Shown here piece by piece: positions 1 through 64,000 of a stretch of DNA of 64,000 bases; positions within the stretch are counted from its first letter, which is position 1, and each line of letters begins with the position of its first letter. Position numbers and translations under genes: made by a program. Source of the DNA: Halobacteriales archaeon QS_9_68_17 (GTDB lineage: Archaea; Halobacteriota; Halobacteria; Halobacteriales; Natronoarchaeaceae). The stretch lies in contig PXSA01000002.1 in NCBI GenBank assembly GCA_003023565.1, positions 1-64,000 on the forward strand, read 5' to 3'. The notes under the pieces were generated by a model. It was given only the letters and a program-made list of their open reading frames with translations. It made no database searches and had not been told where the DNA came from.

Positions 1-139
1 ACGAAAGTCCCAAAGAAGCGCGCACAGACCGGAGTATCCTACGGCCAGCGTAGGAGAAAGTTGCCTCCGTGGGGGTTCGGCATGAGCCGAGACCCCCAGT
101 GCGGGGAATCCCCGTCCCTTCAGGGCGGGGAGGATGTCA
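1..139 (+). mobile_element. Right end of an IS200/IS605 (IS1341)-type element
   Basis: The segment ends in cggggaggatgtca (126-139), preceded by a hairpin whose arms are ccccg and cgggg. The same 14 bases end a second element at 43620-43633. In haloarchaea such hairpin-plus-ggatgtca tails mark the right end of tnpB-carrying IS200/IS605 elements, the region that also yields the TnpB guide RNA; this family attribution is from memory, not a search. Any tnpB body would lie left of the window. One reading frame stays open from base 1 into ribL, and another frame stops at 83-85, overlapping the ATG at 82. Confidence 0.55.
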
Positions 140-564
140 AGAAAGCGATCGCACAGGGCACCTTCGACCTGCTCCACCCCGGCCACGTCCACTACCTCCG
201 GGAGGCGGCGTCGTTCGGGGACGAACTGCACGTCATCATCGCCAGACGGGAGAACGTCACGCACAAGGCGAAACCGGTGTTGCCGAACCGCCAGCGCCGG
301 GACGTGGTCGGCGCGCTGGAGGCCGTCGACCGCGCCCGTCTCGGCCACCGCGAGGACATCTTCGTCCCCATCGAGGAGATAGACCCGGACTACATCGTGC
401 TCGGTCACGACCAGCACCACGACGAGGACGCCATCGAGGACGAACTCCACCGGCGCGGCGTCGACTGCGAAGTCCGGCGAGCGTCGGGACGGGAGCCCCG
501 CTTCGAGGGCGAACTGCTGTCGACCGGCCGGATCATCGACCGGATCCTCGAACAGCGCGGGTGA
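82..564 (+). CDS. ribL: FAD synthase (CTP/ATP:FMN nucleotidyltransferase), archaeal type
   Basis: This small cytoplasmic nucleotidyltransferase would make FAD from FMN. The HIGH-type motif [14 protein letters not shown] lies near the N-terminus and the second nucleotide-binding motif LLSTGR near the C-terminus; length (about 143 residues of conserved sequence) fits archaeal RibL. The conserved protein begins around [11 protein letters not shown] at 136, but the codon there is GTC, not a start. The insertion-element end occupies the place where the native ATG should be, so translation now probably begins at the in-frame ATG at 82 or the TTG at 61, both inside the element, adding 18 or more foreign residues. 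Function is secure from the motifs; whether it is still well expressed is unknown. Confidence 0.8.
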
Positions 565-612
565 GCGCCGGTGGTGCGAACGGTTTTGCTCCTCGCCGGG
601 GAACGTCTCGAC

Positions 613-1051
613 GTGACGGACCCGGACGCGAGCGCCGGCAGACGGCGGTTTCTCTCCGCGGCCGGCGTCGGTCCCGGAGCGGCGCTCGGGGACTGTTCGT
701 CAGTGACGGGTGGGGGCGACGACGACACCGACACACCGAGAGGGACGCCCGAAGCGACGGTGACCGTCCGCCCCCGGAACCACGACGACGCGGAGCGGGA
801 GTACGAGGTCGCCGTCCGGCAGGTCGACGACCTGACCGACAGTTTCACCAGCGTCCTCCCGACGAACCGCGAGCGGTGGGTCGAGATTGGCGCGACCTTC
901 GGACCCGCGGACGAACGCCACGAGGTCACGATGACCGTCGGCGAGCCGGCGCGGGACCACGTGGGACCCGACCGACTGGGACGACTACCTCGTCGAGGCG
1001 ACGGTCGGGAGCGGCGACCCGGCGTTCGAGGCGCAGCGTCGAAGCGAGTGA
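613..1051 (+). pseudogene. Haloarchaeal Tat/lipoprotein-like gene with a one-base frameshift
   Basis: From the GTG at 613 the product starts with a twin-arginine signal (GRRRFLSAAGVG) and a lipobox-like cysteine (GDCSS), followed by an extracellular beta-rich domain. Near 952 the reading frame breaks: in the original frame the protein becomes arginine-rich, while the +1 frame continues sensibly with TWDPTDWDDYLVEATVG and stops at 1049-1051. Removing the single c at about 952 restores EPAGTTWDPTDWDD. The gene is therefore either a recent frameshift pseudogene or contains a sequencing error. No specific function can be assigned. Confidence 0.6.
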
Positions 1052-1110
1052 AGCCCGACTCGCGACGGCGAACTGCGACGTACTAATAGGCCGGCCCCGG
1101 ACTGGCACGT

Positions 1111-1815
1111 ATGGACAAGCAGTCGCTCCGCGAACGTGTCTGGGACGAACTGGAGGAGAGCGGCGACGCGCGGTTCCCCTTCCCGCCGCACGGGCGCATC
1201 CCGAACTTCGTGGGGGCCGACGGCGCGGCCGATCGCCTGACGGAGCTGGCGGAGTGGCCGGCAGCCGACGCTATCAAGGCGAACCCCGACTCGCCACAGC
1301 GACCGGTCCGCCGGCGCGCCCTCGAAGCGGGCAAGACGGTGTACATGGCGGTCCCCCGCCTGCGCGACGAGGAGTGCTTTCTCGAACTCGACCCCGACCG
1401 CATCGACGACTACGACACCGCGACGACGCTGTCGGGGTCGTCCGAACTCGGCGTGCAGGTCCGGCCGGCGGAGATGGACCCCGTCGACTTCGTCGTGAGC
1501 GGGAGCGTCGTCGTCGACGACCGCGGCGCGCGCATCGGAAAAGGGGAGGGCTACAGCGACCTGGAGTTCGCCGTCCTGCGCGAACTCGGCCTCGTCGACG
1601 AGTCGGTGACCGTCGCGACGACCGTCCACGAGACCCAGTTCTCGGAGGAGACCCTGCCGACCTCGCCACACGACGTGCCGATGGACTACGTGGTGACGCC
1701 GGAGCGGACGGTCGAGACGGGCGGCGAGTACGAGCGGCCCACAGGGTTGGACTGGGACGCGCTGGGGGAAGAGAAGATAGCGGAGATACCGGTGTTACGG
1801 GAAATGCAGCCCTGA
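1111..1815 (+). CDS. 5-formyltetrahydrofolate cyclo-ligase family protein
   Basis: The 234-residue protein resembles the 5-FTHF cyclo-ligase family, which uses ATP to turn 5-formyl-THF into methenyl-THF in folate recycling. Supporting features are the basic helix VRRRALEAGKTVYMAVPRL and the glycine-rich phosphate-binding stretch KGEGYSDLEFAVLRELG, followed by a valine-rich strand and a conserved tail with DYVVTPER. Haloarchaeal members of this size are usually annotated this way, although folate use in the group differs from bacteria, so the exact substrate is uncertain. It stands alone, with an AT-containing stretch (tactaatagg) just upstream. Confidence 0.75.
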   Translation: MDKQSLRERVWDELEESGDARFPFPPHGRIPNFVGADGAADRLTELAEWPAADAIKANPDSPQRPVRRRALEAGKTVYMAVPRLRDEECFLELDPDRIDDYDTATTLSGSSELGVQVRPAEMDPVDFVVSGSVVVDDRGARIGKGEGYSDLEFAVLRELGLVDESVTVATTVHETQFSEETLPTSPHDVPMDYVVTPERTVETGGEYERPTGLDWDALGEEKIAEIPVLREMQP

Positions 1816-1876
1816 GCAGTGTGCTCGCGACTGCACCGACGCCAAACCACTACTCGCTTCGGACCGTACGATAGGT

Positions 1877-3427
1877 GTGATAAACGGACCAACCCGACGG
1901 TCGGTCCTCCGGACGGTCGCGCTGACCGGTGCGGGCGGAGCGCTCGCCGGGTGTGGCCGGGTCCCCGGGTTCGGCAGTCCCCAAGAGGGCGAGCCGGTCC
2001 CCGACGGGCCGACCGTCGCGCTCGAACCGGTCGCCGAGGGACTGACCGCGCCGCTGGGCTTCGAGACGGCGGACGAAAAGCGGGATCGTCGCTTTGTCGT
2101 CGACCAGACCGGCCTCGTCCGGGTCCACGGCCCGGACGGCCTCCGTGACGACCCGTTTCTGGACCTGCGAGACGAGGTCACCGGGTTCGGCGAGCAGGGG
2201 CTGCTGGGGGCGGCGTTCCATCCCGACTTCGCCGACAACGGTCGCCTGTTCGTGCGCTACAGCGCGGCCCCGCGAACGGGGACGCCGAACGACTACAGCC
2301 ACACGTTCGTCCTCGCGGAGTTCCGCGCCGGCGACGACCGCGAACGCGTCGATCCCGACAGCGAGCGCACGGTACTGGAAATACCGCAACCGCAGGGCAA
2401 CCACAACGCCGGCGCGGTCGCGTTCGGCCCCGACGGCTACCTCTACGTCGGGACGGGCGACGGCGGCGGTGCCGACGACACGGGGCAGGGACACGTCGGC
2501 GACTGGTACGACGAGAACGCGGGCGGCAACGGACAGGACGTGACGGAGAACCTGCTAGGCGGGGTCCTGCGGATCGACGTCGATAGCGACGCGGACGACG
2601 CCCCGTACGCGGTCCCCGACGACAACCCGCTCGTCGGCGAGGAGGGACTGGACGAGTACTACGCGTGGGGCCTGCGCAACCCGTGGCGGTTCTCGTTCGA
2701 CGGCGAGGGTCGCCTGTTCGTCGCCGACGCCGGGCAGGAACTGTTCGAGGAGATAGACGTCGTGGAGAAGGGCGGTAACTACGGGTGGAACGTGAAGGAG
2801 GGGAGCCGCTGTTTCAGCCCGTCGAGTCCGGACGACCCGCCCGAGGACTGCCCGGACGCGACGCCCGAGAGCGTTCACGGCGGCGAACCGCTCGTCGACC
2901 CGGCCATCGAGTACCCGCATCGGGCTGACGGCGAAGCCGTGGGCAGTTCGGTCGTCGGGGGCTACCTCGCGGAGACCGACGCGGTCCCCGCGCTGGAAGG
3001 CCGGTTCGTCTTCGGCGACTTCAGCGCCTCGTTCGGAAACCCCTCGGGGACGCTGTTCGCCGCGACGCCGCCCGAGGACGGGGACGGGCAGTGGGCCGTC
3101 GAGCGCCTCGTTCCGGAGTCGGGGTCGCTGGACCGGTTCGTCCTCTCGCTCGGCCGCGACGCCGAGGGACGGCTCTACGCGCTGACGAGCCAGGAACTCG
3201 CGCCGGAGGGCGAGACGGGCGTCGTGTTCCGGGTCGATACGGCCGAGGGGAGCAAAGGCGGTGACGGAACCGATGCGGAGGGCGGCGACGACACCGGGAA
3301 CGCGACTGACGCCGACGGCTCCGGTGGCGACTCCGCATCGACCGGCCAGTCGGGCTTCGGCCTCGCCGGCGCGGCGGCGGGGCTGCTCGCGGGGGTTCGC
3401 CGGGCGACGAGTGACGGAAAGCGGTGA
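1877..3427 (+). CDS. PQQ-dependent (aldose) sugar dehydrogenase family lipoprotein
   Basis: A 516-residue secreted beta-propeller of the soluble aldose dehydrogenase (YliI-like) family that would oxidise sugars outside the membrane. It starts at a GTG with a Tat signal (RRSVLR) and a lipobox (GGALAGCG). Family motifs include LLGAAFHPDF, the histidine in PQGNHNAG, YLYVGTGDGG, YAWGLRNPWRFSFD and GGNYGWN. The C-terminus is a low-complexity Gly/Asp/Thr linker, then SGFGLAGAAAGLLAGVRR, which resembles a degenerate PGF-CTERM sorting tail. Having both a lipobox and a sorting-like tail is unusual. PQQ dependence is inferred from the family only. Confidence 0.85.
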   Translation: MINGPTRRSVLRTVALTGAGGALAGCGRVPGFGSPQEGEPVPDGPTVALEPVAEGLTAPLGFETADEKRDRRFVVDQTGLVRVHGPDGLRDDPFLDLRDEVTGFGEQGLLGAAFHPDFADNGRLFVRYSAAPRTGTPNDYSHTFVLAEFRAGDDRERVDPDSERTVLEIPQPQGNHNAGAVAFGPDGYLYVGTGDGGGADDTGQGHVGDWYDENAGGNGQDVTENLLGGVLRIDVDSDADDAPYAVPDDNPLVGEEGLDEYYAWGLRNPWRFSFDGEGRLFVADAGQELFEEIDVVEKGGNYGWNVKEGSRCFSPSSPDDPPEDCPDATPESVHGGEPLVDPAIEYPHRADGEAVGSSVVGGYLAETDAVPALEGRFVFGDFSASFGNPSGTLFAATPPEDGDGQWAVERLVPESGSLDRFVLSLGRDAEGRLYALTSQELAPEGETGVVFRVDTAEGSKGGDGTDAEGGDDTGNATDADGSGGDSASTGQSGFGLAGAAAGLLAGVRRATSDGKR

Positions 3428-3440
3428 GAACGGAGAGGCG

Positions 3441-4682
3441 CTACAGGTAGCCTTCCTCGACGAGGCGGTCGACGGCCTCGCGGAGGCGCTCCTTGCTGTT
3501 CGCGTACGAGATGCGGGCGTAACTCGGCGTGCCGAAGGCGGACCCGGGCACCGTCGCGACGTGGGCGTCCTCGATAGCGCCCTCGCACCAGGCGGTGTCG
3601 ACGGTGTCACCGTCTCCGATCCGCTGCTCTTCCAGAGCAGCGCAGTCCTCGTCGACCGGCAGCATCATGTAGAACGCGCCGTCGGGGACGGCCACGTCGA
3701 CGCCGTGGTCGGCGAGCAGGTCGACGAGCATGTCGCGGCGCTCCTCGAACGCCTCGGCCATCTCGGCGACGGCGTCGTCGGTGTTGCGGATGGCCTCGAC
3801 GCCGGCGTGCTGGACGAAGTTGACGGCGCAGGAGACCGAGTGCGAGTGTAGCTTGCCGGCCTGGTCGATCAGTTCCTCGGGCGCGGCGACGTAACCGAGC
3901 CGCCACCCGGTCATCGAGTAGGCCTTGGAGAAGCCGTTGATCGTGACCGTGCGCTCGGCCATCCCGTCGAGCGTGCCGAGGCTGACCGGGTCGACGCCGT
4001 AGGTGATCTCTCGGTATATCTCGTCGGAGATGACGGTCACGTCGTGTTCGACGGCGAGGTCGCGGACGCCCTCCAGCGCGGCCGCGGAGTACACCGCGCC
4101 GTGGGGGTTGCCCGGCGAGTTGACGACGAGCAGTTCCGTCTCGTCGGAGACGGTCGCTTCGAGGTCGTCGAGGGCCGGTTCCAGCCGGAAGTCGTGCTGC
4201 GCGGTGTCGACGCGGGAGACGCTCCCGTTCGACAGCTTCACCATCGCCTCGTAGGACACCCACGCGGGGTCGAGCAGGACGACCTCGTCGCCGGAGCGGG
4301 ACGACGTCCCGCTGGCTGACCGGCTCCGCCCGTCGACGCCGTCGACCAGCGACTGGAACGTCTCGAACAGCGCCTGCTTCCCGCCGGGCGTGACGATGAG
4401 GTTCTCGCGCTCGTAGTGGAGGCCGCAGTCCTCTTGCAGGTACTCGGCGATGGCGTCCCGGAGTTCGGGGATGCCGTTCGACGTGGTGTAGCCGGTGTGG
4501 CCGGCGTCCATCGCCTCCTTGCCGGCCTCGACGACGTTCTCGGGCGTGTCGAAGTCCGGTTCGCCGACGCTCAGGTCGACGACGTCGACGCCGTCGGCCG
4601 CCAGCGCGGAGGCCTTGTTGCTGATCGCGAGCGTCGCGCTCGGTTCGACTCGTTCGACGCGGTCCGCGAAGTCCATGGTCAT
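3441..4682 (-). CDS. Pyridoxal-phosphate aminotransferase, class I (aspartate aminotransferase-like)
   Basis: A 413-residue fold-type I aminotransferase. The PLP lysine lies in NGFSKAYSMTGWRLGY, the PLP-phosphate and pyridine contacts in NSPGNPHG and SDEIYREITYG, and a C-terminal substrate arginine in SYARISYANS. It would transfer amino groups between amino acids and 2-oxoacids; substrate cannot be read from sequence. Relative to the family there is an insertion of about 16-17 residues (GRSRSASGTSSRSG, encoded near 4290-4340) just before the conserved DEVVLLDPAW. The inserted DNA is a nested palindrome. The gene starts one base after the ribH stop, so the two are probably cotranscribed. Confidence 0.85.
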   Translation of the reverse strand: MTMDFADRVERVEPSATLAISNKASALAADGVDVVDLSVGEPDFDTPENVVEAGKEAMDAGHTGYTTSNGIPELRDAIAEYLQEDCGLHYERENLIVTPGGKQALFETFQSLVDGVDGRSRSASGTSSRSGDEVVLLDPAWVSYEAMVKLSNGSVSRVDTAQHDFRLEPALDDLEATVSDETELLVVNSPGNPHGAVYSAAALEGVRDLAVEHDVTVISDEIYREITYGVDPVSLGTLDGMAERTVTINGFSKAYSMTGWRLGYVAAPEELIDQAGKLHSHSVSCAVNFVQHAGVEAIRNTDDAVAEMAEAFEERRDMLVDLLADHGVDVAVPDGAFYMMLPVDEDCAALEEQRIGDGDTVDTAWCEGAIEDAHVATVPGSAFGTPSYARISYANSKERLREAVDRLVEEGYL

Positions 4683-4683
4683 A

Positions 4684-5085
4684 TCAGAGTTCCTCGGCGA
4701 GTTGGACGGCGCTCTCGACCGCCTTCGCGCCGTTGTCGGTACGCGCTCGGGCCTCGTCGGGAGTCATGCCGGGGCCGGAGATGCCGAGGGCGACCGGGGT
4801 GTCGCGGTCGAGGCTCACGTCCGTGAGCCGGCCGTAGGCCGCCTCGGCTATCTTCTGGTCGTGGTCCGTGTCGCCGGTGATTATCGTCCCGACGACCGCC
4901 ACCGCGTCGACGCCGTCCCTGCGCGCCAGTCGGTCGGCGGCCAGCGGCGTGTCGTACGCGCCGGGGACCCGGAGGGTCTCGCCGACCGCCGCGTCCAGTT
5001 CGTCGGCCGCCTCGCGGGCCGACTCCGCCATCTGCTCGGTGATCGGGGCGTTGAACTCCGCGACCACCAGTCCGAGCGTTACCAT
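4684..5085 (-). CDS. ribH: 6,7-dimethyl-8-ribityllumazine synthase
   Basis: Penultimate enzyme of riboflavin synthesis, condensing the ribityl-uracil amine with dihydroxybutanone phosphate. Motifs: AEFNAPI at the N-terminus, VPGAYDTPLAA, GTIITGDTDHDQ containing the catalytic histidine, and a short C-terminal helix. About 133 residues from the ATG at 5085, which fits the short archaeal form; a longer reading frame to 5112 adds an unconserved tail. It lies directly upstream of the aminotransferase gene with a one-base gap. Confidence 0.9.
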   Translation of the reverse strand: MVTLGLVVAEFNAPITEQMAESAREAADELDAAVGETLRVPGAYDTPLAADRLARRDGVDAVAVVGTIITGDTDHDQKIAEAAYGRLTDVSLDRDTPVALGISGPGMTPDEARARTDNGAKAVESAVQLAEEL

Positions 5086-5276
5086 ACTCCCCGATTCCGC
5101 GACGGCCACCATAAGGCCTGCCGTTCCGGCCGAAAATGGCCGGGGACGCGGACGGGGCGGGGTCCGGCGGCGTACCGCCGAGGGGTCGGCCGGAGCGGCC
5201 GCGCCGGCCGGCGCTCCCTCGCCGCCGCGCCCCGCGATATAAAGAGTTTCAACCCCGGGCTACGCTCACAGTGACG

Positions 5277-7075
5277 ATGACAGACGGACCAGCGAGCGGG
5301 ACGACCGACGGTCCCGCCACCGTCCGCGACCGCCTCGGGGACCGGACGGTGCGGGCGGTCGTCGTCCTCGCCGCCCTCGCGCTCGCCGCCCGCCCTTTCA
5401 CGTGAACGAGGCGCTGTTCGGACTCGTCGGCCCCTCCGACTTCGCCGCCCGCCTGGTCGTCGCGCTGGTCGGGGGGCTGCTCCCGCTCGCTGCCCTGCTC
5501 TTTCGGGGGCGACTGGCCGACGACGAGACCGTCGCGCTGTGCTTCTTCCTGGCGCTGAACCCGATCCTGCTGTACTACTCCCGGTTCGTGCGAAACGACG
5601 TGCTCGTCGCAGCGTTCCTGCTGTTCGCGCTCGGCTTCCTCGTCCGAGCCTACGACCTTCGGTCGCCGCCGCATCTCTACGCCGGAGCCGCGGCGCTGGC
5701 GCTCGGGCTGACGACGAAGGAGAACGCCCTGCTGTATCCGCTCGCGTGGGCCGGTGCCGGTCTGCTCCTCGCCGACCACCGGATCCTCCGCACCACTGAC
5801 GGGACCCGCGCCCCGGACGCGCGGCCGGAGGACCGGGAAACGGTCGGGCCGGCCGCCGACGGCGACGAGGCAACGGCCGCCGAAGAGCCGGGCGACGCCG
5901 CGGACGCATCGACCGATGGCGGCGGGGAGTCCGTGGCCGCGCCGCACGGCGAGGAGCGGACCGACTGGGTCGGGTCCCTCCGCGAGAGGGGCGGACGCCA
6001 CGCGGACGAACTGCGCTACTGGGCGGGGCCGGTCGCGCTGGCGCTCGTCGAGGTGGTCGCCGTGCTGGTGCTTTTCTACGCGCCGCGGGGCGACGCCCCC
6101 GGCGAACCGACGCTCGGGAACGCCCTCGGCGACCCGACGCTCCTGCCGGGCGTCCTCGACGCGGCGCTCGTCGGGACGTGGGAGAAGGTCGGGTTCTGGA
6201 CCAGCGGCGTCCAGTTGAGCCACCCATACGTCTCGTGGCTGGTGTACTACGTCGAGACCCTGTTCGTCGCGGCAGGCCCGCTGGTCGGCCTCGCCGTCGT
6301 CGGCTTTCTCGCGGACCGCTACGCCGAGGACGGCCCCCGTGACCTCGTCGCGCTCGCCGCCTACTGGGGCGGTGCGAGCGTGGTCTTCTACCCCATCGTC
6401 AGCGCGACGAAAGCGGCCTGGACGACGGTCCACGTCGTCGTCCCGCTCGCTATCCCGGCCGCGGTCGGCCTCGCGCTGGTCTATCGGTGGGGCGCTGAAG
6501 CCATCGCGGACGACGACCCGGTGAGTGCGGCGCTCACCGGGTTCCTCCTGATCGCCGTCGTCGTCGGCGTCGCCGGCGGGGGGATCCACTACGCCCACGT
6601 CGCGCCGCAGTCGCCGAACAACCCGATGGTCCAGTACGGCCAGCCCGCCGGCGAGATGCAGGGAACGCTCGCCGACGCGGGCGCGGCGGCCGAGGCGAAC
6701 GAGGGGCTCGACGTGCTGTACTACGGCGAGTTCGTCCACGTCGACAACGAGAGCCGCGCCGCCTCCCTGCCCGTCGAGAACGTCACCGACGAGAACGGGG
6801 TCCTCGTCGAGGCCAACTCGAACTGGTACGACCGGCTCCCGCTCCCGTGGTACTTCGAGGCCCACGACGCCGACGTGGCGAGCGTCGACAACCGGTCCGC
6901 GCTCAACCGGACGATAGGGGCGGAGTCCCCGCCCGTGATCGTCGCTCGGGCCGGCCACCGGGGCGACATCGACGCCGTCACGGAGGGGTACGAGTCCCGG
7001 ACGCACGAACTCACCGCGCCGGGGACCGAGATCGTGGTCTACGTGGACGCCGAGGCCATGGACGGCGAAGCGTGA
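5277..7075 (+). pseudogene. Agl23-like / TIGR03663 membrane glycosyltransferase gene, broken near its start
   Basis: From 5402 on the frame encodes a multi-spanning membrane protein typical of the haloarchaeal TIGR03663 family (flippase-associated, GT39-like): VNEALFGLVGPSDFAARLVVAL, LNPILLYYSRFVRNDVLVAA, TTKENALLYPLAWAG, then a charged loop and a C-terminal extracellular domain. The family's first membrane helix is present upstream (ATG 5277: MTDGPASGTT... VVVLAALALAAR) but in another frame, which stops at 5403-5405. The roughly 40 residues that normally join the two, including the acidic loop with the putative catalytic residues, are missing at about 5390-5400. This looks like a deletion that also shifted the frame. 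The intact remainder could start only at GTG 5402. Confidence 0.6.
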
Positions 7076-7195
7076 CGACCGGTCCGGCGACGACGGGCCG
7101 GGACGGCGTAGGGTCCCGCCGGGCGGCCGCCGAACGCGCGGCAGAACCGATGTGGCAACGCTTAAGCGACGGCGGGCGAAACGGCCGCTCACAGG

Positions 7196-8419
7196 ATGAC
7201 TTCGCCGCTCTCGACGCCAGGTCCGACGCTCGGCGTGGTCGGTGGGGGCCAACTCGGCCGGATGATGGCCGAGGCCGCCGCGCCGCTCGGCGTCGAACTC
7301 GTCGTCCTCGACCCGACTCCGGACTGCCCCGCATCGCCCGTCGCCCGCGACCAGATCGTCGGCGACTTCGACGACCCCGAAGCGGCGCGCGAACTGGCCG
7401 ACCGCGCGGACTACCTCACCTTCGAGATCGAACTGGCCGACCCCGGCCTGCTGGCGGAGGTCGGCGAGGCCGCGGGCGTTCCCGTCCACCCCTCGCCCGA
7501 CACCCTACGGACGATCCAGGACAAGCTCGTCCAGAAGCGCGAACTGGCCGAGGCCGGGGTCCCGGTGCCAGCGTTCCGGCGGGCGGACGACGCCGACGAC
7601 GTGCGGGACGCGCTCGACGACCTCGGCTCGCCGGCGATGGTGAAGGCCCGCACCGGCGGCTACGACGGCCGCGGTAACGCGCCGGTCGAGGGGCCGGACG
7701 AGGCCGAGGCCGTGTTCGACACCGTCGGTGCCGGCGAGGGCGGTGCGATGGTCGAGGAACTCGTCGACTTCGAGCGCGAGGTGTCCGTGGTCGGCGTCAA
7801 GGGCGAGGACGGGGTCGCGACGTTCCCCGTCGGCGAGAACGTCCACGTAGAGGAGGTCCTCCGCGAGACGGTCGTCCCGGCCCGGACGAGCGACGCCGTG
7901 CGCGAGCGCGCCGAGTCGGTCGCCCGCGACGTGCTGGAGCTCCTCGACGGCCGCGGCGTGTACGGGACCGAGCTGTTCGAGACGAGCGGGGGCGAGGTCC
8001 TCGTCAACGAGATCGCGCCGCGCCCGCACAACTCCGGTCACTGGACCATTGAGGGGGCGCTCACCTCGCAGTTCGAGCAGCACGTCCGCGCCGTGACGGG
8101 CCGTCCCCTCGGGGCGACCGACCTGCGCGCGACGACGGCGATGGCGAACGTCCTCGGGGACGTTCGCGAAGCGAACGACCCGCGAGCACGTCGGGATCCT
8201 TCGGATTCCGAGGACGTGGACGAGCGTCGGGCGGCCGAACTCCACGGCGTCGACGAGGCGCTCGGAACCCCCGCCGTCGGCTTTCACTGGTACGGCAAGC
8301 GCGAGGTGTACCCGCTCCGGAAGATGGGCCACGTGACCGCCGTCGAGGACGGCGGCGACCCCGACGAACTGCTCGAGAAGGCCCGCGGCGTCCGCGACGG
8401 GCTGACGTTCGACCCCTGA
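7196..8419 (+). CDS. purK: 5-(carboxyamino)imidazole ribonucleotide synthase
   Basis: ATP-grasp enzyme that carboxylates aminoimidazole ribonucleotide with bicarbonate in purine synthesis, feeding PurE downstream. N-terminal nucleotide-fold signature GGGQLGRMM, central LTFEIELAD and KARTGGYDGRGN, ATP-grasp metal residues in NEIAPRPHNSGHW, and C-terminal FHWYGKREVYPLRKMGHVT. At 407 residues it is slightly long because of an insertion (REANDPRARRDPSDSEDVDE, 8161-8217) between two conserved segments; the inserted DNA contains two palindromes with three-base loops and is bracketed by ggacgt repeats 54 bases apart. Followed 42 bases later by purE, so an operon is likely. Confidence 0.93.
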   Translation: MTSPLSTPGPTLGVVGGGQLGRMMAEAAAPLGVELVVLDPTPDCPASPVARDQIVGDFDDPEAARELADRADYLTFEIELADPGLLAEVGEAAGVPVHPSPDTLRTIQDKLVQKRELAEAGVPVPAFRRADDADDVRDALDDLGSPAMVKARTGGYDGRGNAPVEGPDEAEAVFDTVGAGEGGAMVEELVDFEREVSVVGVKGEDGVATFPVGENVHVEEVLRETVVPARTSDAVRERAESVARDVLELLDGRGVYGTELFETSGGEVLVNEIAPRPHNSGHWTIEGALTSQFEQHVRAVTGRPLGATDLRATTAMANVLGDVREANDPRARRDPSDSEDVDERRAAELHGVDEALGTPAVGFHWYGKREVYPLRKMGHVTAVEDGGDPDELLEKARGVRDGLTFDP

Positions 8420-8461
8420 CGGCCGGCGCGGCGCTTCCGAGACGACCACGCGACCACGACC

Positions 8462-9103
8462 ATGACACAGGCAGACGCCGTCTCCGACCTGATCGCATCA
8501 CTCGAAGCCGAGGCCGACCGCGACCGCGACCCCGCCGACGCGCCCGACGTGGGCATCGTGATGGGGAGCGACTCGGACCTCGACGTGATGATGGGCACCG
8601 AGGACGACCCCGGCGCGTACGACGCGCTGACCGGACTCGGCTTCGAGGAGCTGACCGACTACGACGACCCGCCCGAGTCGCGGTTCACGTTCGAGACGTA
8701 CGTCACCTCGGCCCACCGGACGCCGGAGCTGATGTACGCCTACGCCGAGACCGCGGAGGCTCGCGGGATCGACGTCGTCGTCGCCGGCGCGGGCGGGAAG
8801 TCCGCCGACCTGCCGAACATGACCGCCTCCATCGCCTACCCCGTGCCGGTCGTCGGCGTCCCCGTTCAGGAGAAGTCCGTCGACTCCGTCATCGGGATGC
8901 CGACCGGCGCGCCGCTCGTCGCGGTCGACGCGGGCAAGTCGTTCAACGCGGCGCTGTCGGCCGCGCAGATGCTCGCCCGCGAACACGACGAACTCCGCGA
9001 ACGACTCGTCGAGTACCACGACGGCCTCCAGCGGTCCGTCGGCGAGGTGTCGCGTGACCTGCACGAACTCGGCACGCCCGGGTTCCGCGAGCGGGACGGC
9101 TGA
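8462..9103 (+). CDS. purE: 5-(carboxyamino)imidazole ribonucleotide mutase
   Basis: Class I PurE, which moves the carboxylate from N5 to C4 of the imidazole ring. Motifs: MGSDSDLDVMM, TSAHRTPELMYAYAE (active-site histidine), GAGGKSADLPNMTAS and PVVGVPVQ. The 213-residue length reflects an acidic N-terminal extension of about 30 residues and an inserted acidic loop after DVMMGTEDDPGAYDALTG, both usual for haloarchaeal PurE. Directly downstream of purK. Confidence 0.93.
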   Translation: MTQADAVSDLIASLEAEADRDRDPADAPDVGIVMGSDSDLDVMMGTEDDPGAYDALTGLGFEELTDYDDPPESRFTFETYVTSAHRTPELMYAYAETAEARGIDVVVAGAGGKSADLPNMTASIAYPVPVVGVPVQEKSVDSVIGMPTGAPLVAVDAGKSFNAALSAAQMLAREHDELRERLVEYHDGLQRSVGEVSRDLHELGTPGFRERDG

Positions 9104-9204
9104 CGCTCGAATCGCCGCCCGGTGACGGCACGCAACGATCCGAGCTACCGGTCGGCGGCGTGGACGCCGCGATGGGCGCGAAGGGTCACAAAAACGCAAG
9201 AATC

Positions 9205-9220
9205 AACCCTTATATGGGTG
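9205..9220 (+). promoter_or_regulatory. Probable nuo operon promoter (TATA box)
   Basis: The AT-rich stretch cttatatgg (9210-9217), preceded by a BRE-like aatcaacc, stands about 32 bases before the nuoA start. This is the usual spacing for archaeal TATA boxes driving leaderless or short-leader transcripts. There is no other comparable site between purE and nuoA. Confidence 0.55.
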
Positions 9221-9248
9221 CGTTTCTAACCTCAGGACGTTACGGAGA

Positions 9249-9662
9249 ATGAACCAGTGGATAGCAGTCGGCGCGCTGGGTCTGGTGGGACTACTCATTC
9301 CGCTCGGAATGATGGCGGTGTCGAGTCTCCTCCGGCCGAGCGTCCCGGAAGACAGTAAACGCGCCACCTACGAGAGCGGCGAGATCCCGACGGGGACGAC
9401 GCGGATCCGGTTCAACATCCAGTACTACATGGTCGCTCTGCTGTTCGTCGTCTTCGACATCGAGACCGTCCTCATCTTCCCGTGGACGGTCATGTACCGG
9501 AACGCGCTCGAAGGCGGGGCCACCCTGACGGAGGTCCTCGTGCCGATGCTGGTGTTCGTCGGTATCCTCGTCGTGGCGCTCGCGTGGGCGTGGCGCAACG
9601 GCGCAGTCGAGTGGGCACGGAGTCCCCAGCAAACACGGAGTGTAACCAATGAGCAGCGATAA
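9249..9662 (+). CDS. nuoA: NADH dehydrogenase-like complex subunit A
   Basis: Membrane subunit A of the respiratory complex I-like proton pump. It has three hydrophobic helices (residues about 5-25, 60-82, 95-115) and the conserved loop RATYESGEIPTGTTRIRFNIQY followed by FDIETVLIFPW, the hallmark of NuoA/NdhC. First gene of the nuo operon; its end overlaps the nuoB start by 14 bases. Confidence 0.92.
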   Translation: MNQWIAVGALGLVGLLIPLGMMAVSSLLRPSVPEDSKRATYESGEIPTGTTRIRFNIQYYMVALLFVVFDIETVLIFPWTVMYRNALEGGATLTEVLVPMLVFVGILVVALAWAWRNGAVEWARSPQQTRSVTNEQR

Positions 9663-10356
9663 CCCGCGGGAGTCGATCGTCGGTAGCAAAGCGCCGCAGA
9701 ACAAGACGCGGGAGTCCCGCATGGGCGAGGGCGTCGACAACCGCTTCAACTCGCGGCTTCGGGAGGCGTTCGGCTCCACGCCGTTCATCCTCACGAAGTT
9801 CGACAAGTTCATGAACTGGGTCCGGGGCTCGTCGATGTTCATGCTGCAGTTCGGCATCGCGTGCTGCAGCATCGAGATGATGCACACCTACGCGGTCAAG
9901 CACGACCTCGACCGGTTCGGGTCGGGCGTCCCCCGCGCGTCGCCGCGACAGGCCGACGTGATGATCGTTCCGGGGACCATCGTCTCGAAGTTCGCCCCCC
10001 GGATGAAGCGCGTCTACGACCAGATGCCCGAGCCGAAGTTCGTCGTCGGCATGGGCTCGTGTACCGTCTCCGGCGGCCCGTTCCAGGAGGGGTACAACGT
10101 CATCAAGGGCGCGGAGGAGGTCATCCCGGTCGATATCCACGTCCCCGGCTGTCCGCCCCGCCCCGAGGCGCTCGTCTACGGCGTCGCCAAGCTACAGGAG
10201 CGCGTCGCCAACGGCGAGTCCGCGCCGGTGACGGTCAAGCCGTACGAGCTCGAACGCTTCGCCGACCTCGACCAGGACGAGATCGTCGACGAGCTCGCGA
10301 AGGAGATCGACGAGGAGACGCTCGTCATGCGCTACAACTGGACTGATTCGCCATGA
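9649..10356 (+). CDS. nuoB: NADH dehydrogenase-like complex subunit B
   Basis: Peripheral-arm subunit that carries the terminal N2 4Fe-4S cluster next to the quinone site. The four ligand positions are visible: the tandem cysteines in [12 protein letters not shown], the cysteine in [12 protein letters not shown], and the one in [11 protein letters not shown]. The 235 residues include an N-terminal extension of about 40 residues and an acidic C-terminus, usual in haloarchaea. The stop overlaps the start of nuoCD (ATGA). Confidence 0.95.
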
Positions 10357-12014
10357 GCACGCAGAAAGAAGAACTCGAAATCGCCGAGGGCGGCGTCGAC
10401 TACGACGCGCTCGAGGACCGCCTCGGCGACACGGCGATCGACCGCGAGTCGCACGTGAACGCGGAGGGCTTCGTCGTCCGTCCCGACGAGGTGCAGGACG
10501 CGCTGTTCGCCCTCCGAGACGACGCCGGCTTCGACCACCTCTCTCTCGTGACGGCGCAGGAGTACGAGGACCGTTACGAGTCTATCTATCACCTCAAGAA
10601 GTTCGACGACCCGACACAGGAGGTCAGCGTCGTCGTCCCGACGACGAAGGACGACCCCGTCAGTCAGTCGGCCGAACCCGTCTACCGCACGGCCGACTGG
10701 CACGAGCGCGAGGCGTACGACCTCGTCGGCATCGACTACGACGACCACCCGGACCTCCGTCGCATCCTCCTTCCCGAGACCTGGAAGGGGCATCCGCTGG
10801 GGAAAGACTACGACCAGAACAAGCCACAGGTCGTCTCGTTCAAACAGCACGCCAACCCGCTCAAGCAGGACCACAAGGACGCCGAGTCCGACACGATGTT
10901 CGTCAACATCGGGCCGCACCACCCGGCGACCCACGGCGTCCTCCACCTCGAAACGACGCTCGACGGCGAGACGGTGGCGGACGTCGAACCCGACATCGGC
11001 TACCTCCACCGCTGCGAGGAGCAGATGGCCCAGCAGGGGACGTACCGCCACCAGATCATGCCGTACCCCGACCGCTGGGACTACTCCTCGGCCGGCCTGC
11101 TCAACGAGTGGGCGTACGCGCGCGCCGCGGAGGACCTCGCGGACCTCGACGTGCCGGAGTACGCGCAGGTCATCCGGACGATGGGCGCTGAACTCTGCCG
11201 CATCGCGGGTCACATGCTCGCGGTCGGGACGTTCGCGCTCGACGTGTACGGCGACTTCACCGCCATCTTCATGTACGCCATGCGCGACCGGGAGAAGGTA
11301 CAGGCGGTCCTGGAGGACCTGACCGGCCAGCGCATGATGTTCAACTACTTCCGTCTCGGCGGCGTCGCCTGGGACCTGCCCGAGCCCCGCGAGGAGTTCT
11401 TCGGGAAGACGCGGGACTTCCTCGACGACCTGCCGGAGGCGCTGGAGGAGTACCACGACCTGCTGACGGGCAACGAGATCTTCCAGTCGCGCTGTATCGA
11501 CACCGGGATCCTCGAACCCGAGGTCGCCAAGCAGTACAGCGCGACCGGACCGGTCGCCCGCGGCTCCGGCATCGACTACGACCTGCGCCGCGACGACCCG
11601 TACGGCTACTACGACGAGCTCGACTGGGACGTCATCACCGAGGACGGCTGTGACAACTACAGCCGCGTCCTCGTCCGGATGCAGGAGGTCGAGCAGTCCG
11701 CGAAGGTCATCGAGCAGTGCGTCGACCTGCTCGAGGACTGGCCGGAGGAGGAGCGCGACATCCAGAGCAACGTCCCGCGGACGCTCAAGCCCGACCCGGA
11801 CACGGAGATCTACCGGTCGGTCGAAGCCGCGAAGGGCGAACTCGGGATCTACATCCGGAGCGACGGCACGGACGAGCCCGCCCGGTTCAAGATCCGGAGC
11901 CCCTGCTTCCACAACCTCTCGGTGCTGCCGGAGATGGCGAACGGCGAGTACATCGCCGACATGATCGCCTCGCTCGGTAGCCTCGACATCATCCTCGGGG
12001 AGGTGGACCGCTGA
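10353..12014 (+). CDS. nuoCD: NADH dehydrogenase-like complex fused subunits C and D
   Basis: A 553-residue fusion. Residues about 1-165 are the 30-kDa NuoC domain (EVSVVVPTTK, WHEREAYDLVGIDYDDHPDLRRILLP); from about 175 on is the 49-kDa NuoD domain (NIGPHHPATHGVLHL, DIGYLHRCEEQ, RIAGHMLAVG, KIRSPCFHNL, ILGEVDR). Together they form the core of the connecting module around the quinone-reduction site. The fusion is the known haloarchaeal arrangement. It overlaps its neighbours on both sides (ATGA at nuoB, one base at nuoH), indicating translational coupling. Confidence 0.95.
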   Translation: MSTQKEELEIAEGGVDYDALEDRLGDTAIDRESHVNAEGFVVRPDEVQDALFALRDDAGFDHLSLVTAQEYEDRYESIYHLKKFDDPTQEVSVVVPTTKDDPVSQSAEPVYRTADWHEREAYDLVGIDYDDHPDLRRILLPETWKGHPLGKDYDQNKPQVVSFKQHANPLKQDHKDAESDTMFVNIGPHHPATHGVLHLETTLDGETVADVEPDIGYLHRCEEQMAQQGTYRHQIMPYPDRWDYSSAGLLNEWAYARAAEDLADLDVPEYAQVIRTMGAELCRIAGHMLAVGTFALDVYGDFTAIFMYAMRDREKVQAVLEDLTGQRMMFNYFRLGGVAWDLPEPREEFFGKTRDFLDDLPEALEEYHDLLTGNEIFQSRCIDTGILEPEVAKQYSATGPVARGSGIDYDLRRDDPYGYYDELDWDVITEDGCDNYSRVLVRMQEVEQSAKVIEQCVDLLEDWPEEERDIQSNVPRTLKPDPDTEIYRSVEAAKGELGIYIRSDGTDEPARFKIRSPCFHNLSVLPEMANGEYIADMIASLGSLDIILGEVDR

Positions 12015-13075
12015 TGATCGCCCAGCAGAAGACGCTGCTGCCGGAGCGCGTCGCCGGCCTGCTCGGACTCGACCAGTTCGGGATGGCCGGCGACCTGCTC
12101 GCGACCTTCCTCGCGGCCTTTCTCGTCGGCAACCTGATGCTGGCGATGACCGGCGTCGCGGGGCCGTGGGCGAAGCGGAAGATCACCGCCGCGTTCACGG
12201 ACCGCATCGCCGTCAACCGCATCGGCCCGTTCGGCCTGTTCATCATCGTGGCCGACGCGGTCCGCCTGCTGTCGAAGGAGCTGATCATCCCGGAGAACGC
12301 CGACCGTCCGGCGTTCGACCTCGCGCCGATCGTCGTCGCCTCGTCGGCGCTTCTGGGCTTTGCCGTCATTCCGATGGGCAACGGCGTCCACCTCGCGGAC
12401 CCCGAAGTCGGCCTCGCGTACGTGTTCGCCGTCGCCGGCATCGCGAGCATCGGTCTGGCGATGGGCGGGTACGCGTCCGCGAACAAGTACTCGCTGCTCG
12501 GCGGTCTGCGCGCCATCGCGCAGAACATCGCTTACGAGATCCCGCTGGTCATCACGGCGGCGTCGGTGGTCATCTTCACCGGGTCGCTCCGGATGTCGAC
12601 GATCGTTCAGACACAGGCCGAACCGCTGCTGACGGTCGCCGGACTGTCGATCCCGTCGTGGTTCGCGTTCGTCAACCCGTTCGCGTTCGTGCTGTTCGTC
12701 GTCGCGAACCTCGCGGAGGTCGGCCGGAACCCGTTCGACACGCCGGAAGCGCCGACGGAGATCGTCGCCGGCTACCAGACGGAGTACTCCAGCGTCTACT
12801 TCGTCCTGTTCTATCTCGGTGAGTTCCTGCACATCTTCCTCGGCGGGGCCATCATCGCGACGGTGTTCCTCGGCGGTCCCGCGGGTCCCGTCCTGCCGGG
12901 GCTGGTCTGGTTCATCATCAAGATCTGGGCCGTCTTCCTGCTGACGCAGTGGTTCCGCTCGGCCATCCCGCGCGTCCGCATCGATCAGCTTATCCAGATC
13001 GGCTGGAAAGGGATGCTCGTACTCAGCTTCGCGAACCTGGTGCTCACGGCCATCATCGTGGGGGTGATAGTATGA
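12014..13075 (+). CDS. nuoH: NADH dehydrogenase-like complex subunit H
   Basis: Membrane subunit at the junction between the peripheral arm and the proton-pumping arm; contributes to the quinone chamber. 353 residues with about eight to nine hydrophobic helices. Conserved loops: RIAVNRIGPFGLF, EVGRNPFDTPEAPTEIVAG (the NuoH signature) and YQTEYSSVYF. Ends by overlapping the nuoI start (ATGA at 13072-13075). Confidence 0.94.
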   Translation: MIAQQKTLLPERVAGLLGLDQFGMAGDLLATFLAAFLVGNLMLAMTGVAGPWAKRKITAAFTDRIAVNRIGPFGLFIIVADAVRLLSKELIIPENADRPAFDLAPIVVASSALLGFAVIPMGNGVHLADPEVGLAYVFAVAGIASIGLAMGGYASANKYSLLGGLRAIAQNIAYEIPLVITAASVVIFTGSLRMSTIVQTQAEPLLTVAGLSIPSWFAFVNPFAFVLFVVANLAEVGRNPFDTPEAPTEIVAGYQTEYSSVYFVLFYLGEFLHIFLGGAIIATVFLGGPAGPVLPGLVWFIIKIWAVFLLTQWFRSAIPRVRIDQLIQIGWKGMLVLSFANLVLTAIIVGVIV

Positions 13076-13533
13076 TCGGACTCCTCAAATCCATGGCGAC
13101 GACGATGAAACACGCGCTCGACGGGAACACGTTCACCGTCGAGTACCCCGAGACCGCGCCGGAGGTCAGTCCGCGCTTCCGCGGGGTACACAAGTTCAGC
13201 CAGGAGCGGTGCATCTGGTGCCGGCAGTGCGAGAACGTCTGTCCGAACGACACCATCCAGATCGTCACCGACGAGCAGCGAAACGCCGAGCAGTACAACC
13301 TCCACATCGGGCAGTGCATCTACTGTCGGCTGTGCGAGGAGGTCTGCCCGGTCGACGCCATCCTGCTCACGCAGAACTTCGAGTTCACCGGCGACACCAA
13401 GGACGACCTGGTGTACAACAAGGAACAGCTGAAAAACGTCCCGTGGTACAAGGACATCGACCCGCTCGAATCCCGCGAACCGGACCGCGGCGCGTGGATC
13501 GACGAGGGCGACGGCGAACTCGACTACCAGTAA
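13072..13533 (+). CDS. nuoI: NADH dehydrogenase-like complex subunit I (8Fe ferredoxin type)
   Basis: Peripheral-arm subunit carrying two 4Fe-4S clusters (N6a, N6b) that pass electrons to NuoB. Two complete ligand motifs are seen: CIWCRQCENVCP and CIYCRLCEEVCP. 153 residues from the ATG at 13072 that overlaps the nuoH stop. After this gene the tight packing of the operon is interrupted by a 378-base gap before nuoJ1. Confidence 0.95.
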   Translation: MIGLLKSMATTMKHALDGNTFTVEYPETAPEVSPRFRGVHKFSQERCIWCRQCENVCPNDTIQIVTDEQRNAEQYNLHIGQCIYCRLCEEVCPVDAILLTQNFEFTGDTKDDLVYNKEQLKNVPWYKDIDPLESREPDRGAWIDEGDGELDYQ

Positions 13534-13911
13534 CCGCCGGCGGTATCCGCGGCGGTATCGCCGCCGTCGTGCACGGAACCGACCGGAGTGAGGACCGCTT
13601 TTCCAGCTCGTTTTTCGCCTCTCCGGGTGCGAAACGCCGACTATCGGCCCCGGGGGAACGTTTCGGCCCGCGGGGAGACCGCTGCTCGCCGTCGGCGACC
13701 GCGATAGCGAGACCGGCTTCGACGGCCCGAGCGCCGCCGGTCACCTCTCCCGGCGCGTTCGCGGCCAGCGCGCGATCACTCCGGGACGAACGTCACTAGA
13801 TAACAAGAATCGAAAACTCAGGCTAGAAATCCTGAGAATCCCGGCTATCGGTTCTGGCCCGTCGTGGCCGTCTCGAAATCTTGAAAGGGCATCCGCCGAG
13901 AGGGTATAGCA
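13534..13911. other. 378-bp gap inside the nuo operon, possible internal promoter
   Basis: All other nuo genes overlap or nearly touch, but nothing convincing is encoded here; the reading frames on both strands lack acidic haloarchaeal composition or recognisable motifs. The first part is GC-rich with an inverted repeat (gcggcg...cgccgc near 13548-13563). The last 110 bases are distinctly AT-richer (tagataacaagaatcgaaaactc at about 13798) and could hold an internal promoter and a leader for nuoJ-N. An eroded gene or a small insertion cannot be excluded. Confidence 0.4.
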
Positions 13912-14181
13912 ATGGCACTACACGAGACCATCGCGTTCGCGCTGTTCGCCGCTGTCACGGTGGCGAGCAGTCTCGGCGTCGTGCTGATGCGGGACGTGTG
14001 GCACTCCGCACTACTGCTCGGCGTCGCGCTGCTCAGCGTCGCGGTGCACTACGTGATGCTGCAAGCGGAGTTCCTGGCAGCGATGCAGGTCCTCGTCTAC
14101 GTGGGCGGGGTCCTCATCCTGATCACGTTCGCCGTGATGCTCACGCGCGAACAACAGCCGCGGGAGGTGGCCGAGACATGA
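13912..14181 (+). CDS. nuoJ1: NADH dehydrogenase-like complex subunit J, N-terminal half
   Basis: 89-residue membrane protein with three hydrophobic helices and the conserved NuoJ stretches HSALLLGVALLSVAVHYVML and EFLAAMQVLVYVGGVLILITFAVML. It matches only the first half of bacterial NuoJ; the second half is the next gene. A split nuoJ is the known arrangement in haloarchaea. Overlaps nuoJ2 by four bases (ATGA). Confidence 0.9.
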   Translation: MALHETIAFALFAAVTVASSLGVVLMRDVWHSALLLGVALLSVAVHYVMLQAEFLAAMQVLVYVGGVLILITFAVMLTREQQPREVAET

Positions 14182-14549
14182 GCGACGGACCGATAGTACG
14201 GCTGGGACGGGGGCTACTGCCCGGCCTGGGGGCGGTCGCGCTGTTCGCCGTCTTCGCCTACGTCTTCCTGACCGCGTCGTTCGGCGACGCGGCGGGGTTC
14301 CCGGCCGGCGAGAGCATCACCGAGAACATCGGGCTGGCGATGTTCAATCTGGCGGAGCTCCAGACGGTCCCCGGTGAGGGGTTCCTCGTCGCGCTCATCG
14401 TTATCGGTGTCGCGCTCGACGCCGCGCTCGAGGGCTCCATCATGCTCGCCAAGCGCGAAGAGGACGGCGAGGTCGTCAACCCGCTTCGTTCGGAGGCCGA
14501 CGACGAGGATACGGCACCCGAGGGGGGACAGCCGGGGGGTGAGTTCTGA
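14178..14549 (+). CDS. nuoJ2: NADH dehydrogenase-like complex subunit J, C-terminal half
   Basis: 123-residue membrane protein with two helices (GLGAVALFAVFAYVFL and EGFLVALIVIGVALDAALEG) and an acidic C-terminal tail, corresponding to the second half of NuoJ. The ATG at 14178 overlaps the nuoJ1 stop, and the stop overlaps the nuoK start by one base, which fixes both ends within the operon. Confidence 0.85.
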   Translation: MSDGPIVRLGRGLLPGLGAVALFAVFAYVFLTASFGDAAGFPAGESITENIGLAMFNLAELQTVPGEGFLVALIVIGVALDAALEGSIMLAKREEDGEVVNPLRSEADDEDTAPEGGQPGGEF

Positions 14550-14854
14550 TGGCCCCGCCCGTCGAGTACTACCTCCTGCTGTCGGCCGCGGTGTTTTGCA
14601 TCGGCCTGTTCGGCATCCTCACCCGGCGGAACGCGCTGATGTTCCTGATGTCCGTCGAGTTGATGCTCAACGCGGCCAACATCAACTTCATCGCGTTCTC
14701 GTTCCAGCACGGTAACCTCACGGGGCAGGTGTTCAGCCTGTTCACGATGGCGCTGGCCGCCGCGGAGGTCGCCGTCGGTATCGGTATCATCCTCGTCCTC
14801 TACCGCAACTTCCAGGACGTGGACGTAACCAAAGCGGCAACGATGAGGTGGTAA
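14549..14854 (+). CDS. nuoK: NADH dehydrogenase-like complex subunit K
   Basis: Small membrane subunit (101 residues, three helices) of the proton-pumping arm. The typical NuoK pattern is present: YYLLLSAAVFCIGLFGILTRRN, then MSVELMLNAANINFIAFS with the conserved membrane glutamate, and AAAEVAVGIGIILVLYRN with the second glutamate. Four bases separate it from nuoL. Confidence 0.93.
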   Translation: MAPPVEYYLLLSAAVFCIGLFGILTRRNALMFLMSVELMLNAANINFIAFSFQHGNLTGQVFSLFTMALAAAEVAVGIGIILVLYRNFQDVDVTKAATMRW

Positions 14855-14858
14855 CTAC

Positions 14859-16871
14859 ATGTTCGAATACGCGCCCGCGGTCGCGTTGCTTCCGTTCGTA
14901 TCGTTCCTGATCGCGCTCTCCGTGGGCAGCTACATGCCCAAGAAGGGGGCGTTCGCCGGTATCGCCGCGACGGGCGGGTCGCTGCTGCTGTCGGTGTGGG
15001 CGTTCGTCACCGTCAGTGGCGGCGAGGTGTACAACGAACCGGATCTGTTCACGTGGGTCGCCGCCGAGGAACTCAGCCTCTCGTTCGGCATCCTCATCGA
15101 CCCGCTGTCGGCGATGATGCTCATCATCGTCAGTCTGGTCGCGTTCCTGGTGCACGTGTTCAGCCTCGGGTACATGAACGACGAGGGCGAGACGGGCCTC
15201 CCGCGGTACTACGCCGAACTCGGCCTGTTCACCTTCAGCATGCTGGCGTTCGTCTACGCCAGCAACCTGCTGATGGCGTTCATGTTCTTCGAGCTGGTCG
15301 GGCTCTGCTCGTACCTGCTCATCGGGTTCTGGTTCCGCACCGAGAGCGCGGCGAGCGCGGCCAAGAAGGCGTTCCTGGTCACCCGCTTCGGTGACTACTT
15401 CTTTCTCATCGGCGTCATCGGCGTCATCGCGACGTTCGGCACGGCGCAGTTCGCCGGACAGGAGTCGTTCCCGGTGCTCGCCGAACACGCACTCGTCGAC
15501 GGTGAGACCGAAGCGATGACGACGTTCCTCGGTCTCGGCGAGCAGGCCTGGGTCACGCTCCTCGGCATGCTCGTGCTGGGCGGCGTCATCGGCAAGTCCG
15601 CGCAGTACCCGCTGCACACGTGGCTCCCCGACGCGATGGAGGGTCCGACGACCGTCTCCGCGCTCATCCACGCGGCGACGATGGTCGCGGCCGGCGTCTA
15701 CCTCGTCGCCCGGATGTACGGCTTCTACGCGCTCAGCCCGACGGTGCTCACGTTCATCGCGTTCGTCGGCGGCTTTACCGCCCTGTTCGCGGCGACGATG
15801 GGCGTCATCAAAGACGACATCAAGCGCGTGCTCGCGTACTCGACCATCTCGCAGTACGGCTACATGATGCTCGGGCTCGGCGCGGGCGGCTTCGTCGCCG
15901 GCTCCTTCCACCTGATGAACCACGCCTTCTTCAAGGCGCTGCTGTTCCTCGGGTCGGGGTCGGTCATCGTGCTGATGCACCACGAACAGGACATGTGGGA
16001 GATGGGCGGTCTGAAGGACAAAGCGCCCGCCACCTACTACACGTTCCTCGCGGGGTCGCTGGCGCTCGCCGGCATCATCCCGTTTTCGGGCTTCTGGAGC
16101 AAGGACGAGATCCTGTTCGAGGCGCTGCACTACGGTCTCGGTAACCAGCCGCTGCTGCTCGGCGCGTACGCGATGGGACTGGTCGCGGTCTTTTTCACCG
16201 GGTTCTACACCTTCCGGATGGTGTTCCTGACGTTCCACGGCGACCCCCGCTCCGATACGGCGCGTGACCCGCACCCGGTCGGCTGGTCGGTCAAGGTGCC
16301 GCTGGTCGTGCTCGGACTGCTGGCGACGTTCATCGGCTTCGTCAACATGGTCCCGGTCGCCGACCTCCTGAACATGGACATCGAGTTCCTCCACCAATGG
16401 CTCGACGGCCCCGAGGAGACGGTCACCTCGGTCCACCACTACGAGGAACTGGTTCATGACGCCGCGGGCTTCGAGGCGGCGGACATCGGTCCGTACCTCC
16501 CCGGCGCGCTCTCGCTCGGCCTCGCGCTCGCCGGAGCCGGCCTCGCGCACATGCTGTACAACGTTCCGGATCCGGAACCGCACACCGAGAAGCTCGGCAA
16601 CATCCGGACGCTGCTGAAACGCAACTACTACCAGGACGAGTATCAGGTCTGGATCGCCGAGGGGCTGACCCTGCCGGTCGCCCGCGCCGCCAACAAGTTC
16701 GACCGGACGGTCGTCGACGGCGCGGTCAACGGCATCAGTCGCGTGAGCCTGGACTCCGGGAGCCGCCTGAAGCAGGTCCAGACAGGCGTGGTCACGAACT
16801 ACGCCGCCCTGCTTACGTTCGGGCTCGTCGCCCTGCTCGTCGTCGTCGGCCTCTACGGAGGGTGGTTCTGA
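14859..16871 (+). CDS. nuoL: NADH dehydrogenase-like complex subunit L
   Basis: Largest antiporter-like proton-translocating subunit, 670 residues with about 16 hydrophobic helices. Signatures: FFELVGLCSYLLIGFWF, GKSAQYPLHTWLPDAMEGPT, SALIHAATMVAAGVYL, DIKRVLAYSTISQYGYMMLG, HAFFKALLFLGSGSVI and FSGFWSKDEILFEA. The C-terminal amphipathic segment and last helix are present. Adjoins nuoM without a gap. Confidence 0.95.
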   Translation: MFEYAPAVALLPFVSFLIALSVGSYMPKKGAFAGIAATGGSLLLSVWAFVTVSGGEVYNEPDLFTWVAAEELSLSFGILIDPLSAMMLIIVSLVAFLVHVFSLGYMNDEGETGLPRYYAELGLFTFSMLAFVYASNLLMAFMFFELVGLCSYLLIGFWFRTESAASAAKKAFLVTRFGDYFFLIGVIGVIATFGTAQFAGQESFPVLAEHALVDGETEAMTTFLGLGEQAWVTLLGMLVLGGVIGKSAQYPLHTWLPDAMEGPTTVSALIHAATMVAAGVYLVARMYGFYALSPTVLTFIAFVGGFTALFAATMGVIKDDIKRVLAYSTISQYGYMMLGLGAGGFVAGSFHLMNHAFFKALLFLGSGSVIVLMHHEQDMWEMGGLKDKAPATYYTFLAGSLALAGIIPFSGFWSKDEILFEALHYGLGNQPLLLGAYAMGLVAVFFTGFYTFRMVFLTFHGDPRSDTARDPHPVGWSVKVPLVVLGLLATFIGFVNMVPVADLLNMDIEFLHQWLDGPEETVTSVHHYEELVHDAAGFEAADIGPYLPGALSLGLALAGAGLAHMLYNVPDPEPHTEKLGNIRTLLKRNYYQDEYQVWIAEGLTLPVARAANKFDRTVVDGAVNGISRVSLDSGSRLKQVQTGVVTNYAALLTFGLVALLVVVGLYGGWF

Positions 16872-18407
16872 ATGTTGATAGAGACACTCATCGCCGTCAC
16901 GTTCGTCGGCTCGCTCGTCACCTTCGCCGCGCCGAACCGGTGGGCCGGCGAACTGGCGTTCGGGATCAGCGCGCTCCCGTTCGTCGGGGGCCTCGTGATG
17001 TACAGTCAGTTCGACGGAAGCGGTAACGCCCTGATGGGCGGCGAACTCGCCTTCGAGCAGTCCGCCGAGTGGATCACGCTCGGCGCGTACTCGCTCAACT
17101 GGCACACCGGTCTGGACGGCATCAGCATGCCGCTGGTCGTCCTGACGACGGTACTGACCACCCTCGCCATCGCGTCGGCGTGGACGCCCATCGACGAGCG
17201 CCAGTCCCAGTTCTACGGGCTGGTGCTGTTCATGGAGGCGGGCCTGCTGGGCGTCTTCGCGGCGCTCGATTTCTTCGTCTGGTTCGTCTTCTGGGAGGCC
17301 GTCCTCGTCCCGCTGTACCTGCTCATCGGCATCTGGGGCGGCCCGCGCCGGAAGTACGCGGCGATCAAGGTGTTCGTCTACACGAACGTCGCCTCGCTGG
17401 CGATGTTCATCGGCTTCGTCGCGCTGGTGTTCAACCTGCCCATCGAGACGTTCGACCTGCCGACGGTCGCGCAGGCGCTGGCGAACGACCGGCTACAGGC
17501 CCCCGGCTGGACCAGCGTGAGCGCGCTGAAAACGGGCGCGTTCGTCGCGATGTTCGCCGGGTTCGCGGTGAAGGTGCCCGTCGTCCCGTTCCACACGTGG
17601 CTGCCCGACGCCCACGTCGAAGCGCCGACCCCGGTGTCGGTGCTGCTGGCCGGCGTCCTCCTGAAGATGGGGACGTACGCGCTGCTGCGGTTCAACTTCA
17701 CGATGCTCGCCGACGTCGCCACGCAGTACGCGGAGGTAATCGCCGTCTTCGCCGTGGTGAGCGTCATCTACGGTGCCTTGCTGGCGCTGGCCCAGCAGGA
17801 CCTCAAACGCATCGTCGCGTACTCCTCGGTCTCGTCGATGGGGTACGTGATACTCGGTCTCGTCGCGTACACGACCTACGGGGTCGGCGGCGCGACGTTC
17901 CAGATGATCTCCCACGGCCTCATCTCCGGCCTGATGTTCATGGCCGTCGGCGTCATCTACAACACGACACACACCCGGATGGTGACCGACATGTCCGGTC
18001 TGGCGGACCGGATGCCGGTCACGGTCGGCATCCTCATCGGCGGCGCGTTCGGCTACATGGGCCTGCCGCTGATGTCCGGGTTCGCCGCCGAGTTCTTCGT
18101 GTTCCTCGGTGCGTTCCGCTCGGGGACGCTCTCGGGCGCGCCGGTGTTCACCGCGGTGGCGATGTTCGGCATCGTCATCGTGGCGGGGTACCTGCTGTTC
18201 GCGATGCAGCGGACGCTGTTCGGGCCGTTCCGCCTCGACACGGACTACGAGGTCGGCCCCGCGCCGCTGCACGACGTGGCACCGCTTTTCGCCCTGCTGC
18301 TGCTCGTCATCGCGCTCGGCGTCGCACCCGACCTCTTCTTCGACATGATCCGTGACGCCGTCAACCAGATGCCCCTCGTCGAAGCGGACCTCGGAGGTGG
18401 TTACTGA
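16872..18407 (+). CDS. nuoM: NADH dehydrogenase-like complex subunit M
   Basis: Antiporter-like subunit of 511 residues, about 14 helices. Signatures: FWEAVLVPLYLLIGIWGGPRR, FAVKVPVVPFHTWLPDAHVE, TPVSVLLAGVLLKMGTYALL, DLKRIVAYSSVSSMGYVILG, HGLISGLMFMAVGVIY and GLPLMSGFAAEFFVF. The start immediately follows the nuoL stop and the stop overlaps the nuoN start. Confidence 0.95.
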   Translation: MLIETLIAVTFVGSLVTFAAPNRWAGELAFGISALPFVGGLVMYSQFDGSGNALMGGELAFEQSAEWITLGAYSLNWHTGLDGISMPLVVLTTVLTTLAIASAWTPIDERQSQFYGLVLFMEAGLLGVFAALDFFVWFVFWEAVLVPLYLLIGIWGGPRRKYAAIKVFVYTNVASLAMFIGFVALVFNLPIETFDLPTVAQALANDRLQAPGWTSVSALKTGAFVAMFAGFAVKVPVVPFHTWLPDAHVEAPTPVSVLLAGVLLKMGTYALLRFNFTMLADVATQYAEVIAVFAVVSVIYGALLALAQQDLKRIVAYSSVSSMGYVILGLVAYTTYGVGGATFQMISHGLISGLMFMAVGVIYNTTHTRMVTDMSGLADRMPVTVGILIGGAFGYMGLPLMSGFAAEFFVFLGAFRSGTLSGAPVFTAVAMFGIVIVAGYLLFAMQRTLFGPFRLDTDYEVGPAPLHDVAPLFALLLLVIALGVAPDLFFDMIRDAVNQMPLVEADLGGGY

Positions 18408-19915
18408 TGGCTCTGTACGAACTCCCGGAGTGGGCAGGGCTCGCCCCCGCGGTGATCCTGGCGGCGACCTCGCTCGTCCTGCTTCTCGTCGACAGCATCG
18501 ATCCCGACTCGTCGAACCGCCCCGCGCTCGCCGGCACGGCGACGACCGGTGCGCTGCTCTCGCTCGCGGTCACCGGCTGGTTCCTCGTCGCCGGCGTCGG
18601 TGACCCCGACGGACGCGGCGTCATCTCGCTGTTCGGCGGCCAACTGGTCGTCGACCAGACGAGCCTGCTGTTCACGTTCATCTTCGCGAGCGTGACGACG
18701 ATGGTGACGGTCGCGAGCTACGACTACCTGCGCGGCCACGCCTATCAGGCCGAGTACTACTCGCTGATCATGCTGGCCGCGACGGGCATGGCGACGATGG
18801 CGAGCTCCGCGAGCCTGGCGACCGTGTTCGTCAGCTTCGAGCTGCTCAGCCTCTCGTCGTACGCGCTCGTCGCGTACCTCAAGGACAACCGCGGGAGCGT
18901 CGAGGCCGGTCTGAAGTACTTCCTCATCGGCGCGCTCTCCTCGGCCGTGCTCGTCTACGGCATCAGCCTGGTGTACGCCGTCACCGGCTCGCTCCGGCTG
19001 GCGGCCGTCGCCGAGGCGGCCGCGGGCACCGAACTCGTCGGCGTCCTCGGTCTGGGCGTCCTGATGGTGCTCGGCGGCTTCGCGTTCAAGACGGCGTCCG
19101 TCCCGTTCCACTTCTGGGCCCCCGAGGCCTACGAGGGCGCGCCCGCGCCCATCAGCGGGTTCCTCTCGTCGGCGTCGAAGGCCGCGGGGTTCGTCGTCGC
19201 CTTCCGCGTGTTCACCGTCGCGTTCCCGGTCGAGCAGTTCCTGGACCTGGGCGTCGACTGGGTGTTCGCGGTCCAGATCCTCGCGGTCGTGACGATGACG
19301 CTCGGTAACTTCGCCGCGGCGACGCAGAACGAGGTCAAGCGCATGCTCGCGTACTCGTCGGTCGGCCACGCGGGCTACGCGCTCATCGGGCTGGCGGCCA
19401 TCTCGGGGCCGAACAGCGACCTCGTGCTCGGCGCGGGGATGATGCACCTGCTCGTCTACGGCTTCATGAACACCGGCGCGTTCCTGTTCATCGCGCTGGC
19501 GGAGTACTGGGACGTCGGCCGCACGTTCGAGGACTACTACGGCCTCGCGTCGCGAGCCCCGGTCGCCTCGCTGGCGATGACGGTGTTCATGCTCAGCCTC
19601 GCGGGTCTCCCGCCGTTCGGCGGCTTCGCGAGCAAGTACATCCTGTTCATGGGCGCGGTCAACGCCGGCTTCTGGTGGCTGGCCGCCGTCGGTGCCGTCA
19701 ACAGCGCGCTGTCGCTGTACTACTACTCGCGGGTCGTCAAGGCGCTGTGGATCGAGGAGCCGAGCGACGACGTCGCGAAGGTCGGCATCACCGAACAGCC
19801 GATCGGCATCTACGCCGCCATCGTGTTCGCGGCCGTCGTGACGGTCGCGCTCCTGCCCGCGTTCGGCCCCGTCACGGAGACGGCGGTCAGCGCGGCCGGT
19901 GCGTTGCTGCCCTGA
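18407..19915 (+). CDS. nuoN: NADH dehydrogenase-like complex subunit N
   Basis: Third antiporter-like subunit, 502 residues. Signatures: FELLSLSSYALVAY, GLKYFLIGALSSAVLVYGISL, KTASVPFHFWAPEAYEGAP, VKRMLAYSSVGHAGYALIG and LAGLPPFGGFASKYILF. Last gene of the operon; no nuoE, F or G follow, so electrons must enter from a donor other than an NADH-binding module, as is typical for archaeal complexes. A T-rich stretch (cgttttttccgtt, 19931-19943) just after the stop may be the terminator. Confidence 0.95.
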   Translation: MALYELPEWAGLAPAVILAATSLVLLLVDSIDPDSSNRPALAGTATTGALLSLAVTGWFLVAGVGDPDGRGVISLFGGQLVVDQTSLLFTFIFASVTTMVTVASYDYLRGHAYQAEYYSLIMLAATGMATMASSASLATVFVSFELLSLSSYALVAYLKDNRGSVEAGLKYFLIGALSSAVLVYGISLVYAVTGSLRLAAVAEAAAGTELVGVLGLGVLMVLGGFAFKTASVPFHFWAPEAYEGAPAPISGFLSSASKAAGFVVAFRVFTVAFPVEQFLDLGVDWVFAVQILAVVTMTLGNFAAATQNEVKRMLAYSSVGHAGYALIGLAAISGPNSDLVLGAGMMHLLVYGFMNTGAFLFIALAEYWDVGRTFEDYYGLASRAPVASLAMTVFMLSLAGLPPFGGFASKYILFMGAVNAGFWWLAAVGAVNSALSLYYYSRVVKALWIEEPSDDVAKVGITEQPIGIYAAIVFAAVVTVALLPAFGPVTETAVSAAGALLP

Positions 19916-19994
19916 CCGGCGACCGCGGCTTCGTTTTTTCCGTTCTCCCGCCGAGAGCGCTACGTTTTAACCGTAGGGGACGCGAGTAGGGGGT

Positions 19995-21500
19995 ATGGTT
20001 TCCCGGCTCGTGCTGGGATGCGGGGCGGTCGGCCAGCGACTCATCGAGAAGATCGCCAGCCGCGACGGCGACCTCGAAGTCATCTGCGGCGACCGCGACC
20101 GCGTCGAGACGCTCCGCAACGACAACGTCCGCGCCAAGCACGCTGACCCCGCGGATCCCGATATCGCGCGAGAGGCCGCGCCAACGACGGTGGACGTGGT
20201 GGTGGTCGCCGGCGACGACGCCGAGCGCAACGTCCGTCTTGCGCGGCAAGCGGCCGCTGCGTTCCCGGACGCCTTCAGGATGGCCTACACCGGCGTCGAA
20301 CCGACCGACGACCAGCGGGCGGCGCTCGGCGAAGCGGTCCACAGGGTCGTCGACCCCGGGTCCGCGACCGCGGCGTACCTGACCGACCTCGTGGCGAGCG
20401 AGGAGGGGGTTCAGGCCCGACGCCTGCGCCGGACGCTCCGCCGTATCGACGGGACGCTGGCCGTGATTATGCACGACAACCCGGACCCCGACGCCATCGC
20501 CAGCGCGGTCGCGCTGTCCCGGATCGCCGACACCGTCGGCCTGGACGCGGTCGCCTGCTACTACGGGGACATCAGCCACCAGGAGAACCGCGCGCTGGTG
20601 AACCTGCTCGACCTCGATCTCCGGCAGCTCGGCCCGGACGACGACCTGAACGCGTTCGACGGGTTCGCGCTCGTCGACCACTCGCGTCCGGGCGTCAACG
20701 ACCAGTTGCCGGAGGACACTCCGACCGACGTGGTGATCGACCACCACCCGCCCCGGGCACCGGTGGAAGCGAGATTCGTCGACCTCCGGAGCGACGTGGG
20801 GGCGACGAGCACGCTCATGACGGGCTATCTCGACCAGTTCGGTCTGGAGATAGACCGGACGGTGGCCACGGCACTGCTGTACGGGGTCCGGATCGACACC
20901 GCGGACTTCAGCCGGGAGGTGTCGGCCGCGGACTTCGACGCGGCGGCGCTGCTGTTGCCACACGTCGACACCGGCGTACTGGAGCGTGTCGAGTCGCCCA
21001 GCGTCAGCACGGACACGCTGGAGACGGTCGGCAACGCCGTCCGGAACCGGGAGGTCCGCGAGGACGTGCTCTGTTCGTGCGTCGGCGAGATAGGCGACCG
21101 AGACGCGCTGGCGCAGGCCGCCGACAGGTTGCTCGATATGGACGGGATCCACACGACCGTCGTGTACGGGCACGCCGACGGCGTCATCTACCTCTCCGCG
21201 CGCTCGCGAGGGTCGGACCTCGACCTCGGCGAGACGCTGCGGTCGGCCTACGACCAGATCGGCAGCGCGGGCGGACACGCGGACATGGCCGGAGCGCAGA
21301 TACCGCTCGGCGTCATCGGCGAGGTCGAGGGCGACGAGCGCCTCGACCGGGTCGTCCGGGACGTAGTCACCGACCGGTTCTTCGACGCGGTGCAGGACAC
21401 GCGCCTCGACCGCCCCGCGTCGTTCTCGACCGAGACGGGGAGCTTCGAGTTCCCCTTCGCGGCCGCCGACCCCGACGCCCCGGGCGACTCGGGAGCGTAG
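19995..21500 (+). CDS. RCK/TrkA-N domain fused to DHH-DHHA1 phosphoesterase
   Basis: Residues about 1-120 form a Rossmann RCK_N domain (VLGCGAVGQRLIEKI, then VVVVAGDD), normally a nucleotide-sensing module of K+ channels. Residues about 150-310 are a DHH phosphoesterase with the metal motifs DNPDPDAIASA, LVDHSRPG and DHHPPR; the DHHA1 substrate domain follows with GSAGGHADMAG. Enzymes of this fold hydrolyse cyclic dinucleotides or short oligonucleotides. The fusion suggests hydrolysis controlled by a bound nucleotide, but the substrate is not known. Acidic C-terminal tail. Promoter-like ctacgttttaac lies 35 bases upstream. Confidence 0.8.
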   Translation: MVSRLVLGCGAVGQRLIEKIASRDGDLEVICGDRDRVETLRNDNVRAKHADPADPDIAREAAPTTVDVVVVAGDDAERNVRLARQAAAAFPDAFRMAYTGVEPTDDQRAALGEAVHRVVDPGSATAAYLTDLVASEEGVQARRLRRTLRRIDGTLAVIMHDNPDPDAIASAVALSRIADTVGLDAVACYYGDISHQENRALVNLLDLDLRQLGPDDDLNAFDGFALVDHSRPGVNDQLPEDTPTDVVIDHHPPRAPVEARFVDLRSDVGATSTLMTGYLDQFGLEIDRTVATALLYGVRIDTADFSREVSAADFDAAALLLPHVDTGVLERVESPSVSTDTLETVGNAVRNREVREDVLCSCVGEIGDRDALAQAADRLLDMDGIHTTVVYGHADGVIYLSARSRGSDLDLGETLRSAYDQIGSAGGHADMAGAQIPLGVIGEVEGDERLDRVVRDVVTDRFFDAVQDTRLDRPASFSTETGSFEFPFAAADPDAPGDSGA

Positions 21501-21539
21501 TCCGGGAACCTTTTTGCTCGCAGGCGGCGTTCCCCCGGT

Positions 21540-22313
21540 ATGAGCGATGGCGACGGGGGGACCCCCAGAGTGCGGGAGTACATGACCCGCGACGTGGTGA
21601 CGGTGTCGCCGGACGACTCGGCCGGCGAGGTGTCCGAGCGGATCGCCGAGAGCGAGGAACACTCCGGCTTCCCCGTCACCGACCGCCGCCGCGTGGAGGG
21701 GTTCGTCAGCGCGCGGGACCTGCTTCTGGCCGACGACGCCGACCCGCTGTTCAAGCTGATGACCGACGACCTCATCGTCGCCCACCCCGAGATGAAGGTG
21801 ACCGACGCCGCCCGCGTCATCCTGCGCTCCGGCATCCAGAAGCTTCCGGTCGTCGACGACGCCGGCAACCTCGTCGGTATCATCAGCAACGCGGACGTGA
21901 TCCGGAGCCAGATAGAGCGCGCCACCCCGGAGAAGGTCGGAAAGCTCCGGCGGACCTTAGAGAGCATCCACGACGTCGAACTCCGCGAGGAGCGGCGGGA
22001 GGTCCCGCTTCACGACCTCACGCCGACGCAGGGGCGGGTGTACGCGGACGAACTGGAGCGCGGCCTCGCGGAACCGCTCGTCGTCATCGACAACGACGGG
22101 AAACTCCTGCTCGCCGACGGCCACCACCGCGTCCTCGCGGCCAACCGCCTCGACATCGACGAGATGGACGCATACGTCATCGTCGTCGACGAGGGGGTCG
22201 AACTGGGGATGGAACGCACCGCGCGAAACGAGGGGCTGGAGACGCTGGAAGACGTCGAGGTCGTCGACTACGCGCGGCACCCACTGGTCGAGACGACCGA
22301 ACGGTTGCAGTAG
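21540..22313 (+). CDS. Tandem CBS domain protein with C-terminal ParB/Srx-like domain
   Basis: Two CBS domains (REYMTRDVVTVSPDDSAGEV... and LIVAHPEMKVTDAARVILRSGIQKLPVVD), which usually bind adenine nucleotides, are followed by a ParB-like domain with the core LLADGHHRVLAANRL. The ADGHHR motif also marks the archaeal ADP-dependent serine kinase SerK group, which shares the ParB/Srx fold, so a small-molecule kinase role is as plausible as DNA partitioning. Single gene between the DHH protein and the mutase gene. Confidence 0.75.
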   Translation: MSDGDGGTPRVREYMTRDVVTVSPDDSAGEVSERIAESEEHSGFPVTDRRRVEGFVSARDLLLADDADPLFKLMTDDLIVAHPEMKVTDAARVILRSGIQKLPVVDDAGNLVGIISNADVIRSQIERATPEKVGKLRRTLESIHDVELREERREVPLHDLTPTQGRVYADELERGLAEPLVVIDNDGKLLLADGHHRVLAANRLDIDEMDAYVIVVDEGVELGMERTARNEGLETLEDVEVVDYARHPLVETTERLQ

Positions 22314-22410
22314 GCGCGTACACGCCGGCGATGGCCGCCGGTCGGCGACCCCTTGCCGCGTTTCTCCGCTCCCGGAATCCTTAATGTGCGGTCCGGCAAT
22401 ATTTACGATC

Positions 22411-24111
22411 ATGTACGACGATGACGAACTCGCGGACATCCGCGAAGCCAGGGAGGAGTGGGAGGAGGAGACGCTCGGTCCCGTACTCGACCGGTTCGGC
22501 GAGCGGAAGGAGCGCTTCGCCACGGTGTCGAACCTCGACGTCGACCGGCTCTACACCCCGGAGGACGTGTCGGGGACGGACTACGAGCAGGACCTCGGGT
22601 TCCCCGGCGAACCGCCGTTCACCCGCGGCGTCTACCCGACGATGTACCGCGGGCGGACGTGGACGATGCGGCAGTTCGCCGGCTTCGGCACCGCGGAGGA
22701 GACCAACGAGCGCTTCCACTACCTCACCGAGGAGGGCCAGACGGGCCTCTCGACGGCGTTCGACATGCCGACCCTGATGGGTAAGGACTCCGACGACCCC
22801 CTCTCCGACGGCGAGGTCGGCAAGGAGGGCGTCGCCGTCGACACCCTGCGGGACATGGAGATACTGTTCGACGGCATCGACCTCGGCGAGGTGTCGACCT
22901 CCTTCACTATCAACCCGAGCGCGCCGATCATCTACGCGATGTACGTGGCGCTCGCAGACCAGCAGGGCGTCCCCCGCGAGGAGGTGCGCGGAACCCTCCA
23001 GAACGACATGCTGAAGGAGTTCATCGCGCAGAAGGAGTGGGTCGTCCCGCCGGAGCCGAGCCTCGACATCGTCACCGACACCATCGAGTTCGCCGTCGAG
23101 GAGACGCCGACGTTCAAGCCCATCTCCGTTTCGGGCTACCACATCCGCGAGGCCGGGTCGACCGCCGCGCAGGAACTCGCCTTTACCCTCTCCGACGGGT
23201 TCGCGTACGTCGAGGACTGCCTCGACCGCGGCCTCGATGTCGATGAGTTCGCCCCGCAGCTCTCGTTTTTCTTCAACTCGCACAACGCCATCTTCGAGGA
23301 GGTGGCGAAGTTTCGCGCCGCCCGGCGCATCTACGCGCGGGTCATGGACGAGTGGTACGACGCCGACAGCAAGGCGTCGAAACAACTGAAGTTCCACACA
23401 CAGACCGCCGGCCAGTCGCTGACGGCCCAACAGCCGATGAACAACATCGTCCGGGTCACCATTCAGGCACTCGCCGGGGTGTTGGGCGGCACGCAGAGCC
23501 TCCACACCAACAGCTTCGACGAGGCGCTCGCGCTCCCCAGCGAGGAGGCCGTCCGCGTCGCCCTGCGCACCCAGCAGATCATCTCCGAGGAAAGCGGCGC
23601 GGCCGACATCGTCGATCCGCTCGGCGGTAGCTACGCCGTCGAGGCGCTCACCGACGAGGTCGAGGGAAAGACGATGGCGTACATCGAGGAGATCCGGGAG
23701 ATGGGCGAGGGGTCGATGCGCGACGGCGTCCTCACCGGGATCGAGAACGGCTACTTCCACCGGGAGATCCAGGACGCCTCCTACGAGTACCAGGAGCGCG
23801 TCGAGCGCGGCGAGGAGGTCGTCGTCGGCGTCAACCGGTTCGAGATCGAGGAGGACACCCGTCCGGAGACCCTCAAGGTCGACGAGGACGTCCAGCGCCG
23901 GCAGCGCGACCGTCTGGAGCAGGTCAAGGCAGAGCGCGACGACGAGGCGGTCGAGGCCGCCCTGACGGCCATCGACGAGGCCGCCGAGAACGGGGACAAC
24001 GTGATGCCGCCCATCGTCGACGCGGTGAAGGCCTACGCCACGATGGGCGAGATCATGCAGGTCTTCGAGAAGCGCTACGGCTCCTACCAGGAGACCGCGA
24101 GCATCGCCTGA
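22411..24111 (+). CDS. mcmA: Methylmalonyl-CoA mutase, large (catalytic) subunit
   Basis: Catalytic TIM-barrel subunit of the B12-dependent mutase that interconverts methylmalonyl-CoA and succinyl-CoA, used in haloarchaeal propionate and methylaspartate-cycle metabolism. Motifs: YPTMYRGRTWTMRQFAGFGT, GLSTAFDMPTLMG, ISVSGYHIREAGSTAAQELA, HTQTAGQSLTAQQPMNNIVR and SLHTNSFDEALALPSEEA. The cobalamin-binding domain is absent, as expected for archaeal two-subunit enzymes; its gene is not in the window. The start MYDDDEL at 22411 is preferred over the in-frame ATG at 22384 because it matches the acidic start usual for this family. Confidence 0.9.
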   Translation: MYDDDELADIREAREEWEEETLGPVLDRFGERKERFATVSNLDVDRLYTPEDVSGTDYEQDLGFPGEPPFTRGVYPTMYRGRTWTMRQFAGFGTAEETNERFHYLTEEGQTGLSTAFDMPTLMGKDSDDPLSDGEVGKEGVAVDTLRDMEILFDGIDLGEVSTSFTINPSAPIIYAMYVALADQQGVPREEVRGTLQNDMLKEFIAQKEWVVPPEPSLDIVTDTIEFAVEETPTFKPISVSGYHIREAGSTAAQELAFTLSDGFAYVEDCLDRGLDVDEFAPQLSFFFNSHNAIFEEVAKFRAARRIYARVMDEWYDADSKASKQLKFHTQTAGQSLTAQQPMNNIVRVTIQALAGVLGGTQSLHTNSFDEALALPSEEAVRVALRTQQIISEESGAADIVDPLGGSYAVEALTDEVEGKTMAYIEEIREMGEGSMRDGVLTGIENGYFHREIQDASYEYQERVERGEEVVVGVNRFEIEEDTRPETLKVDEDVQRRQRDRLEQVKAERDDEAVEAALTAIDEAAENGDNVMPPIVDAVKAYATMGEIMQVFEKRYGSYQETASIA

Positions 24112-24219
24112 CGACCGGTCGTCGTCGGCGAACGGACCGGGTTAGCTTCCCGGCGCTATCTTGCGGTTTCGCTTACTCCTTGAGGAACGTTTAACACGGT
24201 TGTTGTGAAAGCGCGTAGT

Positions 24220-26097
24220 ATGGCGGACAATGACGAGTCTCAAGACGTACAGCTCGAAGCGCGACTCGAAGAGCAGGAGGCGTTCGAGCCGCCGGAGTCG
24301 TTCGTCGAGCAGGCGAACGTCTCGGAGCCGGGTATCTACGAGGAGTTCGAGAAGAACTGGCCGGAGTGCTGGGAGCGGGCCGCCGACCTCCTCGACTGGG
24401 ACCAGGCGTACGACCAGGTGCTCGACGACTCCGACGCGGCCTTCTACGAGTGGTTCACGAACGGGTCGCTGAACGCCTCGTACAACTGCCTCGACCGCCA
24501 CGTCGAGAACGGTCGGAAGAACCAGGCGGCGATTCAGTGGGAAGGGGAACCGGGCGAGACGCGCACGTACACCTATCAGGACCTCTATCGCGAGGTCAAC
24601 GAGTTCGCGGCGGCGCTGGGGGATCTGGGCGTCGGCGAGGACGACGTGGTGACGCTGTACATGCCGATGGTGCCGGAGCTTCCGGTCGCCATGCTAGCAT
24701 GTGCGCGCATCGGTGCGCCCCACAGCGTCGTGTTCGCGGGCTTCTCGGCGGACGCGCTGGCGACGCGGATGAACAGCGCGGACTCCGAACACCTGGTTAC
24801 CGCCGACGGCTACTACCGTCGGGGCGACGCCCTCAACCACAAGCAAAAGGCCGACGAGGGGCTTCGGGGCGTCGACCACGACGTCGAGACCGTCGTCGTC
24901 GACCGCCTCGGCGACGAACTCACCCACTTCCTCGGCGACAGCGCCCACGACTACGATGACCTCGTCGCCGAGTATCAGGGCGAGCGCGTCGACCCGGTGT
25001 CCCGGGACGCGGAGGACATGCTGTTCCTGATGTACACGTCGGGGACGACCGGCGAACCGAAAGGCGTCAAACACACCACCGGCGGCTACCTCTCGTACGT
25101 TAGCTGGACCAGTCGGGCGGTGCTGGACATCGAGACCGGTCACTCATACATCGTGTACGGCCCACTCGCACTGGGGACGACGACGGTGATGTACGAGGGG
25201 ACGCCGGACTACCCCGAGAAGGACCGCCTCTGGGAACTCGTCGAGAAGTACGCCGTCGACATCTTCTACACCGCGCCCACCGCGATCCGGGCGTTCATGA
25301 AGTGGGGCGAGCAGTATCCGAACAGCCATGACCTCTCCAGTCTCCGCCTGCTCGGGACGGTCGGGGAGCCGATCAACCCGCGGGCCTGGAAGTGGTACTA
25401 CAAGCACATCGGCGACGAGGACTGCCCGGTCGTCGACACGTGGTGGCAGACCGAAACCGGCGGCATGATGGTGACGACGCTGCCGGGCGTCAACACGATG
25501 AAGCCCGGCTCCGCCGGCCCGCCCCTTCCCGGCGTCGACGCGCGGGTGATCCGTCCCGACGAGAACGAGGTCGATCCCGGACAGGCCGGCCACCTCACGG
25601 TACAGAAGCCGTGGCCGGGGATGCTGCGGACGCTGTACGACAACGACGAGCGGTTCATCGACGAGTACTGGGCGGAGTACTCCGACCGAGAGGCCGACGA
25701 GTGGGTGTACTTCCCCGAGGACGGCGCGAAGATCGACGAGGACGGCTACATCACGGTGCTGGGTCGGGTCGACGACGTGTTGAACGTGTCGGGGCATCGG
25801 CTCGGGACGATGGAGATAGAGTCGGCGATCGTCGGCGTCGAGGGCGTCGCCGAAGCGGCCGTCGTCGGCGGCGACCACGACGTGAAAGGCGAGGCCGTCT
25901 ACGCCTACGCGATCACCGAGGACGGCTCCGAGGAAAACGACCGACTCCGCCAGGGGATCGTCGAGGGCGTCGAGGACGCCATCGGCCCCATCGCTCGCCC
26001 CGAACGGGTCATTTTCACGCCGGAACTCGGCGACACCTCCACCCTGCGCAACCCCGACGTCGTCGACGACATCCAAAACAAGGTCCGGGGCGACTGA
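24220..26097 (+). CDS. acs: Acetyl-CoA synthetase (AMP-forming), lacking the catalytic-lysine motif
   Basis: Almost complete Acs: P-loop-like YTSGTTGEPKGVKH, WWQTETGG, GLALGTTTVMYEG-type core and the hinge GRVDDVLNVSGHRLGTMEIES. The enzyme would activate acetate to acetyl-AMP and then acetyl-CoA. Near the C-terminus the sequence goes directly from RVIFTPEL to GDTSTLRNP (about 26009-26060). Haloarchaeal relatives carry roughly 22 more residues here, including the PKTRSGK motif whose lysine is needed for adenylate formation. The loss is in frame and appears to lie between two copies of EL. The protein is otherwise 625 residues and intact, so activity is doubtful. It sits upstream of a probable acetate transporter operon. 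Confidence 0.85.
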   Translation: MADNDESQDVQLEARLEEQEAFEPPESFVEQANVSEPGIYEEFEKNWPECWERAADLLDWDQAYDQVLDDSDAAFYEWFTNGSLNASYNCLDRHVENGRKNQAAIQWEGEPGETRTYTYQDLYREVNEFAAALGDLGVGEDDVVTLYMPMVPELPVAMLACARIGAPHSVVFAGFSADALATRMNSADSEHLVTADGYYRRGDALNHKQKADEGLRGVDHDVETVVVDRLGDELTHFLGDSAHDYDDLVAEYQGERVDPVSRDAEDMLFLMYTSGTTGEPKGVKHTTGGYLSYVSWTSRAVLDIETGHSYIVYGPLALGTTTVMYEGTPDYPEKDRLWELVEKYAVDIFYTAPTAIRAFMKWGEQYPNSHDLSSLRLLGTVGEPINPRAWKWYYKHIGDEDCPVVDTWWQTETGGMMVTTLPGVNTMKPGSAGPPLPGVDARVIRPDENEVDPGQAGHLTVQKPWPGMLRTLYDNDERFIDEYWAEYSDREADEWVYFPEDGAKIDEDGYITVLGRVDDVLNVSGHRLGTMEIESAIVGVEGVAEAAVVGGDHDVKGEAVYAYAITEDGSEENDRLRQGIVEGVEDAIGPIARPERVIFTPELGDTSTLRNPDVVDDIQNKVRGD

Positions 26098-26149
26098 ACG
26101 GTACCGTTTTTCGAACGACATCAGACACCGCGAGACGACACACGTAATC

Positions 26150-26605
26150 ATGAAAGACAACGGCACACACGATACCGTGGACGACGGTTCCGCCCGGACG
26201 GACGGAGGAACCGTCACACAGGCCGCACAGAGCCACAGAAGCACCGACTACCTCGACCAGGAGGTGAACCTCCTGAACCCGAGTACGCCGTTTATGCGCG
26301 ACCACCTCCGCGTGGTCTGGACGGGATTCGTTCTCTGGGCGCTTATCGTCTTCGGCCCGGTGACGCTCACCGCCATCGCGCCCGACGTGATGACGACTCT
26401 GATACCCGCGCTTGGCTTCCCGCTGCATTACTTCCTGGTCGCGCTCGGGGCTCCGACGGGCGCGTTGCTGCTCTCGGTCTGGTACGCGCGCAAGCGCGAC
26501 GCGCTAGACGAGAAGTACGGTATCGACCCGGGCAGCGTCAGGAGCGACGGCGACGCAGACGGCACCGGTGACGCCGCGGCCACTGACGGGGGTGCTCAGC
26601 AGTGA
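26150..26605 (+). CDS. DUF4212 small subunit of sodium/solute symporter
   Basis: A 151-residue protein with two membrane helices (VWTGFVLWALIVFGPVT and FPLHYFLVALGAPTGALLLSVWYA), flanked by hydrophilic ends. This is the DUF4212 partner that always precedes VC_2705-type sodium:solute symporters. The N-terminal 50 residues are polar and low-complexity. Its last codons overlap the start of the transporter gene by four bases. Confidence 0.85.
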   Translation: MKDNGTHDTVDDGSARTDGGTVTQAAQSHRSTDYLDQEVNLLNPSTPFMRDHLRVVWTGFVLWALIVFGPVTLTAIAPDVMTTLIPALGFPLHYFLVALGAPTGALLLSVWYARKRDALDEKYGIDPGSVRSDGDADGTGDAAATDGGAQQ

Positions 26606-28269
26606 CGGTTCCCCTGCAGGCCGACACGCTCGACATCTCGTTCAAGCTCGTTCCCGCCATCATGGTCTTCCTGATGATGGCGTCGTTTCTCGCCATCGGC
26701 TACGTGTTCAAGGTGGCCGACACCGAGGGGATGTGGGTCGCCGGTCGCGGCATCGGTAACATCGAGAACGGAATGGCGATCGGCGCGAACTGGATGTCCG
26801 CGGCGTCGTATCTCGGTCTCGCGGGGCTGGTCGCACTGGCCGGCTTCTACGGACTGGCGTTCATCGTCGGCTGGACGACGGGATACTTCGTCCTGCTCAT
26901 CTTCCTGGCCGCGCAGATGCGCCGGTTCGGGAAGTACACCGCACCGGATTTCGTCGGCGACCGTTTCAACTCGCCGCTCGCACGAGCGCTGGCGGCGTTC
27001 ACGACGCTGCTCATCGCGTACGTCTACTCCGTCGGACAGGCCCGCGGGATGGGGCTGGTCGGCCAGTACGTCTTCGGGCTGGACATCGTCCCGATGATCG
27101 TCGTGATGATGACGATTACGGTCGGCTACCTCGCGCTGTCGGGCATGCTCGGTGCGACGAAGAACATGGCCGTCCAGTACGTCATCCTCATCGTCGCGTT
27201 CCTCGCCGGCGTGTACGCCGTCGGCTTCACGGAGGGGTACTCGACGATACTGCCGCAGATCGAGTACGGCACCCTGTTCGACGAACTCGGCCGGCAGTTC
27301 TCGGCACCGTTCGAGAACGCCTCGTACTACATCTGGGTCGCCACGGCGTTCTCGCTCATCTTCGGGACCTGCGGACTGCCGCACGTGTTGGTGCGGTTCT
27401 ACACGGTCGAGAACGAGCGGACCGCCCGGTGGTCGTGCGTCTGGGGACTCTTCTTCATCCTCATGCTGTACTGGGCGGCCCCCGCGATGGCGGCGTTCGG
27501 CGTGGACCTCTTCGAGGTTATCACCGGTAGCAGCGCCTACGCCGCGGAGGGCGGCATGTCCGGCGCGGAGGGCGACGTCATCGTGGTGCTCGCCGCGCAG
27601 TTCGCGACCCTCCCGACGTGGTTCGTCGGACTCGTCGCCGCCGGCGCGATGGCCGCGGCGATCGCGACGACGGCGGGGCTGTTCATCACGGCGTCCTCGG
27701 CCGTCGCACACGACATCTACTCGGAGCTGATCAACCCCGACGCGACCCAGCGTCAGCAGGTCCTCATCGGCCGCGCCACTATCGTCGTTATCGGCGCACT
27801 GGTCACCGTCACCGCGTTCAACCCGCCGGCGCTCATCGGCGAGCTGGTCGCCTACGCGTTCTCGCTGGCCGGCACCGTGCTGTTCCCGATGTTCTTCCTC
27901 GGTCTCTGGTGGGAGAACACCAACCAGAAGGGCGCGCTCGCCGGCATGACCGTGGGGCTGCTTCTCTGGATCGGGTCTATCGTCAACAGCGTGCTCCCGA
28001 GTTACGTCGGCTTCCTCGGGGAGATAGCCGGTGAGTCGGGCGCGCTGGTGCCGATATACGCGCAGTACGTCCCGCCGATCGGCGCGGCGCTCGTCGGGAC
28101 GCCGCTGGTGTTCGTGGTCACTATCGCGGTCTCGCTGGCGACCCCCGAACCGCCGATGGAGACCAAGAAGATGGTCCGGCAGTGTCACAGCCCCGAGCCG
28201 ATGGGCCAGCAACAGACTGCCGAGGACATCGTGTCGAGTAGCGGCGGAGACACTCCCGCGGACGACTGA
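26602..28269 (+). CDS. VC_2705-type sodium/solute symporter (acetate/organic acid uptake)
   Basis: A 555-residue SSS-family transporter with about 13 helices. Motifs: GRGIGNIENGMAIGANWMSAASYLGLAG, TAPDFVGDRFNS, GTCGLPHVLVRFYTVEN and ATTAGLFITASSAVAHDIY. Members of the VC_2705 subfamily pair with DUF4212 proteins and are related to acetate permease ActP. The position after acs and before uspA supports acetate or short-chain acid uptake, though the substrate is inferred. Confidence 0.85.
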   Translation: MTVPLQADTLDISFKLVPAIMVFLMMASFLAIGYVFKVADTEGMWVAGRGIGNIENGMAIGANWMSAASYLGLAGLVALAGFYGLAFIVGWTTGYFVLLIFLAAQMRRFGKYTAPDFVGDRFNSPLARALAAFTTLLIAYVYSVGQARGMGLVGQYVFGLDIVPMIVVMMTITVGYLALSGMLGATKNMAVQYVILIVAFLAGVYAVGFTEGYSTILPQIEYGTLFDELGRQFSAPFENASYYIWVATAFSLIFGTCGLPHVLVRFYTVENERTARWSCVWGLFFILMLYWAAPAMAAFGVDLFEVITGSSAYAAEGGMSGAEGDVIVVLAAQFATLPTWFVGLVAAGAMAAAIATTAGLFITASSAVAHDIYSELINPDATQRQQVLIGRATIVVIGALVTVTAFNPPALIGELVAYAFSLAGTVLFPMFFLGLWWENTNQKGALAGMTVGLLLWIGSIVNSVLPSYVGFLGEIAGESGALVPIYAQYVPPIGAALVGTPLVFVVTIAVSLATPEPPMETKKMVRQCHSPEPMGQQQTAEDIVSSSGGDTPADD

Positions 28270-28272
28270 ACC

Positions 28273-28734
28273 ATGTATCAGAAGATCCTCGTTCCGACCG
28301 ACGGCAGCGACACCGCCGAGGCGGCGGTCGACTCCGCGCTGGACCTCGCCGAGAAGTACGAGGCCGGCGTCCACGCGCTATACGTGGTCGACACCGACTC
28401 GCTGAGCATCAGCCTCGGCGGCGAACAGATCGACCGGATCGAACAGGGCAACTTCGCCGAGATGGACGAAGTCCGAGAACGCGCCGAGGCGGCGACCGGC
28501 TACGTCGCCGACCGCGCCCGCGAACGGGGGCTGACGACCGTCGAGAACGTCTCGGCCGGCAAGCCCCACGCGCTCATCGCCGATTACGTCGAGGACACCG
28601 ACATCGACCTCGTGGTGATGGGGTCGCACGGCCGGTCGGGCGTCAAGCGCGCGCTGCTCGGGAGCGTCACCGAGCGGACGCTCCGCTCGACGCACGTGCC
28701 GGTACTGGTCGTCGACGTGCAGGGCGTCGAGTAA
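28273..28734 (+). CDS. UspA family universal stress protein
   Basis: A 153-residue single-domain Usp with MYQKILVPTDGSDTAE at the N-terminus and the ATP-binding signature GSHGRSGVKRALLGS (G-2x-G-9x-GS) at the C-terminus, so it is of the ATP-binding type. Starts three bases after the transporter stop. Usp genes are commonly the third gene of DUF4212/SSS operons and probably adjust transport to energy state. Confidence 0.9.
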   Translation: MYQKILVPTDGSDTAEAAVDSALDLAEKYEAGVHALYVVDTDSLSISLGGEQIDRIEQGNFAEMDEVRERAEAATGYVADRARERGLTTVENVSAGKPHALIADYVEDTDIDLVVMGSHGRSGVKRALLGSVTERTLRSTHVPVLVVDVQGVE

Positions 28735-28872
28735 CGGCCGCGGCCGTCCTCCGCTCGCCGGTCTCGATCTTTTCGCCGAGCGCGGTCGAGGAGCGACCGC
28801 GTCGGCCGCGACTCCGCGACCGCCCGTCGCGGAAGCGAAACCCCCTAACCGTCCCCCTGCCACGGTTGAGGT
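28735..28872. repeat. GC-rich palindromic spacer before trm56
   Basis: The spacer holds inverted repeats such as cgcggtcg/cgaccgcg separated by aggag, and cggccgcggccg directly after the uspA stop. They resemble the palindrome arrays elsewhere in the window but are less regular. The final 25 bases (ccccctaaccg...) lead into trm56 and may contain its promoter. Confidence 0.4.
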
Positions 28873-29418
28873 ATGCAGGGGGAACCCGAGGTCGCCGTGT
28901 TGCGACTCGGCCACCGACCCGGCCGCGACGAGCGAATGACTACGCACGTCGGGCTGACCGCCCGCGCGCTCGGTGCGGACCGCGTCGTGCTGACCGAGTC
29001 GTCGCAGGCCAGAGAGACGATCCGGGACATCACCGACCGGTTCGGCGGCCCGTTCGAGGCGGAGATCACCGACTCGCCGACGGCCACGATCCGCGACTGG
29101 CCCGGCGCGGTCGTCCACCTCACGATGTACGGCGAGCGCGTGCAGGACGTCGAGGACGAGGTCCGGGCGGCACAGGAGGACCGACCGGTACTGGTCGTCG
29201 TCGGGGCGGAGAAGGTCCCGTTCGACGTGTACGAGGCCGCCGACTGGAACGTCGGCGTCACGAACCAGCCCCACTCGGAGGTTGCGGGGCTGGCCGTCTT
29301 CCTCGACCGCCTGTTCGACGGGGGCGAACTCGACCGGGAGTGGGCGGACGCCGACCAGCGTGTCGTACCGACGGAGACGGGCAAGACGGTCGTCCCGTCC
29401 GACGGGGACGACGAGTAG
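28873..29418 (+). CDS. trm56: tRNA (cytidine(56)-2'-O)-methyltransferase
   Basis: Archaea-specific SPOUT methyltransferase that methylates C56 in the T-loop of tRNAs. Recognised by EVAVLRLGHRPGRDERMTTHVGLTARALGA at the N-terminus and the SAM-binding knot VVVGAEKVPFDVYEAADWNVGVTNQPHSEVAGLAVFLDRL. Normal length (181 residues). It opens a cluster conserved in haloarchaea: trm56, tfe, DUF2110, DUF5803 and cinA-like genes. Confidence 0.93.
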   Translation: MQGEPEVAVLRLGHRPGRDERMTTHVGLTARALGADRVVLTESSQARETIRDITDRFGGPFEAEITDSPTATIRDWPGAVVHLTMYGERVQDVEDEVRAAQEDRPVLVVVGAEKVPFDVYEAADWNVGVTNQPHSEVAGLAVFLDRLFDGGELDREWADADQRVVPTETGKTVVPSDGDDE

Positions 29419-29566
29419 CGGCACCGGCGACCGACGCGGCCCGGTGACCGGCGGCGACCGACGGCGGTCGACCCCGTGTTCGTTCCCCCGGGAGACGGGC
29501 GAGAACCGACACGCTCGCGGAGACGCCTCAAAAGACTTAATGAGTGGTCCGAACAAGGTTCCGGTA

Positions 29567-30085
29567 ATGGCTTTTGAGGATCTGCTCGAGGACCCCGTCA
29601 TCCAGAAGTACCTTCACGAGCTCGTCGGACCGAAGGGGATGCCGGTCGCGGCCGCCCCGCCGGACGGCGAGGTCACGGACGAGGAGTTAGCCGAAGAGCT
29701 GGACCTCGAACTCAACGACGTGCGCCGGGCGCTGTTTATCCTGTACGAGAACGACCTGGCGACGTATCGCCGCCTCCGCGACGAGGACTCGGGGTGGCTC
29801 ACCTACCTCTGGACGTTCCAGTACGACAACATCCCGGAGAACTTGGAGGAGGAGATGCACCGCCTGCTGGAGGCGCTGCAGAACCGCCGGGAGTACGAGC
29901 GCGACCACGAGTTCTACCTCTGTGAAGTCGACTCCATCCGCTTCGAGTTCGGCGAGGCGATGGAGTTCGGCTTCGAGTGTCCCGAGTGCGGATCGCCGCT
30001 CGAAGCGATGGAAAACACCCGACTCGTCGACTCGATGGACGAGCGCATCGACGCGCTCCGCGACGAACTGAACGTCGAGGCATAA
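29567..30085 (+). CDS. tfe: Transcription initiation factor TFE (alpha)
   Basis: General transcription factor that helps open promoters with RNA polymerase, TBP and TFB. N-terminal winged-helix domain (DPVIQKYLHELVG, LDLELNDVRRALFILYENDLATYRR) and C-terminal zinc-ribbon region. In the ribbon the second pair is intact (FECPECGSP) but the first reads LCEVDSIRF, so only one of the expected two cysteines is present there. The start at 29567 is preferred over ATG 29540 because MAFEDLL matches the family start and a TATA-like aaaagacttaa at 29530-29540 fits a transcript beginning near it. The stop overlaps the next start by one base. Confidence 0.9.
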   Translation: MAFEDLLEDPVIQKYLHELVGPKGMPVAAAPPDGEVTDEELAEELDLELNDVRRALFILYENDLATYRRLRDEDSGWLTYLWTFQYDNIPENLEEEMHRLLEALQNRREYERDHEFYLCEVDSIRFEFGEAMEFGFECPECGSPLEAMENTRLVDSMDERIDALRDELNVEA

Positions 30086-30861
30086 TGGTCGTTTTAGCGA
30101 CCAAACTCTACGTCGAGGGCGACGCGCGGGAGCGCTCGCTCGACTCCCTGCGCTCGCTCATGGCGAACACGCTCGGCGACCTGGACGTGGACTACGAGGT
30201 CGGCGTCCGCCACGACGACTTCCCGTCGGTGACCGTCGCGGGCGACGACGCCGTCGTCGCGCGGAACCTCCTCCGCGAGGAGTGGGGCGAGGTCACCGGC
30301 GAGTTCGAGGCCGGCGAGACGTACGTCGGCACGCTCGAACACTGGGACGACGACGGGTTCGTCCTCAGCGCGGGCGAAGAGATCCGGGTCCCGGCCGACG
30401 GGATCGACCTCGGTCCGGGGTCGCCCGAACAGGTCCGCGAGCGGTTCGGCCTCGTCCAGCACCTGCCGATGCGGTTCGTGTACGGGGGTGAGCGAACCGA
30501 CGGTTCGAGTGAGCGTAGCGAACGCGAACGTCGGCAGACGGAGTCTGCCGGTAGTTCGCGAGCCTCGTCGGACGGGACGTCCGACGGCGACGAGGACGAG
30601 CCCCACCGCCTCGCCGACGAGGAGCGCGACCGACTGTACGACTGGCCCCGCGGCGACGGCCGCGTCAACGTCAACAGCGCGACCCGGGGCGAGGTGCGCG
30701 CGACGGTCAACCGCGCCGGGCACGCACAGGACATCGTCACCGTCGAGCGCCTCGGTCTGCTGGAACAAAGCATCGTCTGCACCGAGAGCACGGACCCGCC
30801 GGGGCTGCTCGCCAGCATCGGCCAGTACCTCCCCGCCGAACTCCGCGCCGTCGTTCCATGA
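30085..30861 (+). CDS. DUF2110 family protein
   Basis: A 258-residue protein of the archaeal DUF2110 family, found next to tfe in haloarchaea; function not established. Conserved parts include KLYVEGDARERSLDSLRSL, GLVQHLPMRFVYG and the C-terminal RVNVNSATRGEVRATVNRAGHAQDIVTVERL. Between FVYG and PHRLADEERDRL lies a serine/arginine/acid-rich insertion of about 35 residues (30484-30600) encoded by several back-to-back palindromes with three-base loops. Overlaps tfe by one base and DUF5803 by four. Confidence 0.8.
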   Translation: MVVLATKLYVEGDARERSLDSLRSLMANTLGDLDVDYEVGVRHDDFPSVTVAGDDAVVARNLLREEWGEVTGEFEAGETYVGTLEHWDDDGFVLSAGEEIRVPADGIDLGPGSPEQVRERFGLVQHLPMRFVYGGERTDGSSERSERERRQTESAGSSRASSDGTSDGDEDEPHRLADEERDRLYDWPRGDGRVNVNSATRGEVRATVNRAGHAQDIVTVERLGLLEQSIVCTESTDPPGLLASIGQYLPAELRAVVP

Positions 30862-31613
30862 ACCGCCGCCTCGTCCTCGCCACGGTCGCCGTCGCCCTGC
30901 TCGCCGTCACCGCCGGGTGTAGCTTCGGCCCGTTCGCCGAGGAACTGGACGGCGAGGAGGTCAACGAGGACGCCGAGTACGACTGGGAGACGAACGCGAC
31001 GGCGACGGTGACGATAGACGGCGGCGAGTACCAGGCGGTGTACAACGTCACGGAGACGTCGGAGATAGAGGTGTACGAGGAGGGGTTCAGCGGGAACGAC
31101 CCCGTCCACGTCCGCGCGGTGCAGTTCCGCTACCCGAACGGCACGTTCGTCAACGGCACCGACCTCGACGTCGAGATCGACGGCGGCGAAACGGTGATCG
31201 GGCTCCCCGACGAGAACGGGTCGGTCGCCTACACCGCCGACACGCGACCGAAGGAGTTCGGTTCGCCCGTTCTCGTTGATGGGTCCTACGAGGTGGTCCT
31301 GCCGCCGAACCACCGGACCGACAACTTCCTGTTCGGCCACGTCAGCCCCGACCCCACCGCGAAGGAGGAGGTCGGCGACCGCATGCACGTCCGCTGGGAG
31401 AACCCGGACCGGAACGTCTTCGTCCGGTACTACCTCCAGCGCGACATCCTCATCTTCGGCGGCCTCGTCGCCGTCCTCGGCGCGGTGATGGTCGGCGGAC
31501 TGGTCTACTACCTCCGGCAGATCCGCGAACTGGAGAACAAGCGCAAGGAGATGGGACTGGACGTGGAAGCGGACGACGAGTTCGACGACGGCCCGCCGCC
31601 GGGCATGCGGTAA
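30858..31613 (+). CDS. DUF5803 family lipoprotein with C-terminal membrane anchor
   Basis: A 251-residue exported protein: signal peptide with lipobox (LLAVTAGCSF), an acidic extracellular beta domain with several N-glycosylation sequons (NAT, NVT, NGT), a transmembrane helix (ILIFGGLVAVLGAVMVGGLVYYL) and a basic then acidic tail. It is a conserved haloarchaeal family with no known function. Its start overlaps the DUF2110 stop (ATGA), so it is in the same transcription unit as tfe. Confidence 0.75.
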   Translation: MNRRLVLATVAVALLAVTAGCSFGPFAEELDGEEVNEDAEYDWETNATATVTIDGGEYQAVYNVTETSEIEVYEEGFSGNDPVHVRAVQFRYPNGTFVNGTDLDVEIDGGETVIGLPDENGSVAYTADTRPKEFGSPVLVDGSYEVVLPPNHRTDNFLFGHVSPDPTAKEEVGDRMHVRWENPDRNVFVRYYLQRDILIFGGLVAVLGAVMVGGLVYYLRQIRELENKRKEMGLDVEADDEFDDGPPPGMR

Positions 31614-31650
31614 GCCCCGGACTTTTACTCTCCGACGCGTAATCGCGGGT

Positions 31651-32349
31651 ATGAACGCCGCCGTGGTCACTGTCGGCGACGAACTCCTGTCGGGCGACAC
31701 GACGAACACGAACGCGACGTGGCTCTGCGACGAACTCGACGCGAGAGGCGTCGACGTCGAGCGCGTCACCGTCGTTCCCGACCGGGTCACCGACATCGCT
31801 CGCGTCGTCAACGGGTACCGCGCCGAGTACGACGCCGTCGTGGTGACCGGGGGACTCGGTCCCACGCACGACGACGTGACGATGGACGGCGTGGCCGCCG
31901 CGTTCGGGCGCGACGTGGTCGAACACGAGGAGGCGCTGGAGTGGCTCGAAGAGCACGGCGGCTACACTCGCGATGACCTCACCGAGGGGACGGCGCACCT
32001 CCCCGCGGGCGCTCGCGTCCTCCACAACGAGGTCGGCGTCGCCCCCGGCGCGGTCGTCGGGTCGGTGTACGTCCTGCCCGGCGTCCCCGACGAGATGACG
32101 GCGATGTTCGGGTCGGTCGCCGACGAGTTCAGCGGTGCGAAAAAACACATCGAAGTCGTCGAGGCTGACGAGCCGGAAAGCGCGCTCTTGGACCGTTTGG
32201 CGGCGTTACAGGAGGAGTTCGACGTATCGGTCGGGAGCTACCCCGGCGACTACGTCCGCGTGAAGATCACCGGAACGGACGAGGACGCGGTCGCCGCGGC
32301 CGCCGGCTGGCTCGAAGCGCGGGTCGACCCCGTCGAGTCCAACAGTTGA
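31651..32349 (+). CDS. CinA-like molybdopterin-binding domain protein
   Basis: A 232-residue protein of the MoCF/CinA N-terminal fold: NAAVVTVGDELLSGDTTNTN, VVVTGGLGPTHDDVTMDG and PGVPDEMTAMF. The C-terminal amidohydrolase domain of bacterial CinA is missing, as usual for archaeal single-domain members. The family has been linked to nucleotide or NAD(P)-derivative hydrolysis, but the archaeal role is open. Separate TATA-like element (cttttactc) lies about 30 bases upstream. Confidence 0.8.
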   Translation: MNAAVVTVGDELLSGDTTNTNATWLCDELDARGVDVERVTVVPDRVTDIARVVNGYRAEYDAVVVTGGLGPTHDDVTMDGVAAAFGRDVVEHEEALEWLEEHGGYTRDDLTEGTAHLPAGARVLHNEVGVAPGAVVGSVYVLPGVPDEMTAMFGSVADEFSGAKKHIEVVEADEPESALLDRLAALQEEFDVSVGSYPGDYVRVKITGTDEDAVAAAAGWLEARVDPVESNS

Positions 32350-32405
32350 ACCCGAACGCGATGACACGCTCGACCGGTTCCGGCCGACGCGCGAACAGTC
32401 CGGTC

Positions 32406-32525
32406 TCAACTATCGCGATACAGGTACGCGAGCCAAGCGGCGGTGATGAGCAGGCTGACGGCGAGAACGCCGTAACCGACGGCGTTGATCGGTAGCACGG
32501 TTTCGGCGGCGAGGATCGTGGTCAT
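32406..32525 (-). CDS. Small single-helix membrane protein
   Basis: A 39-residue reading frame: MTTILAAETVLPINAVG followed by a hydrophobic helix YGVLAVSLLITAAWLAYL and a charged end YRDS. The composition is that of a genuine one-helix membrane protein, and its start region is set back from the divergent ATP-NAD kinase gene with an AT-rich stretch (cttaacttttg) between. No function can be given. Confidence 0.6.
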   Translation of the reverse strand: MTTILAAETVLPINAVGYGVLAVSLLITAAWLAYLYRDS

Positions 32526-32607
32526 GGCCTGACGTTTCGTATGCGCTCTCTTAACTTTTGACGAACGCGGTCGGTCGCTTTTTGCCGTCCCGGTCGAAGG
32601 TGTCCGC

Positions 32608-33672
32608 ATGCGACGCATCGGCCTGGTCGTGAATCCGGTCGCGGGGATGGGCGGCCGCGTCGGACTGAAAGGCACCGACGGGAAAGTCGAGGCGGCGCGC
32701 GAGCGCGGCGCGGAACCGCGCGCACCGAAGCGCGCGACCGACGCGCTCGTCGCGCTCCGAGAGCGGGCGGAGGACGTCGACCTCCTCGCCGCCGGCGGCG
32801 TGATGGGTGCCGACGAGGCGCGTGACGCGGGGTTCGACCCGACGGTCGTCACGGATCCGGGTGCAGAGACGACGGCCGAGGACACCCGTGAGGCCGTCCG
32901 GGCCTCCCTCGACGCGGGCGTCGACCTCGTTCTGTTCGCCGGCGGTGACGGGACGGCCGTCGACGTGGCGGCGACGCTCGATGACGCGGGCGACGACACG
33001 CCGATGCTCGGGGTCCCGGCGGGCGTCAAGGTGTACTCCTCGGTGTTCGGCGTCACGCCCGAGGACGCCGGCCGCATCGCGGCGACGTTCGACGCGGTCG
33101 CGGACCGCGAAATAAACGACATCGACGAGGACGCCTACCGCGGCGGCGAGGTGGAGACGGACCTGAAGGCGGTGCGACCGGTGCCCGTCGCCGACGACCT
33201 GCAGTCGAGCAAGCAACTCGGCGGCGGCTCCGTCGAGTCGCTCGCGGCGGGCTTCGCCGCTGACGTCGACCCCGACGCGACGTACGTCCTCGGCCCCGGG
33301 TCCACCGTCGGCGCGATAAAGGCGGAACTGGGGATCGACGGGTCGCCGCTCGGCGTCGACGTCTGGCGGGACGGCGAGATGCTCGCCCGGGACGCCGCGG
33401 CGGACGGGATCCTCGACGCTCTCGGCGACCGCAACGTGATCGTCGTCTCGCCCATCGGCGGTCAGGGGTTCATCTTCGGCCGCGGTAACGACCAGATATC
33501 GCCGGCCGTCATCAAACGATCGGAAGTCGAGGTGGTCGCCTCGCGGGCGAAACTCGACGGCGTCGGCGTCCTCCGCGTCGACACCGACGACGAGGAAGTC
33601 GACGAGTCGCTCCGGGGCTGGCGGAAGGTCCGCGTCGGCCGCTTCGAGCGCCGCATGATGCAGGTCGTCTAA
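32608..33672 (+). CDS. ATP-NAD kinase family protein
   Basis: A 354-residue member of the COG3199 branch of the NAD/diacylglycerol kinase superfamily. Motifs: GLVVNPVAGMGGRVGLKGTDG at the N-terminus, the catalytic-site FAGGDGTAVDVAATL, GVPAGVKVYSSVFGVTPE and SPIGGQGFIFGRGNDQISP. It may phosphorylate NAD or a related substrate; the branch is poorly characterised. Monocistronic. Confidence 0.82.
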   Translation: MRRIGLVVNPVAGMGGRVGLKGTDGKVEAARERGAEPRAPKRATDALVALRERAEDVDLLAAGGVMGADEARDAGFDPTVVTDPGAETTAEDTREAVRASLDAGVDLVLFAGGDGTAVDVAATLDDAGDDTPMLGVPAGVKVYSSVFGVTPEDAGRIAATFDAVADREINDIDEDAYRGGEVETDLKAVRPVPVADDLQSSKQLGGGSVESLAAGFAADVDPDATYVLGPGSTVGAIKAELGIDGSPLGVDVWRDGEMLARDAAADGILDALGDRNVIVVSPIGGQGFIFGRGNDQISPAVIKRSEVEVVASRAKLDGVGVLRVDTDDEEVDESLRGWRKVRVGRFERRMMQVV

Positions 33673-33763
33673 CGGTCTAGGTATCGGCTATTATTATAAC
33701 ACTGCTCAGCGTATTAATGGGTGTATAGTCAAGGTTAAGGGAGTCGCACTACTTCAACCCGGT
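33673..33763 (+). promoter_or_regulatory. AT-rich promoter region of the PhoU-like gene
   Basis: The spacer contains attattataac (33689-33699) and a second AT-rich stretch, gtattaatgggtgtatag (33712-33729), the latter about 35-50 bases before the start codon. Compared with the surrounding GC-rich DNA this is a clear promoter candidate; which of the two is the TATA box cannot be decided by eye. Confidence 0.45.
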
Positions 33764-34795
33764 ATGGAGACGCGTAAAGTGCAGCGACTCGGCCCGTCCA
33801 CGCTGGCGATGACGCTCCCCGCCGAGTGGGCGCAGGAACACGACGTCGAGAAGGGCGACGAGGTGTCGCTCCGCATGGGCGGCAAGGGCACCCTCACGGT
33901 GATGCCCGAATCCGCGACCACGGGCGAGACGGAGGCGATCATCCACGCCGACGACCTCGACGCCGACGCCGTCGAACGGGCGATCCTCGCGCAGTACGTC
34001 CTCGGCCGGCGGGTCATTCGCGTCGAGCAGTCCAACGGCGCGCTCGATTCGGACCACATCAACGCCGTCTACAAGGCCGAGACCCAGCTGATGGGCCTCG
34101 GCGTCATCGAGGAGACGCCCGAGAGCATCTCCATTCGGTGTTCGGTCGACCCCGAGGACTTCACCCTCGACAACCTGCTCGAACGGCTGGAATCGACGGG
34201 ATCGACGATGCGCGGCGAGGCGATCAAGGCGCTCGCCCACGGTAACCCCGACCTCGCCCAGCGCGCCCTGAACCGGGAGCGACAGGCCAACAAGATCTTC
34301 GTTCTCCTGCTGCGCCTGATCTTCACCGCCTACCAGAACCCCAACCTCGCCCGCGCGGTCGGCCTCGGCGACGGCTTCCCGCTTATCGGCTACCGCTCGA
34401 TCGCGAAGAACCTCGAACTCACCGCCGACAACGCCGAGGACATCGCCGAGATCGTCCTCGACTCCGAGGGCCACAGCCTCGACGTCGACGCCGGCACCAT
34501 GCGGCGCATCCGGGAGTTCACCGACGACGTGGACGAGATCACCGCCTTCGCCGTCGAGTCCGCCGTCAAGCGCGACTACGACCTCACTATCGAGGTCCGC
34601 GAGAAGTTCCACGACATCGGCGACCGGCAGGAGGAGATCCTCTCGGACCTGCCCGAGATGGAGAACGACTCCCTGCTCGAAGTGCGCGAGGTGCTCGTGA
34701 GCCTCCAGCAGACCGCGGAGTTCGCCATGCGGAACGCCGAGATAGCCGCTAACCTCGCGCTGAACGAGGAGAGCGAGCACACCACGATCAACTGA
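33764..34795 (+). CDS. AbrB/SpoVT-type DNA-binding plus PhoU domain regulator
   Basis: A 343-residue protein. Residues 1-45 form a swapped-hairpin AbrB domain (RKVQRLGPSTLAMTLPAEWAQEHDVEKGDEVSL); residues about 120-330 are two PhoU three-helix bundles with EEGH-type metal-ligand positions replaced by acidic residues (DVDEITAFAVESAV). Such fusions are common in haloarchaea and are thought to regulate phosphate transport genes. No pst genes are in the window. The gene is followed by a dense palindrome array. Confidence 0.82.
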   Translation: METRKVQRLGPSTLAMTLPAEWAQEHDVEKGDEVSLRMGGKGTLTVMPESATTGETEAIIHADDLDADAVERAILAQYVLGRRVIRVEQSNGALDSDHINAVYKAETQLMGLGVIEETPESISIRCSVDPEDFTLDNLLERLESTGSTMRGEAIKALAHGNPDLAQRALNRERQANKIFVLLLRLIFTAYQNPNLARAVGLGDGFPLIGYRSIAKNLELTADNAEDIAEIVLDSEGHSLDVDAGTMRRIREFTDDVDEITAFAVESAVKRDYDLTIEVREKFHDIGDRQEEILSDLPEMENDSLLEVREVLVSLQQTAEFAMRNAEIAANLALNEESEHTTIN

Positions 34796-34804
34796 AAAGC
34801 CCTC

Positions 34805-35098
34805 GCGACCGACTGGCGTCGGTCGCTTCGCCCTTTCGATGTGCTCAAAAACGGCGCGCCGCGCCGTTTTTGTCACCCTGAAGCGCCGCCGGCGCTTCGG
34901 ACCTCGCGGCAGCGAAGCTGCCGATCAGTGCGAAAAACGCCCGCAGGGCGTTTTTCAGCATCACCGCGAGGATCGCTTCGCGGTTCTCGCCAAGGCCCGC
35001 CGGTCTGCGCGAGCCACCGTGAGGCCTCCGGCCTCACGAGCCTTCACTCGCTCCGCTCGTGAAGACGCCGACGGTCGTCGGCGCACGCTCCGAGCGCC
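34805..35098. repeat. Array of at least seven palindromes, mostly with three-base loops
   Basis: Perfect inverted repeats follow one another: 34805-34826 (9-nt arms, loop tggc), 34846-34872 (12-nt arms from caaaaacggcgc, loop gcc), 34880-34898 (gaagcgcc, loop gcc), 34907-34923 (cggcagc, loop gaa), 34932-34956 (11-nt arms gaaaaacgccc, loop gca), 35018-35038 (cgtgaggcc, loop tcc), an imperfect one at 35042-35064 (loop tcc) and 35066-35083 (cgccgac, loop ggtc). Two carry A-tracts and T-tracts and could act as bidirectional terminators. No gene is visible in the stretch. Confidence 0.75.
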
Positions 35099-35254
35099 TG
35101 CCCTTCCCCGTCTGCTCGGCGCCCGGTTGGCAACGTCGTTTTGGCTACTGCACGCGACGTTTCCCCCTCTCGGTAACACCACATCGCGGAGTATGCGGTC
35201 GAATCCGACGGATCCCGGCCGTTATTGACGTTCTCGTTGTCCATCGCACGGACC

Positions 35255-35776
35255 ATGAGCGCCGACCAGCACATCGAGACGTTAGAAGGGACGTTCGAGT
35301 ACGAACTCGAAGGGATCTACTACATGGAGCAGGAACTCGTCAGCGCCCTCGACGAGATGGCGATGGCGGCGACGAACGACCACCTGCAAAACGGGTTCAG
35401 TACCCACCGCGAGGAGACGGAGGGACACGTCGAGCGTGTCGAGCGGGCTTTCGACGCGTACGGCGTCGAGCCGCGACAGCGCGACGATCCGGTCGTCGAC
35501 GCCCTGGAGAAGGACCGACAGCAGTTCGAGGGGATGGTGCGGGACGCCGACCTGAAGAACCTCTACTTCCTCGGCGCGGCGATGAAGACCGAGCGCATCG
35601 AGATCACCAGCTACGACAGCGTGCTGACGGTCGCCGACAAACTCCACCTCGACGACGACGTGACCGACCCGCTGGAGTCGAACCGCGAGGAGGAGAAACG
35701 GACCCTAAAGAAACTGGAGGGCATGTCGTCCGCGTCCGAGATGAAGTCGCTCTGGGACCGCCTCACCGGCGGCTGA
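35255..35776 (+). CDS. DUF892 (YciE/YciF-type) ferritin-like protein
   Basis: A 173-residue all-helical protein. The conserved start ETLEGTFEYELEGIYYMEQELVSALDEMA, with glutamates in E-x2-H-like spacing, and THREETEGHVERVERAFDAYG match the DUF892/YciE family, a four-helix ferritin-like fold linked to stress. LYFLGAAMKTERIEITSYDSVLTVA provides the third and fourth helices. Start at ATG 35255 preferred over the longer frame from 35225. Stands between two palindromic or degraded regions. Confidence 0.75.
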   Translation: MSADQHIETLEGTFEYELEGIYYMEQELVSALDEMAMAATNDHLQNGFSTHREETEGHVERVERAFDAYGVEPRQRDDPVVDALEKDRQQFEGMVRDADLKNLYFLGAAMKTERIEITSYDSVLTVADKLHLDDDVTDPLESNREEEKRTLKKLEGMSSASEMKSLWDRLTGG

Positions 35777-35828
35777 CCAGCGCCGCCGCTGCGCTCGCGG
35801 TCAGTTCCGTTCGGTTTCTCGCCCCGTC

Positions 35829-36230
35829 TCACGCGCCCGCCGCGCGTCCTCGATAGTCTGTGTCTCCAGTAGTCTCCAGTGTACGTTCGAACTGCTCGTC
35901 GGTCAGTTCGCCCTCGGCGTACCGGCGGCGGAGCCGTTCGAGCGCAGTCTCGTCCGCTTCGGGGGTCCGGTCGTCCTCCATGAGTTCATCGACCGTCCCC
36001 TCGTGACGCCTCCTCGCCGGTCCGGTCCTCCCACCACTCCTCGCGGCCGTTCTCGTCGCCGTACAGCAACGAGACGATCGGAACGACGACCACGTGGCCG
36101 AACAGCAGCGCGGCGAGCCACCAGTCCTGCCCCGTAAAAAACGCCGCGAGCCGGATGCCGGTGACGAGCGTCGACGCTCTCTCCGTCGTGTTCGTCCGCG
36201 CCCGGTCGACGGTAGAATGCGTCAGACGCG
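35829..36230 (-). pseudogene. Degraded SHOCT-domain membrane protein gene, split between two frames
   Basis: One frame (about 36230 down to the stop at 35986-35988) encodes a membrane segment WWLAALLFGHVVVVPIVSLL followed by YGDENGREEWWEDRTG. A second frame, ATG 35981 to stop 35829, encodes 50 residues containing a SHOCT motif, ALERLRRRYAEGELTDEQFE. In haloarchaea these parts form one protein. No acceptable start codon precedes the membrane part. The gene thus appears frameshifted at about 35990 and eroded at its 5' end; alternatively the short SHOCT frame is still expressed on its own. Confidence 0.5.
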
Positions 36231-36575
36231 TCTTCGGACCGGATCAGGTACTTCCTTATCGAAGTAGCGCGACAGGAACGCCGTCGGACATACCGGCTCT
36301 CGCGCGGGTGACGCCCGCCTCGTCGTTTCGGTGCTTCACGCGACGAAAGCCCGTAGTGAGGGATCCTCCGGCGCTCTCGACGCCGAGCGACGCGGCCGCC
36401 ACGGCGACCATCCCGTGGTCCGACGGGAGTGCGGGCGTCGGTCGCTTCCTGTTTTAAGTGTCTCTCGCGACAACGGTTCGTAGTGACGCAGGCGAGCGCG
36501 GACGCGTTCTGGCGGCGTGACACTCCCCGCACACAGCCCCGGCTTTATATACTCGCGAGCACAAGACCGCACGAG
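36231..36575. other. 345-bp region without a recognisable gene; promoter at its end
   Basis: I see no coding sequence with haloarchaeal composition in either strand between the SHOCT remnant and the RNA polymerase epsilon gene. The end holds a clear TATA box, ctttatatactcg (36543-36555), about 30 bases before the ATG at 36576, implying a leaderless or very short-leader transcript. A second AT-rich patch, ctgttttaagtg (36449-36460), is unexplained. Confidence 0.5.
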
Positions 36576-37310
36576 ATGACCAGCGGTCGCACTCCCGCGC
36601 CTGCGGGACCTCCATCGGACATCGAACGAGCGTGGCTGCGTCGCGAGGTGAGCACCGGCCCCGGCGACGGCGCGCTCTCGCGCGTCGACGCCGTCAAGGA
36701 CGAGCGCTTCCGCCGGTGGGACGTCGTGACGCCGAGCGCGACGCTCATCGGCCGCGCCGAGGGTCCCGAGGGGGATGTCGACGAGAACGTGCGCCGCCTC
36801 CACGACGAGCAGCACCCGGCGATGCAGGGCCACAGCGCCCGCATGCACCGTCTGGAGAAGGCCCGGATCACTCACGCGTTCTGTAACACGCTGTCGCTCA
36901 CCGCGTGGGAGCGCGACCGCGCGCTCGGCATCATGGTCGACCTCGACCTGACGGCGTTCGGCAGCCAGCGCGCCATCCAGAAGGTCGCGCTCGTCGTCGT
37001 CCAGTACGTCGTCGACGAGGAGCGAAAGCGACGGCTCGGCCTCCACGACGACGAGTGGGTGCGCGAGCAGGACCCCGAGACGCTGGCGGAACTGTCGGAA
37101 CGCTTCGAGTCCCTGAAAGACGACCCCCGGTTCGAGGACCTGATGGAAGCACACGGCCTCGACGTGACCGCCGTCAACCGCCTCACCCGCACGCTCCGGG
37201 ACCGACTCGACGAACAGGACCTCGACGGCGCGGCGCTCGGGCGCTCGCCCTACCGCGACCCGAGCATGCCGGCGATCCGGGAGCGAGAGGACGGAGACGC
37301 CAGCACGTAA
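36576..37310 (+). CDS. rpoeps: DNA-directed RNA polymerase subunit epsilon (haloarchaeal)
   Basis: A 244-residue soluble protein matching the haloarchaeal family annotated as RNA polymerase epsilon. Recognisable stretches are RRWDVVTPSATLIGRAEGPE, DEQHPAMQGHSARMHRLEKARITHAFCNTLSLT and MVDLDLTAFGSQRAIQKVALVVVQYVVD, followed by a cyclin-like helical part ending GRSPYRDPSMP. The family is restricted to haloarchaea and its exact role in transcription is not established; some relation to TFB-type helical repeats is possible. Start set by the TATA box 30 bases upstream. Confidence 0.8.
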   Translation: MTSGRTPAPAGPPSDIERAWLRREVSTGPGDGALSRVDAVKDERFRRWDVVTPSATLIGRAEGPEGDVDENVRRLHDEQHPAMQGHSARMHRLEKARITHAFCNTLSLTAWERDRALGIMVDLDLTAFGSQRAIQKVALVVVQYVVDEERKRRLGLHDDEWVREQDPETLAELSERFESLKDDPRFEDLMEAHGLDVTAVNRLTRTLRDRLDEQDLDGAALGRSPYRDPSMPAIREREDGDAST

Positions 37311-37650
37311 CCGACCTCACCCTATTTCGCTCACCCTGACGGGTTCGCTCGTGGAGGGTGGGGCCACCGATGGAACGAGTTCCATCGAGGCCTCGAAAGG
37401 CTTCGCCTTTCGGTGGCCGGGCTACTACGGCCCGTGATACCGGCGACGTGGGCGACGGTATCACTGGACTGGTGTACGGCAGCCCTCATAAAAATGCGTC
37501 GGGTGGCGAGTCGGACGGCAGTAGTCCTGCGGTTTGTTTCCCATCGTGTCGGCTTCCTCCCTGGCCTACTCGCGTCGTGCTTCCGACGTATCGGAAGCCC
37601 TCGCTCCTTGAGGCCGGGGGGCTCCGCCTCGGAAGCCGCTGAAACGGCCG
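37311..37650. repeat. Nested palindromes and a possible decayed IS605-type end
   Basis: At 37362-37418 an outer inverted repeat (ggccaccga / tcggtggcc) encloses gatggaac/gttccatc (37369-37386) and cgaaaggc-ttc-gcctttcg (37394-37412, three-base loop). A further pair, gtgatacc/ggtatcac, spans 37434-37464. Near 37590-37625 the sequence ggaagccctcgctccttgag followed by gccggggg resembles, with differences, the hairpin ends of the IS200/IS605-type elements at 1-139 and 43310-43633, so an eroded MITE is possible. No gene is apparent. Confidence 0.45.
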
Positions 37651-37653
37651 CGA

Positions 37654-37914
37654 CTAGAACGTCGTCTCGCCGACGAGATCGAGCAGTTCGGCCCGGCCGT
37701 CGTGGTCGTTGTCGTCGAACTCGGTCACCTTTATCCTCGCTCTCCTGTCGACGTTCTCGGACGACGCGCCGTCGACGGCGAGGATCGAGTCGCCGACGCG
37801 AGCCACGACGTCGTCGCCGCGAACGCCCGTGAGGACGACCGTTATCTCCTGGCCCGGTTCGAACGACGGCGTCGCACTGCGGAACGACCAGCCCGTCAGG
37901 TACTTCTCGATCAT
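37654..37914 (-). CDS. Small OB/TRAM-like protein of unknown function
   Basis: An 86-residue acidic protein, MIEKYLTGWSFRSATPSFEP followed by a beta-rich part (EITVVLTGVRGDDVVARVGDSILAVDG) and VDRRARIKVTEFDDNDHDGRAEL. Alternating strands and a glycine turn suggest a small OB-fold or TRAM-like nucleic-acid-binding domain; this is inference only. Its ATG overlaps the stop of the NhaC gene (ATGA), so it is the second gene of that unit. Confidence 0.6.
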   Translation of the reverse strand: MIEKYLTGWSFRSATPSFEPGQEITVVLTGVRGDDVVARVGDSILAVDGASSENVDRRARIKVTEFDDNDHDGRAELLDLVGETTF

Positions 37915-39485
37915 AGGCGGGCCACCTCCTCGCTCTCGCGGTCGTGAACGTACTCCCTGCCGAACCCGGTCACCGCGGCGACCAGGAACACGGCGACGAG
38001 CAGCCAGCCGTGAAAGACGTAAAGGAACACGTCGGCCGGATTGACCACCATCGCCTGCGTGAACCAATCGTACTCGCCCGGCAACTGCGTGATCTGGGTG
38101 TAGCCGACGAGAACGCCGCCGGACCACGGGAAGATGTAGCCGAGCGCGGCGGTGTTCGCGTCGAGGATGTTCGCCCGGCGGTAACCGTTGATGTTGAAAT
38201 TCTCGCCGATCCGAGAGATGTACGGCGCGATCGCGATCTCCGCTGCGGTGTTTATCGTGATCATCCCGTTGACCAGCGCCGTGCCGCCGACCATCGTCGT
38301 CTCGGCGCGGCGGACGGAAGTGGCGACGTTGTTCAGCAGGAACTCCTGTATCGCCTCGAACCCGCCGCCGCGGATCATGATCTGCGCGCCGGCGACGATC
38401 AGCAGCGTGAGGACGATCAGCGGGAAGAAGCCCTGCGCCCCCGAGTAGATACTCCCGGAGACCGCCGCTTCCCCGCCGTCGACAACCTCAACTATCGGTA
38501 GCCCCGAGAGCCCGTCCGCGAGCGGCGCGTCGCTCGGGGTCTCGAACAGCAGGATGTCGGACGCCGAGGAGAGACCGAACGCGAGGTTGAAGATCACCGC
38601 GACGATGATCCCCCACGAGATCGCCTCGATGATGTGGCGGCCGGCCACGGCCGTCACGATGACGGCACCCATCGAGAGCAGGTGGACGAGACCGGTGGAT
38701 TCGCTCCGGTCGCTGAGGATCGTCTCGGGGTCCCCGGCGACGCTTATTCCCTCCATCGCGCCGCCAGCGACGACGTACGCGGCGAACGCGATCACCGCGG
38801 CGACGATCGCGTATTTGAACCGCGAAGCGACGACGCCGCCGATGTCGGAGTCCTGCGTGACGGCGGAGACGATGGTCGTGTCGCTCACCGGCGCGAGGTT
38901 GTCGCCGAACACCGCGCCGGAGAGGATCGCGCCGAACAGCAACACGGGGTTGGCCTGCAGCAGGATGCCGGCCGGGAAGAACAGCCCAGTGAACGCGATC
39001 GTCGTCCCGTAGCCGGTGCCGATGCCGGTCGCGAGCAGTCCCGCGAGGAGGAAGGTGATCGCGGGGAACAGCGTCGCCCCGATGTTAGCGGCCTCGGCCG
39101 CCCACACGAGACCGCTGACGAAGCCGCCGGCCTGAATCGTGTCGGCGAACATGCCCGCCCAGAGCCACGCCACGATCGCAGTCGCCGCGACGCGCTGGGT
39201 CATCCCCTCGAAGACGGTGTTCGCGTAAGTCTTCCACGACCCCTTCACGAACAGCATGCCGATAATGAGGCCGATCAGCATTCCGGCGACGAGTCCCGCA
39301 GTGTCCCCGATGCGCAGGAGGCCGCTCTGGACGATAGCCCAGGCGATGAAGAAGGCGATGGGGAACGCGCTCATCCCCCGCCCGCCGTAGAAGTCGATAC
39401 CGTTCTCGTCGCGCGCGGCGTCGCCTTCACGCAGCTCCTGTTCGATATCGTCGCCATCGTCGTCGTCAGGTGGTCCTACCGCCAT
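37911..39485 (-). CDS. nhaC: NhaC-family Na+/H+ antiporter
   Basis: A 524-residue transporter with about 11-12 membrane helices and an acidic cytoplasmic N-terminus (about 30 residues). NhaC/YheL-type motifs: TGIGTGYGTTIAFTGLFFPAG, GAILSGAVFGDNLAPVSDTTI (the conserved acidic site) and NGMITINTAAEIAIAPYI. Exports sodium against protons, fitting a salt-in lifestyle. Divergent from the amidohydrolase gene; the 142-base spacer is AT-richer (ttttagcgtttttacg) and probably holds both promoters. Confidence 0.88.
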   Translation of the reverse strand: MAVGPPDDDDGDDIEQELREGDAARDENGIDFYGGRGMSAFPIAFFIAWAIVQSGLLRIGDTAGLVAGMLIGLIIGMLFVKGSWKTYANTVFEGMTQRVAATAIVAWLWAGMFADTIQAGGFVSGLVWAAEAANIGATLFPAITFLLAGLLATGIGTGYGTTIAFTGLFFPAGILLQANPVLLFGAILSGAVFGDNLAPVSDTTIVSAVTQDSDIGGVVASRFKYAIVAAVIAFAAYVVAGGAMEGISVAGDPETILSDRSESTGLVHLLSMGAVIVTAVAGRHIIEAISWGIIVAVIFNLAFGLSSASDILLFETPSDAPLADGLSGLPIVEVVDGGEAAVSGSIYSGAQGFFPLIVLTLLIVAGAQIMIRGGGFEAIQEFLLNNVATSVRRAETTMVGGTALVNGMITINTAAEIAIAPYISRIGENFNINGYRRANILDANTAALGYIFPWSGGVLVGYTQITQLPGEYDWFTQAMVVNPADVFLYVFHGWLLVAVFLVAAVTGFGREYVHDRESEEVARL

Positions 39486-39627
39486 GTTCGTCCGTCCATC
39501 GTCGACCTATTTTAGCGTTTTTACGTGTACTATCCAGCGGTTTGAATTTAGTCCTGTTCACGCGTCGGTACGGCTCTCGGCTACCGATGCCCGACGGGTT
39601 AAGTGGTGCGCGGTCCAGTAACGAGGT

Positions 39628-41859
39628 ATGTCTCAGCAGGAGTCAGCCGACCGACTCGTCGACCTCAGACGCGACCTTCATCGCCGCCCCGAGCGGGCCT
39701 GGCGGGAGTTCTACACGACGGCGCGCATCGTCGAGGAGGTAGAGCGGATCGGCGTGGACGCGCTCCACGTCGGTCCCGACGCGGTCGCGACCGACGAGCG
39801 CATGGGCGTCCCCGACGAGGAGGAACTCGACACCGCGTGCGAACGCGCTCGCGAGGCGGGCGCTGACGAAGGGATCCTGGAGCAACTGAAGGGCGGCTAC
39901 ACCGGCCTCGTCGCGGAACTGCACCGCGGCGAGGGGCCGACGGTGGCCCTGCGGGTCGACATCGACGGCCTGCCCATCGCGGAGTCGACCGACGAGGAGC
40001 ATCTCCCCGCGGCCGAGGGGTTCGGCTCGGAGCACGAGGGGTCGATGCACGCCTGCGGCCACGACGCTCACGCGGCGTTCGGCGTCGGCGTGCTCGAACG
40101 GGTCGCGGACAGCGACTTCGCGGGGACGTTCAAGGTGTTCTTCCAGCCCGCCGAGGAACTCGTCGGCGGGGGGAGGGCGATGGCCGAGAGCGGGCACTTA
40201 GACGACGTGGACTACCTGTTCGCGGTCCACGTCGGCCTCGACCACCCGACCGGAGAGGTCGTCGCGGGGATCGACGGCTTCCTCGCCGTCCAGCACATCC
40301 ACGCCGAGTTCTCCGGCGAGCCGGCCCACGCCGGCGGGAAGCCGAACGAGGGTCGCAACGCCAACCAGGCGCTCGCCGCCGCCGTGCAGAACCTCTACGC
40401 GATCCCCAGACACGAGGACGGCGCGACGCGGGTCAACGCCGGCCGCATCGAAGGCGGCACCGCGTCGAACATCATCCCGCAGTACGCCGAGACGGAAGTC
40501 GAGGTCCGCGGCGAGACGACGGCGCTGAAGGAGTACATGGCGGACCACGCCGACCGGGTGATCCGGAGCGCGGCGGAGATGCACGACTGCGAGGTCGACC
40601 TCTCGACGGTCGGCGAAGCGCCGAGCGCGGAGAGCGACGCGGACCTCGTCGAGTTCGTCCGGGACGCGGCGACGGAGCATCCGGACGTCGAGCGCGCGAC
40701 CCGCCGCGACGACCTCGGCGGCAGCGAGGACGCCACGTACCTCATGCAGCGCGTGCAGGACCAGGGCGGCCTCGCGACGTACGTCGCGGTCGGCACCGAC
40801 CACCCCGGCGGCCACCACACGTCCACGGCGGTCGCTTTTCACGCTTCGCGTCCTACCGCTGGTATGTCGACGCACGAAGAGACGCCCGACGAACTGCGGC
40901 GCTGGCGACGCAGGGACCTCCGCCGGTGGTTCCTGCTGTCCGGCAACCGCAATCGGGTCGCCGCCGTCGTCGTCGTCGCGTTCCTCGCGGCGATCACCGC
41001 GCTCCGCCTCGCGGACGTCGTCGCGGTGACGAACCCCGACTCCGTGACGCGGTCGCTCTCGAACTTCATCGGGGGGAACATCACCCTCATCACTATCGTC
41101 ATTTCGATCAACCAGCTGATCATCTCGCGGGAGTTCGGCACACCGGACGAGGTCCGCGAGCGCGTCGACGAGATGCTCGACTACCAGAAGGACGTCGAGG
41201 CCCACGCGCTCGGTGACGCCGTGAGCCCGACCACGCCCGGCGCTTTCATCGATTTCCTGACCGACGTGAAACGCGACCGGGCGATCGCTTTCCGCGATAC
41301 GGTCGCCGGCTGCTCGGACGAGGTCAGGGCCGACGTCGACCGGTTCGTCGACTCCGTCGTGCAGCAGGCCGACCTCGCGACCGAGACCATCGAGAGCGAG
41401 GAGTACGGCAGCTTCGACACCCTGCTCACGATGATAGAGATGGACTACAGCGACGACATCCGGACCGCCCGAAAGCTCCGACGTGACCACGGCGACGACC
41501 TCCCGGCCGACGCTCTCGAGGACTTGGACGAGATGCTGGACCTCCTGGAGGACGTGGGCGTCGCCCGGAAGTACTTCAAGACGCTGTACATGCAGCGGGA
41601 ACTCGCCGACCTCTCGAAGAAGCTCCTGTACACCGGCGTGCCAGCCATCGCCGCCGCGCTCGTCTCGGTGTGGATCTACGGGCAGAATGTCGGACCGATG
41701 CTCAACACGCCGTTTCTCGAAGCCGCCATCTTCCTGCTGACGGCGACCGCGTTCCTCCCGATCACCGTCCTGTTCGCCTACGTGTTGCGGATCGCGACGG
41801 TGACGCGGGGGACCGCGTCGACGGTGCCGTTCAACGTCGAGAACGGGGGACCGCTGTAG
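39628..41859 (+). CDS. M20 amidohydrolase running in frame into a membrane protein (fusion ORF)
   Basis: Residues 1 to about 405 are an M20/IAA-amino-acid-hydrolase-like amidohydrolase: LRRDLHRRPERAWREFYT, ALRVDIDGLPI, SMHACGHDAHAAFGVG, FQPAEELVGGG, HVGLDHPTGEV, EGGTASNIIPQYAE and GTDHPGGHHT, which supply the usual metal ligands. The family's last 30-40 residues after GHHT are missing. Instead the frame continues through AFHASRPTAG into MSTHEETPDEL, the start of a different membrane protein (see 40864-41859). The DNA at the joint, cttcgcgtcctaccgctggt, looks like an upstream non-coding region. I infer a deletion that removed the amidohydrolase's end and stop codon. The enzyme would cleave N-acyl amino acids or similar amides if still active. 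Confidence 0.7.
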   Translation: MSQQESADRLVDLRRDLHRRPERAWREFYTTARIVEEVERIGVDALHVGPDAVATDERMGVPDEEELDTACERAREAGADEGILEQLKGGYTGLVAELHRGEGPTVALRVDIDGLPIAESTDEEHLPAAEGFGSEHEGSMHACGHDAHAAFGVGVLERVADSDFAGTFKVFFQPAEELVGGGRAMAESGHLDDVDYLFAVHVGLDHPTGEVVAGIDGFLAVQHIHAEFSGEPAHAGGKPNEGRNANQALAAAVQNLYAIPRHEDGATRVNAGRIEGGTASNIIPQYAETEVEVRGETTALKEYMADHADRVIRSAAEMHDCEVDLSTVGEAPSAESDADLVEFVRDAATEHPDVERATRRDDLGGSEDATYLMQRVQDQGGLATYVAVGTDHPGGHHTSTAVAFHASRPTAGMSTHEETPDELRRWRRRDLRRWFLLSGNRNRVAAVVVVAFLAAITALRLADVVAVTNPDSVTRSLSNFIGGNITLITIVISINQLIISREFGTPDEVRERVDEMLDYQKDVEAHALGDAVSPTTPGAFIDFLTDVKRDRAIAFRDTVAGCSDEVRADVDRFVDSVVQQADLATETIESEEYGSFDTLLTMIEMDYSDDIRTARKLRRDHGDDLPADALEDLDEMLDLLEDVGVARKYFKTLYMQRELADLSKKLLYTGVPAIAAALVSVWIYGQNVGPMLNTPFLEAAIFLLTATAFLPITVLFAYVLRIATVTRGTASTVPFNVENGGPL
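40864..41859 (+). CDS. Haloarchaeal membrane protein (downstream part of the fusion ORF)
   Basis: The ATG at 40864 begins DELRRWRRRDLRRWFLLSG, a typical basic cytoplasmic start, followed by a helix VAAVVVVAFLAAITAL, a second hydrophobic stretch TLITIVISINQLIIS, a long acidic helical region rich in coiled-coil-like heptads (about residues 90-240) and two C-terminal helices (GVPAIAAALVSVWIY and AAIFLLTATAFLPITVLFAYVLRIA). Family of unknown function, common in haloarchaea. It is probably an independent gene whose upstream sequence has been joined to the amidohydrolase. Confidence 0.65.
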   Translation: MSTHEETPDELRRWRRRDLRRWFLLSGNRNRVAAVVVVAFLAAITALRLADVVAVTNPDSVTRSLSNFIGGNITLITIVISINQLIISREFGTPDEVRERVDEMLDYQKDVEAHALGDAVSPTTPGAFIDFLTDVKRDRAIAFRDTVAGCSDEVRADVDRFVDSVVQQADLATETIESEEYGSFDTLLTMIEMDYSDDIRTARKLRRDHGDDLPADALEDLDEMLDLLEDVGVARKYFKTLYMQRELADLSKKLLYTGVPAIAAALVSVWIYGQNVGPMLNTPFLEAAIFLLTATAFLPITVLFAYVLRIATVTRGTASTVPFNVENGGPL

Positions 41860-41883
41860 CGGGTCGCCCCCGAGCCGTCCGAC

Positions 41884-43254
41884 TCAGTACTTCGGCTCCG
41901 CGCCGGTCGCCTCGTAAACCGCGTCCATCAGGTCGTCACGGTGGTCGCGCCACGCCTCGAACGCGCCCGGCTTGGAGGGGTAGCGCTCGTAGTGCTCGAT
42001 GATGTCGTCCGCCCGCTGTTTCGTCCGGTAGAACGTCCAGATCACGTCGTAGTAGCCGAGGCTCTTCAGCGCCGTCCGGAGCTTGAGCGACCAGCTTATC
42101 GACGTGCTGCCGGAGTACAGCGCCTCCGCGAGCTTGTCGCCGGGGAGCGCGGCGAGCAGGCCCATCAGGTCGTCCACGTCGACCGCCGTCGAGAGGACGT
42201 TGTACACGTCGAGGCCGGCGTAGCGCGCGCCGAAGTGGTCCATCACGCGCTCGTTGTACTCCCAGAGGTTCGCCTCGCTCACGTCGCCGTCCTCGATAGC
42301 GCCGACGGCGGCCTCGCCGGCGTACTTGCCGGCGTACGCCGCGCCGGCGATGCCGCCACCGGTCGTCGGGTTGACGTGACCCGCGGCGTCGCCGACGGCC
42401 ACGAAGCCGGGCGCGACGGCGGAGTCGTAGGGCCGACGGGTCGGGAGCGCCGCGCCGAGTTTGTCCGCGACCTCCGCGCCCCGGAACTCCTCGCGGTTCC
42501 GCAGGTCCTTCTTCAGGTCGTCGACCAACTGCATCGGCTCCTCGGTCATCTGGAAGCCGAGGCCGGCGTTTATCTCGGTGTCGGTCCGCGGGAAGTACCA
42601 GAGATAGCCCGCCGCGCGCTCCGTGGGCTTGAACACGAGGGCGTCGTCCCATGCCACGGGGTCGTCGACGTGGACGATCTCGCGGTAGGCCGAGCAGAAC
42701 TGCGAGTAATCGACGTTCGTGTCGAACGTCGCGTCGCCGAGGTCCGCCTCGTCCTGCAGGATCGACAGCGCACCCGCCCCGTCGATGACGAGGTCGGCCT
42801 CGTACGTCACGGCGTTGCCCTCGCGCTTGCCGCGGACGCCGGTGACCCTTCCGTCGTCCGCCTGCAGGACGTCCTGCACGACGGTGTCGTAGTGGAACTC
42901 CGCGCCCGCCTCCGCCGCGCCCTCGATGATCCGACGGCCGTACTCCCGGCGGTCGATGACCGCGAGTTCGCCCGGCACGGGGATCTCCAGAACGGTGTCC
43001 TCCTGTGGGATCTCGAACCGGCCGTGGTCGACGCCCGTGTTCGTGAACGCCGGTTCCAGCTTCGACTTCGGGATCGCCTCCGGGAAGGCGTCCGCGCCCT
43101 TCAGCGCGTCGCCGCAGGCGATGTGTCCCGCCTCCTCCTCGGGCTTTCGCTCGACGACGACGACCTCGTACCCCTCGCTCGCGGTCGTCGCGGCGGCGTA
43201 GCAACCGGCGGTGCCGGCCCCCACGACGACCACGTCCCGCTCGTGACTGGTCAT
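41884..43254 (-). CDS. Geranylgeranyl reductase family flavoprotein (copy 1)
   Basis: A 456-residue FAD-dependent reductase that would saturate isoprenoid chains of archaeal lipids or quinones. N-terminal FAD motif VVVVGAGTAGCYAA and VVVERKPEEEAGHIACGDALKG, second signature LVIDGAGALSILQ, active-site region DYSQFCSAYREIVH, and the flavin-contact GFVAVGDAAGHVNPTTGGGI. A paralogue of similar length lies at 57999-59366; both end in the same AEPKY. A stretch of about 96 bases is identical between the two genes. Which copy acts on membrane lipids and which on other substrates cannot be told. Confidence 0.88.
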   Translation of the reverse strand: MTSHERDVVVVGAGTAGCYAAATTASEGYEVVVVERKPEEEAGHIACGDALKGADAFPEAIPKSKLEPAFTNTGVDHGRFEIPQEDTVLEIPVPGELAVIDRREYGRRIIEGAAEAGAEFHYDTVVQDVLQADDGRVTGVRGKREGNAVTYEADLVIDGAGALSILQDEADLGDATFDTNVDYSQFCSAYREIVHVDDPVAWDDALVFKPTERAAGYLWYFPRTDTEINAGLGFQMTEEPMQLVDDLKKDLRNREEFRGAEVADKLGAALPTRRPYDSAVAPGFVAVGDAAGHVNPTTGGGIAGAAYAGKYAGEAAVGAIEDGDVSEANLWEYNERVMDHFGARYAGLDVYNVLSTAVDVDDLMGLLAALPGDKLAEALYSGSTSISWSLKLRTALKSLGYYDVIWTFYRTKQRADDIIEHYERYPSKPGAFEAWRDHRDDLMDAVYEATGAEPKY

Positions 43255-43307
43255 ACCACTTCGGTGCTCGCCGCACTGCTAAAACGTTTTATCTTGCGGA
43301 ACAGGCG

Positions 43308-43633
43308 CTAAAACCCCGTTCCTTTAGTGCGGGGATACAGCGCCGTCATTTACGGGGGTACAGCCCGTCCGTGATACCGACCGAGGCGGTCCACCCGCCC
43401 GATGTAATGAGACAGTATCGGAAGTTCCACCCGGTCGGTCGATGGTATCCCCGTCGATTCGCCCGCTGTGGATACCGTCAGAAAACAACTCGGGTACTCC
43501 CGGATCTCCCGAGGATAGGGACACCGGGGGCGTGGCACTCCCTGTATCACGACGGGATGCAAACCCGAGGTTCCCGACTCGGCGAAAACCGACTTCGTGG
43601 GAAGCCCCGCCGTTTACCGCGGGGAGGATGTCA
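43308..43633. mobile_element. IS200/IS605-derived MITE (about 325 bp)
   Basis: Left end: ctaaaa then a hairpin with arms ccccg (43314) and cgggg (43330). Right end: a hairpin with arms ccccgc (43605) and gcgggg (43619) and the tail cggggaggatgtca (43620-43633), identical over 14 bases to the element end at 126-139. The interior has no transposase, TnpB or other plausible reading frame but has internal inverted repeats. Subterminal hairpins without terminal inverted repeats are the hallmark of single-strand IS200/IS605 transposition, so this is probably a non-autonomous derivative mobilised by a TnpA elsewhere. Confidence 0.65.
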
Positions 43634-43719
43634 CTTGTCCTCGCGGCCCGATGCCGTCGATATCGACGGGACGGAACGGTGATAAAGAACTTTATCGGAG
43701 TTCGACGTAGCCCCGGAAC

Positions 43720-44046
43720 ATGGCTGACTACACCGTGGAGTTCGTCGGGACCGGGGAGGAGATAACGGTCTCCGACAAGGAGACCGTCCTGAGCCGCTGC
43801 ATCGAGGAAGGGATCGCTCAGGAGTACTCCTGCCGGGTCGGGATGTGTCTCGCCTGTTCGGCGAAGATAATCGACGGCGACGTGACCCAGCCCGCGGCCC
43901 GCGGCCTGACCGAGGAGGAGGCCGAGTCGTACGCGCTGACCTGCATGGCCCGGCCGCAGTCCGACCTGAAACTCGACCGCGGGAAGTACCCGCCGAGCAT
44001 CGAGTCGGACGCCGGGGCCAACAGCCCCGCCGCGGCCGACGACTAG
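43720..44046 (+). CDS. 2Fe-2S ferredoxin (plant type)
   Basis: A 108-residue electron carrier with the plant-type cluster motif SCRVGMCLAC (C-4x-C-2x-C) and the fourth cysteine in LTCMARP. It is shorter than the main halophilic ferredoxin because it lacks the large acidic N-terminal insertion. TATA-like gataaagaactttatcgg lies 22-40 bases upstream, directly after the MITE, so the element may influence its promoter. The stop overlaps the convergent AAC(3) gene end by four bases. Confidence 0.9.
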   Translation: MADYTVEFVGTGEEITVSDKETVLSRCIEEGIAQEYSCRVGMCLACSAKIIDGDVTQPAARGLTEEEAESYALTCMARPQSDLKLDRGKYPPSIESDAGANSPAAADD

Positions 44047-44800
44047 TCCCGGTTCTCCCCGAACCACTCGACCGCGAAGTCGACCAGGTCTCCCTGTGAG
44101 CACAGCGTCGCGGTTCCCTCACCGACCTGCCCGGTCGGCGGGTCGGCGGTAGCCTCGAAGTCCGCACCGAGGTCCGCGAAGTCGCCGGTGTCGCCCGCGA
44201 CCTCGTCGTACTCGACCCAGCGCCGCTCGCCGTCCGCCACGACCGGGCCGCCGTCGGTGACCTCGGTCTTCGCGTACGACGCTCTGTGCTCCGCGAGGTG
44301 GAGCGACGTGTTCGTGTCGTGACCCGTTCCGAGCAGCAGCACCGCCGCGTCGAGTTCGTAGAGCCGCGCGAGCGGCGAACCCTCGCCCAGCGGGTAGTCG
44401 TAGGCGTGGGTCCCGGTGACGTACTCCGCGTCGGCCCCTCGCGCGGCGAAGGAGACGCAGGGGTGGCGGCTCCGCCGAACGCCGGGGTAGTTCCGGAAGC
44501 ACTCGGCGACCGCGCCCATCCCGCGCGTCGGCGTGACCGCCGGTCGGTACGGCGCGGACCCCTCCCGGACGTCGTCGTGCCACGACTCGGGCACCGGCGG
44601 CGATCGCCACGGCTCCGGGTCCGAAAGCTGGGTGGAGTGGGTCGGCATCGCGAGCGTCCCCTCGTCGGTCACGACGTCAAGCAGCGCGTCGACGACCGTG
44701 GGTGCGCCGCCCGCGACCCATCCGAGGGAGGACAGCGAGGAGTGGACGACGACCGCGTCGCCGGCCGACAGGCCGAGCGCCCGCAGGTCGTCGACAACGC
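44043..44800 (-). pseudogene. Aminoglycoside N(3)-acetyltransferase-like gene lacking its start
   Basis: AAC(3)-family motifs are clear: ALGLSAGDAVVVHSSLSSLG, GGAPTVVDALLDVV, EGTLAMPTHST, FRNYPGVRRSRHPCVSFAARG, LLLGTGHDTNTSLHLAEHRA. The family transfers acetyl from acetyl-CoA to amino groups; in archaea the natural substrate is unlikely to be an antibiotic. The first 20 or so residues and the start codon are absent: upstream of VVDDLRALGL the DNA at about 44800 belongs to the end of the metallo-beta-lactamase gene in another frame. The only remaining in-frame start is a GTG at 44672, which would discard the N-terminal CoA-binding part. Confidence 0.65.
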
Positions 44801-45943
44801 CGTCCCGTCGTCTGCCGACTCGCGGCCGAGATCGACGGCGACGATCCGCTCGTGGTTCGCGGGCGGGGCCGGCAGGTCCCCGGCGACGTGCGCGACGAAC
44901 TCGTCTCGGTCCATCGAGAGCGCCGGCACCGCCTCGCGCAGGTCGTCGACCGACGCGGCGTAGGCGTGGCCGGTCCGTGGGCGCGCGTCGAGTTCGTAGT
45001 GCCCCGGCGCGGTCAGGCCGGCCGGCAGCGCCAGCAGTCGCTCGTGGATCGTCCCGTGGAGCGCCGCCGCGGCCTCGGTCGGGTCGGCCGTCGCCTCCAG
45101 GTCGGGCCGGGCGACCGCGTCGAGGAAGAGGCTGTCGCCGGCGAGGACGACGCCGTCGACGCGAAAGGCCGTCATCTCCGACGTGTGACCGGGGGCGTGC
45201 ACGGCCGAGAGCGTCGCCGCGCCGATGTCGAGGTCGTCGCCGTCGTCGAGCAGGGTCGCGTCGAACGCTAGCCCCCGGTCCTCGGCACCCGCCGGCAGGA
45301 CCGCCTCGGCGTCGCTCCGCTCCGCGACGGCCCGGACGCCGTCACTTCGCTCGGCTCGTGACGAGCCCGCGACTGCGCAGCAGTCGCGAACCCCGCTGAC
45401 GTGGTCCGCGTGGACGTTCGTGTCGACGGCGTACGCCAGGTCGAGGCCGCACTCCGCGGCGTGGTCGACGTACCGGTCCGCGAACGCCCGGAGCGGGTCG
45501 ACCACGGCGGCCCGCTCCCCGTCGTGGACGAGGTAGCCGAGACAGCCGTCGGAGGGGCGCTGGTACTGGACGACGCGCGCCGGCCCGTCGGTCGGTACCT
45601 CGGCCGCGAGGACGACCGCTGCCCACGCGTCCATCCCGCCGGCGAGATTCACCGCGTCGACCCCCTCGCCGCGGAGCAGTTCGGCGGCGTAGTCGCTCGC
45701 CTCGCCGCGGCTGCGGACCGCCACGACCGGTTCATCGAGACCCTCGACCAGTTCGGCCGCGCCGCCGGTCACCTCGGCCTGAACGAAGCGGTTCTCCGGC
45801 ACCTGCGTCGCCGTCACGTTCGGCCCGTCGACGCGCCACGCCTCGAACTCGTCACGGTCCCGCACGTCGACGACGGAGGCGCGCTCGCCGGCCCGAAGCC
45901 GTTCAGCCAGTGCTCGCGGGGATATCGCGCCGGCGTCGCTCAT
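44669..45943 (-). CDS. Rhodanese-like / metallo-beta-lactamase fold protein with abnormal C-terminus
   Basis: Residues about 1-110 are a rhodanese-like domain (SVVDVRDRDEFEAWRVDG, VNLAGGMDAW), but the position of its catalytic cysteine reads VRSRGEAS, so no cysteine is present. The rest is a glyoxalase/persulfide-dioxygenase-like MBL domain with NVHADHVSG, HAPGHTSEM and LAGDSLFLDA as metal motifs; such proteins handle glutathione- or CoA-type persulfides. An in-frame insertion DCCAVAGSSRAERSDG (about 45345-45392), made of palindromes, follows DHVSGVR. After GRESADDGTAL (about 44800) the last 42 residues are arginine/serine-rich out-of-frame AAC(3) sequence, so the normal C-terminus has been lost. 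Confidence 0.75.
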   Translation of the reverse strand: MSDAGAISPRALAERLRAGERASVVDVRDRDEFEAWRVDGPNVTATQVPENRFVQAEVTGGAAELVEGLDEPVVAVRSRGEASDYAAELLRGEGVDAVNLAGGMDAWAAVVLAAEVPTDGPARVVQYQRPSDGCLGYLVHDGERAAVVDPLRAFADRYVDHAAECGLDLAYAVDTNVHADHVSGVRDCCAVAGSSRAERSDGVRAVAERSDAEAVLPAGAEDRGLAFDATLLDDGDDLDIGAATLSAVHAPGHTSEMTAFRVDGVVLAGDSLFLDAVARPDLEATADPTEAAAALHGTIHERLLALPAGLTAPGHYELDARPRTGHAYAASVDDLREAVPALSMDRDEFVAHVAGDLPAPPANHERIVAVDLGRESADDGTALSTTCGRSACRPATRSSSTPRCPPSDGSRAAHPRSSTRCLTS

Positions 45944-46034
45944 ACGTCGACTGCGTCCCGAGGGGAGATAAATCGCCGTGGCGGGAGCGGCGGCGACGCC
46001 AACGTTCAAGCGGGACCCGGTAATAATTGCGGGC

Positions 46035-46667
46035 ATGAACGCCGCGGAACTCCGAGAGGCCGTGGAGGCGGACAAGGAGACGGCACTGAACCGCCTCGGG
46101 TCGTCGAAGCTCCTGATCGCACTGACCGGCGCGGACTTAGAGGAGCGGCCGGTGCTCGAAGCCGCCGCCAACAGCGAGCACAGCGCGGAGCAGACCTTCC
46201 GCGAGTGGGCCGACGACGAGTCCCACGACGCCGCGCGGGCGGCGTTCGAGGACGTCGCCGCCCAGGAGGCCGAGCACTACGAACGAGTCGCCGAGCATCT
46301 CCCGGACGAGTTCGACCCCGCCGACGGCGGGCCGATGCACGCGTACCTGCGGGGGCGCGACGACGCCATCAGTCGCGTCGCCGGCGGGACGGTCGGCCGG
46401 CCGCTCGTCAGCGTCCGGACGCACACGCAGGTCATCGCCTTCTTCGTTAACGAGGCCGACGAGCGCGAAGCCGACCTCTTTCGCGACCTCAAGGCGGAGA
46501 CCGAGGCCGTCGTCGACGACGGGATGGCCCTGCTCGACGACCTCTGCGACGACGCGGACGACTGGGAGCGGGCCTCCGCCGCGGCGGGCTACGTGATCCA
46601 GGTGGCGTACGACGACTACGCGGACGCGCTGACCGAACTCGGCGTGAGCGTCAAGTCGCTGTGTTGA
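46035..46667 (+). CDS. Ferritin-like/rubrerythrin-type helical protein
   Basis: A 210-residue acidic helical protein. Repeated E-x-x-H-like patterns (ANSEHSAEQTFREWADDESHD, AAQEAEHYERVAEHL, FFVNEADEREADLF) suggest a four-helix ferritin-like bundle with a possible dimetal site. This family is widely present in haloarchaea as a rubrerythrin-like protein of unknown role. The start at 46035 follows a TATA-like taataattg (46021-46029) only a few bases upstream, so a start slightly upstream or a different box is possible. Confidence 0.65.
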   Translation: MNAAELREAVEADKETALNRLGSSKLLIALTGADLEERPVLEAAANSEHSAEQTFREWADDESHDAARAAFEDVAAQEAEHYERVAEHLPDEFDPADGGPMHAYLRGRDDAISRVAGGTVGRPLVSVRTHTQVIAFFVNEADEREADLFRDLKAETEAVVDDGMALLDDLCDDADDWERASAAAGYVIQVAYDDYADALTELGVSVKSLC

Positions 46668-46752
46668 TGCGGGCCACGGCGTAGAAGGCTGGACGGCGGA
46701 GCCACGCACGGGGAACGCTACGGCCGAAGACGACCGGAACCAACGGCGCGAG

Positions 46753-47022
46753 ATGGCGGCGGAGCGCGAGAACGCGACCGAGCAGGAACCGGAGCGGATC
46801 GACGAGGACGACGAGTCCGAACAGTTAGAGCGCGTCGACGCGGTCGCTCTCCGCGTCGACGGGGGCGAGCGGTCCGAACGCGCCGACACCGAGGGCGACC
46901 GGACCGACGACGGTGCCGCACGGGAGGATCGACGGGAGACATCGAACGAGCAACAGCGCGAGGAGCCGGAAGACGGAGAGCAGTCGCCGCCGAAAGCGGT
47001 CGGCGAGGAGATGGACGAGTAG
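46753..47022 (+). CDS. Possible small acidic, disordered protein
   Basis: An 89-residue frame made almost only of E, D, R, Q, S and A, ending SPPKAVGEEMDE. The acid bias is what one expects of a haloarchaeal protein in the correct frame, whereas the opposite-strand frame is arginine/leucine-rich. No domain is visible and no clear promoter was seen, so this may be a real disordered protein or a chance frame. Confidence 0.35.
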   Translation: MAAERENATEQEPERIDEDDESEQLERVDAVALRVDGGERSERADTEGDRTDDGAAREDRRETSNEQQREEPEDGEQSPPKAVGEEMDE

Positions 47023-47160
47023 CAGGTCACGGGACCCGAGACCCGCCGGATCTCCCCTCTCGTCCAATCTTTTTAATAACCAAACCTAGACAGCGGTCAG
47101 ATATTTTATTATCAAAGAAGACCCTGATATAGTAGTATATATCGACACATAGCGCCGAAT

Positions 47161-47200
47161 TATCCCGCAATTATTTACACACATTTACCGCACTGCGGGA
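47161..47200 (+). promoter_or_regulatory. Promoter and inverted-repeat operator candidate for the GntP permease
   Basis: The 130 bases before the permease gene are unusually AT-rich (runs such as gatatagtagtatatatcg). A perfect 7-base inverted repeat, tcccgca (47163-47169) and tgcggga (47194-47200), brackets the AT-rich attatttacac that could serve as the TATA box 35-45 bases before the ATG. An operator overlapping the TATA box would suit a substrate-responsive regulator. Confidence 0.4.
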
Positions 47201-47215
47201 GTGGGTAGTACGTCT

Positions 47216-48610
47216 ATGGCAATCGGATTCGCACACAGTCCGCTGGTGACGTTTCTGCTCGGACTGGTATCGGTCGTGTTACTGCTGGTCGTGTTGGATC
47301 TCCCGGCGTTCGTCGGACTGATAATCTCGGCGTTCCTCGTCGGAGTAGTCAACGCCGTCTTCGTCGCGGAGTTCACCGCGGCCGACGCCGCATCGGCGAC
47401 CGCGGAGGCGTTCGGCGACGGGATGGCCGGCATCGGCATCCCGATCCTGATGGCGGCTATCATCGGGATGTCGATGCTCGAAAGCGGCGCGGCACAGCGG
47501 ATCGTCAGGGGGTTCCAGAACGTCCTCGGCGAGGGGAACTCCGACATCGCGCTGTGGGGGAGCAGTTCGGTGCTCGCGATCCCCGTGTTCTTCGACAGCG
47601 TCTTCTACCTGCTGGCACCGCTGGCGCGGTCGATGCGCGCCCGAGTGGGGAAGAACTACACGCTGTTCATCGTCGTGGTCGGGGCCGGTGGCGCGACGAC
47701 GCACGTGTTCGTCCCGCCGACGCCCGGACCGCTCGCCGTCGCCGACCGGATCGGCGTCGATCTCGGGATGACGATCCTGCTCGGCGTCGTGACGGCGGTC
47801 CCTGCGGCCACGACGGCCGGTCTGGTGTACGGCCGCTGGATCAACGCGCGTCTCGACATCCCGCTTCGCGACGCGATGGCGACGACGACCGAGGAACTCC
47901 AGGAGGTCGCGGACCGCGACACGGAGAGCCTCCCCGGCGTCCTCGAATCGGCGATGCCGGTCATCCTCGCCGTGGTCCTCGTCGCCTCGTTCACGTTCGT
48001 CGATACGTTCCAGGAGGTCTGGCCCGCGCTCGGCGGGATCCGGCCGGTCGTCGCCTTCATCGGCGACAAGAACGTCGCCCTGACGATAGCGGCGCTGACG
48101 GCGGCGTGGACGTTCTACCGGTACAGCGACCTCGACGCCGAAGCCTGGACCGACGAACTGACCGAGGCGCTGAAAAGCGGCGGGAACATCGCGGCGATCA
48201 CCGCGGCAGGCGGCGCGTTCGGTGCCATGCTCGGGGCGTCGGGCATCGGCGACTACATCACCGGCGCGCTCGGCGACATGGGCATCCCGCTGCTCGTCAG
48301 CGCGTGGCTCATCGCCGCCATCGTGCGGGTCGCACAGGGGTCGGCGACCGCCGCGATGCTCACCACGGCGGGCATCATGGCCCCGCAGGCTCCCGAACTC
48401 GCCGTCCACCCGGCCTACCTCGTGATGGCCATCGGCGCGGGCGGCAACATCTTCTCGTGGTACAACGACAGCGGCTTCTGGCTGGTCAAAGAGATCGGCG
48501 GCCTCACGCAGGCCGAGACGCTCAAGACGTGGACCGTCCTCACGACGATCATCTCGATCACCGGGGTCGTGACGACGCTGATCCTGTCGACGGTCTTCCC
48601 GCTGGCCTGA
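47216..48610 (+). CDS. GntP-family permease (gluconate/sugar-acid:H+ symporter)
   Basis: A 464-residue transporter with about 12 helices. GntP-family features: MLESGAAQRIVRGFQ, GSSSVLAIPVFFDSVFYLLAPLAR, THVFVPPTPGPLAVAD and RVAQGSATAAMLTTAGIMAP, with IGAGGNIFSWYNDSGFWLVKE near the end. Members import gluconate or related sugar acids with protons. The location beside an enolase-superfamily dehydratase and glucose dehydrogenase supports a sugar-acid substrate. ATG 47216 is chosen over GTG 47201 because MAIGF starts the first helix. Confidence 0.88.
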   Translation: MAIGFAHSPLVTFLLGLVSVVLLLVVLDLPAFVGLIISAFLVGVVNAVFVAEFTAADAASATAEAFGDGMAGIGIPILMAAIIGMSMLESGAAQRIVRGFQNVLGEGNSDIALWGSSSVLAIPVFFDSVFYLLAPLARSMRARVGKNYTLFIVVVGAGGATTHVFVPPTPGPLAVADRIGVDLGMTILLGVVTAVPAATTAGLVYGRWINARLDIPLRDAMATTTEELQEVADRDTESLPGVLESAMPVILAVVLVASFTFVDTFQEVWPALGGIRPVVAFIGDKNVALTIAALTAAWTFYRYSDLDAEAWTDELTEALKSGGNIAAITAAGGAFGAMLGASGIGDYITGALGDMGIPLLVSAWLIAAIVRVAQGSATAAMLTTAGIMAPQAPELAVHPAYLVMAIGAGGNIFSWYNDSGFWLVKEIGGLTQAETLKTWTVLTTIISITGVVTTLILSTVFPLA

Positions 48611-48653
48611 CCCGCCGACCCGATCGTTTCGTCGCGGGCGACGGGACCGCCCG

Positions 48654-49022
48654 TCAGCCGTCGCCCGGAAACGCCATCGTACTCAACAGCGCGTTCTCCG
48701 CCTGCCGGGAGTCGGGTCGCGCGTGCTGGCAGACGACCGGGACGTCCGCCCCGACGACGCTCGCGAACCCCTCGCCTCTCGGTATCTCGGGGTCCTCCAG
48801 GTCGTTGAACTGGATACGTTCGGTGCGTTCCGGGTCGACGGGCCGCTCGTAGGGACCGGCCGGGTCCCGGTCGGAGAGGGAGACGGTAATCTCGACGCGC
48901 GCCGGGTCCTCCGTCGCGTCGAGTATGCGGACGGTCTCGTGGCTGACCGGTTCCGGCGTCGGAGCGGTGCTGTCGGCCGGGATGTACCCCTCGGGGGTCG
49001 CCCACTGCTGCTTTCCGATCAC
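48654..49022 (-). CDS. Anabaena sensory rhodopsin transducer (ASRT) family protein
   Basis: The 122-residue protein resembles the small soluble ASRT family over its length: QWATPEGYIPADSTAP, PVSHETVRILDATED, VEITVSLSDRDPAGPYERPV, RTERIQFNDLEDPEIPRGEGFASVV and DVPVVCQHARPDSRQAENAL. In Anabaena the homologue binds a sensory rhodopsin; homologues in other bacteria occur without rhodopsins and have been associated with carbohydrate metabolism. No rhodopsin gene is in this window. Its place between a sugar-acid permease and a dehydratase points to a sugar-related role. Confidence 0.8.
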   Translation of the reverse strand: MIGKQQWATPEGYIPADSTAPTPEPVSHETVRILDATEDPARVEITVSLSDRDPAGPYERPVDPERTERIQFNDLEDPEIPRGEGFASVVGADVPVVCQHARPDSRQAENALLSTMAFPGDG

Positions 49023-49307
49023 GGGTGTTCACCCGGTCGAGGGACCACGATCCGGGCAACAAACCTCCGGGACCGACAGCGGGAGACGGGGACGACCGCC
49101 ACGAGGAACCGGGACGAGGAGGACGACGGCGGCGGCCGACCGGGTCGCCGCGCGGCCGACGCCTCGTCGAACGAGTCGGAGCGGAGATCCGCCGGCCGGA
49201 TCCGGCTCGCGCCGGGTCAAACGCCGCGGAGTCGAGCGCCGCGAGTCCGAGTTCGGCTTACGCCTCGTCGAGCGAGTCGAACCGAAGATCCGCCGGCTCG
49301 ATCCGGC
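49023..49307. repeat. Intergenic region with a duplicated 3' end of the dehydratase gene
   Basis: A segment at about 49161-49222 (gcctcgtcgaacgagtcgg onward) is repeated with roughly 85-90% identity at 49262-49323, an offset of 101 bases. The second copy includes the last codons and stop of the enolase-superfamily gene; the first is an extra copy of that terminus (cgccgggtcaaacg versus cgccgggtcgaacag). Both contain gatccgccgg...gatccggct, which can fold. It may be a duplicated terminator. Nothing else is evident in the gap. Confidence 0.55.
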
Positions 49308-50546
49308 TCACGCCGGGTCGAACAGTTCCTCGCCCTCGACCATGTGCTCCTCGACGGCGTTCATGTCGAGGGTCAGGCCGAGACCGGGCTCCTCCGGGAC
49401 CTCGATGTAGCCGTCCTCGATGACCGTCTCCTCGACGAGGTCGTCCCACCAGTCGAGTTCGTAGCTGTGGTACTCGACGGCGAGGGAGTTGGGGATCGCG
49501 GCCCCGACGTGGGCGGACGCCATCATCGCGACGGGCGACGAGACGTTGTGCATCGCGACGGGGATGTAGTACTGGTTCGCGGCGTCGGCGATCGTCCGGG
49601 TCTCGCGCATGCCGCCGACCTTCGGCAGGTCGGGGGCGATGATGTCGACCGCCTGGTTCTCGATGAGGCGGCGCTCCTCGGTGGCGCGGTAGCGGTTCTC
49701 CCCGACGGCGACCGGCGTCGTCGTCGACTTCGTCACTTCCTCCTGTACGTCGAGGTTCTCCGGCGGGACGGGGTCTTCGAGCCACCACACGTCGTACTCC
49801 TCGATCGACTCGGCCAGCCGCTTCGCGGACCCGCCCGAGAACGTCCAGTGGCAGTCGAAGGCGACGTCGGCGCGGTCCTTGACGCGCTCGGTGACCTTCT
49901 CGACGATCTCGGCCTTGTGGCGGATCTCGCCGGGACGGAGGTGACGGTTGGCGCGGTCCTTCTCGAGGCCGCTCGGCACGTCGAGGTCGAACTTCAGGGC
50001 GTCGTAGCCGAGTTCCTTGATGACGCGCTCGGCCTCGTCAGCGCAGGCCTCGGGGTCCGCCTCCGATTCGGTGTGGCAGTCGCAGTAGACGCGCATCTCG
50101 TCGCGGTACTTGCCGCCGAGTAACTGGTAGGCCGGCACCTCCAGGATCTTGCCGGCGAGGTCGTGCAGCGCGACCTCGATCCCGGCGATGGCGGTGACGG
50201 TGACGCCCTCGACGGAGCCCTCGCCGGACATCTTCTGGATCAGGTGTTCGTAGAGCCGATCGATGTCGAGCGGGTTCTCGCCGACGACGAACGGCTTCAT
50301 CCGCTCGATGAGTTCGGGGACGCCCGCGCCCCAGTACGCCTCCCCGGTGCCGACGACGCCGGCGTCCGTGTAGATGCGCACCAGCGTCCACGGGAAGTTC
50401 CCGTCGACCATCGTCGTCTGGACGTCCGTGATCTCCACGTCGCGACCGCCGCCGCGCTCGCGTGTGACGCCCATCGTCTCCTTCGATAGCTCCCGCATCG
50501 TGTACTCCGCGTTCGGATCGTGCAGGTCGGAGTAATCGACTCCCAT
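49308..50546 (-). CDS. Enolase-superfamily (mandelate racemase/MLE) sugar-acid dehydratase, gluconate dehydratase-like
   Basis: A 412-residue enzyme with the capping domain (EITDVQTTMVDGNFPWTLVRIYTD, GVGTGEAYWG) and a TIM barrel carrying metal ligands in ALKFDLDV, FDCHWTF and WWLEDPVPPEN, then AVGEN and NVSSPVAMMASAH with the catalytic histidine region. Haloarchaeal relatives are gluconate and xylonate dehydratases. With glucose dehydrogenase nearby, gluconate dehydratase of the semi-phosphorylative Entner-Doudoroff pathway is the most likely role. ATG 50546 (MGVDYSDLHDPNAEYTMREL) is preferred to GTG 50564. Confidence 0.8.
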   Translation of the reverse strand: MGVDYSDLHDPNAEYTMRELSKETMGVTRERGGGRDVEITDVQTTMVDGNFPWTLVRIYTDAGVVGTGEAYWGAGVPELIERMKPFVVGENPLDIDRLYEHLIQKMSGEGSVEGVTVTAIAGIEVALHDLAGKILEVPAYQLLGGKYRDEMRVYCDCHTESEADPEACADEAERVIKELGYDALKFDLDVPSGLEKDRANRHLRPGEIRHKAEIVEKVTERVKDRADVAFDCHWTFSGGSAKRLAESIEEYDVWWLEDPVPPENLDVQEEVTKSTTTPVAVGENRYRATEERRLIENQAVDIIAPDLPKVGGMRETRTIADAANQYYIPVAMHNVSSPVAMMASAHVGAAIPNSLAVEYHSYELDWWDDLVEETVIEDGYIEVPEEPGLGLTLDMNAVEEHMVEGEELFDPA

Positions 50547-50634
50547 GGTATCCCGTTTACTCACCCCACAGTAAAGCTTTGAGATACCGTTCGAGGGAGT
50601 TAACTAACGGAAATGAAAGATACGGCCGCCGAGC

Positions 50635-51903
50635 CTACCGATCTCGGTCGCCGTTCAGCGCGGCGAGACGGTTCAGCGCGTACACCGCTCTGAGCATCTC
50701 CGCGCTCTTGCCGCGGTCGAAGACGAGTTCGTCGGTGGAAAGCACGTGGTCCAGCGTGTCGCGGGAGGCGTGGTCCGGCGCGGCGGCGATGCCCGCGTCG
50801 TTCTCGGCGACCCACTCCATCACGCGCAGGTCGCTCTTGCTGTCGCCCATCACCAGCGCGAACGGGTCGTCGATACCGAGCACGTCGAAGGCGGCCTCGA
50901 CGCCGACGACCTTGTTCAGTTCGAGACTGCCGACCTCGGCGGCGTCGGCCTCGTAGTACGCGACGTCGATGCGCTCGCACACGCCCGCGACCGCCGCTGG
51001 AACGTCGTCGGCCTCGGCGTCCGGGAACGCCCCCTGCTGTCCGAGGACGCCGCGGATCTCGGGGTCCTCGGCGGCGTAGTAGGCGCGGACCCACTCCCCC
51101 GCCTCGTCGGCGTCGACCCCGCTACCGCCGACCTCGGCGGCGACAGCCTCGCCGAGCAGGTCGAGTTCGTACACGAGGCCGTCGTCGATGGTCTCTCTCG
51201 CCCGGTCGCTCCCGACCTCGGAGTTGGGTTTGAGCGTGACGTTGAACTCGTTGCCCTGGAGGTGGCAGCCGTGACGCAGGTGCTCCGGCGCTTCGGGGAG
51301 GATCCGCGAGCGGATCTCGTCGAAGACCGAGACGATCTCGCACCCCAGATCCTCGTACAGCAGTTGCTTCGTCTCGGCACCGTGACCCGGCGTGAACACG
51401 CCGGTGCCGGCCTCGTACACGATGCTCAGGTCGCCGGAGTGGACGATCCCGCTCCCGAGCCCCTGGACCATGAACCCCTTCACGTTCTCGAGGGTCTGGC
51501 CGGTGCAGATGACGATCGGGACGCCGCTCTCGTGGAACTCGGTCAACAGGTGGAGCGTGTCGCGAGGGATCTCGTTGTCGGTGCCGCCGGCGGAGCGCAG
51601 CGTCTCGTCGACGTCCAGCACGAGCACGTTCACCGACCGGCCGTGTTTCGCGTGCAGGTCGAGCGCCGTAAACGCCCGGTCGCGACCGGCGTGCGCGGCG
51701 ATCTCGGCGAACGTCTCGCCCGCGGCGAACGCCTCGCGGATCTCCTCTTTCCGGTCGTGCAGTTCGTCGTTCGCGTTCTGCCAGTGTTCGAGCGCGACCC
51801 GGGAGTCGACCGGCGGGAACACGTCGACGAACTCCTGATAGTCCCGGAGCGTCGCCGTGTCGAAGTCGTCGTACAGCCGATACAGGAGGTCGTACCGTTC
51901 CAT
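50635..51903 (-). CDS. HAD-superfamily hydrolase (type IIB-like)
   Basis: A 422-residue protein. After an N-terminal helical region of about 90 residues (YDLLYRLYDDFDTATLRDYQEF), the HAD motifs appear in order: LVLDVDETLRSAGG (I), VPIVICTGQTLENVKGF (II), the lysine in LELNKVVGVEAAFDVLGI (III) and LVMGDSKSDLRVMEW (IV). The large cap between II and III resembles sucrose-phosphate or mannosyl-phosphate phosphatases, so a sugar phosphate substrate is plausible. It is divergent from glucose dehydrogenase and upstream of the dehydratase on the same strand (88-base gap). Confidence 0.78.
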   Translation of the reverse strand: MERYDLLYRLYDDFDTATLRDYQEFVDVFPPVDSRVALEHWQNANDELHDRKEEIREAFAAGETFAEIAAHAGRDRAFTALDLHAKHGRSVNVLVLDVDETLRSAGGTDNEIPRDTLHLLTEFHESGVPIVICTGQTLENVKGFMVQGLGSGIVHSGDLSIVYEAGTGVFTPGHGAETKQLLYEDLGCEIVSVFDEIRSRILPEAPEHLRHGCHLQGNEFNVTLKPNSEVGSDRARETIDDGLVYELDLLGEAVAAEVGGSGVDADEAGEWVRAYYAAEDPEIRGVLGQQGAFPDAEADDVPAAVAGVCERIDVAYYEADAAEVGSLELNKVVGVEAAFDVLGIDDPFALVMGDSKSDLRVMEWVAENDAGIAAAPDHASRDTLDHVLSTDELVFDRGKSAEMLRAVYALNRLAALNGDRDR

Positions 51904-52003
51904 ACGGGATCGCGGTCCGGAAGCGGTATAAGCGTGCCCGAAGGCGCAAACCGGCGTTCGGGGCGACGAAGCGCCGAACGTCGGGAACGGGTCTCGGGGA
52001 AAA

Positions 52004-52038
52004 TATCCCGATGGTTTACTCGTGATAGAATAAATCTT
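52004..52038 (+). promoter_or_regulatory. Glucose dehydrogenase promoter with candidate regulator site
   Basis: A TATA box, aataaatctttt (52029-52040), stands about 30 bases before the gdh ATG. Immediately upstream is tatcccgatggtttactc (52004-52021). Related words occur upstream of the dehydratase (tatcccgtttactc, 50549-50562) and the GntP permease (tatcccgcaattatttacac, 47161-47180). The position just above the TATA box would suit an activator such as GfcR; this link is inferred. Confidence 0.4.
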
Positions 52039-52066
52039 TTTCGTCCCCGGGTGCGTTGCGTGTCAC

Positions 52067-53143
52067 ATGCAAGCAGTCGCAGTCCGCAACGGCGAGGAGA
52101 AACCCGCGGTCATCGAGAAGCCCGAACCCGAGCCGGGTCCCGGGGAAGCGCTCGTGAAGACGCTTCGCGTGGGCGTCGACGGCACCGACAACGAGGTCAT
52201 CAGTGGCGCGCACGGCGGGTTCCCGGAAGGGGAGGACCACATCGTCCTCGGCCACGAGGCGGTCGGCGTCGTCGTCGACCCCAACGGGACCGACCTCGAC
52301 GAGGGGGAGGCCGTCGCCCCGACCGTCCGGCGCGCGCCGAACGGCGGCAACGAGTACTTCGAGCGCGGCGAACCCGACATGGCACCGAGCGGCGACTACC
52401 ACGAGCGCGGTATCGTCGGCGCGCACGGGTTCATGTCCGAGTTCTTCGTCAGCCCGGCGGAGTATCTCGTCTCCGTTCCCCCGGAACTGGCGGAACTGGG
52501 CTTTCTCGTCGAACCGGTGAGCATCACCGAGAAGACGCTCGAACACGCCTACGCCGCCCGGTCGGCGTTCGACTGGAACCCCGAGTCAGCGATGGTGCTT
52601 GGCAACGGGAGCCTCGGCCTGCTGACGCTGGCGATGTTCGAGCACACCGAGGGGTTCGACCGCACGTACTGTCTCGGCCGCCGCGACCGGCCGGACCCGA
52701 CCATCGACGCGATCGAGGACCTCGGCGCGACCTACGTCGACTCCCGGCGGACCCCCGTCGACGAGGTGGCCGACGCGCACGAGGGGATGGACCTCGTCTA
52801 CGAGGCGACCGGCTACGCGAAACACGCGTTCGAAACCATCGAGGCGCTCGCGCCCAACGGCGTCGGTGCCCTGCTGGGCGTTCCCGACGCCTGGGAGTTC
52901 GAGGTCGACGGCGGCGACCTCCACAACGAGTTCGTCCTCCACAACAAGGCGCTGGTCGGGAGCGTCAACTCGCACGTGAGACACTTCGAGGCGGCGGTCG
53001 AGACCCTCGGGGAACTCCCGGACCGGTTCCTCGACGACCTGGTCACTGGCGTCTACGGCCTAGACGAACTCGACCGCGCCTTTGACGACGACGACACGAC
53101 TATAAAAACGGCGGTCGAATTTAACGCATATGAAAAACGTTGA
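52067..53143 (+). CDS. gdh: Glucose 1-dehydrogenase (zinc-dependent, halophilic MDR type)
   Basis: A 358-residue medium-chain dehydrogenase oxidising glucose to gluconolactone with NAD(P)+, the first step of the semi-phosphorylative Entner-Doudoroff route. The halophilic zinc ligands can be placed: Asp38 in GVDGTDNEV, His63 and Glu64 in LGHEAVGVVV, and the glutamate in LVEPVSITEK. The nucleotide-binding fold has GNGSLGLLTLA and the cofactor-phosphate region LGRRDRPD. The whole chain closely follows the characterised Haloferax mediterranei enzyme as I recall it. The end overlaps gfcR by 14 bases. Confidence 0.93.
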   Translation: MQAVAVRNGEEKPAVIEKPEPEPGPGEALVKTLRVGVDGTDNEVISGAHGGFPEGEDHIVLGHEAVGVVVDPNGTDLDEGEAVAPTVRRAPNGGNEYFERGEPDMAPSGDYHERGIVGAHGFMSEFFVSPAEYLVSVPPELAELGFLVEPVSITEKTLEHAYAARSAFDWNPESAMVLGNGSLGLLTLAMFEHTEGFDRTYCLGRRDRPDPTIDAIEDLGATYVDSRRTPVDEVADAHEGMDLVYEATGYAKHAFETIEALAPNGVGALLGVPDAWEFEVDGGDLHNEFVLHNKALVGSVNSHVRHFEAAVETLGELPDRFLDDLVTGVYGLDELDRAFDDDDTTIKTAVEFNAYEKR

Positions 53144-53780
53144 CGACCTGATCGAGTCGGCGGCGGAGTTGGCGGAGCGGGGCCTGTCGAAAGGCGAGAT
53201 CGCGGACGAACTGAACGTCTCCCGCGAGACCGCCAGTTGGCTCGTCGAGCGCAGTGGCACGTCGCCGACGGCGACCACGACGCCGACCGAACCGTCGTCC
53301 GCCGGCGGCCCCCACGACATCCACGTGGACTGGAGCGCCATCGGCCGGGACAGCAAACGCCTCGGCGCGGTCGGGTCGGCGATGGCCGACCTGTTCGTCA
53401 GACAGGACGAGGAGGTCGACCTCACCATCGGTATCGAGAAGGCCGGCGCGCCGCTCGCGACGACCGTCTCGCGCGAACTCGACACCGACCTCGGGACGTA
53501 CGCCCCCCGGAAGCATCAGTGGGAGGAAGGCGACATCGAAGACCTTGGTGGCACCTTCTCGCGGAACTTCGCGCAGATCCGCGGGCGCGAGTGCTACGTG
53601 GTCGACGACACCATCACCAGCGGCACCACGATGACCGAGACCATCGAGGCCATCCGGGACCAGGGCGGCGAACCCGTCGCCTGTGGTGTCCTCGCGGACA
53701 AACAGGGCGTCGAGGAGATCGACGGCGTGCCGGTGTACTCGCTGGTGCAGGTCATCCGCGTCGGATCCGACGAGGGGTGA
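53130..53780 (+). CDS. gfcR: GfcR-type regulator of glucose/fructose catabolism (PyrE-like)
   Basis: A 216-residue protein with an N-terminal helix-turn-helix (AELAERGLSKGEIADELNVSRETASWLVE) and a C-terminal phosphoribosyltransferase domain whose PRPP site reads CYVVDDTITSGTTMTE. The orotate PRTase-like fold is used here as a ligand sensor. In Haloferax volcanii the homologue GfcR activates genes of the semi-phosphorylative Entner-Doudoroff pathway. The overlap with gdh indicates translational coupling, so enzyme and regulator are made together. Confidence 0.88.
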   Translation: MKNVDDLIESAAELAERGLSKGEIADELNVSRETASWLVERSGTSPTATTTPTEPSSAGGPHDIHVDWSAIGRDSKRLGAVGSAMADLFVRQDEEVDLTIGIEKAGAPLATTVSRELDTDLGTYAPRKHQWEEGDIEDLGGTFSRNFAQIRGRECYVVDDTITSGTTMTETIEAIRDQGGEPVACGVLADKQGVEEIDGVPVYSLVQVIRVGSDEG

Positions 53781-53976
53781 GCCGGCCGAACCGACGGTCC
53801 TGCGTCCGGCATCGCGGGTCCGTGTTCCCCGCGGCATCGTTTCGCGTGGTTCGAAACAGCTCGCAATGTTTCCCACCCGTGTTCACCGAATTAAATAGCA
53901 GTCCATATAAGCGCCGGCGTCGTACTGTAGCCCAAGCGGCTAGCTGCTGGAGTACCCTCGAACACCATCACCAGAT
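53781..53976 (+). promoter_or_regulatory. Promoter region of the DUF7110-like gene
   Basis: About 75-90 bases before the next start is the AT-rich block gaattaaatagcagtccatataagcg (two TATA candidates, ttaaatag near 53893 and catataag near 53906). The rest of the spacer is GC-rich and shows no reading frame. I looked for a tRNA in tagcccaagcggctagctgc but it has no cloverleaf or T-loop. Confidence 0.4.
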
Positions 53977-54546
53977 ATGTCAAATAACGTTTATCGGCTC
54001 CACTCGACGCTCGAACTGCCACTCGAAACAGTCCACGACTTCTTCGAAGACGCCGGCCTCCCGGGTGGGATCGAGGATATCGACATCACGCGCCGGAACA
54101 ACACGCTGATCCTGAAAGCCGTCGCGAAGGACAAAAGCATCAGCAAGTACACGCCGACGGCGCAGTTGAAAGCCAGCGTAACGGAAAACAGGGTGTACGA
54201 GGAAGAACCCGAGGACCGCCGCACCGCCGGACCGCAGTGGGGCGAGGAAGAAGAGGAGATCGAGTCCGAACTCGTCGAGTACGCGGCGTTCAAGGGCGAC
54301 CGCGAGACCGTCCTCCAGAACTCGACGCTCCAGTACGAGATGTTCGAGGTGCTCTGCGACATCGCACGCCAGGCCGAAAAGGGAACGCTGACCGCCATCA
54401 CCGTCGAGAACGACGATCTGGCGGCCACGCGAATCGTCGACGGCGAGGACCGACCGGCGACGATAGAGGTGGTCGAGGGGCCGGGCGACGGTAACAAGGG
54501 AGAGAGCGGCGTCAACTGGCGCGACAACAAGTTCATCAGCGACTGA
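53977..54546 (+). CDS. DUF7110-like conserved haloarchaeal protein
   Basis: A 189-residue protein, MSNNVYRLHSTLELPLETVH at the start, then LPGGIEDIDITRRNNTLILKAVAKDKSISKYTPTAQLKA, an acidic linker (EEPEDRRTAGPQWGEEEEEIE) and a C-terminal helical part (FKGDRETVLQNSTLQYEMFEVLCDIARQAEKGTL). This is a conserved haloarchaeal family without known function. The alternating hydrophobic pattern suggests a soluble alpha/beta domain. Confidence 0.65.
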   Translation: MSNNVYRLHSTLELPLETVHDFFEDAGLPGGIEDIDITRRNNTLILKAVAKDKSISKYTPTAQLKASVTENRVYEEEPEDRRTAGPQWGEEEEEIESELVEYAAFKGDRETVLQNSTLQYEMFEVLCDIARQAEKGTLTAITVENDDLAATRIVDGEDRPATIEVVEGPGDGNKGESGVNWRDNKFISD

Positions 54547-54837
54547 TCTCGCTTCAGGGTCGACTGTCTGGTACCGACGAACCGTGGGGAGAGTCGGCGG
54601 GCGATCGGTGGTTCCGATACCCGGACGAGGGACGCGCGTTCACGACCGACGGCCCGTCAGAGTAGGCGGCCTCGCTTTACGAGTTCTCGTGGCTGTTCGA
54701 CCGGGACGACGCGTCGCGTTCCGAACGTCGCGGTTTCCGCGTTCGGCCGCAGTAGCGCGTGTGGCACGCGTTAGCAAGCGTTCGTTCCCGTCCCATCCAT
54801 TACCTTTTTACCGCTGGTAATTATATCTCATTACACG

Positions 54838-55809
54838 ATGGCAACAGACTTCCCCGACTACCTAAACGTCGACTACAGCGACGGTGAGGGCGAGGACCCC
54901 GCCGACTACCCGTCGATCAACCACAAGCTAGAGAAGGCGATCGAAGTCACGAAGGAAGGGCTCGAGCAGTACGAGAGCCCCGTCGTCATGTGGACGGGCG
55001 GCAAGGACTCGACGCTCACGCTGTACTTCGTGAAGGAGGTCGCCGACCGCTTCGACTTCGAGGTACCGCCGGTCGTTTTCATCGACCACTACCAGCACTT
55101 CGACGAACTCATGGACTACGTCGACCACTGGGCCGACGAGTGGGACCTCGACGTCATCTGGGCGCGCAACGAAGATGTCGGCGAGTACGTCGACGAGAAC
55201 GGCCTCGACCCCGGCGACGACATCCCGATCGACGGGCTCTCGGAGCACAACCAGCACCACGTTCGCGACATCCTCGAGTACGAGGAGGACACCTTCCCGT
55301 TCCTGCTCGACACCTACGTCGGCAACCACCTCCTCAAGACCGTCGCGCTGAACGACGCCATCGAGGAGCACGACGTCGACGGCATCCTCTCGGGCATCCG
55401 CTGGGACGAGCAGGAGTCCCGCGCCGACGAGACGTTCTTCTCGCCACGGCACGACCCGGACATCTACCCCCCGCACGACCGCGTGCAGCCGATCCTCCAG
55501 TTCGCCGAGCCCGACGTCTGGGAGGCCTTCTGGAACTTCGTCGTCCCGGACACCGTCGAGGAGTACCCGGACGACGGCTACGTCCCGCAGGGGCAGGACG
55601 ACCTCCCCGAGGGCGTCGAGAAGAGGGACGTGCCGGTGTCGCCGAAGTACTTCGCCGGGTTCCGCTCGCTGGGGAGCGAGGTCTCGACGGACAAGTCCGC
55701 CGAGGAGCCGGCCTGGCTACAGGACATGGAAAACACGACCGAGCGCGCGGGCCGCGCCCAGGACAAGGAGGACCTGATGGAGCGCCTGCGCGACCTCGGT
55801 TACATGTAA
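54838..55809 (+). CDS. Phosphoadenosine phosphosulfate reductase-family (adenine nucleotide alpha hydrolase) protein
   Basis: A 323-residue PP-loop enzyme with the nucleotide motif VVMWTGGKDSTLTLYF and PVVFIDHYQHFDELMDYVD. The C-terminal half has ILSGIRWDEQESRADETFFSPRHD and PILQFAEPDVWEAFW, as in PAPS reductases and sulfurtransferase-type relatives. The C-terminal cysteine motif of true PAPS reductases is absent, so the reaction may be a different sulfur transfer or adenylation. A promoter is seen in ggtaattatatctc (54817-54830), directly before the ATG. Confidence 0.8.
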   Translation: MATDFPDYLNVDYSDGEGEDPADYPSINHKLEKAIEVTKEGLEQYESPVVMWTGGKDSTLTLYFVKEVADRFDFEVPPVVFIDHYQHFDELMDYVDHWADEWDLDVIWARNEDVGEYVDENGLDPGDDIPIDGLSEHNQHHVRDILEYEEDTFPFLLDTYVGNHLLKTVALNDAIEEHDVDGILSGIRWDEQESRADETFFSPRHDPDIYPPHDRVQPILQFAEPDVWEAFWNFVVPDTVEEYPDDGYVPQGQDDLPEGVEKRDVPVSPKYFAGFRSLGSEVSTDKSAEEPAWLQDMENTTERAGRAQDKEDLMERLRDLGYM

Positions 55810-56010
55810 CGACCTTTTGCGCTGCGTAGCGCGAACCACGGCGTGCCCGAAAATCGCTTTGCGGTTTTCGGCATCACGAGACGGCTCCGCCGTCTCGAAC
55901 GACTTCGCGCCGAGTTCGCTTGACTCGGCAAGCGGTCGATCGAGATCACTTCGTCACCCCCTCAAACGCGCTTCGCGCGGTTTCGAGGGTTCCGTGCGAC
56001 GCATCGTTCG
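55810..56010. repeat. Palindrome array with three-base loops
   Basis: Visible units: gcgct/agcgc around 55819-55832; ccgaaaatcgc with loop ttt and an 11-nt partner (55847-55871, one G-T pair); cgagacggc-tcc-gccgtctcg (55877-55897); gccgagt/actcggc (55909-55929); and cgcgc-ttc-gcgcg (55967-55979) within a larger imperfect repeat ending ggtttcgaggg. The region separates the convergent PAPS-family gene and a small membrane protein gene, so some hairpins may end transcription. Confidence 0.65.
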
Positions 56011-56016
56011 AGTCCC

Positions 56017-56208
56017 TCAGTGGACGGCCCGATACTGACCGTGTGCGACGCCGAGCACCAGACAGACCAGTCCGAAGGCCACCATAGAGGGCAGCACCAT
56101 CATCAGGACCGTCCCGGTCGTCATCATCGGAGCGGCGACGAGGCTACCCACGCCGGCCGCGATCAGTGCGACGAACGCGATCGCCGTCTTGGCGATATCG
56201 AGTTCCAT
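56017..56208 (-). CDS. Small two-helix membrane protein
   Basis: A 63-residue protein with two hydrophobic helices (TAIAFVALIAAGVGSLVAAPM and VLPSMVAFGLVCLVLGVAHG) and short polar ends, MELDIAK and QYRAVH. The layout matches small conserved haloarchaeal membrane proteins of unknown function. Confidence 0.65.
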   Translation of the reverse strand: MELDIAKTAIAFVALIAAGVGSLVAAPMMTTGTVLMMVLPSMVAFGLVCLVLGVAHGQYRAVH

Positions 56209-56258
56209 ACGCGTCGGGCTAGGGACGACGAACCCGTAATACTATCGAGATCGATGGG

Positions 56259-56996
56259 TCACTTCGGCCGGATCAGGTCCGCGAGCGTCACCACGCTCCC
56301 GAGGGTCCAGCCCAGCGGGACGGCGATGCCGAACCACATGCCGACGTAGCCCAGTCCCCTGAGCGAGTACTGCGACCGCAGGTACTCGTTGACTCCGCCG
56401 ACGTACAGCACGTTGTCGAGGATCCAGATGGCGAGCGACTCGCTCTGCGGGAAGACGGCGTTCGCGAGCGTCGGCGAGTACAGCGCGGCGACGACCGGCG
56501 GCAGGAAGACCGCCGTCGTGCCGAACGGGTAGCCGAGCAACACGGTGGTGGCGCGGCCGCCGACCCGGGAGAACACGACGGCGGGCGCCGCGGAGACGGT
56601 GGCGACGACCCCGGCGGCACCCACCGCGACGAAGCCCGCGAACGAGAAGCGCAGCCGCGCGAACACGGTGAGCGCGCCCCAGAGGACGACGGAGATGGCG
56701 ACGACGCCGAGGATGCCGATCCGCGTCGCCGTGCCGTCGAACTTGCGCGCGTAGAACCGAGTCATGACGCCGAACAGCGCGAGCGGGTAGAGGAGGGCGA
56801 CGACGAGCACGCCGACTGCCCCCCAGAGGCGATAGCCGACCCTCCCCGTAGTCGTGTTCGGCGTCCACTTGCCGAGGACGGAGTGAGCGGACTCGCGCTG
56901 TCGCGGGAAGACCAGTTCCATCCAGGTCTCGTGCAACCGCCGCAGGTCGACCGCTATCGCGCCGAAGAGACCGCCGCTCCTGGACCTGGTGGCCAT
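56259..56996 (-). CDS. Haloarchaeal membrane protein, about six helices
   Basis: A 245-residue protein. A soluble N-terminus (LRRLHETWMELVFPRQRESAHSVLGKW) is followed by about six helices including GAVGVLVVALLYPLALFGVMT, AISVVLWGALTVFAR and VAVGAAGVVATVSAAPAVVF. The sequence FPRQRESAHSVLGKWTP before the first helix is characteristic of a family frequent in haloarchaea; I know no function. Lies on the same strand as the small membrane protein (50-base gap). Confidence 0.65.
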   Translation of the reverse strand: MATRSRSGGLFGAIAVDLRRLHETWMELVFPRQRESAHSVLGKWTPNTTTGRVGYRLWGAVGVLVVALLYPLALFGVMTRFYARKFDGTATRIGILGVVAISVVLWGALTVFARLRFSFAGFVAVGAAGVVATVSAAPAVVFSRVGGRATTVLLGYPFGTTAVFLPPVVAALYSPTLANAVFPQSESLAIWILDNVLYVGGVNEYLRSQYSLRGLGYVGMWFGIAVPLGWTLGSVVTLADLIRPK

Positions 56997-57062
56997 ACAG
57001 ACAAAGACACGATAACCCGATTTCAGTTTTCCGGCCCTACTCCGAGGATCGCCCGGGGCCTC

Positions 57063-57893
57063 TTACCAGGGAGCCCAGTCGGGGTCGATCTGGCGCTCCC
57101 GGCGGTCGATGCCGTCGATGGTCTCGACGTCGTTCTCGTCCAGGTCGAGCGCGACGCTGCTCAGGTTGTCGCGGATGTGGGCCTCGCCGGTCGCCTTGGG
57201 GATCGGCGTCGCGCCCTTCTCGCGGAGCCACGCGAGGCTGACCTGCGCCTCGCTCGCGTCGTGTTTCTCCGCGACCTCCTGTATCTCCGGGACGTCGAAG
57301 ACCTCGCCGCGGGCCAGCGGCGAGTACGCCACGAGGGCCACGCCCTCGCGCTCGGCGCAGTCCTGCAGGTCCTCCTGTGGCAGGAGCGGGTGCATCTCGA
57401 CCTGATTGGCGAACGGGGGCGCGTCGAGGATATCCTTCGCTTCGCGCACCTGCTCGGGTTCGAAGTTGCTCACGCCGACCCGGTCGACCAGACCGTCGTC
57501 GTACAGTTCGTCGAACGCCGGCAGCGTGTCTTCCGCGTCGTACTCGCCGGTCGGCCAGTGGACGTACAGCAGGTCGACGGAGTCGACGTCGAGGTCGTTC
57601 AGGCTCTCGTGGGCCGTGTGGATCACGTCCTCGTAGGCGAGGTTGTCCGTCCACACTTTGGTCGCGAGGAACACGTCGTCGCGGTCGACGTCGGCCGACT
57701 CGATACCCTCGCCCACGAACCGCTCGTTGTCGTAGGCCTGCGCCGTGTCGATGTGTCGGTAGCCGGCCTCCAGCGCCGTCCGGACGCTCTCGGCGCACTG
57801 GTCGGCGTCCGTGTTCTGCCACGTGCCGAGACCGAGCATCGGCATGCCGTCGACGCGCTGAACGCTGTCGGACGTGATCTGCTCCTGAGACAT
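57063..57893 (-). CDS. Aldo/keto reductase
   Basis: A 276-residue NADPH-dependent TIM-barrel reductase. The catalytic tetrad is visible: Asp and Tyr in HIDTAQAYDNE, Lys in LATKVWTDN and His in LLYVHWPTGEYD. Family signature stretches GVSNFEPEQV, NQVEMHPLLPQ and the C-terminal cofactor loop PIPKATGEAHIRDN are present. Reduces aldehydes or ketones; substrate unknown. The start at 57893 gives MSQEQI and normal length. Confidence 0.92.
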   Translation of the reverse strand: MSQEQITSDSVQRVDGMPMLGLGTWQNTDADQCAESVRTALEAGYRHIDTAQAYDNERFVGEGIESADVDRDDVFLATKVWTDNLAYEDVIHTAHESLNDLDVDSVDLLYVHWPTGEYDAEDTLPAFDELYDDGLVDRVGVSNFEPEQVREAKDILDAPPFANQVEMHPLLPQEDLQDCAEREGVALVAYSPLARGEVFDVPEIQEVAEKHDASEAQVSLAWLREKGATPIPKATGEAHIRDNLSSVALDLDENDVETIDGIDRRERQIDPDWAPW

Positions 57894-57998
57894 GTGCGAA
57901 CGAAGGGCCGTCGCGCGGAAAGGGGTTCGGGATGCGGAGAACGCGTCGGCGGGACAGTACGTTACCACGCACCACGGGGGTGGTCGGTCGGGTCGCGG

Positions 57999-59366
57999 TC
58001 AGTACTTCGGCTCCGCGCCGGTGATCTCGTAGACGTCGTCCATCACGGCGTCGCGGCGGGCGCGCCAGTCTTCGAACCCGGCGGGGGAGGTCGGGTAGTC
58101 GTCGTACACGTCCTTCAGGCGTTCGGCGCACTCGTGGACCCTGTACAGTTCGTACAGCGTGTCCCAGTGGCCGAACGTCTTGAAGAGGGTCTTGATCTTG
58201 AGCCCGAGGTCCATCGAGGAAGTGCCCTCGCTGCCGAGCGCGTCGACGAGCTGCTGGCCGGGGAGCGAGGAGACGACGGCGACGAGTTCGTCCACCTCGT
58301 GCGCGCCGCCGAAGATGTTGTACAGGTCCATGGCGGCGAAGCGCTTGCCGAAGTCCTGCATCACCTGCCGGTTGTACTCCCACAGCGTCTCCTCGCTCGG
58401 GTCGTCGTCAGCGACGGCCTCGATGGCGCGCCTGGCGGCCCAGTGGCCGGCTTTCGCGGCCCCCGGGATGCCGCCGCCGGTCGTCGGGTTGACGTGACCC
58501 GCGGCGTCGCCGACCGCAACGAACCCCGGCGCGGTGGCCGAGTCGTACGGGCGACGGGTCGGGAGCGCCGCGCCGAGCTTGTCCTCGACTTCCGCGCCCC
58601 GGAACTCCTCGCGGTCCTCGAGGTCGCGTTTGAGTACGTCGATAAGTTCCATCGGCTCCTTGTTCATCTGGAAGCCCAGCCCCGCGTTGATCTCCGTCGA
58701 CGAGCGCGGGAAGTACCAGAGATAGCCCAGTTCCTCGGTCGGTTTGAACACGATGGCGTCGTCCCACTCCACGGGGTCGTCGACGTGGACGATCTCGCGG
58801 TAGGCCGAGCAGAACTGCGAGTAATCGACGTTCGTGTCGAACGTCGCGTCGCCGAGGTCCGCCTTGTCCTGCAGGATCGACAGCGCGCCCGCCCCATCGA
58901 TGACGACGTCGGCCTCGTAGGTCAGCGTCTCGCCGCGGCGCTTGGCGCGAACGCCGGTCACGCGGCCGTCCCGCTGGAGCACGTCCTGTACGACCGTGTC
59001 GTACTCGAGGTCGACGCCGACGCGGTCGACCTCCTCTAGCAGGACCTCGCCGTATCGCTTCCGGTCGAGGACCGCGCCCTGCGTGCCGAGCGGGATGTCG
59101 ATGTCGTCGCCCGAGTGCGGGTTCTCGAAGACGGCGCGCCTGATGTTCTGGTTCTGGAACGACTCCTCTTTCAGATACTCGCGGTCGATCACGTCCGGAA
59201 ACGTGCTCTTGCCCTTGATCGCGTCGCCGCAGGCGATGTGTCCCGCCTCCTCCTCGGACTTGCGCTCGAGGAGGACGACGTCGAGGCCCTCGCCGGCTAC
59301 CGTCGCCGCCGCGAAACACCCGGCGGTCCCGCCACCGACAACGACGATAGCATACGTCTCTGTCAT
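57999..59366 (-). CDS. Geranylgeranyl reductase family flavoprotein (copy 2)
   Basis: A 455-residue paralogue of the protein at 41884-43254, with the same FAD motif (VVVGGGTAGCFAAATVAGEG, EEEAGHIACGDAIKG), DYSQFCSAYREIVHVDDPV, the flavin loop GFVAVGDAAGHVNPTTGGG and C-terminal GAEPKY. Overall amino-acid identity looks to be about 60%, but about 96 bases (58769-58864) are identical to copy 1 (42653-42749), suggesting gene conversion. Probably reduces double bonds of archaeol, menaquinone or carotenoid chains. Confidence 0.88.
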   Translation of the reverse strand: MTETYAIVVVGGGTAGCFAAATVAGEGLDVVLLERKSEEEAGHIACGDAIKGKSTFPDVIDREYLKEESFQNQNIRRAVFENPHSGDDIDIPLGTQGAVLDRKRYGEVLLEEVDRVGVDLEYDTVVQDVLQRDGRVTGVRAKRRGETLTYEADVVIDGAGALSILQDKADLGDATFDTNVDYSQFCSAYREIVHVDDPVEWDDAIVFKPTEELGYLWYFPRSSTEINAGLGFQMNKEPMELIDVLKRDLEDREEFRGAEVEDKLGAALPTRRPYDSATAPGFVAVGDAAGHVNPTTGGGIPGAAKAGHWAARRAIEAVADDDPSEETLWEYNRQVMQDFGKRFAAMDLYNIFGGAHEVDELVAVVSSLPGQQLVDALGSEGTSSMDLGLKIKTLFKTFGHWDTLYELYRVHECAERLKDVYDDYPTSPAGFEDWRARRDAVMDDVYEITGAEPKY

Positions 59367-59478
59367 TACTGTCCTGCGTTCGCGTCCATCTCATAAAAAA
59401 CGGGCACAAACGTCGCCACGCGGCCGTATCGGCCGCGGGCGGAAGACATATACGATCTCCGACTGCTTTACAATACTC

Positions 59479-60132
59479 ATGAGTCGGAACACACACGTTG
59501 CCGCCGTGATAGGCGTCGCGCTGTTGCTCGCGACCAGCGGGTGCATCGGGTTCGTTCTGGGCGACGAACCGCTGGAGTTCGAAGCCTCGAACGCGACGGC
59601 GAGCGACAGCGGTCTCGAAGAGACGGGCTACGTTCACGAGGGTTCGGAGTCCCTGCGCGAGAAACGCACGATTCAGGACGTCGACCGCGACGTGGTCGTC
59701 GAGGGGCACGCCAACACGTACGCGAAGACCGACGAGTTCCTCGACCGGGAACAGCAGATAGCCATGTTCGCCACCGCGTCGGTCCCGGACGCCGAGGTGC
59801 TCGGGCGGTCGTTCAACCCCCTCGGCGAGATGTCGAACGAGGAACTGCTCGATCGCTTCCAGTCGGAGATGCCCGAGCAGTACAGCGGCACAGAGTTCAC
59901 CGTCGACGAGTCCAAGGCCGTCGACGGCGTGTTCGGCGAGTCCGCGAACGTGACGCGCTTCACCGGCACCACCGAGTTCGAGGGACGGGAGGTCGAGGTC
60001 GCGGCCTACATCACGAAGGTGAAACACGACGGCGACTGGGTCGTCATGATGGGCGCGCACCCGACCCAGCGGCCCGAAGAGGAGTTCGACATCGAGACGC
60101 TGATGCGGTCGGTCGAACACGGCGGCGAGTAG
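59479..60132 (+). CDS. DUF6517 family lipoprotein
   Basis: A 217-residue exported protein with a hydrophobic signal and lipobox (LLLATSGCIGF), then an acidic single domain containing HEGSESLREKRTIQDVDRDVVVEGHANTY, FATASVPDAEVLGRSFNPLGEMSNEELL and ADYITKVKHDGDWVVMMGAHP-like closing strands. Conserved haloarchaeal family of unknown function. An AT-rich box, gctttacaatactc (59465-59478), lies directly before the start. Confidence 0.75.
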   Translation: MSRNTHVAAVIGVALLLATSGCIGFVLGDEPLEFEASNATASDSGLEETGYVHEGSESLREKRTIQDVDRDVVVEGHANTYAKTDEFLDREQQIAMFATASVPDAEVLGRSFNPLGEMSNEELLDRFQSEMPEQYSGTEFTVDESKAVDGVFGESANVTRFTGTTEFEGREVEVAAYITKVKHDGDWVVMMGAHPTQRPEEEFDIETLMRSVEHGGE

Positions 60133-60425
60133 TCGGCGTCACCGTCTCTCCGTTCACTGCAGTACGGTCACCGACCCGCGTGTTTCGGCCGAAGCAACCA
60201 TCGAAGAGGGGCGGCGATCGAGGCGAACGGCAGCGCCGCCGCCGTTTCCGACGAAACAGCATTCGCGAACGGAGAGCGGTTCGGCTTCGGAGCGAAGCTC
60301 TGAGGGACCTCTGCTTGCTCCGTTCGCAAAGACACCGCGGCCGAGCGAGCGAGGCCGCGGGGTTTTTTGGCCGAGCTTTTTGCTCCGAGTGGTCGCGCGT
60401 AGCGCGACCCGAGGAGTAAAAAGGT
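60133..60425. repeat. Palindrome array before korB
   Basis: Units seen: gcgaacggag/ctccgttcgc (60265-60274 and 60318-60327) enclosing gcttcg-gag-cgaagc (60284-60298); ccgcggcc/ggccgcgg (60335-60360); and ggtcgcgc-gta-gcgcgacc (60391-60409), the last followed by aaaaagg. The array separates the convergent lipoprotein and korB genes; T-runs (ggttttttgg, gctttttgc) next to hairpins suggest terminators. Confidence 0.6.
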
Positions 60426-60429
60426 CGTT

Positions 60430-61293
60430 CTAGTAGAACTCGCGGACCAGATCCATCGCGTCCTCGGGCGCGCCGTCCGGGATCTCGGCCATGTTCTCGT
60501 CGAGGCCGTGGAGGTCGCTGTAGGGGACGGAGTCCTCGTCCTGATAGATGACGCCCTGGTGCTCCTTGTCGGCGTCGAGGATCTTCTCCTTCGCGGCGTC
60601 GCGGTCGGAGGGGTCGTGGTCCTCCTCGGCGAGGTCGACGATGGAGTCGCGGAAGTAGTCGTAGGTGTCGACGTCGTTGAACGTCACGCACGGCGAGTAG
60701 ACGTTGACGAAGCCGAAGCCGTCGTGTTCGATAGCCTTCCGGACGATCTCGGTGTGGCGCTGGGAGTCAGAGGAGAACGACTGGGCGATGAACGTACCGC
60801 CGGCGGCCATCGAGAGCGCGAGCGGGTTGACCGGGGGTTGTTTGGGACCCTCGGGGGTCGTGCTCGTCTCGAAGTCCTCGCGCGAGGTGGGCGGGGCCTG
60901 CCCCTTGGTGAGGCCGTAGATGCGGTTGTCCATGACGACGTAGGTCATGTCCACGTTCCGGCGGACGGCGTGGATGAAGTGGCCCGCGCCGATGGAGTAG
61001 CCGTCGCCGTCGCCGCCCGCGACCATCACTTCGAGGTCGGGGTTGGCGAGTTTGACGCCGGTGCCGACCGGGAGCGCGCGCCCGTGGACGCCGTGGAGGG
61101 CGTACGAGTGCATGTACGTCCCGATCTTGCCGGAACAGCCGATGCCGGCGCAGATGAACGTGTTGCCCGGGTCGTTACCGGTCTCGGCGAGCGCTTTCAT
61201 CATGCCGTTCATCGTGCCGAAGTCGCCGCACCCGGGACACCAGGTGGGCTGCTTGTCGGATTTGAAGTCAGTGAATCGGATATCCGAGCTCAT
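60430..61293 (-). CDS. korB: 2-oxoacid:ferredoxin oxidoreductase, beta subunit
   Basis: A 287-residue thiamine-diphosphate subunit. Motifs: TWCPGCGDFGTMNGMMKALA at the start, CAGIGCSGKIGTYMHSYALHGVHGRALPV, and the ThDP/Mg site GGDGDGYSIGAGHFIHAVRRN with MDNRIYGLTKGQ. With the alpha subunit it decarboxylates a 2-oxoacid to acyl-CoA and reduces ferredoxin in the oxidative TCA cycle; assignment to 2-oxoglutarate rather than pyruvate is from overall resemblance. Its start overlaps the korA stop by four bases. Confidence 0.88.
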   Translation of the reverse strand: MSSDIRFTDFKSDKQPTWCPGCGDFGTMNGMMKALAETGNDPGNTFICAGIGCSGKIGTYMHSYALHGVHGRALPVGTGVKLANPDLEVMVAGGDGDGYSIGAGHFIHAVRRNVDMTYVVMDNRIYGLTKGQAPPTSREDFETSTTPEGPKQPPVNPLALSMAAGGTFIAQSFSSDSQRHTEIVRKAIEHDGFGFVNVYSPCVTFNDVDTYDYFRDSIVDLAEEDHDPSDRDAAKEKILDADKEHQGVIYQDEDSVPYSDLHGLDENMAEIPDGAPEDAMDLVREFY

Positions 61294-63041
61294 GCTGTGA
61301 CCTCCGCTTCGAGTTCCGCTTCGATCTCGCCGGCCAGTTCGTCGGCCTTGAACCGAACGCCGTCGTACTTGTTCACGCGCTTGAGACGCGTAAGGGTGTC
61401 GTGCTCCAGCAGGTCGGCGAGCTGGCCTTGCTCGTTACACTCGACGACGATGACCTCGTCCGCGGCCTCGACCTCTTCGGTGAGGTCCGGGCGCGGGAAG
61501 ATGTACGGTACCGAGATGAACCGGACATCGAGACCGTCGTCGTCGAGGAAATCGAGTGCCTCGACCATCGCGCCCTCGTTCGACCCCCACGAGACGACGA
61601 GCGTGTCGGCGTCCTCGTCGCCGAACTCGCGGTAGTCCCAGTTCTCCTCCTGCTCTGCGGTCTCGACCTTGCGGTTGCGCTTGTCGACCTGGTTGACGCG
61701 CTCGTCGGTGTCCTCGGTCCGGCGGCCGAGTTCGTTGTGTTCGAGGCCGGTGGACATGTGCGCTCCGCCGTCGGTGCCCGGGAACGCTCGCGGACTGACG
61801 CCGTCGGCGGCATCGTAATGTGGCTGGAAGCGGTCCTGCTCGTCGAGGTACTGGTCGATGTCGTCCTCGTCGACGACCTTGCCGCGCTCGATCTCGACCT
61901 CGTCCATGTCGAACTCCTCGGGGCGGAATGTCTGCTCGGTCACCGCCATGGCGAGGTCCGAGACCAGATACACCGGCACCTGATACTTCTCGGCGAGGTT
62001 GAACGCCTCGACGGTCTTCTGGAAGCACTCCGCGACCGTCGTCGGCGCGACGACGAACCGCGGCACCTCGCCGTGGCCGCCGTACAGTGCCATGTTGAGG
62101 TCGCCCTGCTCCTGCTTGGTCGGCATCCCCGTCGAGGGACCCGAGCGCATCACGTCACAGATGACCAGCGGCGTCTCGCTGGTGGCGACGAGACCGAACG
62201 TCTCGGTCATCAGGTCGATGCCCGGCCCGGACGTGGCCGTCATCGCCCGCGCGCCGGCCCGCGCCGCGCCGAGCGCCATGTTGACCGCCGACAGTTCGTC
62301 CTCCGCCTGAACGACCGTGCCGCCGTACTGGTCGATGCGGCCGGTCAGGTACTCCATCACGTCCGTCGCGGGCGTGATCGGATAGCCGGAGTAGAACCGA
62401 CAACCGGCGGCGATAGCGCCCATGCCGATCGCCTCGTCGCCGTTCAGGAGGACGAGGTCCTCGTCGGTCGTGTCGATGCTGTACTCGGGCAGGTCGTCGT
62501 AGTTCTCCTCGACGTACTCCTGACCGAGGCGGGCCGCCTGCTTGTTGTTCTCGACGAGTTTCTCGCCCTTGCTGGCGAAGCGCTTCTCCAGCGACTCGTC
62601 GAGGTTCTCGATCGGGAAATCGGCGATCTGACAGGCCGCGCCGAGCGCGACGACGTTGCGCATGATCGCCCCGCCGGCGTCCTCGGCGAGCGATTTCAGC
62701 GGCACGTCGACGCCGGTGACGCCCTCGGGGATCTCGGCGTCCCACGAGCGCTCGCCGTCGTAGATGACGACGCTGTCCTCGTGGAGTTCCTCGACGTTCT
62801 CGTCGATGGTGCGCTGGGTCAGCGCGACCAGGATGTCGAGGCGGTCGACCACGCTCTGGACGCGGTCCGTCGACGAGCGGATCTTGTACGCGGTGTACCC
62901 GCCGCGGATCCTGGACGCGAAGTCCTTGGATGTGAAGACGTGCCGTCCCGCTCTGGAGAGTGCCTGCGCGAAGATCTTTCCAGTGGAGTCGATGCCGTCG
63001 CCGGCTTCCCCCCCGATCGCCCAGTTCAGGTCCTCGGCCAT
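61290..63041 (-). CDS. korA: 2-oxoacid:ferredoxin oxidoreductase, fused gamma-alpha subunit
   Basis: A 583-residue protein: N-terminal gamma domain (NWAIGGEAGDGIDSTGKIFAQALSRAG, SRIRGGYTAYKIR) fused to the alpha pyrimidine-binding domain (GYPITPATDVMEYL, EDELSAVNMALGAARAGARAMTATSGPG, SGPSTGMPTKQEQGDL) and a C-terminal transketolase-like domain (VVSWGSNEGAMVEALDFL). First gene of the korAB operon. Its divergent spacer with the flavin reductase gene is AT-rich (accaaatcaaaagccttc). Confidence 0.88.
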   Translation of the reverse strand: MAEDLNWAIGGEAGDGIDSTGKIFAQALSRAGRHVFTSKDFASRIRGGYTAYKIRSSTDRVQSVVDRLDILVALTQRTIDENVEELHEDSVVIYDGERSWDAEIPEGVTGVDVPLKSLAEDAGGAIMRNVVALGAACQIADFPIENLDESLEKRFASKGEKLVENNKQAARLGQEYVEENYDDLPEYSIDTTDEDLVLLNGDEAIGMGAIAAGCRFYSGYPITPATDVMEYLTGRIDQYGGTVVQAEDELSAVNMALGAARAGARAMTATSGPGIDLMTETFGLVATSETPLVICDVMRSGPSTGMPTKQEQGDLNMALYGGHGEVPRFVVAPTTVAECFQKTVEAFNLAEKYQVPVYLVSDLAMAVTEQTFRPEEFDMDEVEIERGKVVDEDDIDQYLDEQDRFQPHYDAADGVSPRAFPGTDGGAHMSTGLEHNELGRRTEDTDERVNQVDKRNRKVETAEQEENWDYREFGDEDADTLVVSWGSNEGAMVEALDFLDDDGLDVRFISVPYIFPRPDLTEEVEAADEVIVVECNEQGQLADLLEHDTLTRLKRVNKYDGVRFKADELAGEIEAELEAEVTA

Positions 63042-63168
63042 ATTGACGTGTGAGTAGCCCCCACCAAATCAAAAGCCTTCTGAAACACCAACCCAACAAA
63101 TCGTAAGTGATAGATACGCATCGAGCGTGAAAGGAAGGCCTTTGTCCCGTCCTCGAGTACTGAGGCCC

Positions 63169-63792
63169 ATGGATGCAACCCAGGTGACGGTCCGAGAAGT
63201 GCGGTCCGTCGGCACTGACACGGTCGCGCTGGAACTGGAGACGCCCGACGGGTTCGACGCGAAACCCGGGCAGTTCGTCCTCCTGCGCGCGACGGTCGAC
63301 GGCGAAGAGGTCTCCAGACACTACACGCTCTCCTCGCCGGACGTCGAGGACACCTTCGAGATAACCGTCGGCGTCGACCCCGACGGCGACCTCAGCCCCT
63401 GGCTCGCGGACCTCGATGCCGGCGACGAGGTCTCGGTCGAGGGGCCGTTCGGCACCGTGTTCTACGAGGACGAGGACGTCGTCTTGCTCGCCGGCGGTCC
63501 GGGCGTCGGCCCCGCCGTCGGGATGGGTGAGCGCGCGCTGGCGGACGGCCACGACGTCGCCATCGTATACCAGGATGACTCGCCCGCGCACGAGGAGCGC
63601 CTCGCCGAACTCTCGGCTGGCGGCGCGACGGTCGTCGTCACCGACGGCAACCTGGACGAGGCGGTCGCGGAGGTCGCCGGCGGCGGACAGGTGTACGTGT
63701 TCGGGTTCCGCGAGTTCGCCGACGACTCGCTTGCCGCCGTCGAGGCGGCCGGCGGCGACCCCGACGACGCGAAGGTCGAGAACTTCGGGTAA
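63169..63792 (+). CDS. FAD/NAD(P)-binding oxidoreductase (ferredoxin reductase-like)
   Basis: A 207-residue protein with an FAD-binding beta-barrel (KPGQFVLLRATVDGEEVSRHYTLSSPD; the RHYTLSS motif binds FAD) and an NAD-binding domain (VVLLAGGPGVGPAVGMGERAL). It is shorter than typical ferredoxin-NADP reductases and lacks an iron-sulfur domain. Divergently placed next to korAB, it may oxidise or reduce the ferredoxin used there; this is inference. ATG 63169 is chosen because the conserved protein begins at MDATQVTVREV. Confidence 0.8.
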   Translation: MDATQVTVREVRSVGTDTVALELETPDGFDAKPGQFVLLRATVDGEEVSRHYTLSSPDVEDTFEITVGVDPDGDLSPWLADLDAGDEVSVEGPFGTVFYEDEDVVLLAGGPGVGPAVGMGERALADGHDVAIVYQDDSPAHEERLAELSAGGATVVVTDGNLDEAVAEVAGGGQVYVFGFREFADDSLAAVEAAGGDPDDAKVENFG

Positions 63793-63858
63793 CTCGCCGA
63801 CCGCGCCGGGGTGAAAGAACGGCGGGAACTAAGTACCGCGGATGATTGGATATCCTAC

Positions 63859-64000
63859 ATGTCTCTGGACGAACGGACTCGGCGGGCGGTCAACGACCGT
63901 CTCGACCGGCTCCGCGAGCAGTACGACGGGTTTCGCGTCGCCGGCGACACCGTCGAACTCCCGGAGGAGGAGTTCGCCCTCGCCCGCTCGCGGGCGAGGG
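63859..64000 (+). CDS. Partial CDS, N-terminus of an unidentified protein (cut by window edge)
   Basis: The ATG at 63859 opens a frame of 47 codons running off the window: MSLDERTRRAVNDRLDRL, then an acidic stretch with LPEEEFALARSRAR. The helical charged start is of haloarchaeal type. A TATA-like ttggatatcc just upstream and the acidic composition support a real gene, but no domain can be recognised from this much. Confidence 0.5.
   Translation, partial: MSLDERTRRAVNDRLDRLREQYDGFRVAGDTVELPEEEFALARSRAR

Follow-up and report, generated by a model that had tools for sequence, protein, structure and literature searches.

The question raised by this locus is how purK has come to carry a palindromic stretch of 18 codons, and whether that stretch entered the gene as a unit or arose by drift. 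The DNA analysed, called here the window, comprises positions 1-64,000 of contig PXSA01000002.1 of Halobacteriales archaeon QS_9_68_17, whose own genome is labelled G000. The host gene occupies positions 7196..8419 of the forward strand, on which all features described within it also lie, and encodes 407 aa matching TIGR01161 at 359 bits, over the cut-off, together with the Pfam families ATP-grasp and PurK_C. The sequence-only reading had pointed to two palindromes (cgttcgc-gaa-gcgaacg at 8161-8177 and cgggatcc-ttc-ggattccg at 8192-8210), to an outer inverted repeat (acgtcctcgg at 8148-8157 and ccgaggacgt at 8208-8217) and to ggacgt at 8158-8163 and 8212-8217, 54 bases apart. All of these strings are found at the claimed positions, and the purK frame encodes the insert peptide that had been given, REANDPRARRDPSDSEDVD. 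Folded as DNA, the 74-nt stretch is better than 200 of 200 shuffles (z -4.4), and folded as RNA it is beaten by only 1 of 200 (z -3.3); equal or better DNA folding occurs at 20 places in the 64 kb, the insert site included. The repeats alone are not significant, because the window holds 122 cases of 6-mers recurring exactly 54 bases apart and 52 occurrences of GGACGT, and it is the comparison with relatives that shows the insertion to be real.

That comparison, which had been set beforehand as a search for an empty site, was based on purK genes found in all five genomes of the genus and all nine of the family, both sets counting G000. Two of the five genus genomes carry the 54-base insert and three lack exactly those bases; the four other family genomes and 23 named haloarchaeal loci are without it as well. 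Sister species thus have a purK shorter by exactly 54 bases, which supports an insertion and not drift. In a 32-row protein alignment (the nine family genomes plus 23 haloarchaeal loci taken from 80 named ones, 57 bacterial loci being excluded) the 18-residue insert is confined to G000 and its sister G001. The codon alignment with seven empty relatives places a DNA gap of exactly 54 bases directly 3' of a conserved Gly codon, so that the insert corresponds to 8159..8212 and PurK residues 322-339, with borders that can shift within the common GACGT. Gradual length variation was not seen, 29 of the 30 insert-less sequences sharing a stretch of 41 residues and the remaining one having 40. An assembly artefact is excluded, since G001 is a separate genome, 99% complete, and is also filled. 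Between the window and G001 the insert is identical at 45 of 54 bases, the whole gene at 91.3%, and 6 of the 18 insert residues differ. Because of this fast divergence between two sister copies, the PurK insert peptide is taken here to be tolerated and not selected for.

The anatomy of the insert differs in several respects from the one first proposed. The 6-bp GGACGT target duplication is not borne out, as its first G falls on a third codon position, the codon being GGG in the window but GGC in the sister copy, and only GACGT is common to both sides in the sister. The left GACGT lies at 8159..8163 and the right one at 8213..8217, and the filled and empty alignments delimit within them a common core, CG, at 8161-8162 and 8215-8216. 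The outer 10-bp inverted repeat does not derive from the insert, since its left arm, acgtcctcgg, belongs to purK and is present, slightly altered, in genes without the insert. The cgttcgc/gcgaacg palindrome is absent from the sister copy; comparison with the family structure puts hairpin 1 in another register, 8164..8185, where it has decayed in the window to five outer pairs with three internal mismatches, while its counterpart in G001 is intact with a loop of 4 nt. With the sister copy and a twelve-copy alignment at hand, the outer repeat and the first palindrome were dropped as parts of the element. The second palindrome proved to be the family's own hairpin 2 (8191..8211), which sequence and model match show to be complete except for one G-T pair, and alignment and model match place the spacer joining the hairpins at 8186..8190. 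The double-hairpin covariance model R1, built from those same twelve copies, matches 8161..8216 with a score of 38.1 bits and an E-value of 8.8e-13 for the window, against a background of at most 19.6 bits. Elsewhere in G000, 53 bases (L002, G000:C16:11816-11868) are 82% identical to window positions 8110-8163, that is, to purK upstream of the insert and into its start.

More distant purK genes were informative. The last 127 residues of PurK, used as query, gave matches in 390 of 391 Halobacteria genomes, and 30 loci, the best 29 plus the window, were inspected (family and genus names f1, f5, f7, f10, g7 and g9 are working labels). An insert stands at exactly this codon in at least six of them, namely G000 and G001 (f1), G387 and G101 (f5, genus g7) and G323 and G166 (f7, genus g9); six is a minimum because the remaining genomes were not inspected singly. 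No insert is present in 22 of the 30, and two loci of f10 (L146, L151) carry an unrelated, longer insert some codons 3' of the studied site. The distant inserts are 57 bases long and form two almost perfect tandem hairpins, and they show the former state of the window copy.

The same distant genes overturned the notion that the insert is unique. With the G323 copy as query, matches at E<=0.1 were found in five of six genomes (none in G387), 26 of them in G101, some being two at the same place. The dispersed copies are both intergenic and intragenic, and they include copies in a dehydrogenase-like gene and in Mre11 of G000. With the covariance model, matches at E<=1e-6 were obtained in 362 of 391 Halobacteria genomes, those listed all reaching at least 74 bits; weak matches around E 1e-6 may belong to double-hairpin repeats of another kind, and the copy numbers per genome are lower bounds, at most about 14 candidates having been scored in each. 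When the nine family genomes were searched at E<=0.1, G000 gave 65 matches, many of them weak or representing one place on both strands. The window itself contains a second, intergenic copy of the family on the reverse strand (55842..55901, 35.4 bits) and, also on the reverse strand, a weak and doubtful match at 45337..45392 (24.4 bits, E 3e-7 in the window). Matches were found in 38 of 72,556 plasmid records, and the 25 of these that were listed all have haloarchaeal names, Haloferax mediterranei included; a single typed copy used as query matched none of 50,697 phage records.

This dispersal bears directly on the simplest alternative, according to which nothing mobile was involved and hairpin-driven template switching or slippage built the insert from purK's own sequence. 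Such a local accident could be suggested by the inverted stretches that the window copy has in common with its left flank, and by the fact that BLAST with the window copy and a search for the exact palindrome revealed no convincing second copy in the five genus genomes. However, the flank pairing is missing in the sister copy, and homologues of the same architecture reside in many other genes and genomes, which refutes local template switching as the origin and leaves this explanation with next to no credibility. The insert is instead very probably a worn copy of a small, non-autonomous haloarchaeal mobile element, dispersed and lying in frame in conserved genes, as judged from sequence comparison.

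Some copies have surroundings of their own. The intergenic G101 copies L174, L177, L182, L186 and L189 have long flanks in common, and L174 at least appears to be enclosed by its own larger inverted repeat of about 200 bases. The copies at L360 (1279-1385, near a G101 tnpA) and L207 (G006) share outer flanks, GAGTAG on the 5' side and CAGTAGGG.GGGGATACA on the 3' side, as if they were in one larger element.

Two stem-loops in tandem make up the element, with stems of 10-11 bp, loops of 3 nt and a spacer of 4 nt, and the whole begins with CGT on the left and ends with GACG on the right. In twelve aligned copies, the window copy excluded, 94.6% of the cells are paired and 13 of 21 pairs have changed on both sides. 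The covariation amounts to 0.441 compared with 0.147 in shuffles, none of 500 shuffles being as high, and alignments slid out of register gave 0.115 at most. Among 100 distinct rows fitted by the model, 95.4% of the cells are paired, all 21 pairs are doubly changed and the covariation is 0.543 compared with 0.159, an alignment which is biased towards the model's own structure. The background maxima of the model were 15.0 bits in 370 kb of bacterial loci, 19.6 bits in 161 kb of named haloarchaeal loci and 17.1 bits in 170 kb of other haloarchaeal loci. The strong covariation, together with the start of the second window copy 33 bases past the stop codon of a 323-aa ORF, could be expected of a functional RNA structure or a transcription terminator retained for regulation, and not of a tolerated mobile element. 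Against this stand the ongoing loss of hairpin 1 in the window's purK copy and the absence of any known RNA family from nine loci searched against Rfam, whose four matches all fell under the gathering scores; moreover, movement alone accounts for the covariation if a transposase recognises the hairpins. A retained RNA function is therefore regarded as quite improbable, and the mobile element remains the preferred reading.

Filled and empty sites were also compared in other genes. Such pairs were obtained with chimeric flanking-peptide queries in 17 genomes, followed by DNA alignments, and the genes were named from NCBIfam (NrdJ, LysW-lysine hydrolase, Kae1-Bud32, Mre11_Halo, dihydroorotase and a quinone-reductase/ADH type). 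Kae1 has 57 bases in G000 and G001 that are absent from G002, G003 and G004; class II ribonucleotide reductase has 54 bases in G001, absent from G000, G002, G003 and G004; Mre11 has 57 bases in G000, absent from G001-G004. Dihydroorotase carries 51 bases in G008 which G006 and G007 lack, and a second dehydrogenase carries 51 bases in G007 which G005, G006 and G008 lack. In the dehydrogenase-like gene of G000 (L210, G000:C37:8236-8292; named from its peptide only), 55 bases are present that G001-G004 do not have, and this gene is broken, since the insert destroys the frame and is followed by stop codons while the four sisters are intact. The lysine-hydrolase locus of G003 is complex, with a difference of 102 bases and a second hairpin adjoining the copy, and it was excluded from the target-site reading for that reason; the second hairpin, GTTGCGCCCGAGGCGCAAC, stands in a length-variable stretch of L304 (G003:C1:2953150-2953550). 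The junctions read NNCG|TTC...TGATGA|CG, and the stretch strictly common to both sides varies, from CG in the broken gene through GACG in the reductase to GACGT in purK. Across the other pairs the duplicated core is only CG; it extends to GACGT at most and not to the GGACGT first proposed. As these alignments show, the element has inserted cleanly into several conserved genes with CG, or up to GACGT, on both sides, and this CG may be either a 2-bp duplication or, as in the IS200/IS605 type, a target on one side and the element's own end on the other. In a few cases the same site of the same gene is filled in two genomes, as in an ABC transporter (L231/L185), a 2'-5' RNA ligase-like gene (L176/L239) and an acyl-CoA dehydrogenase (L181/L237), and some of these copy pairs are more alike than their flanks.

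The occupation of a single purK codon in f1, f5 and f7 could suggest one ancient insertion inherited by all Halobacteria and lost afterwards in most lineages. The relationships among the copies speak against such common descent. The G323 and G166 purK inserts have an identity of 0.93-0.95 to the nearest f7 copies in other genes, but no more than 0.71 to purK inserts from other lineages; the corresponding values are 0.88 (f5 copies in other genes) and at most 0.71 for G101, 0.83 and at most 0.68 for G387, and 0.83 (a G003 copy, same genus) and at most 0.68 for G001. The window copy has decayed too far for such a placement, its best identity being 0.70 outside purK and 0.84 to the purK copy of G001. 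In addition, the insert-less genes are uniform, nearly all of one length, and a single old insertion would require very many exact losses, which makes it very improbable. Since the inserts resemble copies that the same family carries in other genes more than they resemble the purK inserts of other families, the comparison shows that purK has in all likelihood been struck independently at one codon in at least three separate lineages. The target sequence alone does not fix this choice of codon, because GAC followed by G occurs as a codon 20 times in the window's purK. In the AlphaFold2 model of the window PurK (mean pLDDT 92.1), the insert forms a disordered loop, with residues 325-340 below 50, between the strand 313-320 and the helix 352-357 of the C-terminal domain. 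The tolerance of this loop is the likely reason for the repeated use of the codon.

The preference for one reading frame extends beyond purK. The frame survey drew on 100 sources among the best hits, which gave 77 copies scoring 35 bits or more, so that its figures on frame and location do not represent a random sample. Twenty of the 77 passed a test for coding straight through the copy, and the script assigned 19 of these to one of the six frames; the twentieth, purK of G001, was assigned to the antisense strand by the script and in truth has the same frame as the others, and the window copy (score 0.19, bar 0.2) was added by its true frame, which turns 19 of 20 into 21 of 21. The intragenic copies examined, 21 in about 13 different genes, therefore all share a single one of the six frames. 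Stop codons are not the reason, since 19 of the 21 copies are also open in one other sense frame and all 21 in one antisense frame. After subtraction of one CG, every one of the 21 leaves a multiple of three (51-60 bases), partly by construction because they were chosen for open frames; of 22 other copies, 17 are a multiple of three bases long and would shift the frame. L201 (a plausible ORF that failed the openness test), L253 (flank too short) and the second copies of overlapping loci were not counted, and L216, L217, L223 and L225 (below 35 bits) as well as L185 are not among the 77. The same frame is also used in the FAD-binding oxidoreductase WP_339106160.1 of Haloterrigena sp. KLK7, which carries DVRKSGAPSSPSERHSRSAD. 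In open genes, the in-frame copies add 17-20 mostly polar residues.

As to how the element moves, a transposase acting in trans would recognise its hairpins, probably in their folded single-stranded form, and cut beside CG or GACG; the enzyme may be of the HUH/Y1 (IS200/IS605-like) type. An essential gene would then retain an insertion only if it stays in frame and its product gains a harmless, disordered polar loop at the surface. A more specific version of this proposal, in which the copies are terminal-only PATEs, would make them the near-terminal palindromes of IS200/IS605 elements with the middle deleted, moved by TnpA and lacking a true target duplication, so that the left CG/GACG would be the target tetranucleotide and the right one the element's own end. 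Terminal-only PATEs of 52 bp, possibly moving, are mentioned for Haloquadratum in passages of PMC3119063. Such a target would fit the clean pairs, which always have ...CG at the left flank and ...CG at the right end, and Y1 transposases (PF01797) are encoded in 10 of the 14 genomes searched. However, no Y1 match was found in the other four (G000, which is only 89% complete, G003, G012 and G049), though copies are present there. Moreover, among 27 Y1 transposase loci the model exceeded 50 bits at only two, both in G101, and the idea of a Y1 transposase bordered by the element was set aside, as neither resembles a pair of element ends: one match lies in frame within the 3' end of tnpB, the other some 140 bases upstream from the tnpA match. 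At L350 (about 3116-3177, G101) the copy supplies the last codons of tnpB. An origin from deleted IS200/IS605 elements is thus rather unlikely, and a non-autonomous element with trans-acting help, its exact ancestry apart, is the reading followed here.

Taken together, the frame preference, the target and the recurrence at one codon give some preference to the view that Halobacteria possess a class-wide, travelling disordered linker, in which insertion at GAC|G in frame, combined with selection for one frame, would repeatedly have placed polar loops of 17-20 residues in essential enzymes. On the same, somewhat favoured reading the element would be an archaeal counterpart of the Rickettsia palindromic elements (RPE), possibly of separate origin. 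RPE-like behaviour appears across an archaeal class to which laboratory organisms belong, a plasmid of Haloferax mediterranei also carrying a copy. The element also accounts for the 17-20 extra residues that particular lineages have in PurK, Kae1, Mre11, ribonucleotide reductase and other haloarchaeal proteins, and annotators and structure modellers should expect such insertions. The mover of such repeats, the one-frame preference and the importance of the added peptides thereby become testable in Halobacteria.

Rickettsia offers the best-known case of palindromic repeats spreading in frame through coding genes. A full-text literature search, whose scope left out most subscription papers and all of bioRxiv, yielded no account of the element, nor of any haloarchaeal palindromic element inserted in frame. 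The nearest haloarchaeal relatives in kind are the Haloquadratum PATEs and small mobile repeats described by Dyall-Smith and colleagues (2011), which are short, non-coding, palindromic and moved in trans (PMC3119063), and the element resembles them as a short haloarchaeal repeat with palindromes. Unlike it, PATEs have a core between two near-terminal palindromes and make no target duplication, and small mobile repeats are 80-110 bp long, have terminal inverted repeats and target other mobile elements (PMC3119063); the passages of that paper available here contain no case of in-frame insertion into housekeeping genes for either group. The CGTC-tagged REPs of Di Nocera and colleagues (2013) are short hairpins with an unpaired CGTC end, they form dimers, some are intragenic and no dedicated transposase is known for them, according to the excerpted text (PMC3733652). 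The right end of the element, GACG, is the complement of CGTC and occurs in all 12 aligned rows, partly by choice because the rows were trimmed from CG to GACG, with CGTT at the left end. However, the element has stems of 10 and 11 pairs (94-95% of cells paired) and loops of 3 nt, compared with 8-9 bp and 4-5 nt in CGTC REPs, and its tags point outward with the hairpins tail-to-tail, whereas the usual CGTC REP dimer is head-to-head (PMC3733652). Stem positions 1 and 2 of CGTC REPs are complementary A-T pairs (PMC3733652); the commonest first pairs of the element are A-U then U-A in hairpin 2 and U-A then C-G in hairpin 1. As far as the same excerpts go, CGTC REPs are listed for five bacterial phyla, archaea appearing only in the references, and RPE-4 and RPE-6 are grouped among them (PMC3733652). 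RPE are inserted in frame in many unrelated housekeeping genes, to which they add a similar peptide (PMC10969869, PMC3733652). They measure about 150 bp (PMC10969869), whereas the present element has about 55 bp, consists of two hairpins and is haloarchaeal; the likeness, one of description, lies in an element that stands in frame in unrelated coding genes whose orthologues elsewhere are empty.

Follow-up and report, generated by a model that had tools for sequence, protein, structure and literature searches.

The palindromes at 34805-35098 of the window, by which we mean the whole 64-kb stretch of DNA that was analysed, belong to one copy of a haloarchaeal intergenic element, which occupies 34794-35110 together with a decayed third hairpin beyond it. 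This multi-hairpin element is previously uncatalogued: nothing in Rfam scored above the gathering threshold, and permissive covariance-model scans were empty or at chance level, which rules out a known RNA family. A coding function of the array is ruled out by its position between called genes. From the sequence we propose, with a probability of about one half, that the element would serve at gene boundaries as a transcript-end and insulator signal, and that its palindromes would be kept up by hairpin-templated copying.

Anatomy of a dispersed modular element

Perfect hairpins with three- and four-base loops are indeed present where the preliminary description had placed them. Its view that the palindromes share a geometry and not a consensus is, however, overturned: the array represents a dispersed element whose copies are homologous in sequence and whose ends, linkers, orientation and sites are all conserved, and self-similarity searches rule out a family defined by geometry only. 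With the 315-base array as query, BLAST gave 25 matches in the same genome and, in the four congeners, 10 to 16 per genome, and we count 12-13 copies of the element in this Halostella genome and 9-16 in the four congeners. The full core architecture, of about 160 nt and three hairpins, runs in the order hairpin 1, ATGTCCGCCAGG linker, hairpin 2, GCCNGCCCTTCCCCG, hairpin 3 and CGGCC. One anatomy is found in 37 copies aligned by their right end. Hairpin 1, with TGGC at its apex, lies within a GAAAG/CTTTC outer stem and is followed by an ATGTCC linker and by a slot that holds between zero and several triloop hairpins. Next come a AGGCCCGCC linker and, optionally, another slot; after these stand hairpin 2, whose loop is GGTC, then GCCTGCCCTTCCCCG, and finally hairpin 3, with CGGCC at its end. 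In Halostella the copies have become larger through the insertion of triloop hairpins at fixed slots. The window copy has additional hairpins of the AAAAACG type and no longer an intact hairpin 3; its features are as follows.

33764-34795, plus strand: gene for a PhoU/AbrB-like phosphate-signalling regulator (open reading frame; weak phoU NCBIfam match below the cut-off)
34794-34847, plus strand (that of the upstream gene): left module, with the outer GAAAG/CTTTC stem, hairpin 1 (34805-34826, X-TGGC-X', arm 9) and the ATGT linker (match to model R1 at 34789-34847; covariation)
34846-34956, no strand: inserted hairpin modules within GTGCTC...AGCAT, at 34846-34872 (arm 12, loop GCC; in an alternative, shrunken form arm 13, loop 1), 34880-34898 (arm 8, loop GCC), 34907-34923 (arm 7, loop GAA) and 34932-34956 (arm 11, loop GCA) (hairpin scan; same insert in the same slot of locus L246, from another family)
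34966-34990, no strand: inserted module M3, GCGAGGATCGC-TTC-GCGGTTCTCGC, loop TTC, two of its pairs being G.T (other copies have the stem in perfect form, AGAATCGC-TGC-GCGATTCT)
34991-35017, no strand: core linker AGGCCCGCC...GCGCGAGC (corresponds to CCAGGMCCGC where other families have short copies)
35018-35064, no strand: module M5, a triloop hairpin at 35018-35038 (arm 9, loop TCC here and GAA, GGA, TTC, GTT or AAC in homologues) and a hairpin at 35042-35064 (TCC triloop; conserved internal 2x2 mismatch TC/TC, GA/GA on the other strand) (copy alignment)
35066-35083, no strand: hairpin 2 of the core, CGCCGAC-GGTC-GTCGGCG, loop GGTC or GT (covariation)
35084-35110, no strand: right conserved tail GCACGCTCCGAGCGCCTGCCCTTCCCCG (core GCCNGCCCTTCCCCG), in which GCC..CC...CCCCG is nearly invariant across families (nhmmer and copy alignment)
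35111-35127, no strand: truncated remnant of hairpin 3 (full in the orthologous copy of congener G001, GCGCTCGGC...GCCGAGCGCGGCC)

The PhoU-like gene ends in TGA (34793-34795), and the last two bases of this stop codon are also the first two of the element. Orthologues of the protein are 94-99% identical in four congeners and 94% identical in H. pelagica DL-M4, whose copy of the element has the same position but other internal hairpins. A double-hairpin insert (GTGCTC-hairpin-GGCATGC-hairpin-CAGCAC) occupies the same slot in loci L246 and L359, from two haloarchaeal families, with differing stem sequences, reflecting either common ancestry or transfer of an insert module. To the right of several elements (L190, L191, L185 and L186, in two Halostella genomes) there are repeated palindromic motifs of the GGTAACC/GGTTACC type.

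The shuffled-control comparison called for in the preliminary description bears out the excess of loop-3 palindromes, which has a sharp maximum at 3 inside a peak from 1 to 4 and is intergenic. In the window, 16 inverted repeats have a loop of 3 and are perfect over arms of at least 8, against 2.75 in dinucleotide shuffles; the figures for 456 kb of the genome are 64 against 15.3. With genes masked, 28 such palindromes were intergenic, against 2.0. In 221 kb of intergenic DNA, taken from 1.19 Mb of the organism's own sequence, there are 53 against 6.4, while other loop lengths give 32/8.6 (loop 1), 31/7.2 (loop 2) and 22/8.0 (loop 4), observed over shuffled, and loops of 5-12 mostly one to three times the shuffled count, with loop 11 higher (19/4.5). 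Coding DNA holds 36 loop-3 palindromes against 20.6 and has a comparable mild excess at other loop lengths, so that the units reported inside genes, where the excess is weak, are not specific to loop length. GNA or TNC makes up 34 of the 53 intergenic triloops against 10 of 64 in shuffles. A GNA loop closed by C-G is among the most stable DNA triloops. Among short triloop hairpins genome-wide, no 2x2 mismatches are more frequent than TC/TC and GA/GA (50 against 14.8 expected). The assembly consists of 42 contigs and is 89% complete, and gene calls came from a simple script based on codon usage. Element density in the 1.19 of 2.88 Mb analysed is overestimated, because this sequence was partly chosen for holding copies.

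As for the other palindromes listed in the preliminary description, those at 60284-60409 are part of a second dispersed family, distinct from the array element. This intergenic family (60260-60430 in the window) has the form GGTCGCGC-GTA-GCGCGACC within a CTTTTT...AAAAAG stem, has at least six relatives in Halostella DNA and, at this locus, ends near the stop codon of a minus-strand gene. The unit at 37394-37412 lies within repeated DNA; intergenic positions 37300-37643 are 93-100% identical to the start of contig C18 (L169), which represents either a longer repeat or an assembly edge. For 55847-55897, a second copy was not found in the DNA searched.

Placement and conserved sites

The left end of the element is set with precision relative to the neighbouring gene. 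When that gene lies on the same strand (48 copies), the left end falls -1 to +5 nt from the stop codon in 44, and in 24 of the same-strand copies the element and the stop TGA have two bases in common. When the gene on the left is divergent (25 copies), the left end is 37-46 nt from the start codon in 20, just upstream of where the BRE and TATA box should lie. The right side is placed more loosely, often with a gap of less than 30 nt. The same-strand arrangement accounts for 30 of the 37 copies in the first Halostella set; background intergenic regions are split roughly evenly.

A covariance model of the left module found the element in 54 of 196 genomes of the order, and a broader model in 95 of 394 (39 of 95 genera), with E-values that are rough; in a sample of the phylum, zero positives came from outside the Halobacteria order. 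Copy number is mostly 8 to 16 in Halalkalicoccus and reaches 8-23 in some genera. In the Natrialbaceae the element is single-copy, and it follows fttA in all 16 loci whose flank was read; it also follows fttA in Halalkalicoccus, in Halostella and in a fourth family. The identity of FttA is supported by a match to PDB 9bct over the whole protein length (E 2.6e-206). The most conserved copy is the one at fttA, which hints at a link between the element and FttA. Other sites common to two or three families lie after glutamate dehydrogenase and after a small SWIM-type protein, named from sequence, and the PhoU site is common to Halostella and Halalkalicoccus; further genes upstream of copies encode GyrB, Orc1/Cdc6, EF-1 beta and an NADPH-F420 reductase. 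The preliminary description had reasoned that arrays conserved at orthologous sites in distant genera would point to ordinary terminators, and this pattern is found in part, in that the core is conserved at such sites in other families.

Close relatives differ in the presence of the element at the same gene, the comparison that the preliminary description had suggested: at the PhoU-1 site it is found in four of five species and is absent in G002, and at the PhoU-2 site it is found in two of five. Downstream DNA at phoU sites with and without the element is too diverged for clean insertion junctions. Both PhoU paralogues of the organism's own genome carry the element right after the stop codon, and three congeners lack it behind the second (L210-L219).

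Stem covariation and loop evolution

Covariation reaches 0.442 in hairpin 1 (0.172 shuffled), 0.624 in hairpin 2 (0.208 shuffled) and 0.516 (0.146 shuffled) in the left module of 83 distinct copies from several families; in all three cases, none of 500 shuffles attains the observed value. In a core alignment across families (12 sequences), hairpins 1 and 2 contain zero one-sided pair changes and many two-sided ones, and among close copies 52 stem changes are two-sided against 12 that are one-sided. G.T pairs account for 0.5-2.7% of element stem pairs as opposed to 7.8% in 34 tRNAs from the same sequence set, and are too rare for maintenance at the RNA level to be the whole explanation. Where hairpin 1 is unpaired at inner pairs 2-3, TC opposite TC is commonest (18 cases), the other cases being mostly alignment gaps.

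Homologous hairpins with fixed flanks show the reverse-complement loop pairs TTC/GAA, TCC/GGA and GTT/AAC, and the TGGC loop of hairpin 1 was seen once in the inverted form GCCA. Such closure under reverse complementation extends to 18 of 19 loops, as is also attained in 151 of 20000 column shuffles; with 19 loops the test is only moderately significant, and the preference for GNA on either strand explains part of it. The TGGC loop of hairpin 1 and the linker GCCA could form a kissing contact, about which covariation says nothing, since both are nearly invariant.

Two-sided changes in the absence of intermediates and inverted loops in homologous hairpins are the footprints attributed to template switching by Monttinen and Loytynoja (PMC8794818), who assigned 69 loop inversions in rRNA to this process. 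The cases described there concern rRNA and microRNA genes, with inversions being rare, whereas here the element is dispersed and intergenic and both loop orientations are found among copies. These footprints support one part of the preliminary description, in which the palindromes were ascribed to a hairpin-based mechanism, with which the rarity of G.T pairs also fits; the mechanism itself is inferred, and a palindrome family of shared geometry and no consensus is unsupported. In our proposal, hairpin-templated replication, by template switching or snap-back, would use one arm as the template for the other; this would yield perfect stems and inserted triloops, would alter both members of a pair in a single event and would sometimes invert the loop; a length of three would correspond to the smallest loop easily formed by a DNA hairpin (C-GNA-G or its complement). 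Selection for Watson-Crick pairing only would, however, also make G.T pairs rare.

Proposed function and its alternatives

In the copies, the T tract after hairpin 1 reads CTTTTC, CTTTTT or CTTTC, often T4C, and the complement of hairpin 1 likewise finishes with GGGCTTTC or CTTTTT. In Haloferax volcanii, the terminator signal with experimental support is a T-stretch and then C (PMC7237163), and the element resembles the T-stretch/hairpin terminators of haloarchaea in placing a hairpin and then T3-5(C) directly downstream of genes, just past the stop codon. In contrast to them, it is a conserved three-hairpin architecture of 160 nt that is not confined to the downstream side of genes, 21 of 83 copies lying between divergent genes. 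Hairpin 1, flanked by an A-tract and the T3-5(C) tract, may constitute a roughly symmetrical termination or 3'-end signal, which would stop transcription that leaves the gene, or that enters the gene's 3' end or promoter from the far (right) side; termination there may involve FttA. A symmetrical terminator/insulator fits both placements, because it would shield either a 3' end or a promoter from right-hand transcription. The copies between divergent promoters contradict a pure terminator and weigh against the transcript-end part of our proposal, as they need no 3' end and only the insulator half fits them. Moreover, a terminator would need neither the conserved linkers nor hairpins 2 and 3, and the T tract of the window copy is T3 only.

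It is possible, if unlikely, that the element is instead a non-autonomous mobile element, mobilised in trans (PATE-like, IS200/IS605-derived or REP/RAYT-like) and inserting at the edges of transcription units. Its dispersal, with 8-23 copies in some genera, and its presence or absence at orthologous genes (missing after phoU-1 in G002, present after phoU-2 in two of five species) would be accounted for, and its single-stranded hairpins with GNA loops and GA/GA mismatches resemble the substrates of HUH transposases. PATEs of Haloquadratum walsbyi, in the part of their description available to us (PMC3119063), provide a haloarchaeal precedent that is likewise short, non-coding and dispersed, with palindromes near its ends and no terminal inverted repeats. 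PATE ends, however, match IS605-type transposons of the same genome, and the same part of that source does not describe PATEs as tied to stop codons or as kept at one gene in several genera. Here, the ends were not shared with any of nine TnpB and four Y1 loci, none of which has the left module (R1), so that IS605/TnpB or Y1 ends are rejected as the source; the Y1 transposase (PF01797) is found in G001 and G003 and is missing from the organism's own genome (89% complete), G002 and G004. Unlike those of a MITE, the two ends (GAAAGCCC... and ...CGGCC) do not form inverted repeats of any useful length. The bacterial REP/BIME/REPIN sequences with their RAYTs (PMC3116915) are also intergenic, dispersed and hairpin-forming, with modular arrays downstream of genes; the present element differs in its much longer three-hairpin core, its conserved linkers, stems that vary freely with pairing kept in place of a short palindrome of conserved sequence, and the lack of a RAYT, PF01797 being absent from the genome. 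Nor does a fixed single copy at fttA across the Natrialbaceae, or anchoring to stop codons exact to the nucleotide, suggest transposition. The element was not found on plasmids, apart from an unrelated 45-bp match in Methylobacterium. Viral carriage was also considered and rejected: an 18-base pattern hit 32 scattered contigs, probably by chance.

The flush left side and looser right side, the conserved linkers and the deep covariation would suit a stand-alone structured non-coding RNA gene on the strand opposite the upstream gene, with its 3' end (GGGCTTTC) abutting the neighbour and its promoter needing the wider space on the right. Read on the opposite strand, hairpin 1, M2 and the TC/TC hairpins between them have triloops of the GNA type, a loop of the GNNA type and GA/GA as tandem mismatches. 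We nevertheless consider such a gene quite improbable, because a conserved TATA box or BRE was not seen by eye to the right of copies, the right-hand gap is often under 30 nt and wobble pairs are very few on either strand. The original suggestion of a hairpin mechanism with no functional element behind it draws on loop inversion, on two-sided changes and on the loop-3 excess outside the elements, to which 33 of the 53 intergenic palindromes belong; it could hold for isolated intergenic triloop palindromes. For this array it is contradicted, and overall very improbable, since a mutational process alone cannot give linkers, orientation and sites conserved across families. Chance palindromes in GC-rich DNA would agree with the near-shuffled level in coding DNA, but are refuted, to the point of being negligible, by the intergenic count (53 against 6.4 expected) and by covariation that 0 of 500 shuffles reach.

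Our preferred reading, a transcript-end and insulator element with hairpin-templated upkeep, can be extended in a way that we regard as rather doubtful. The structured 3' element may have arisen at fttA, or been ancestrally tied to it, where it would report on FttA or be acted on by it, in a form of autoregulation. It would later have been copied to dozens of boundaries, in Halostella and Halalkalicoccus, as a termination/insulation regulon, growing in Halostella by triloop hairpins that template switching keeps and whose loops it flips. Haloarchaeal terminators have been described mainly as T-stretches, and a structured element of this kind is absent from Rfam. An element that hugs stop codons and promoters and has been kept after fttA across families may offer a handle on gene insulation in archaea and on the self-regulation of FttA. 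Its natural copies are numerous and show both inverted loops and stems changed on two sides, which would make it a test bed for template-switch mutagenesis.
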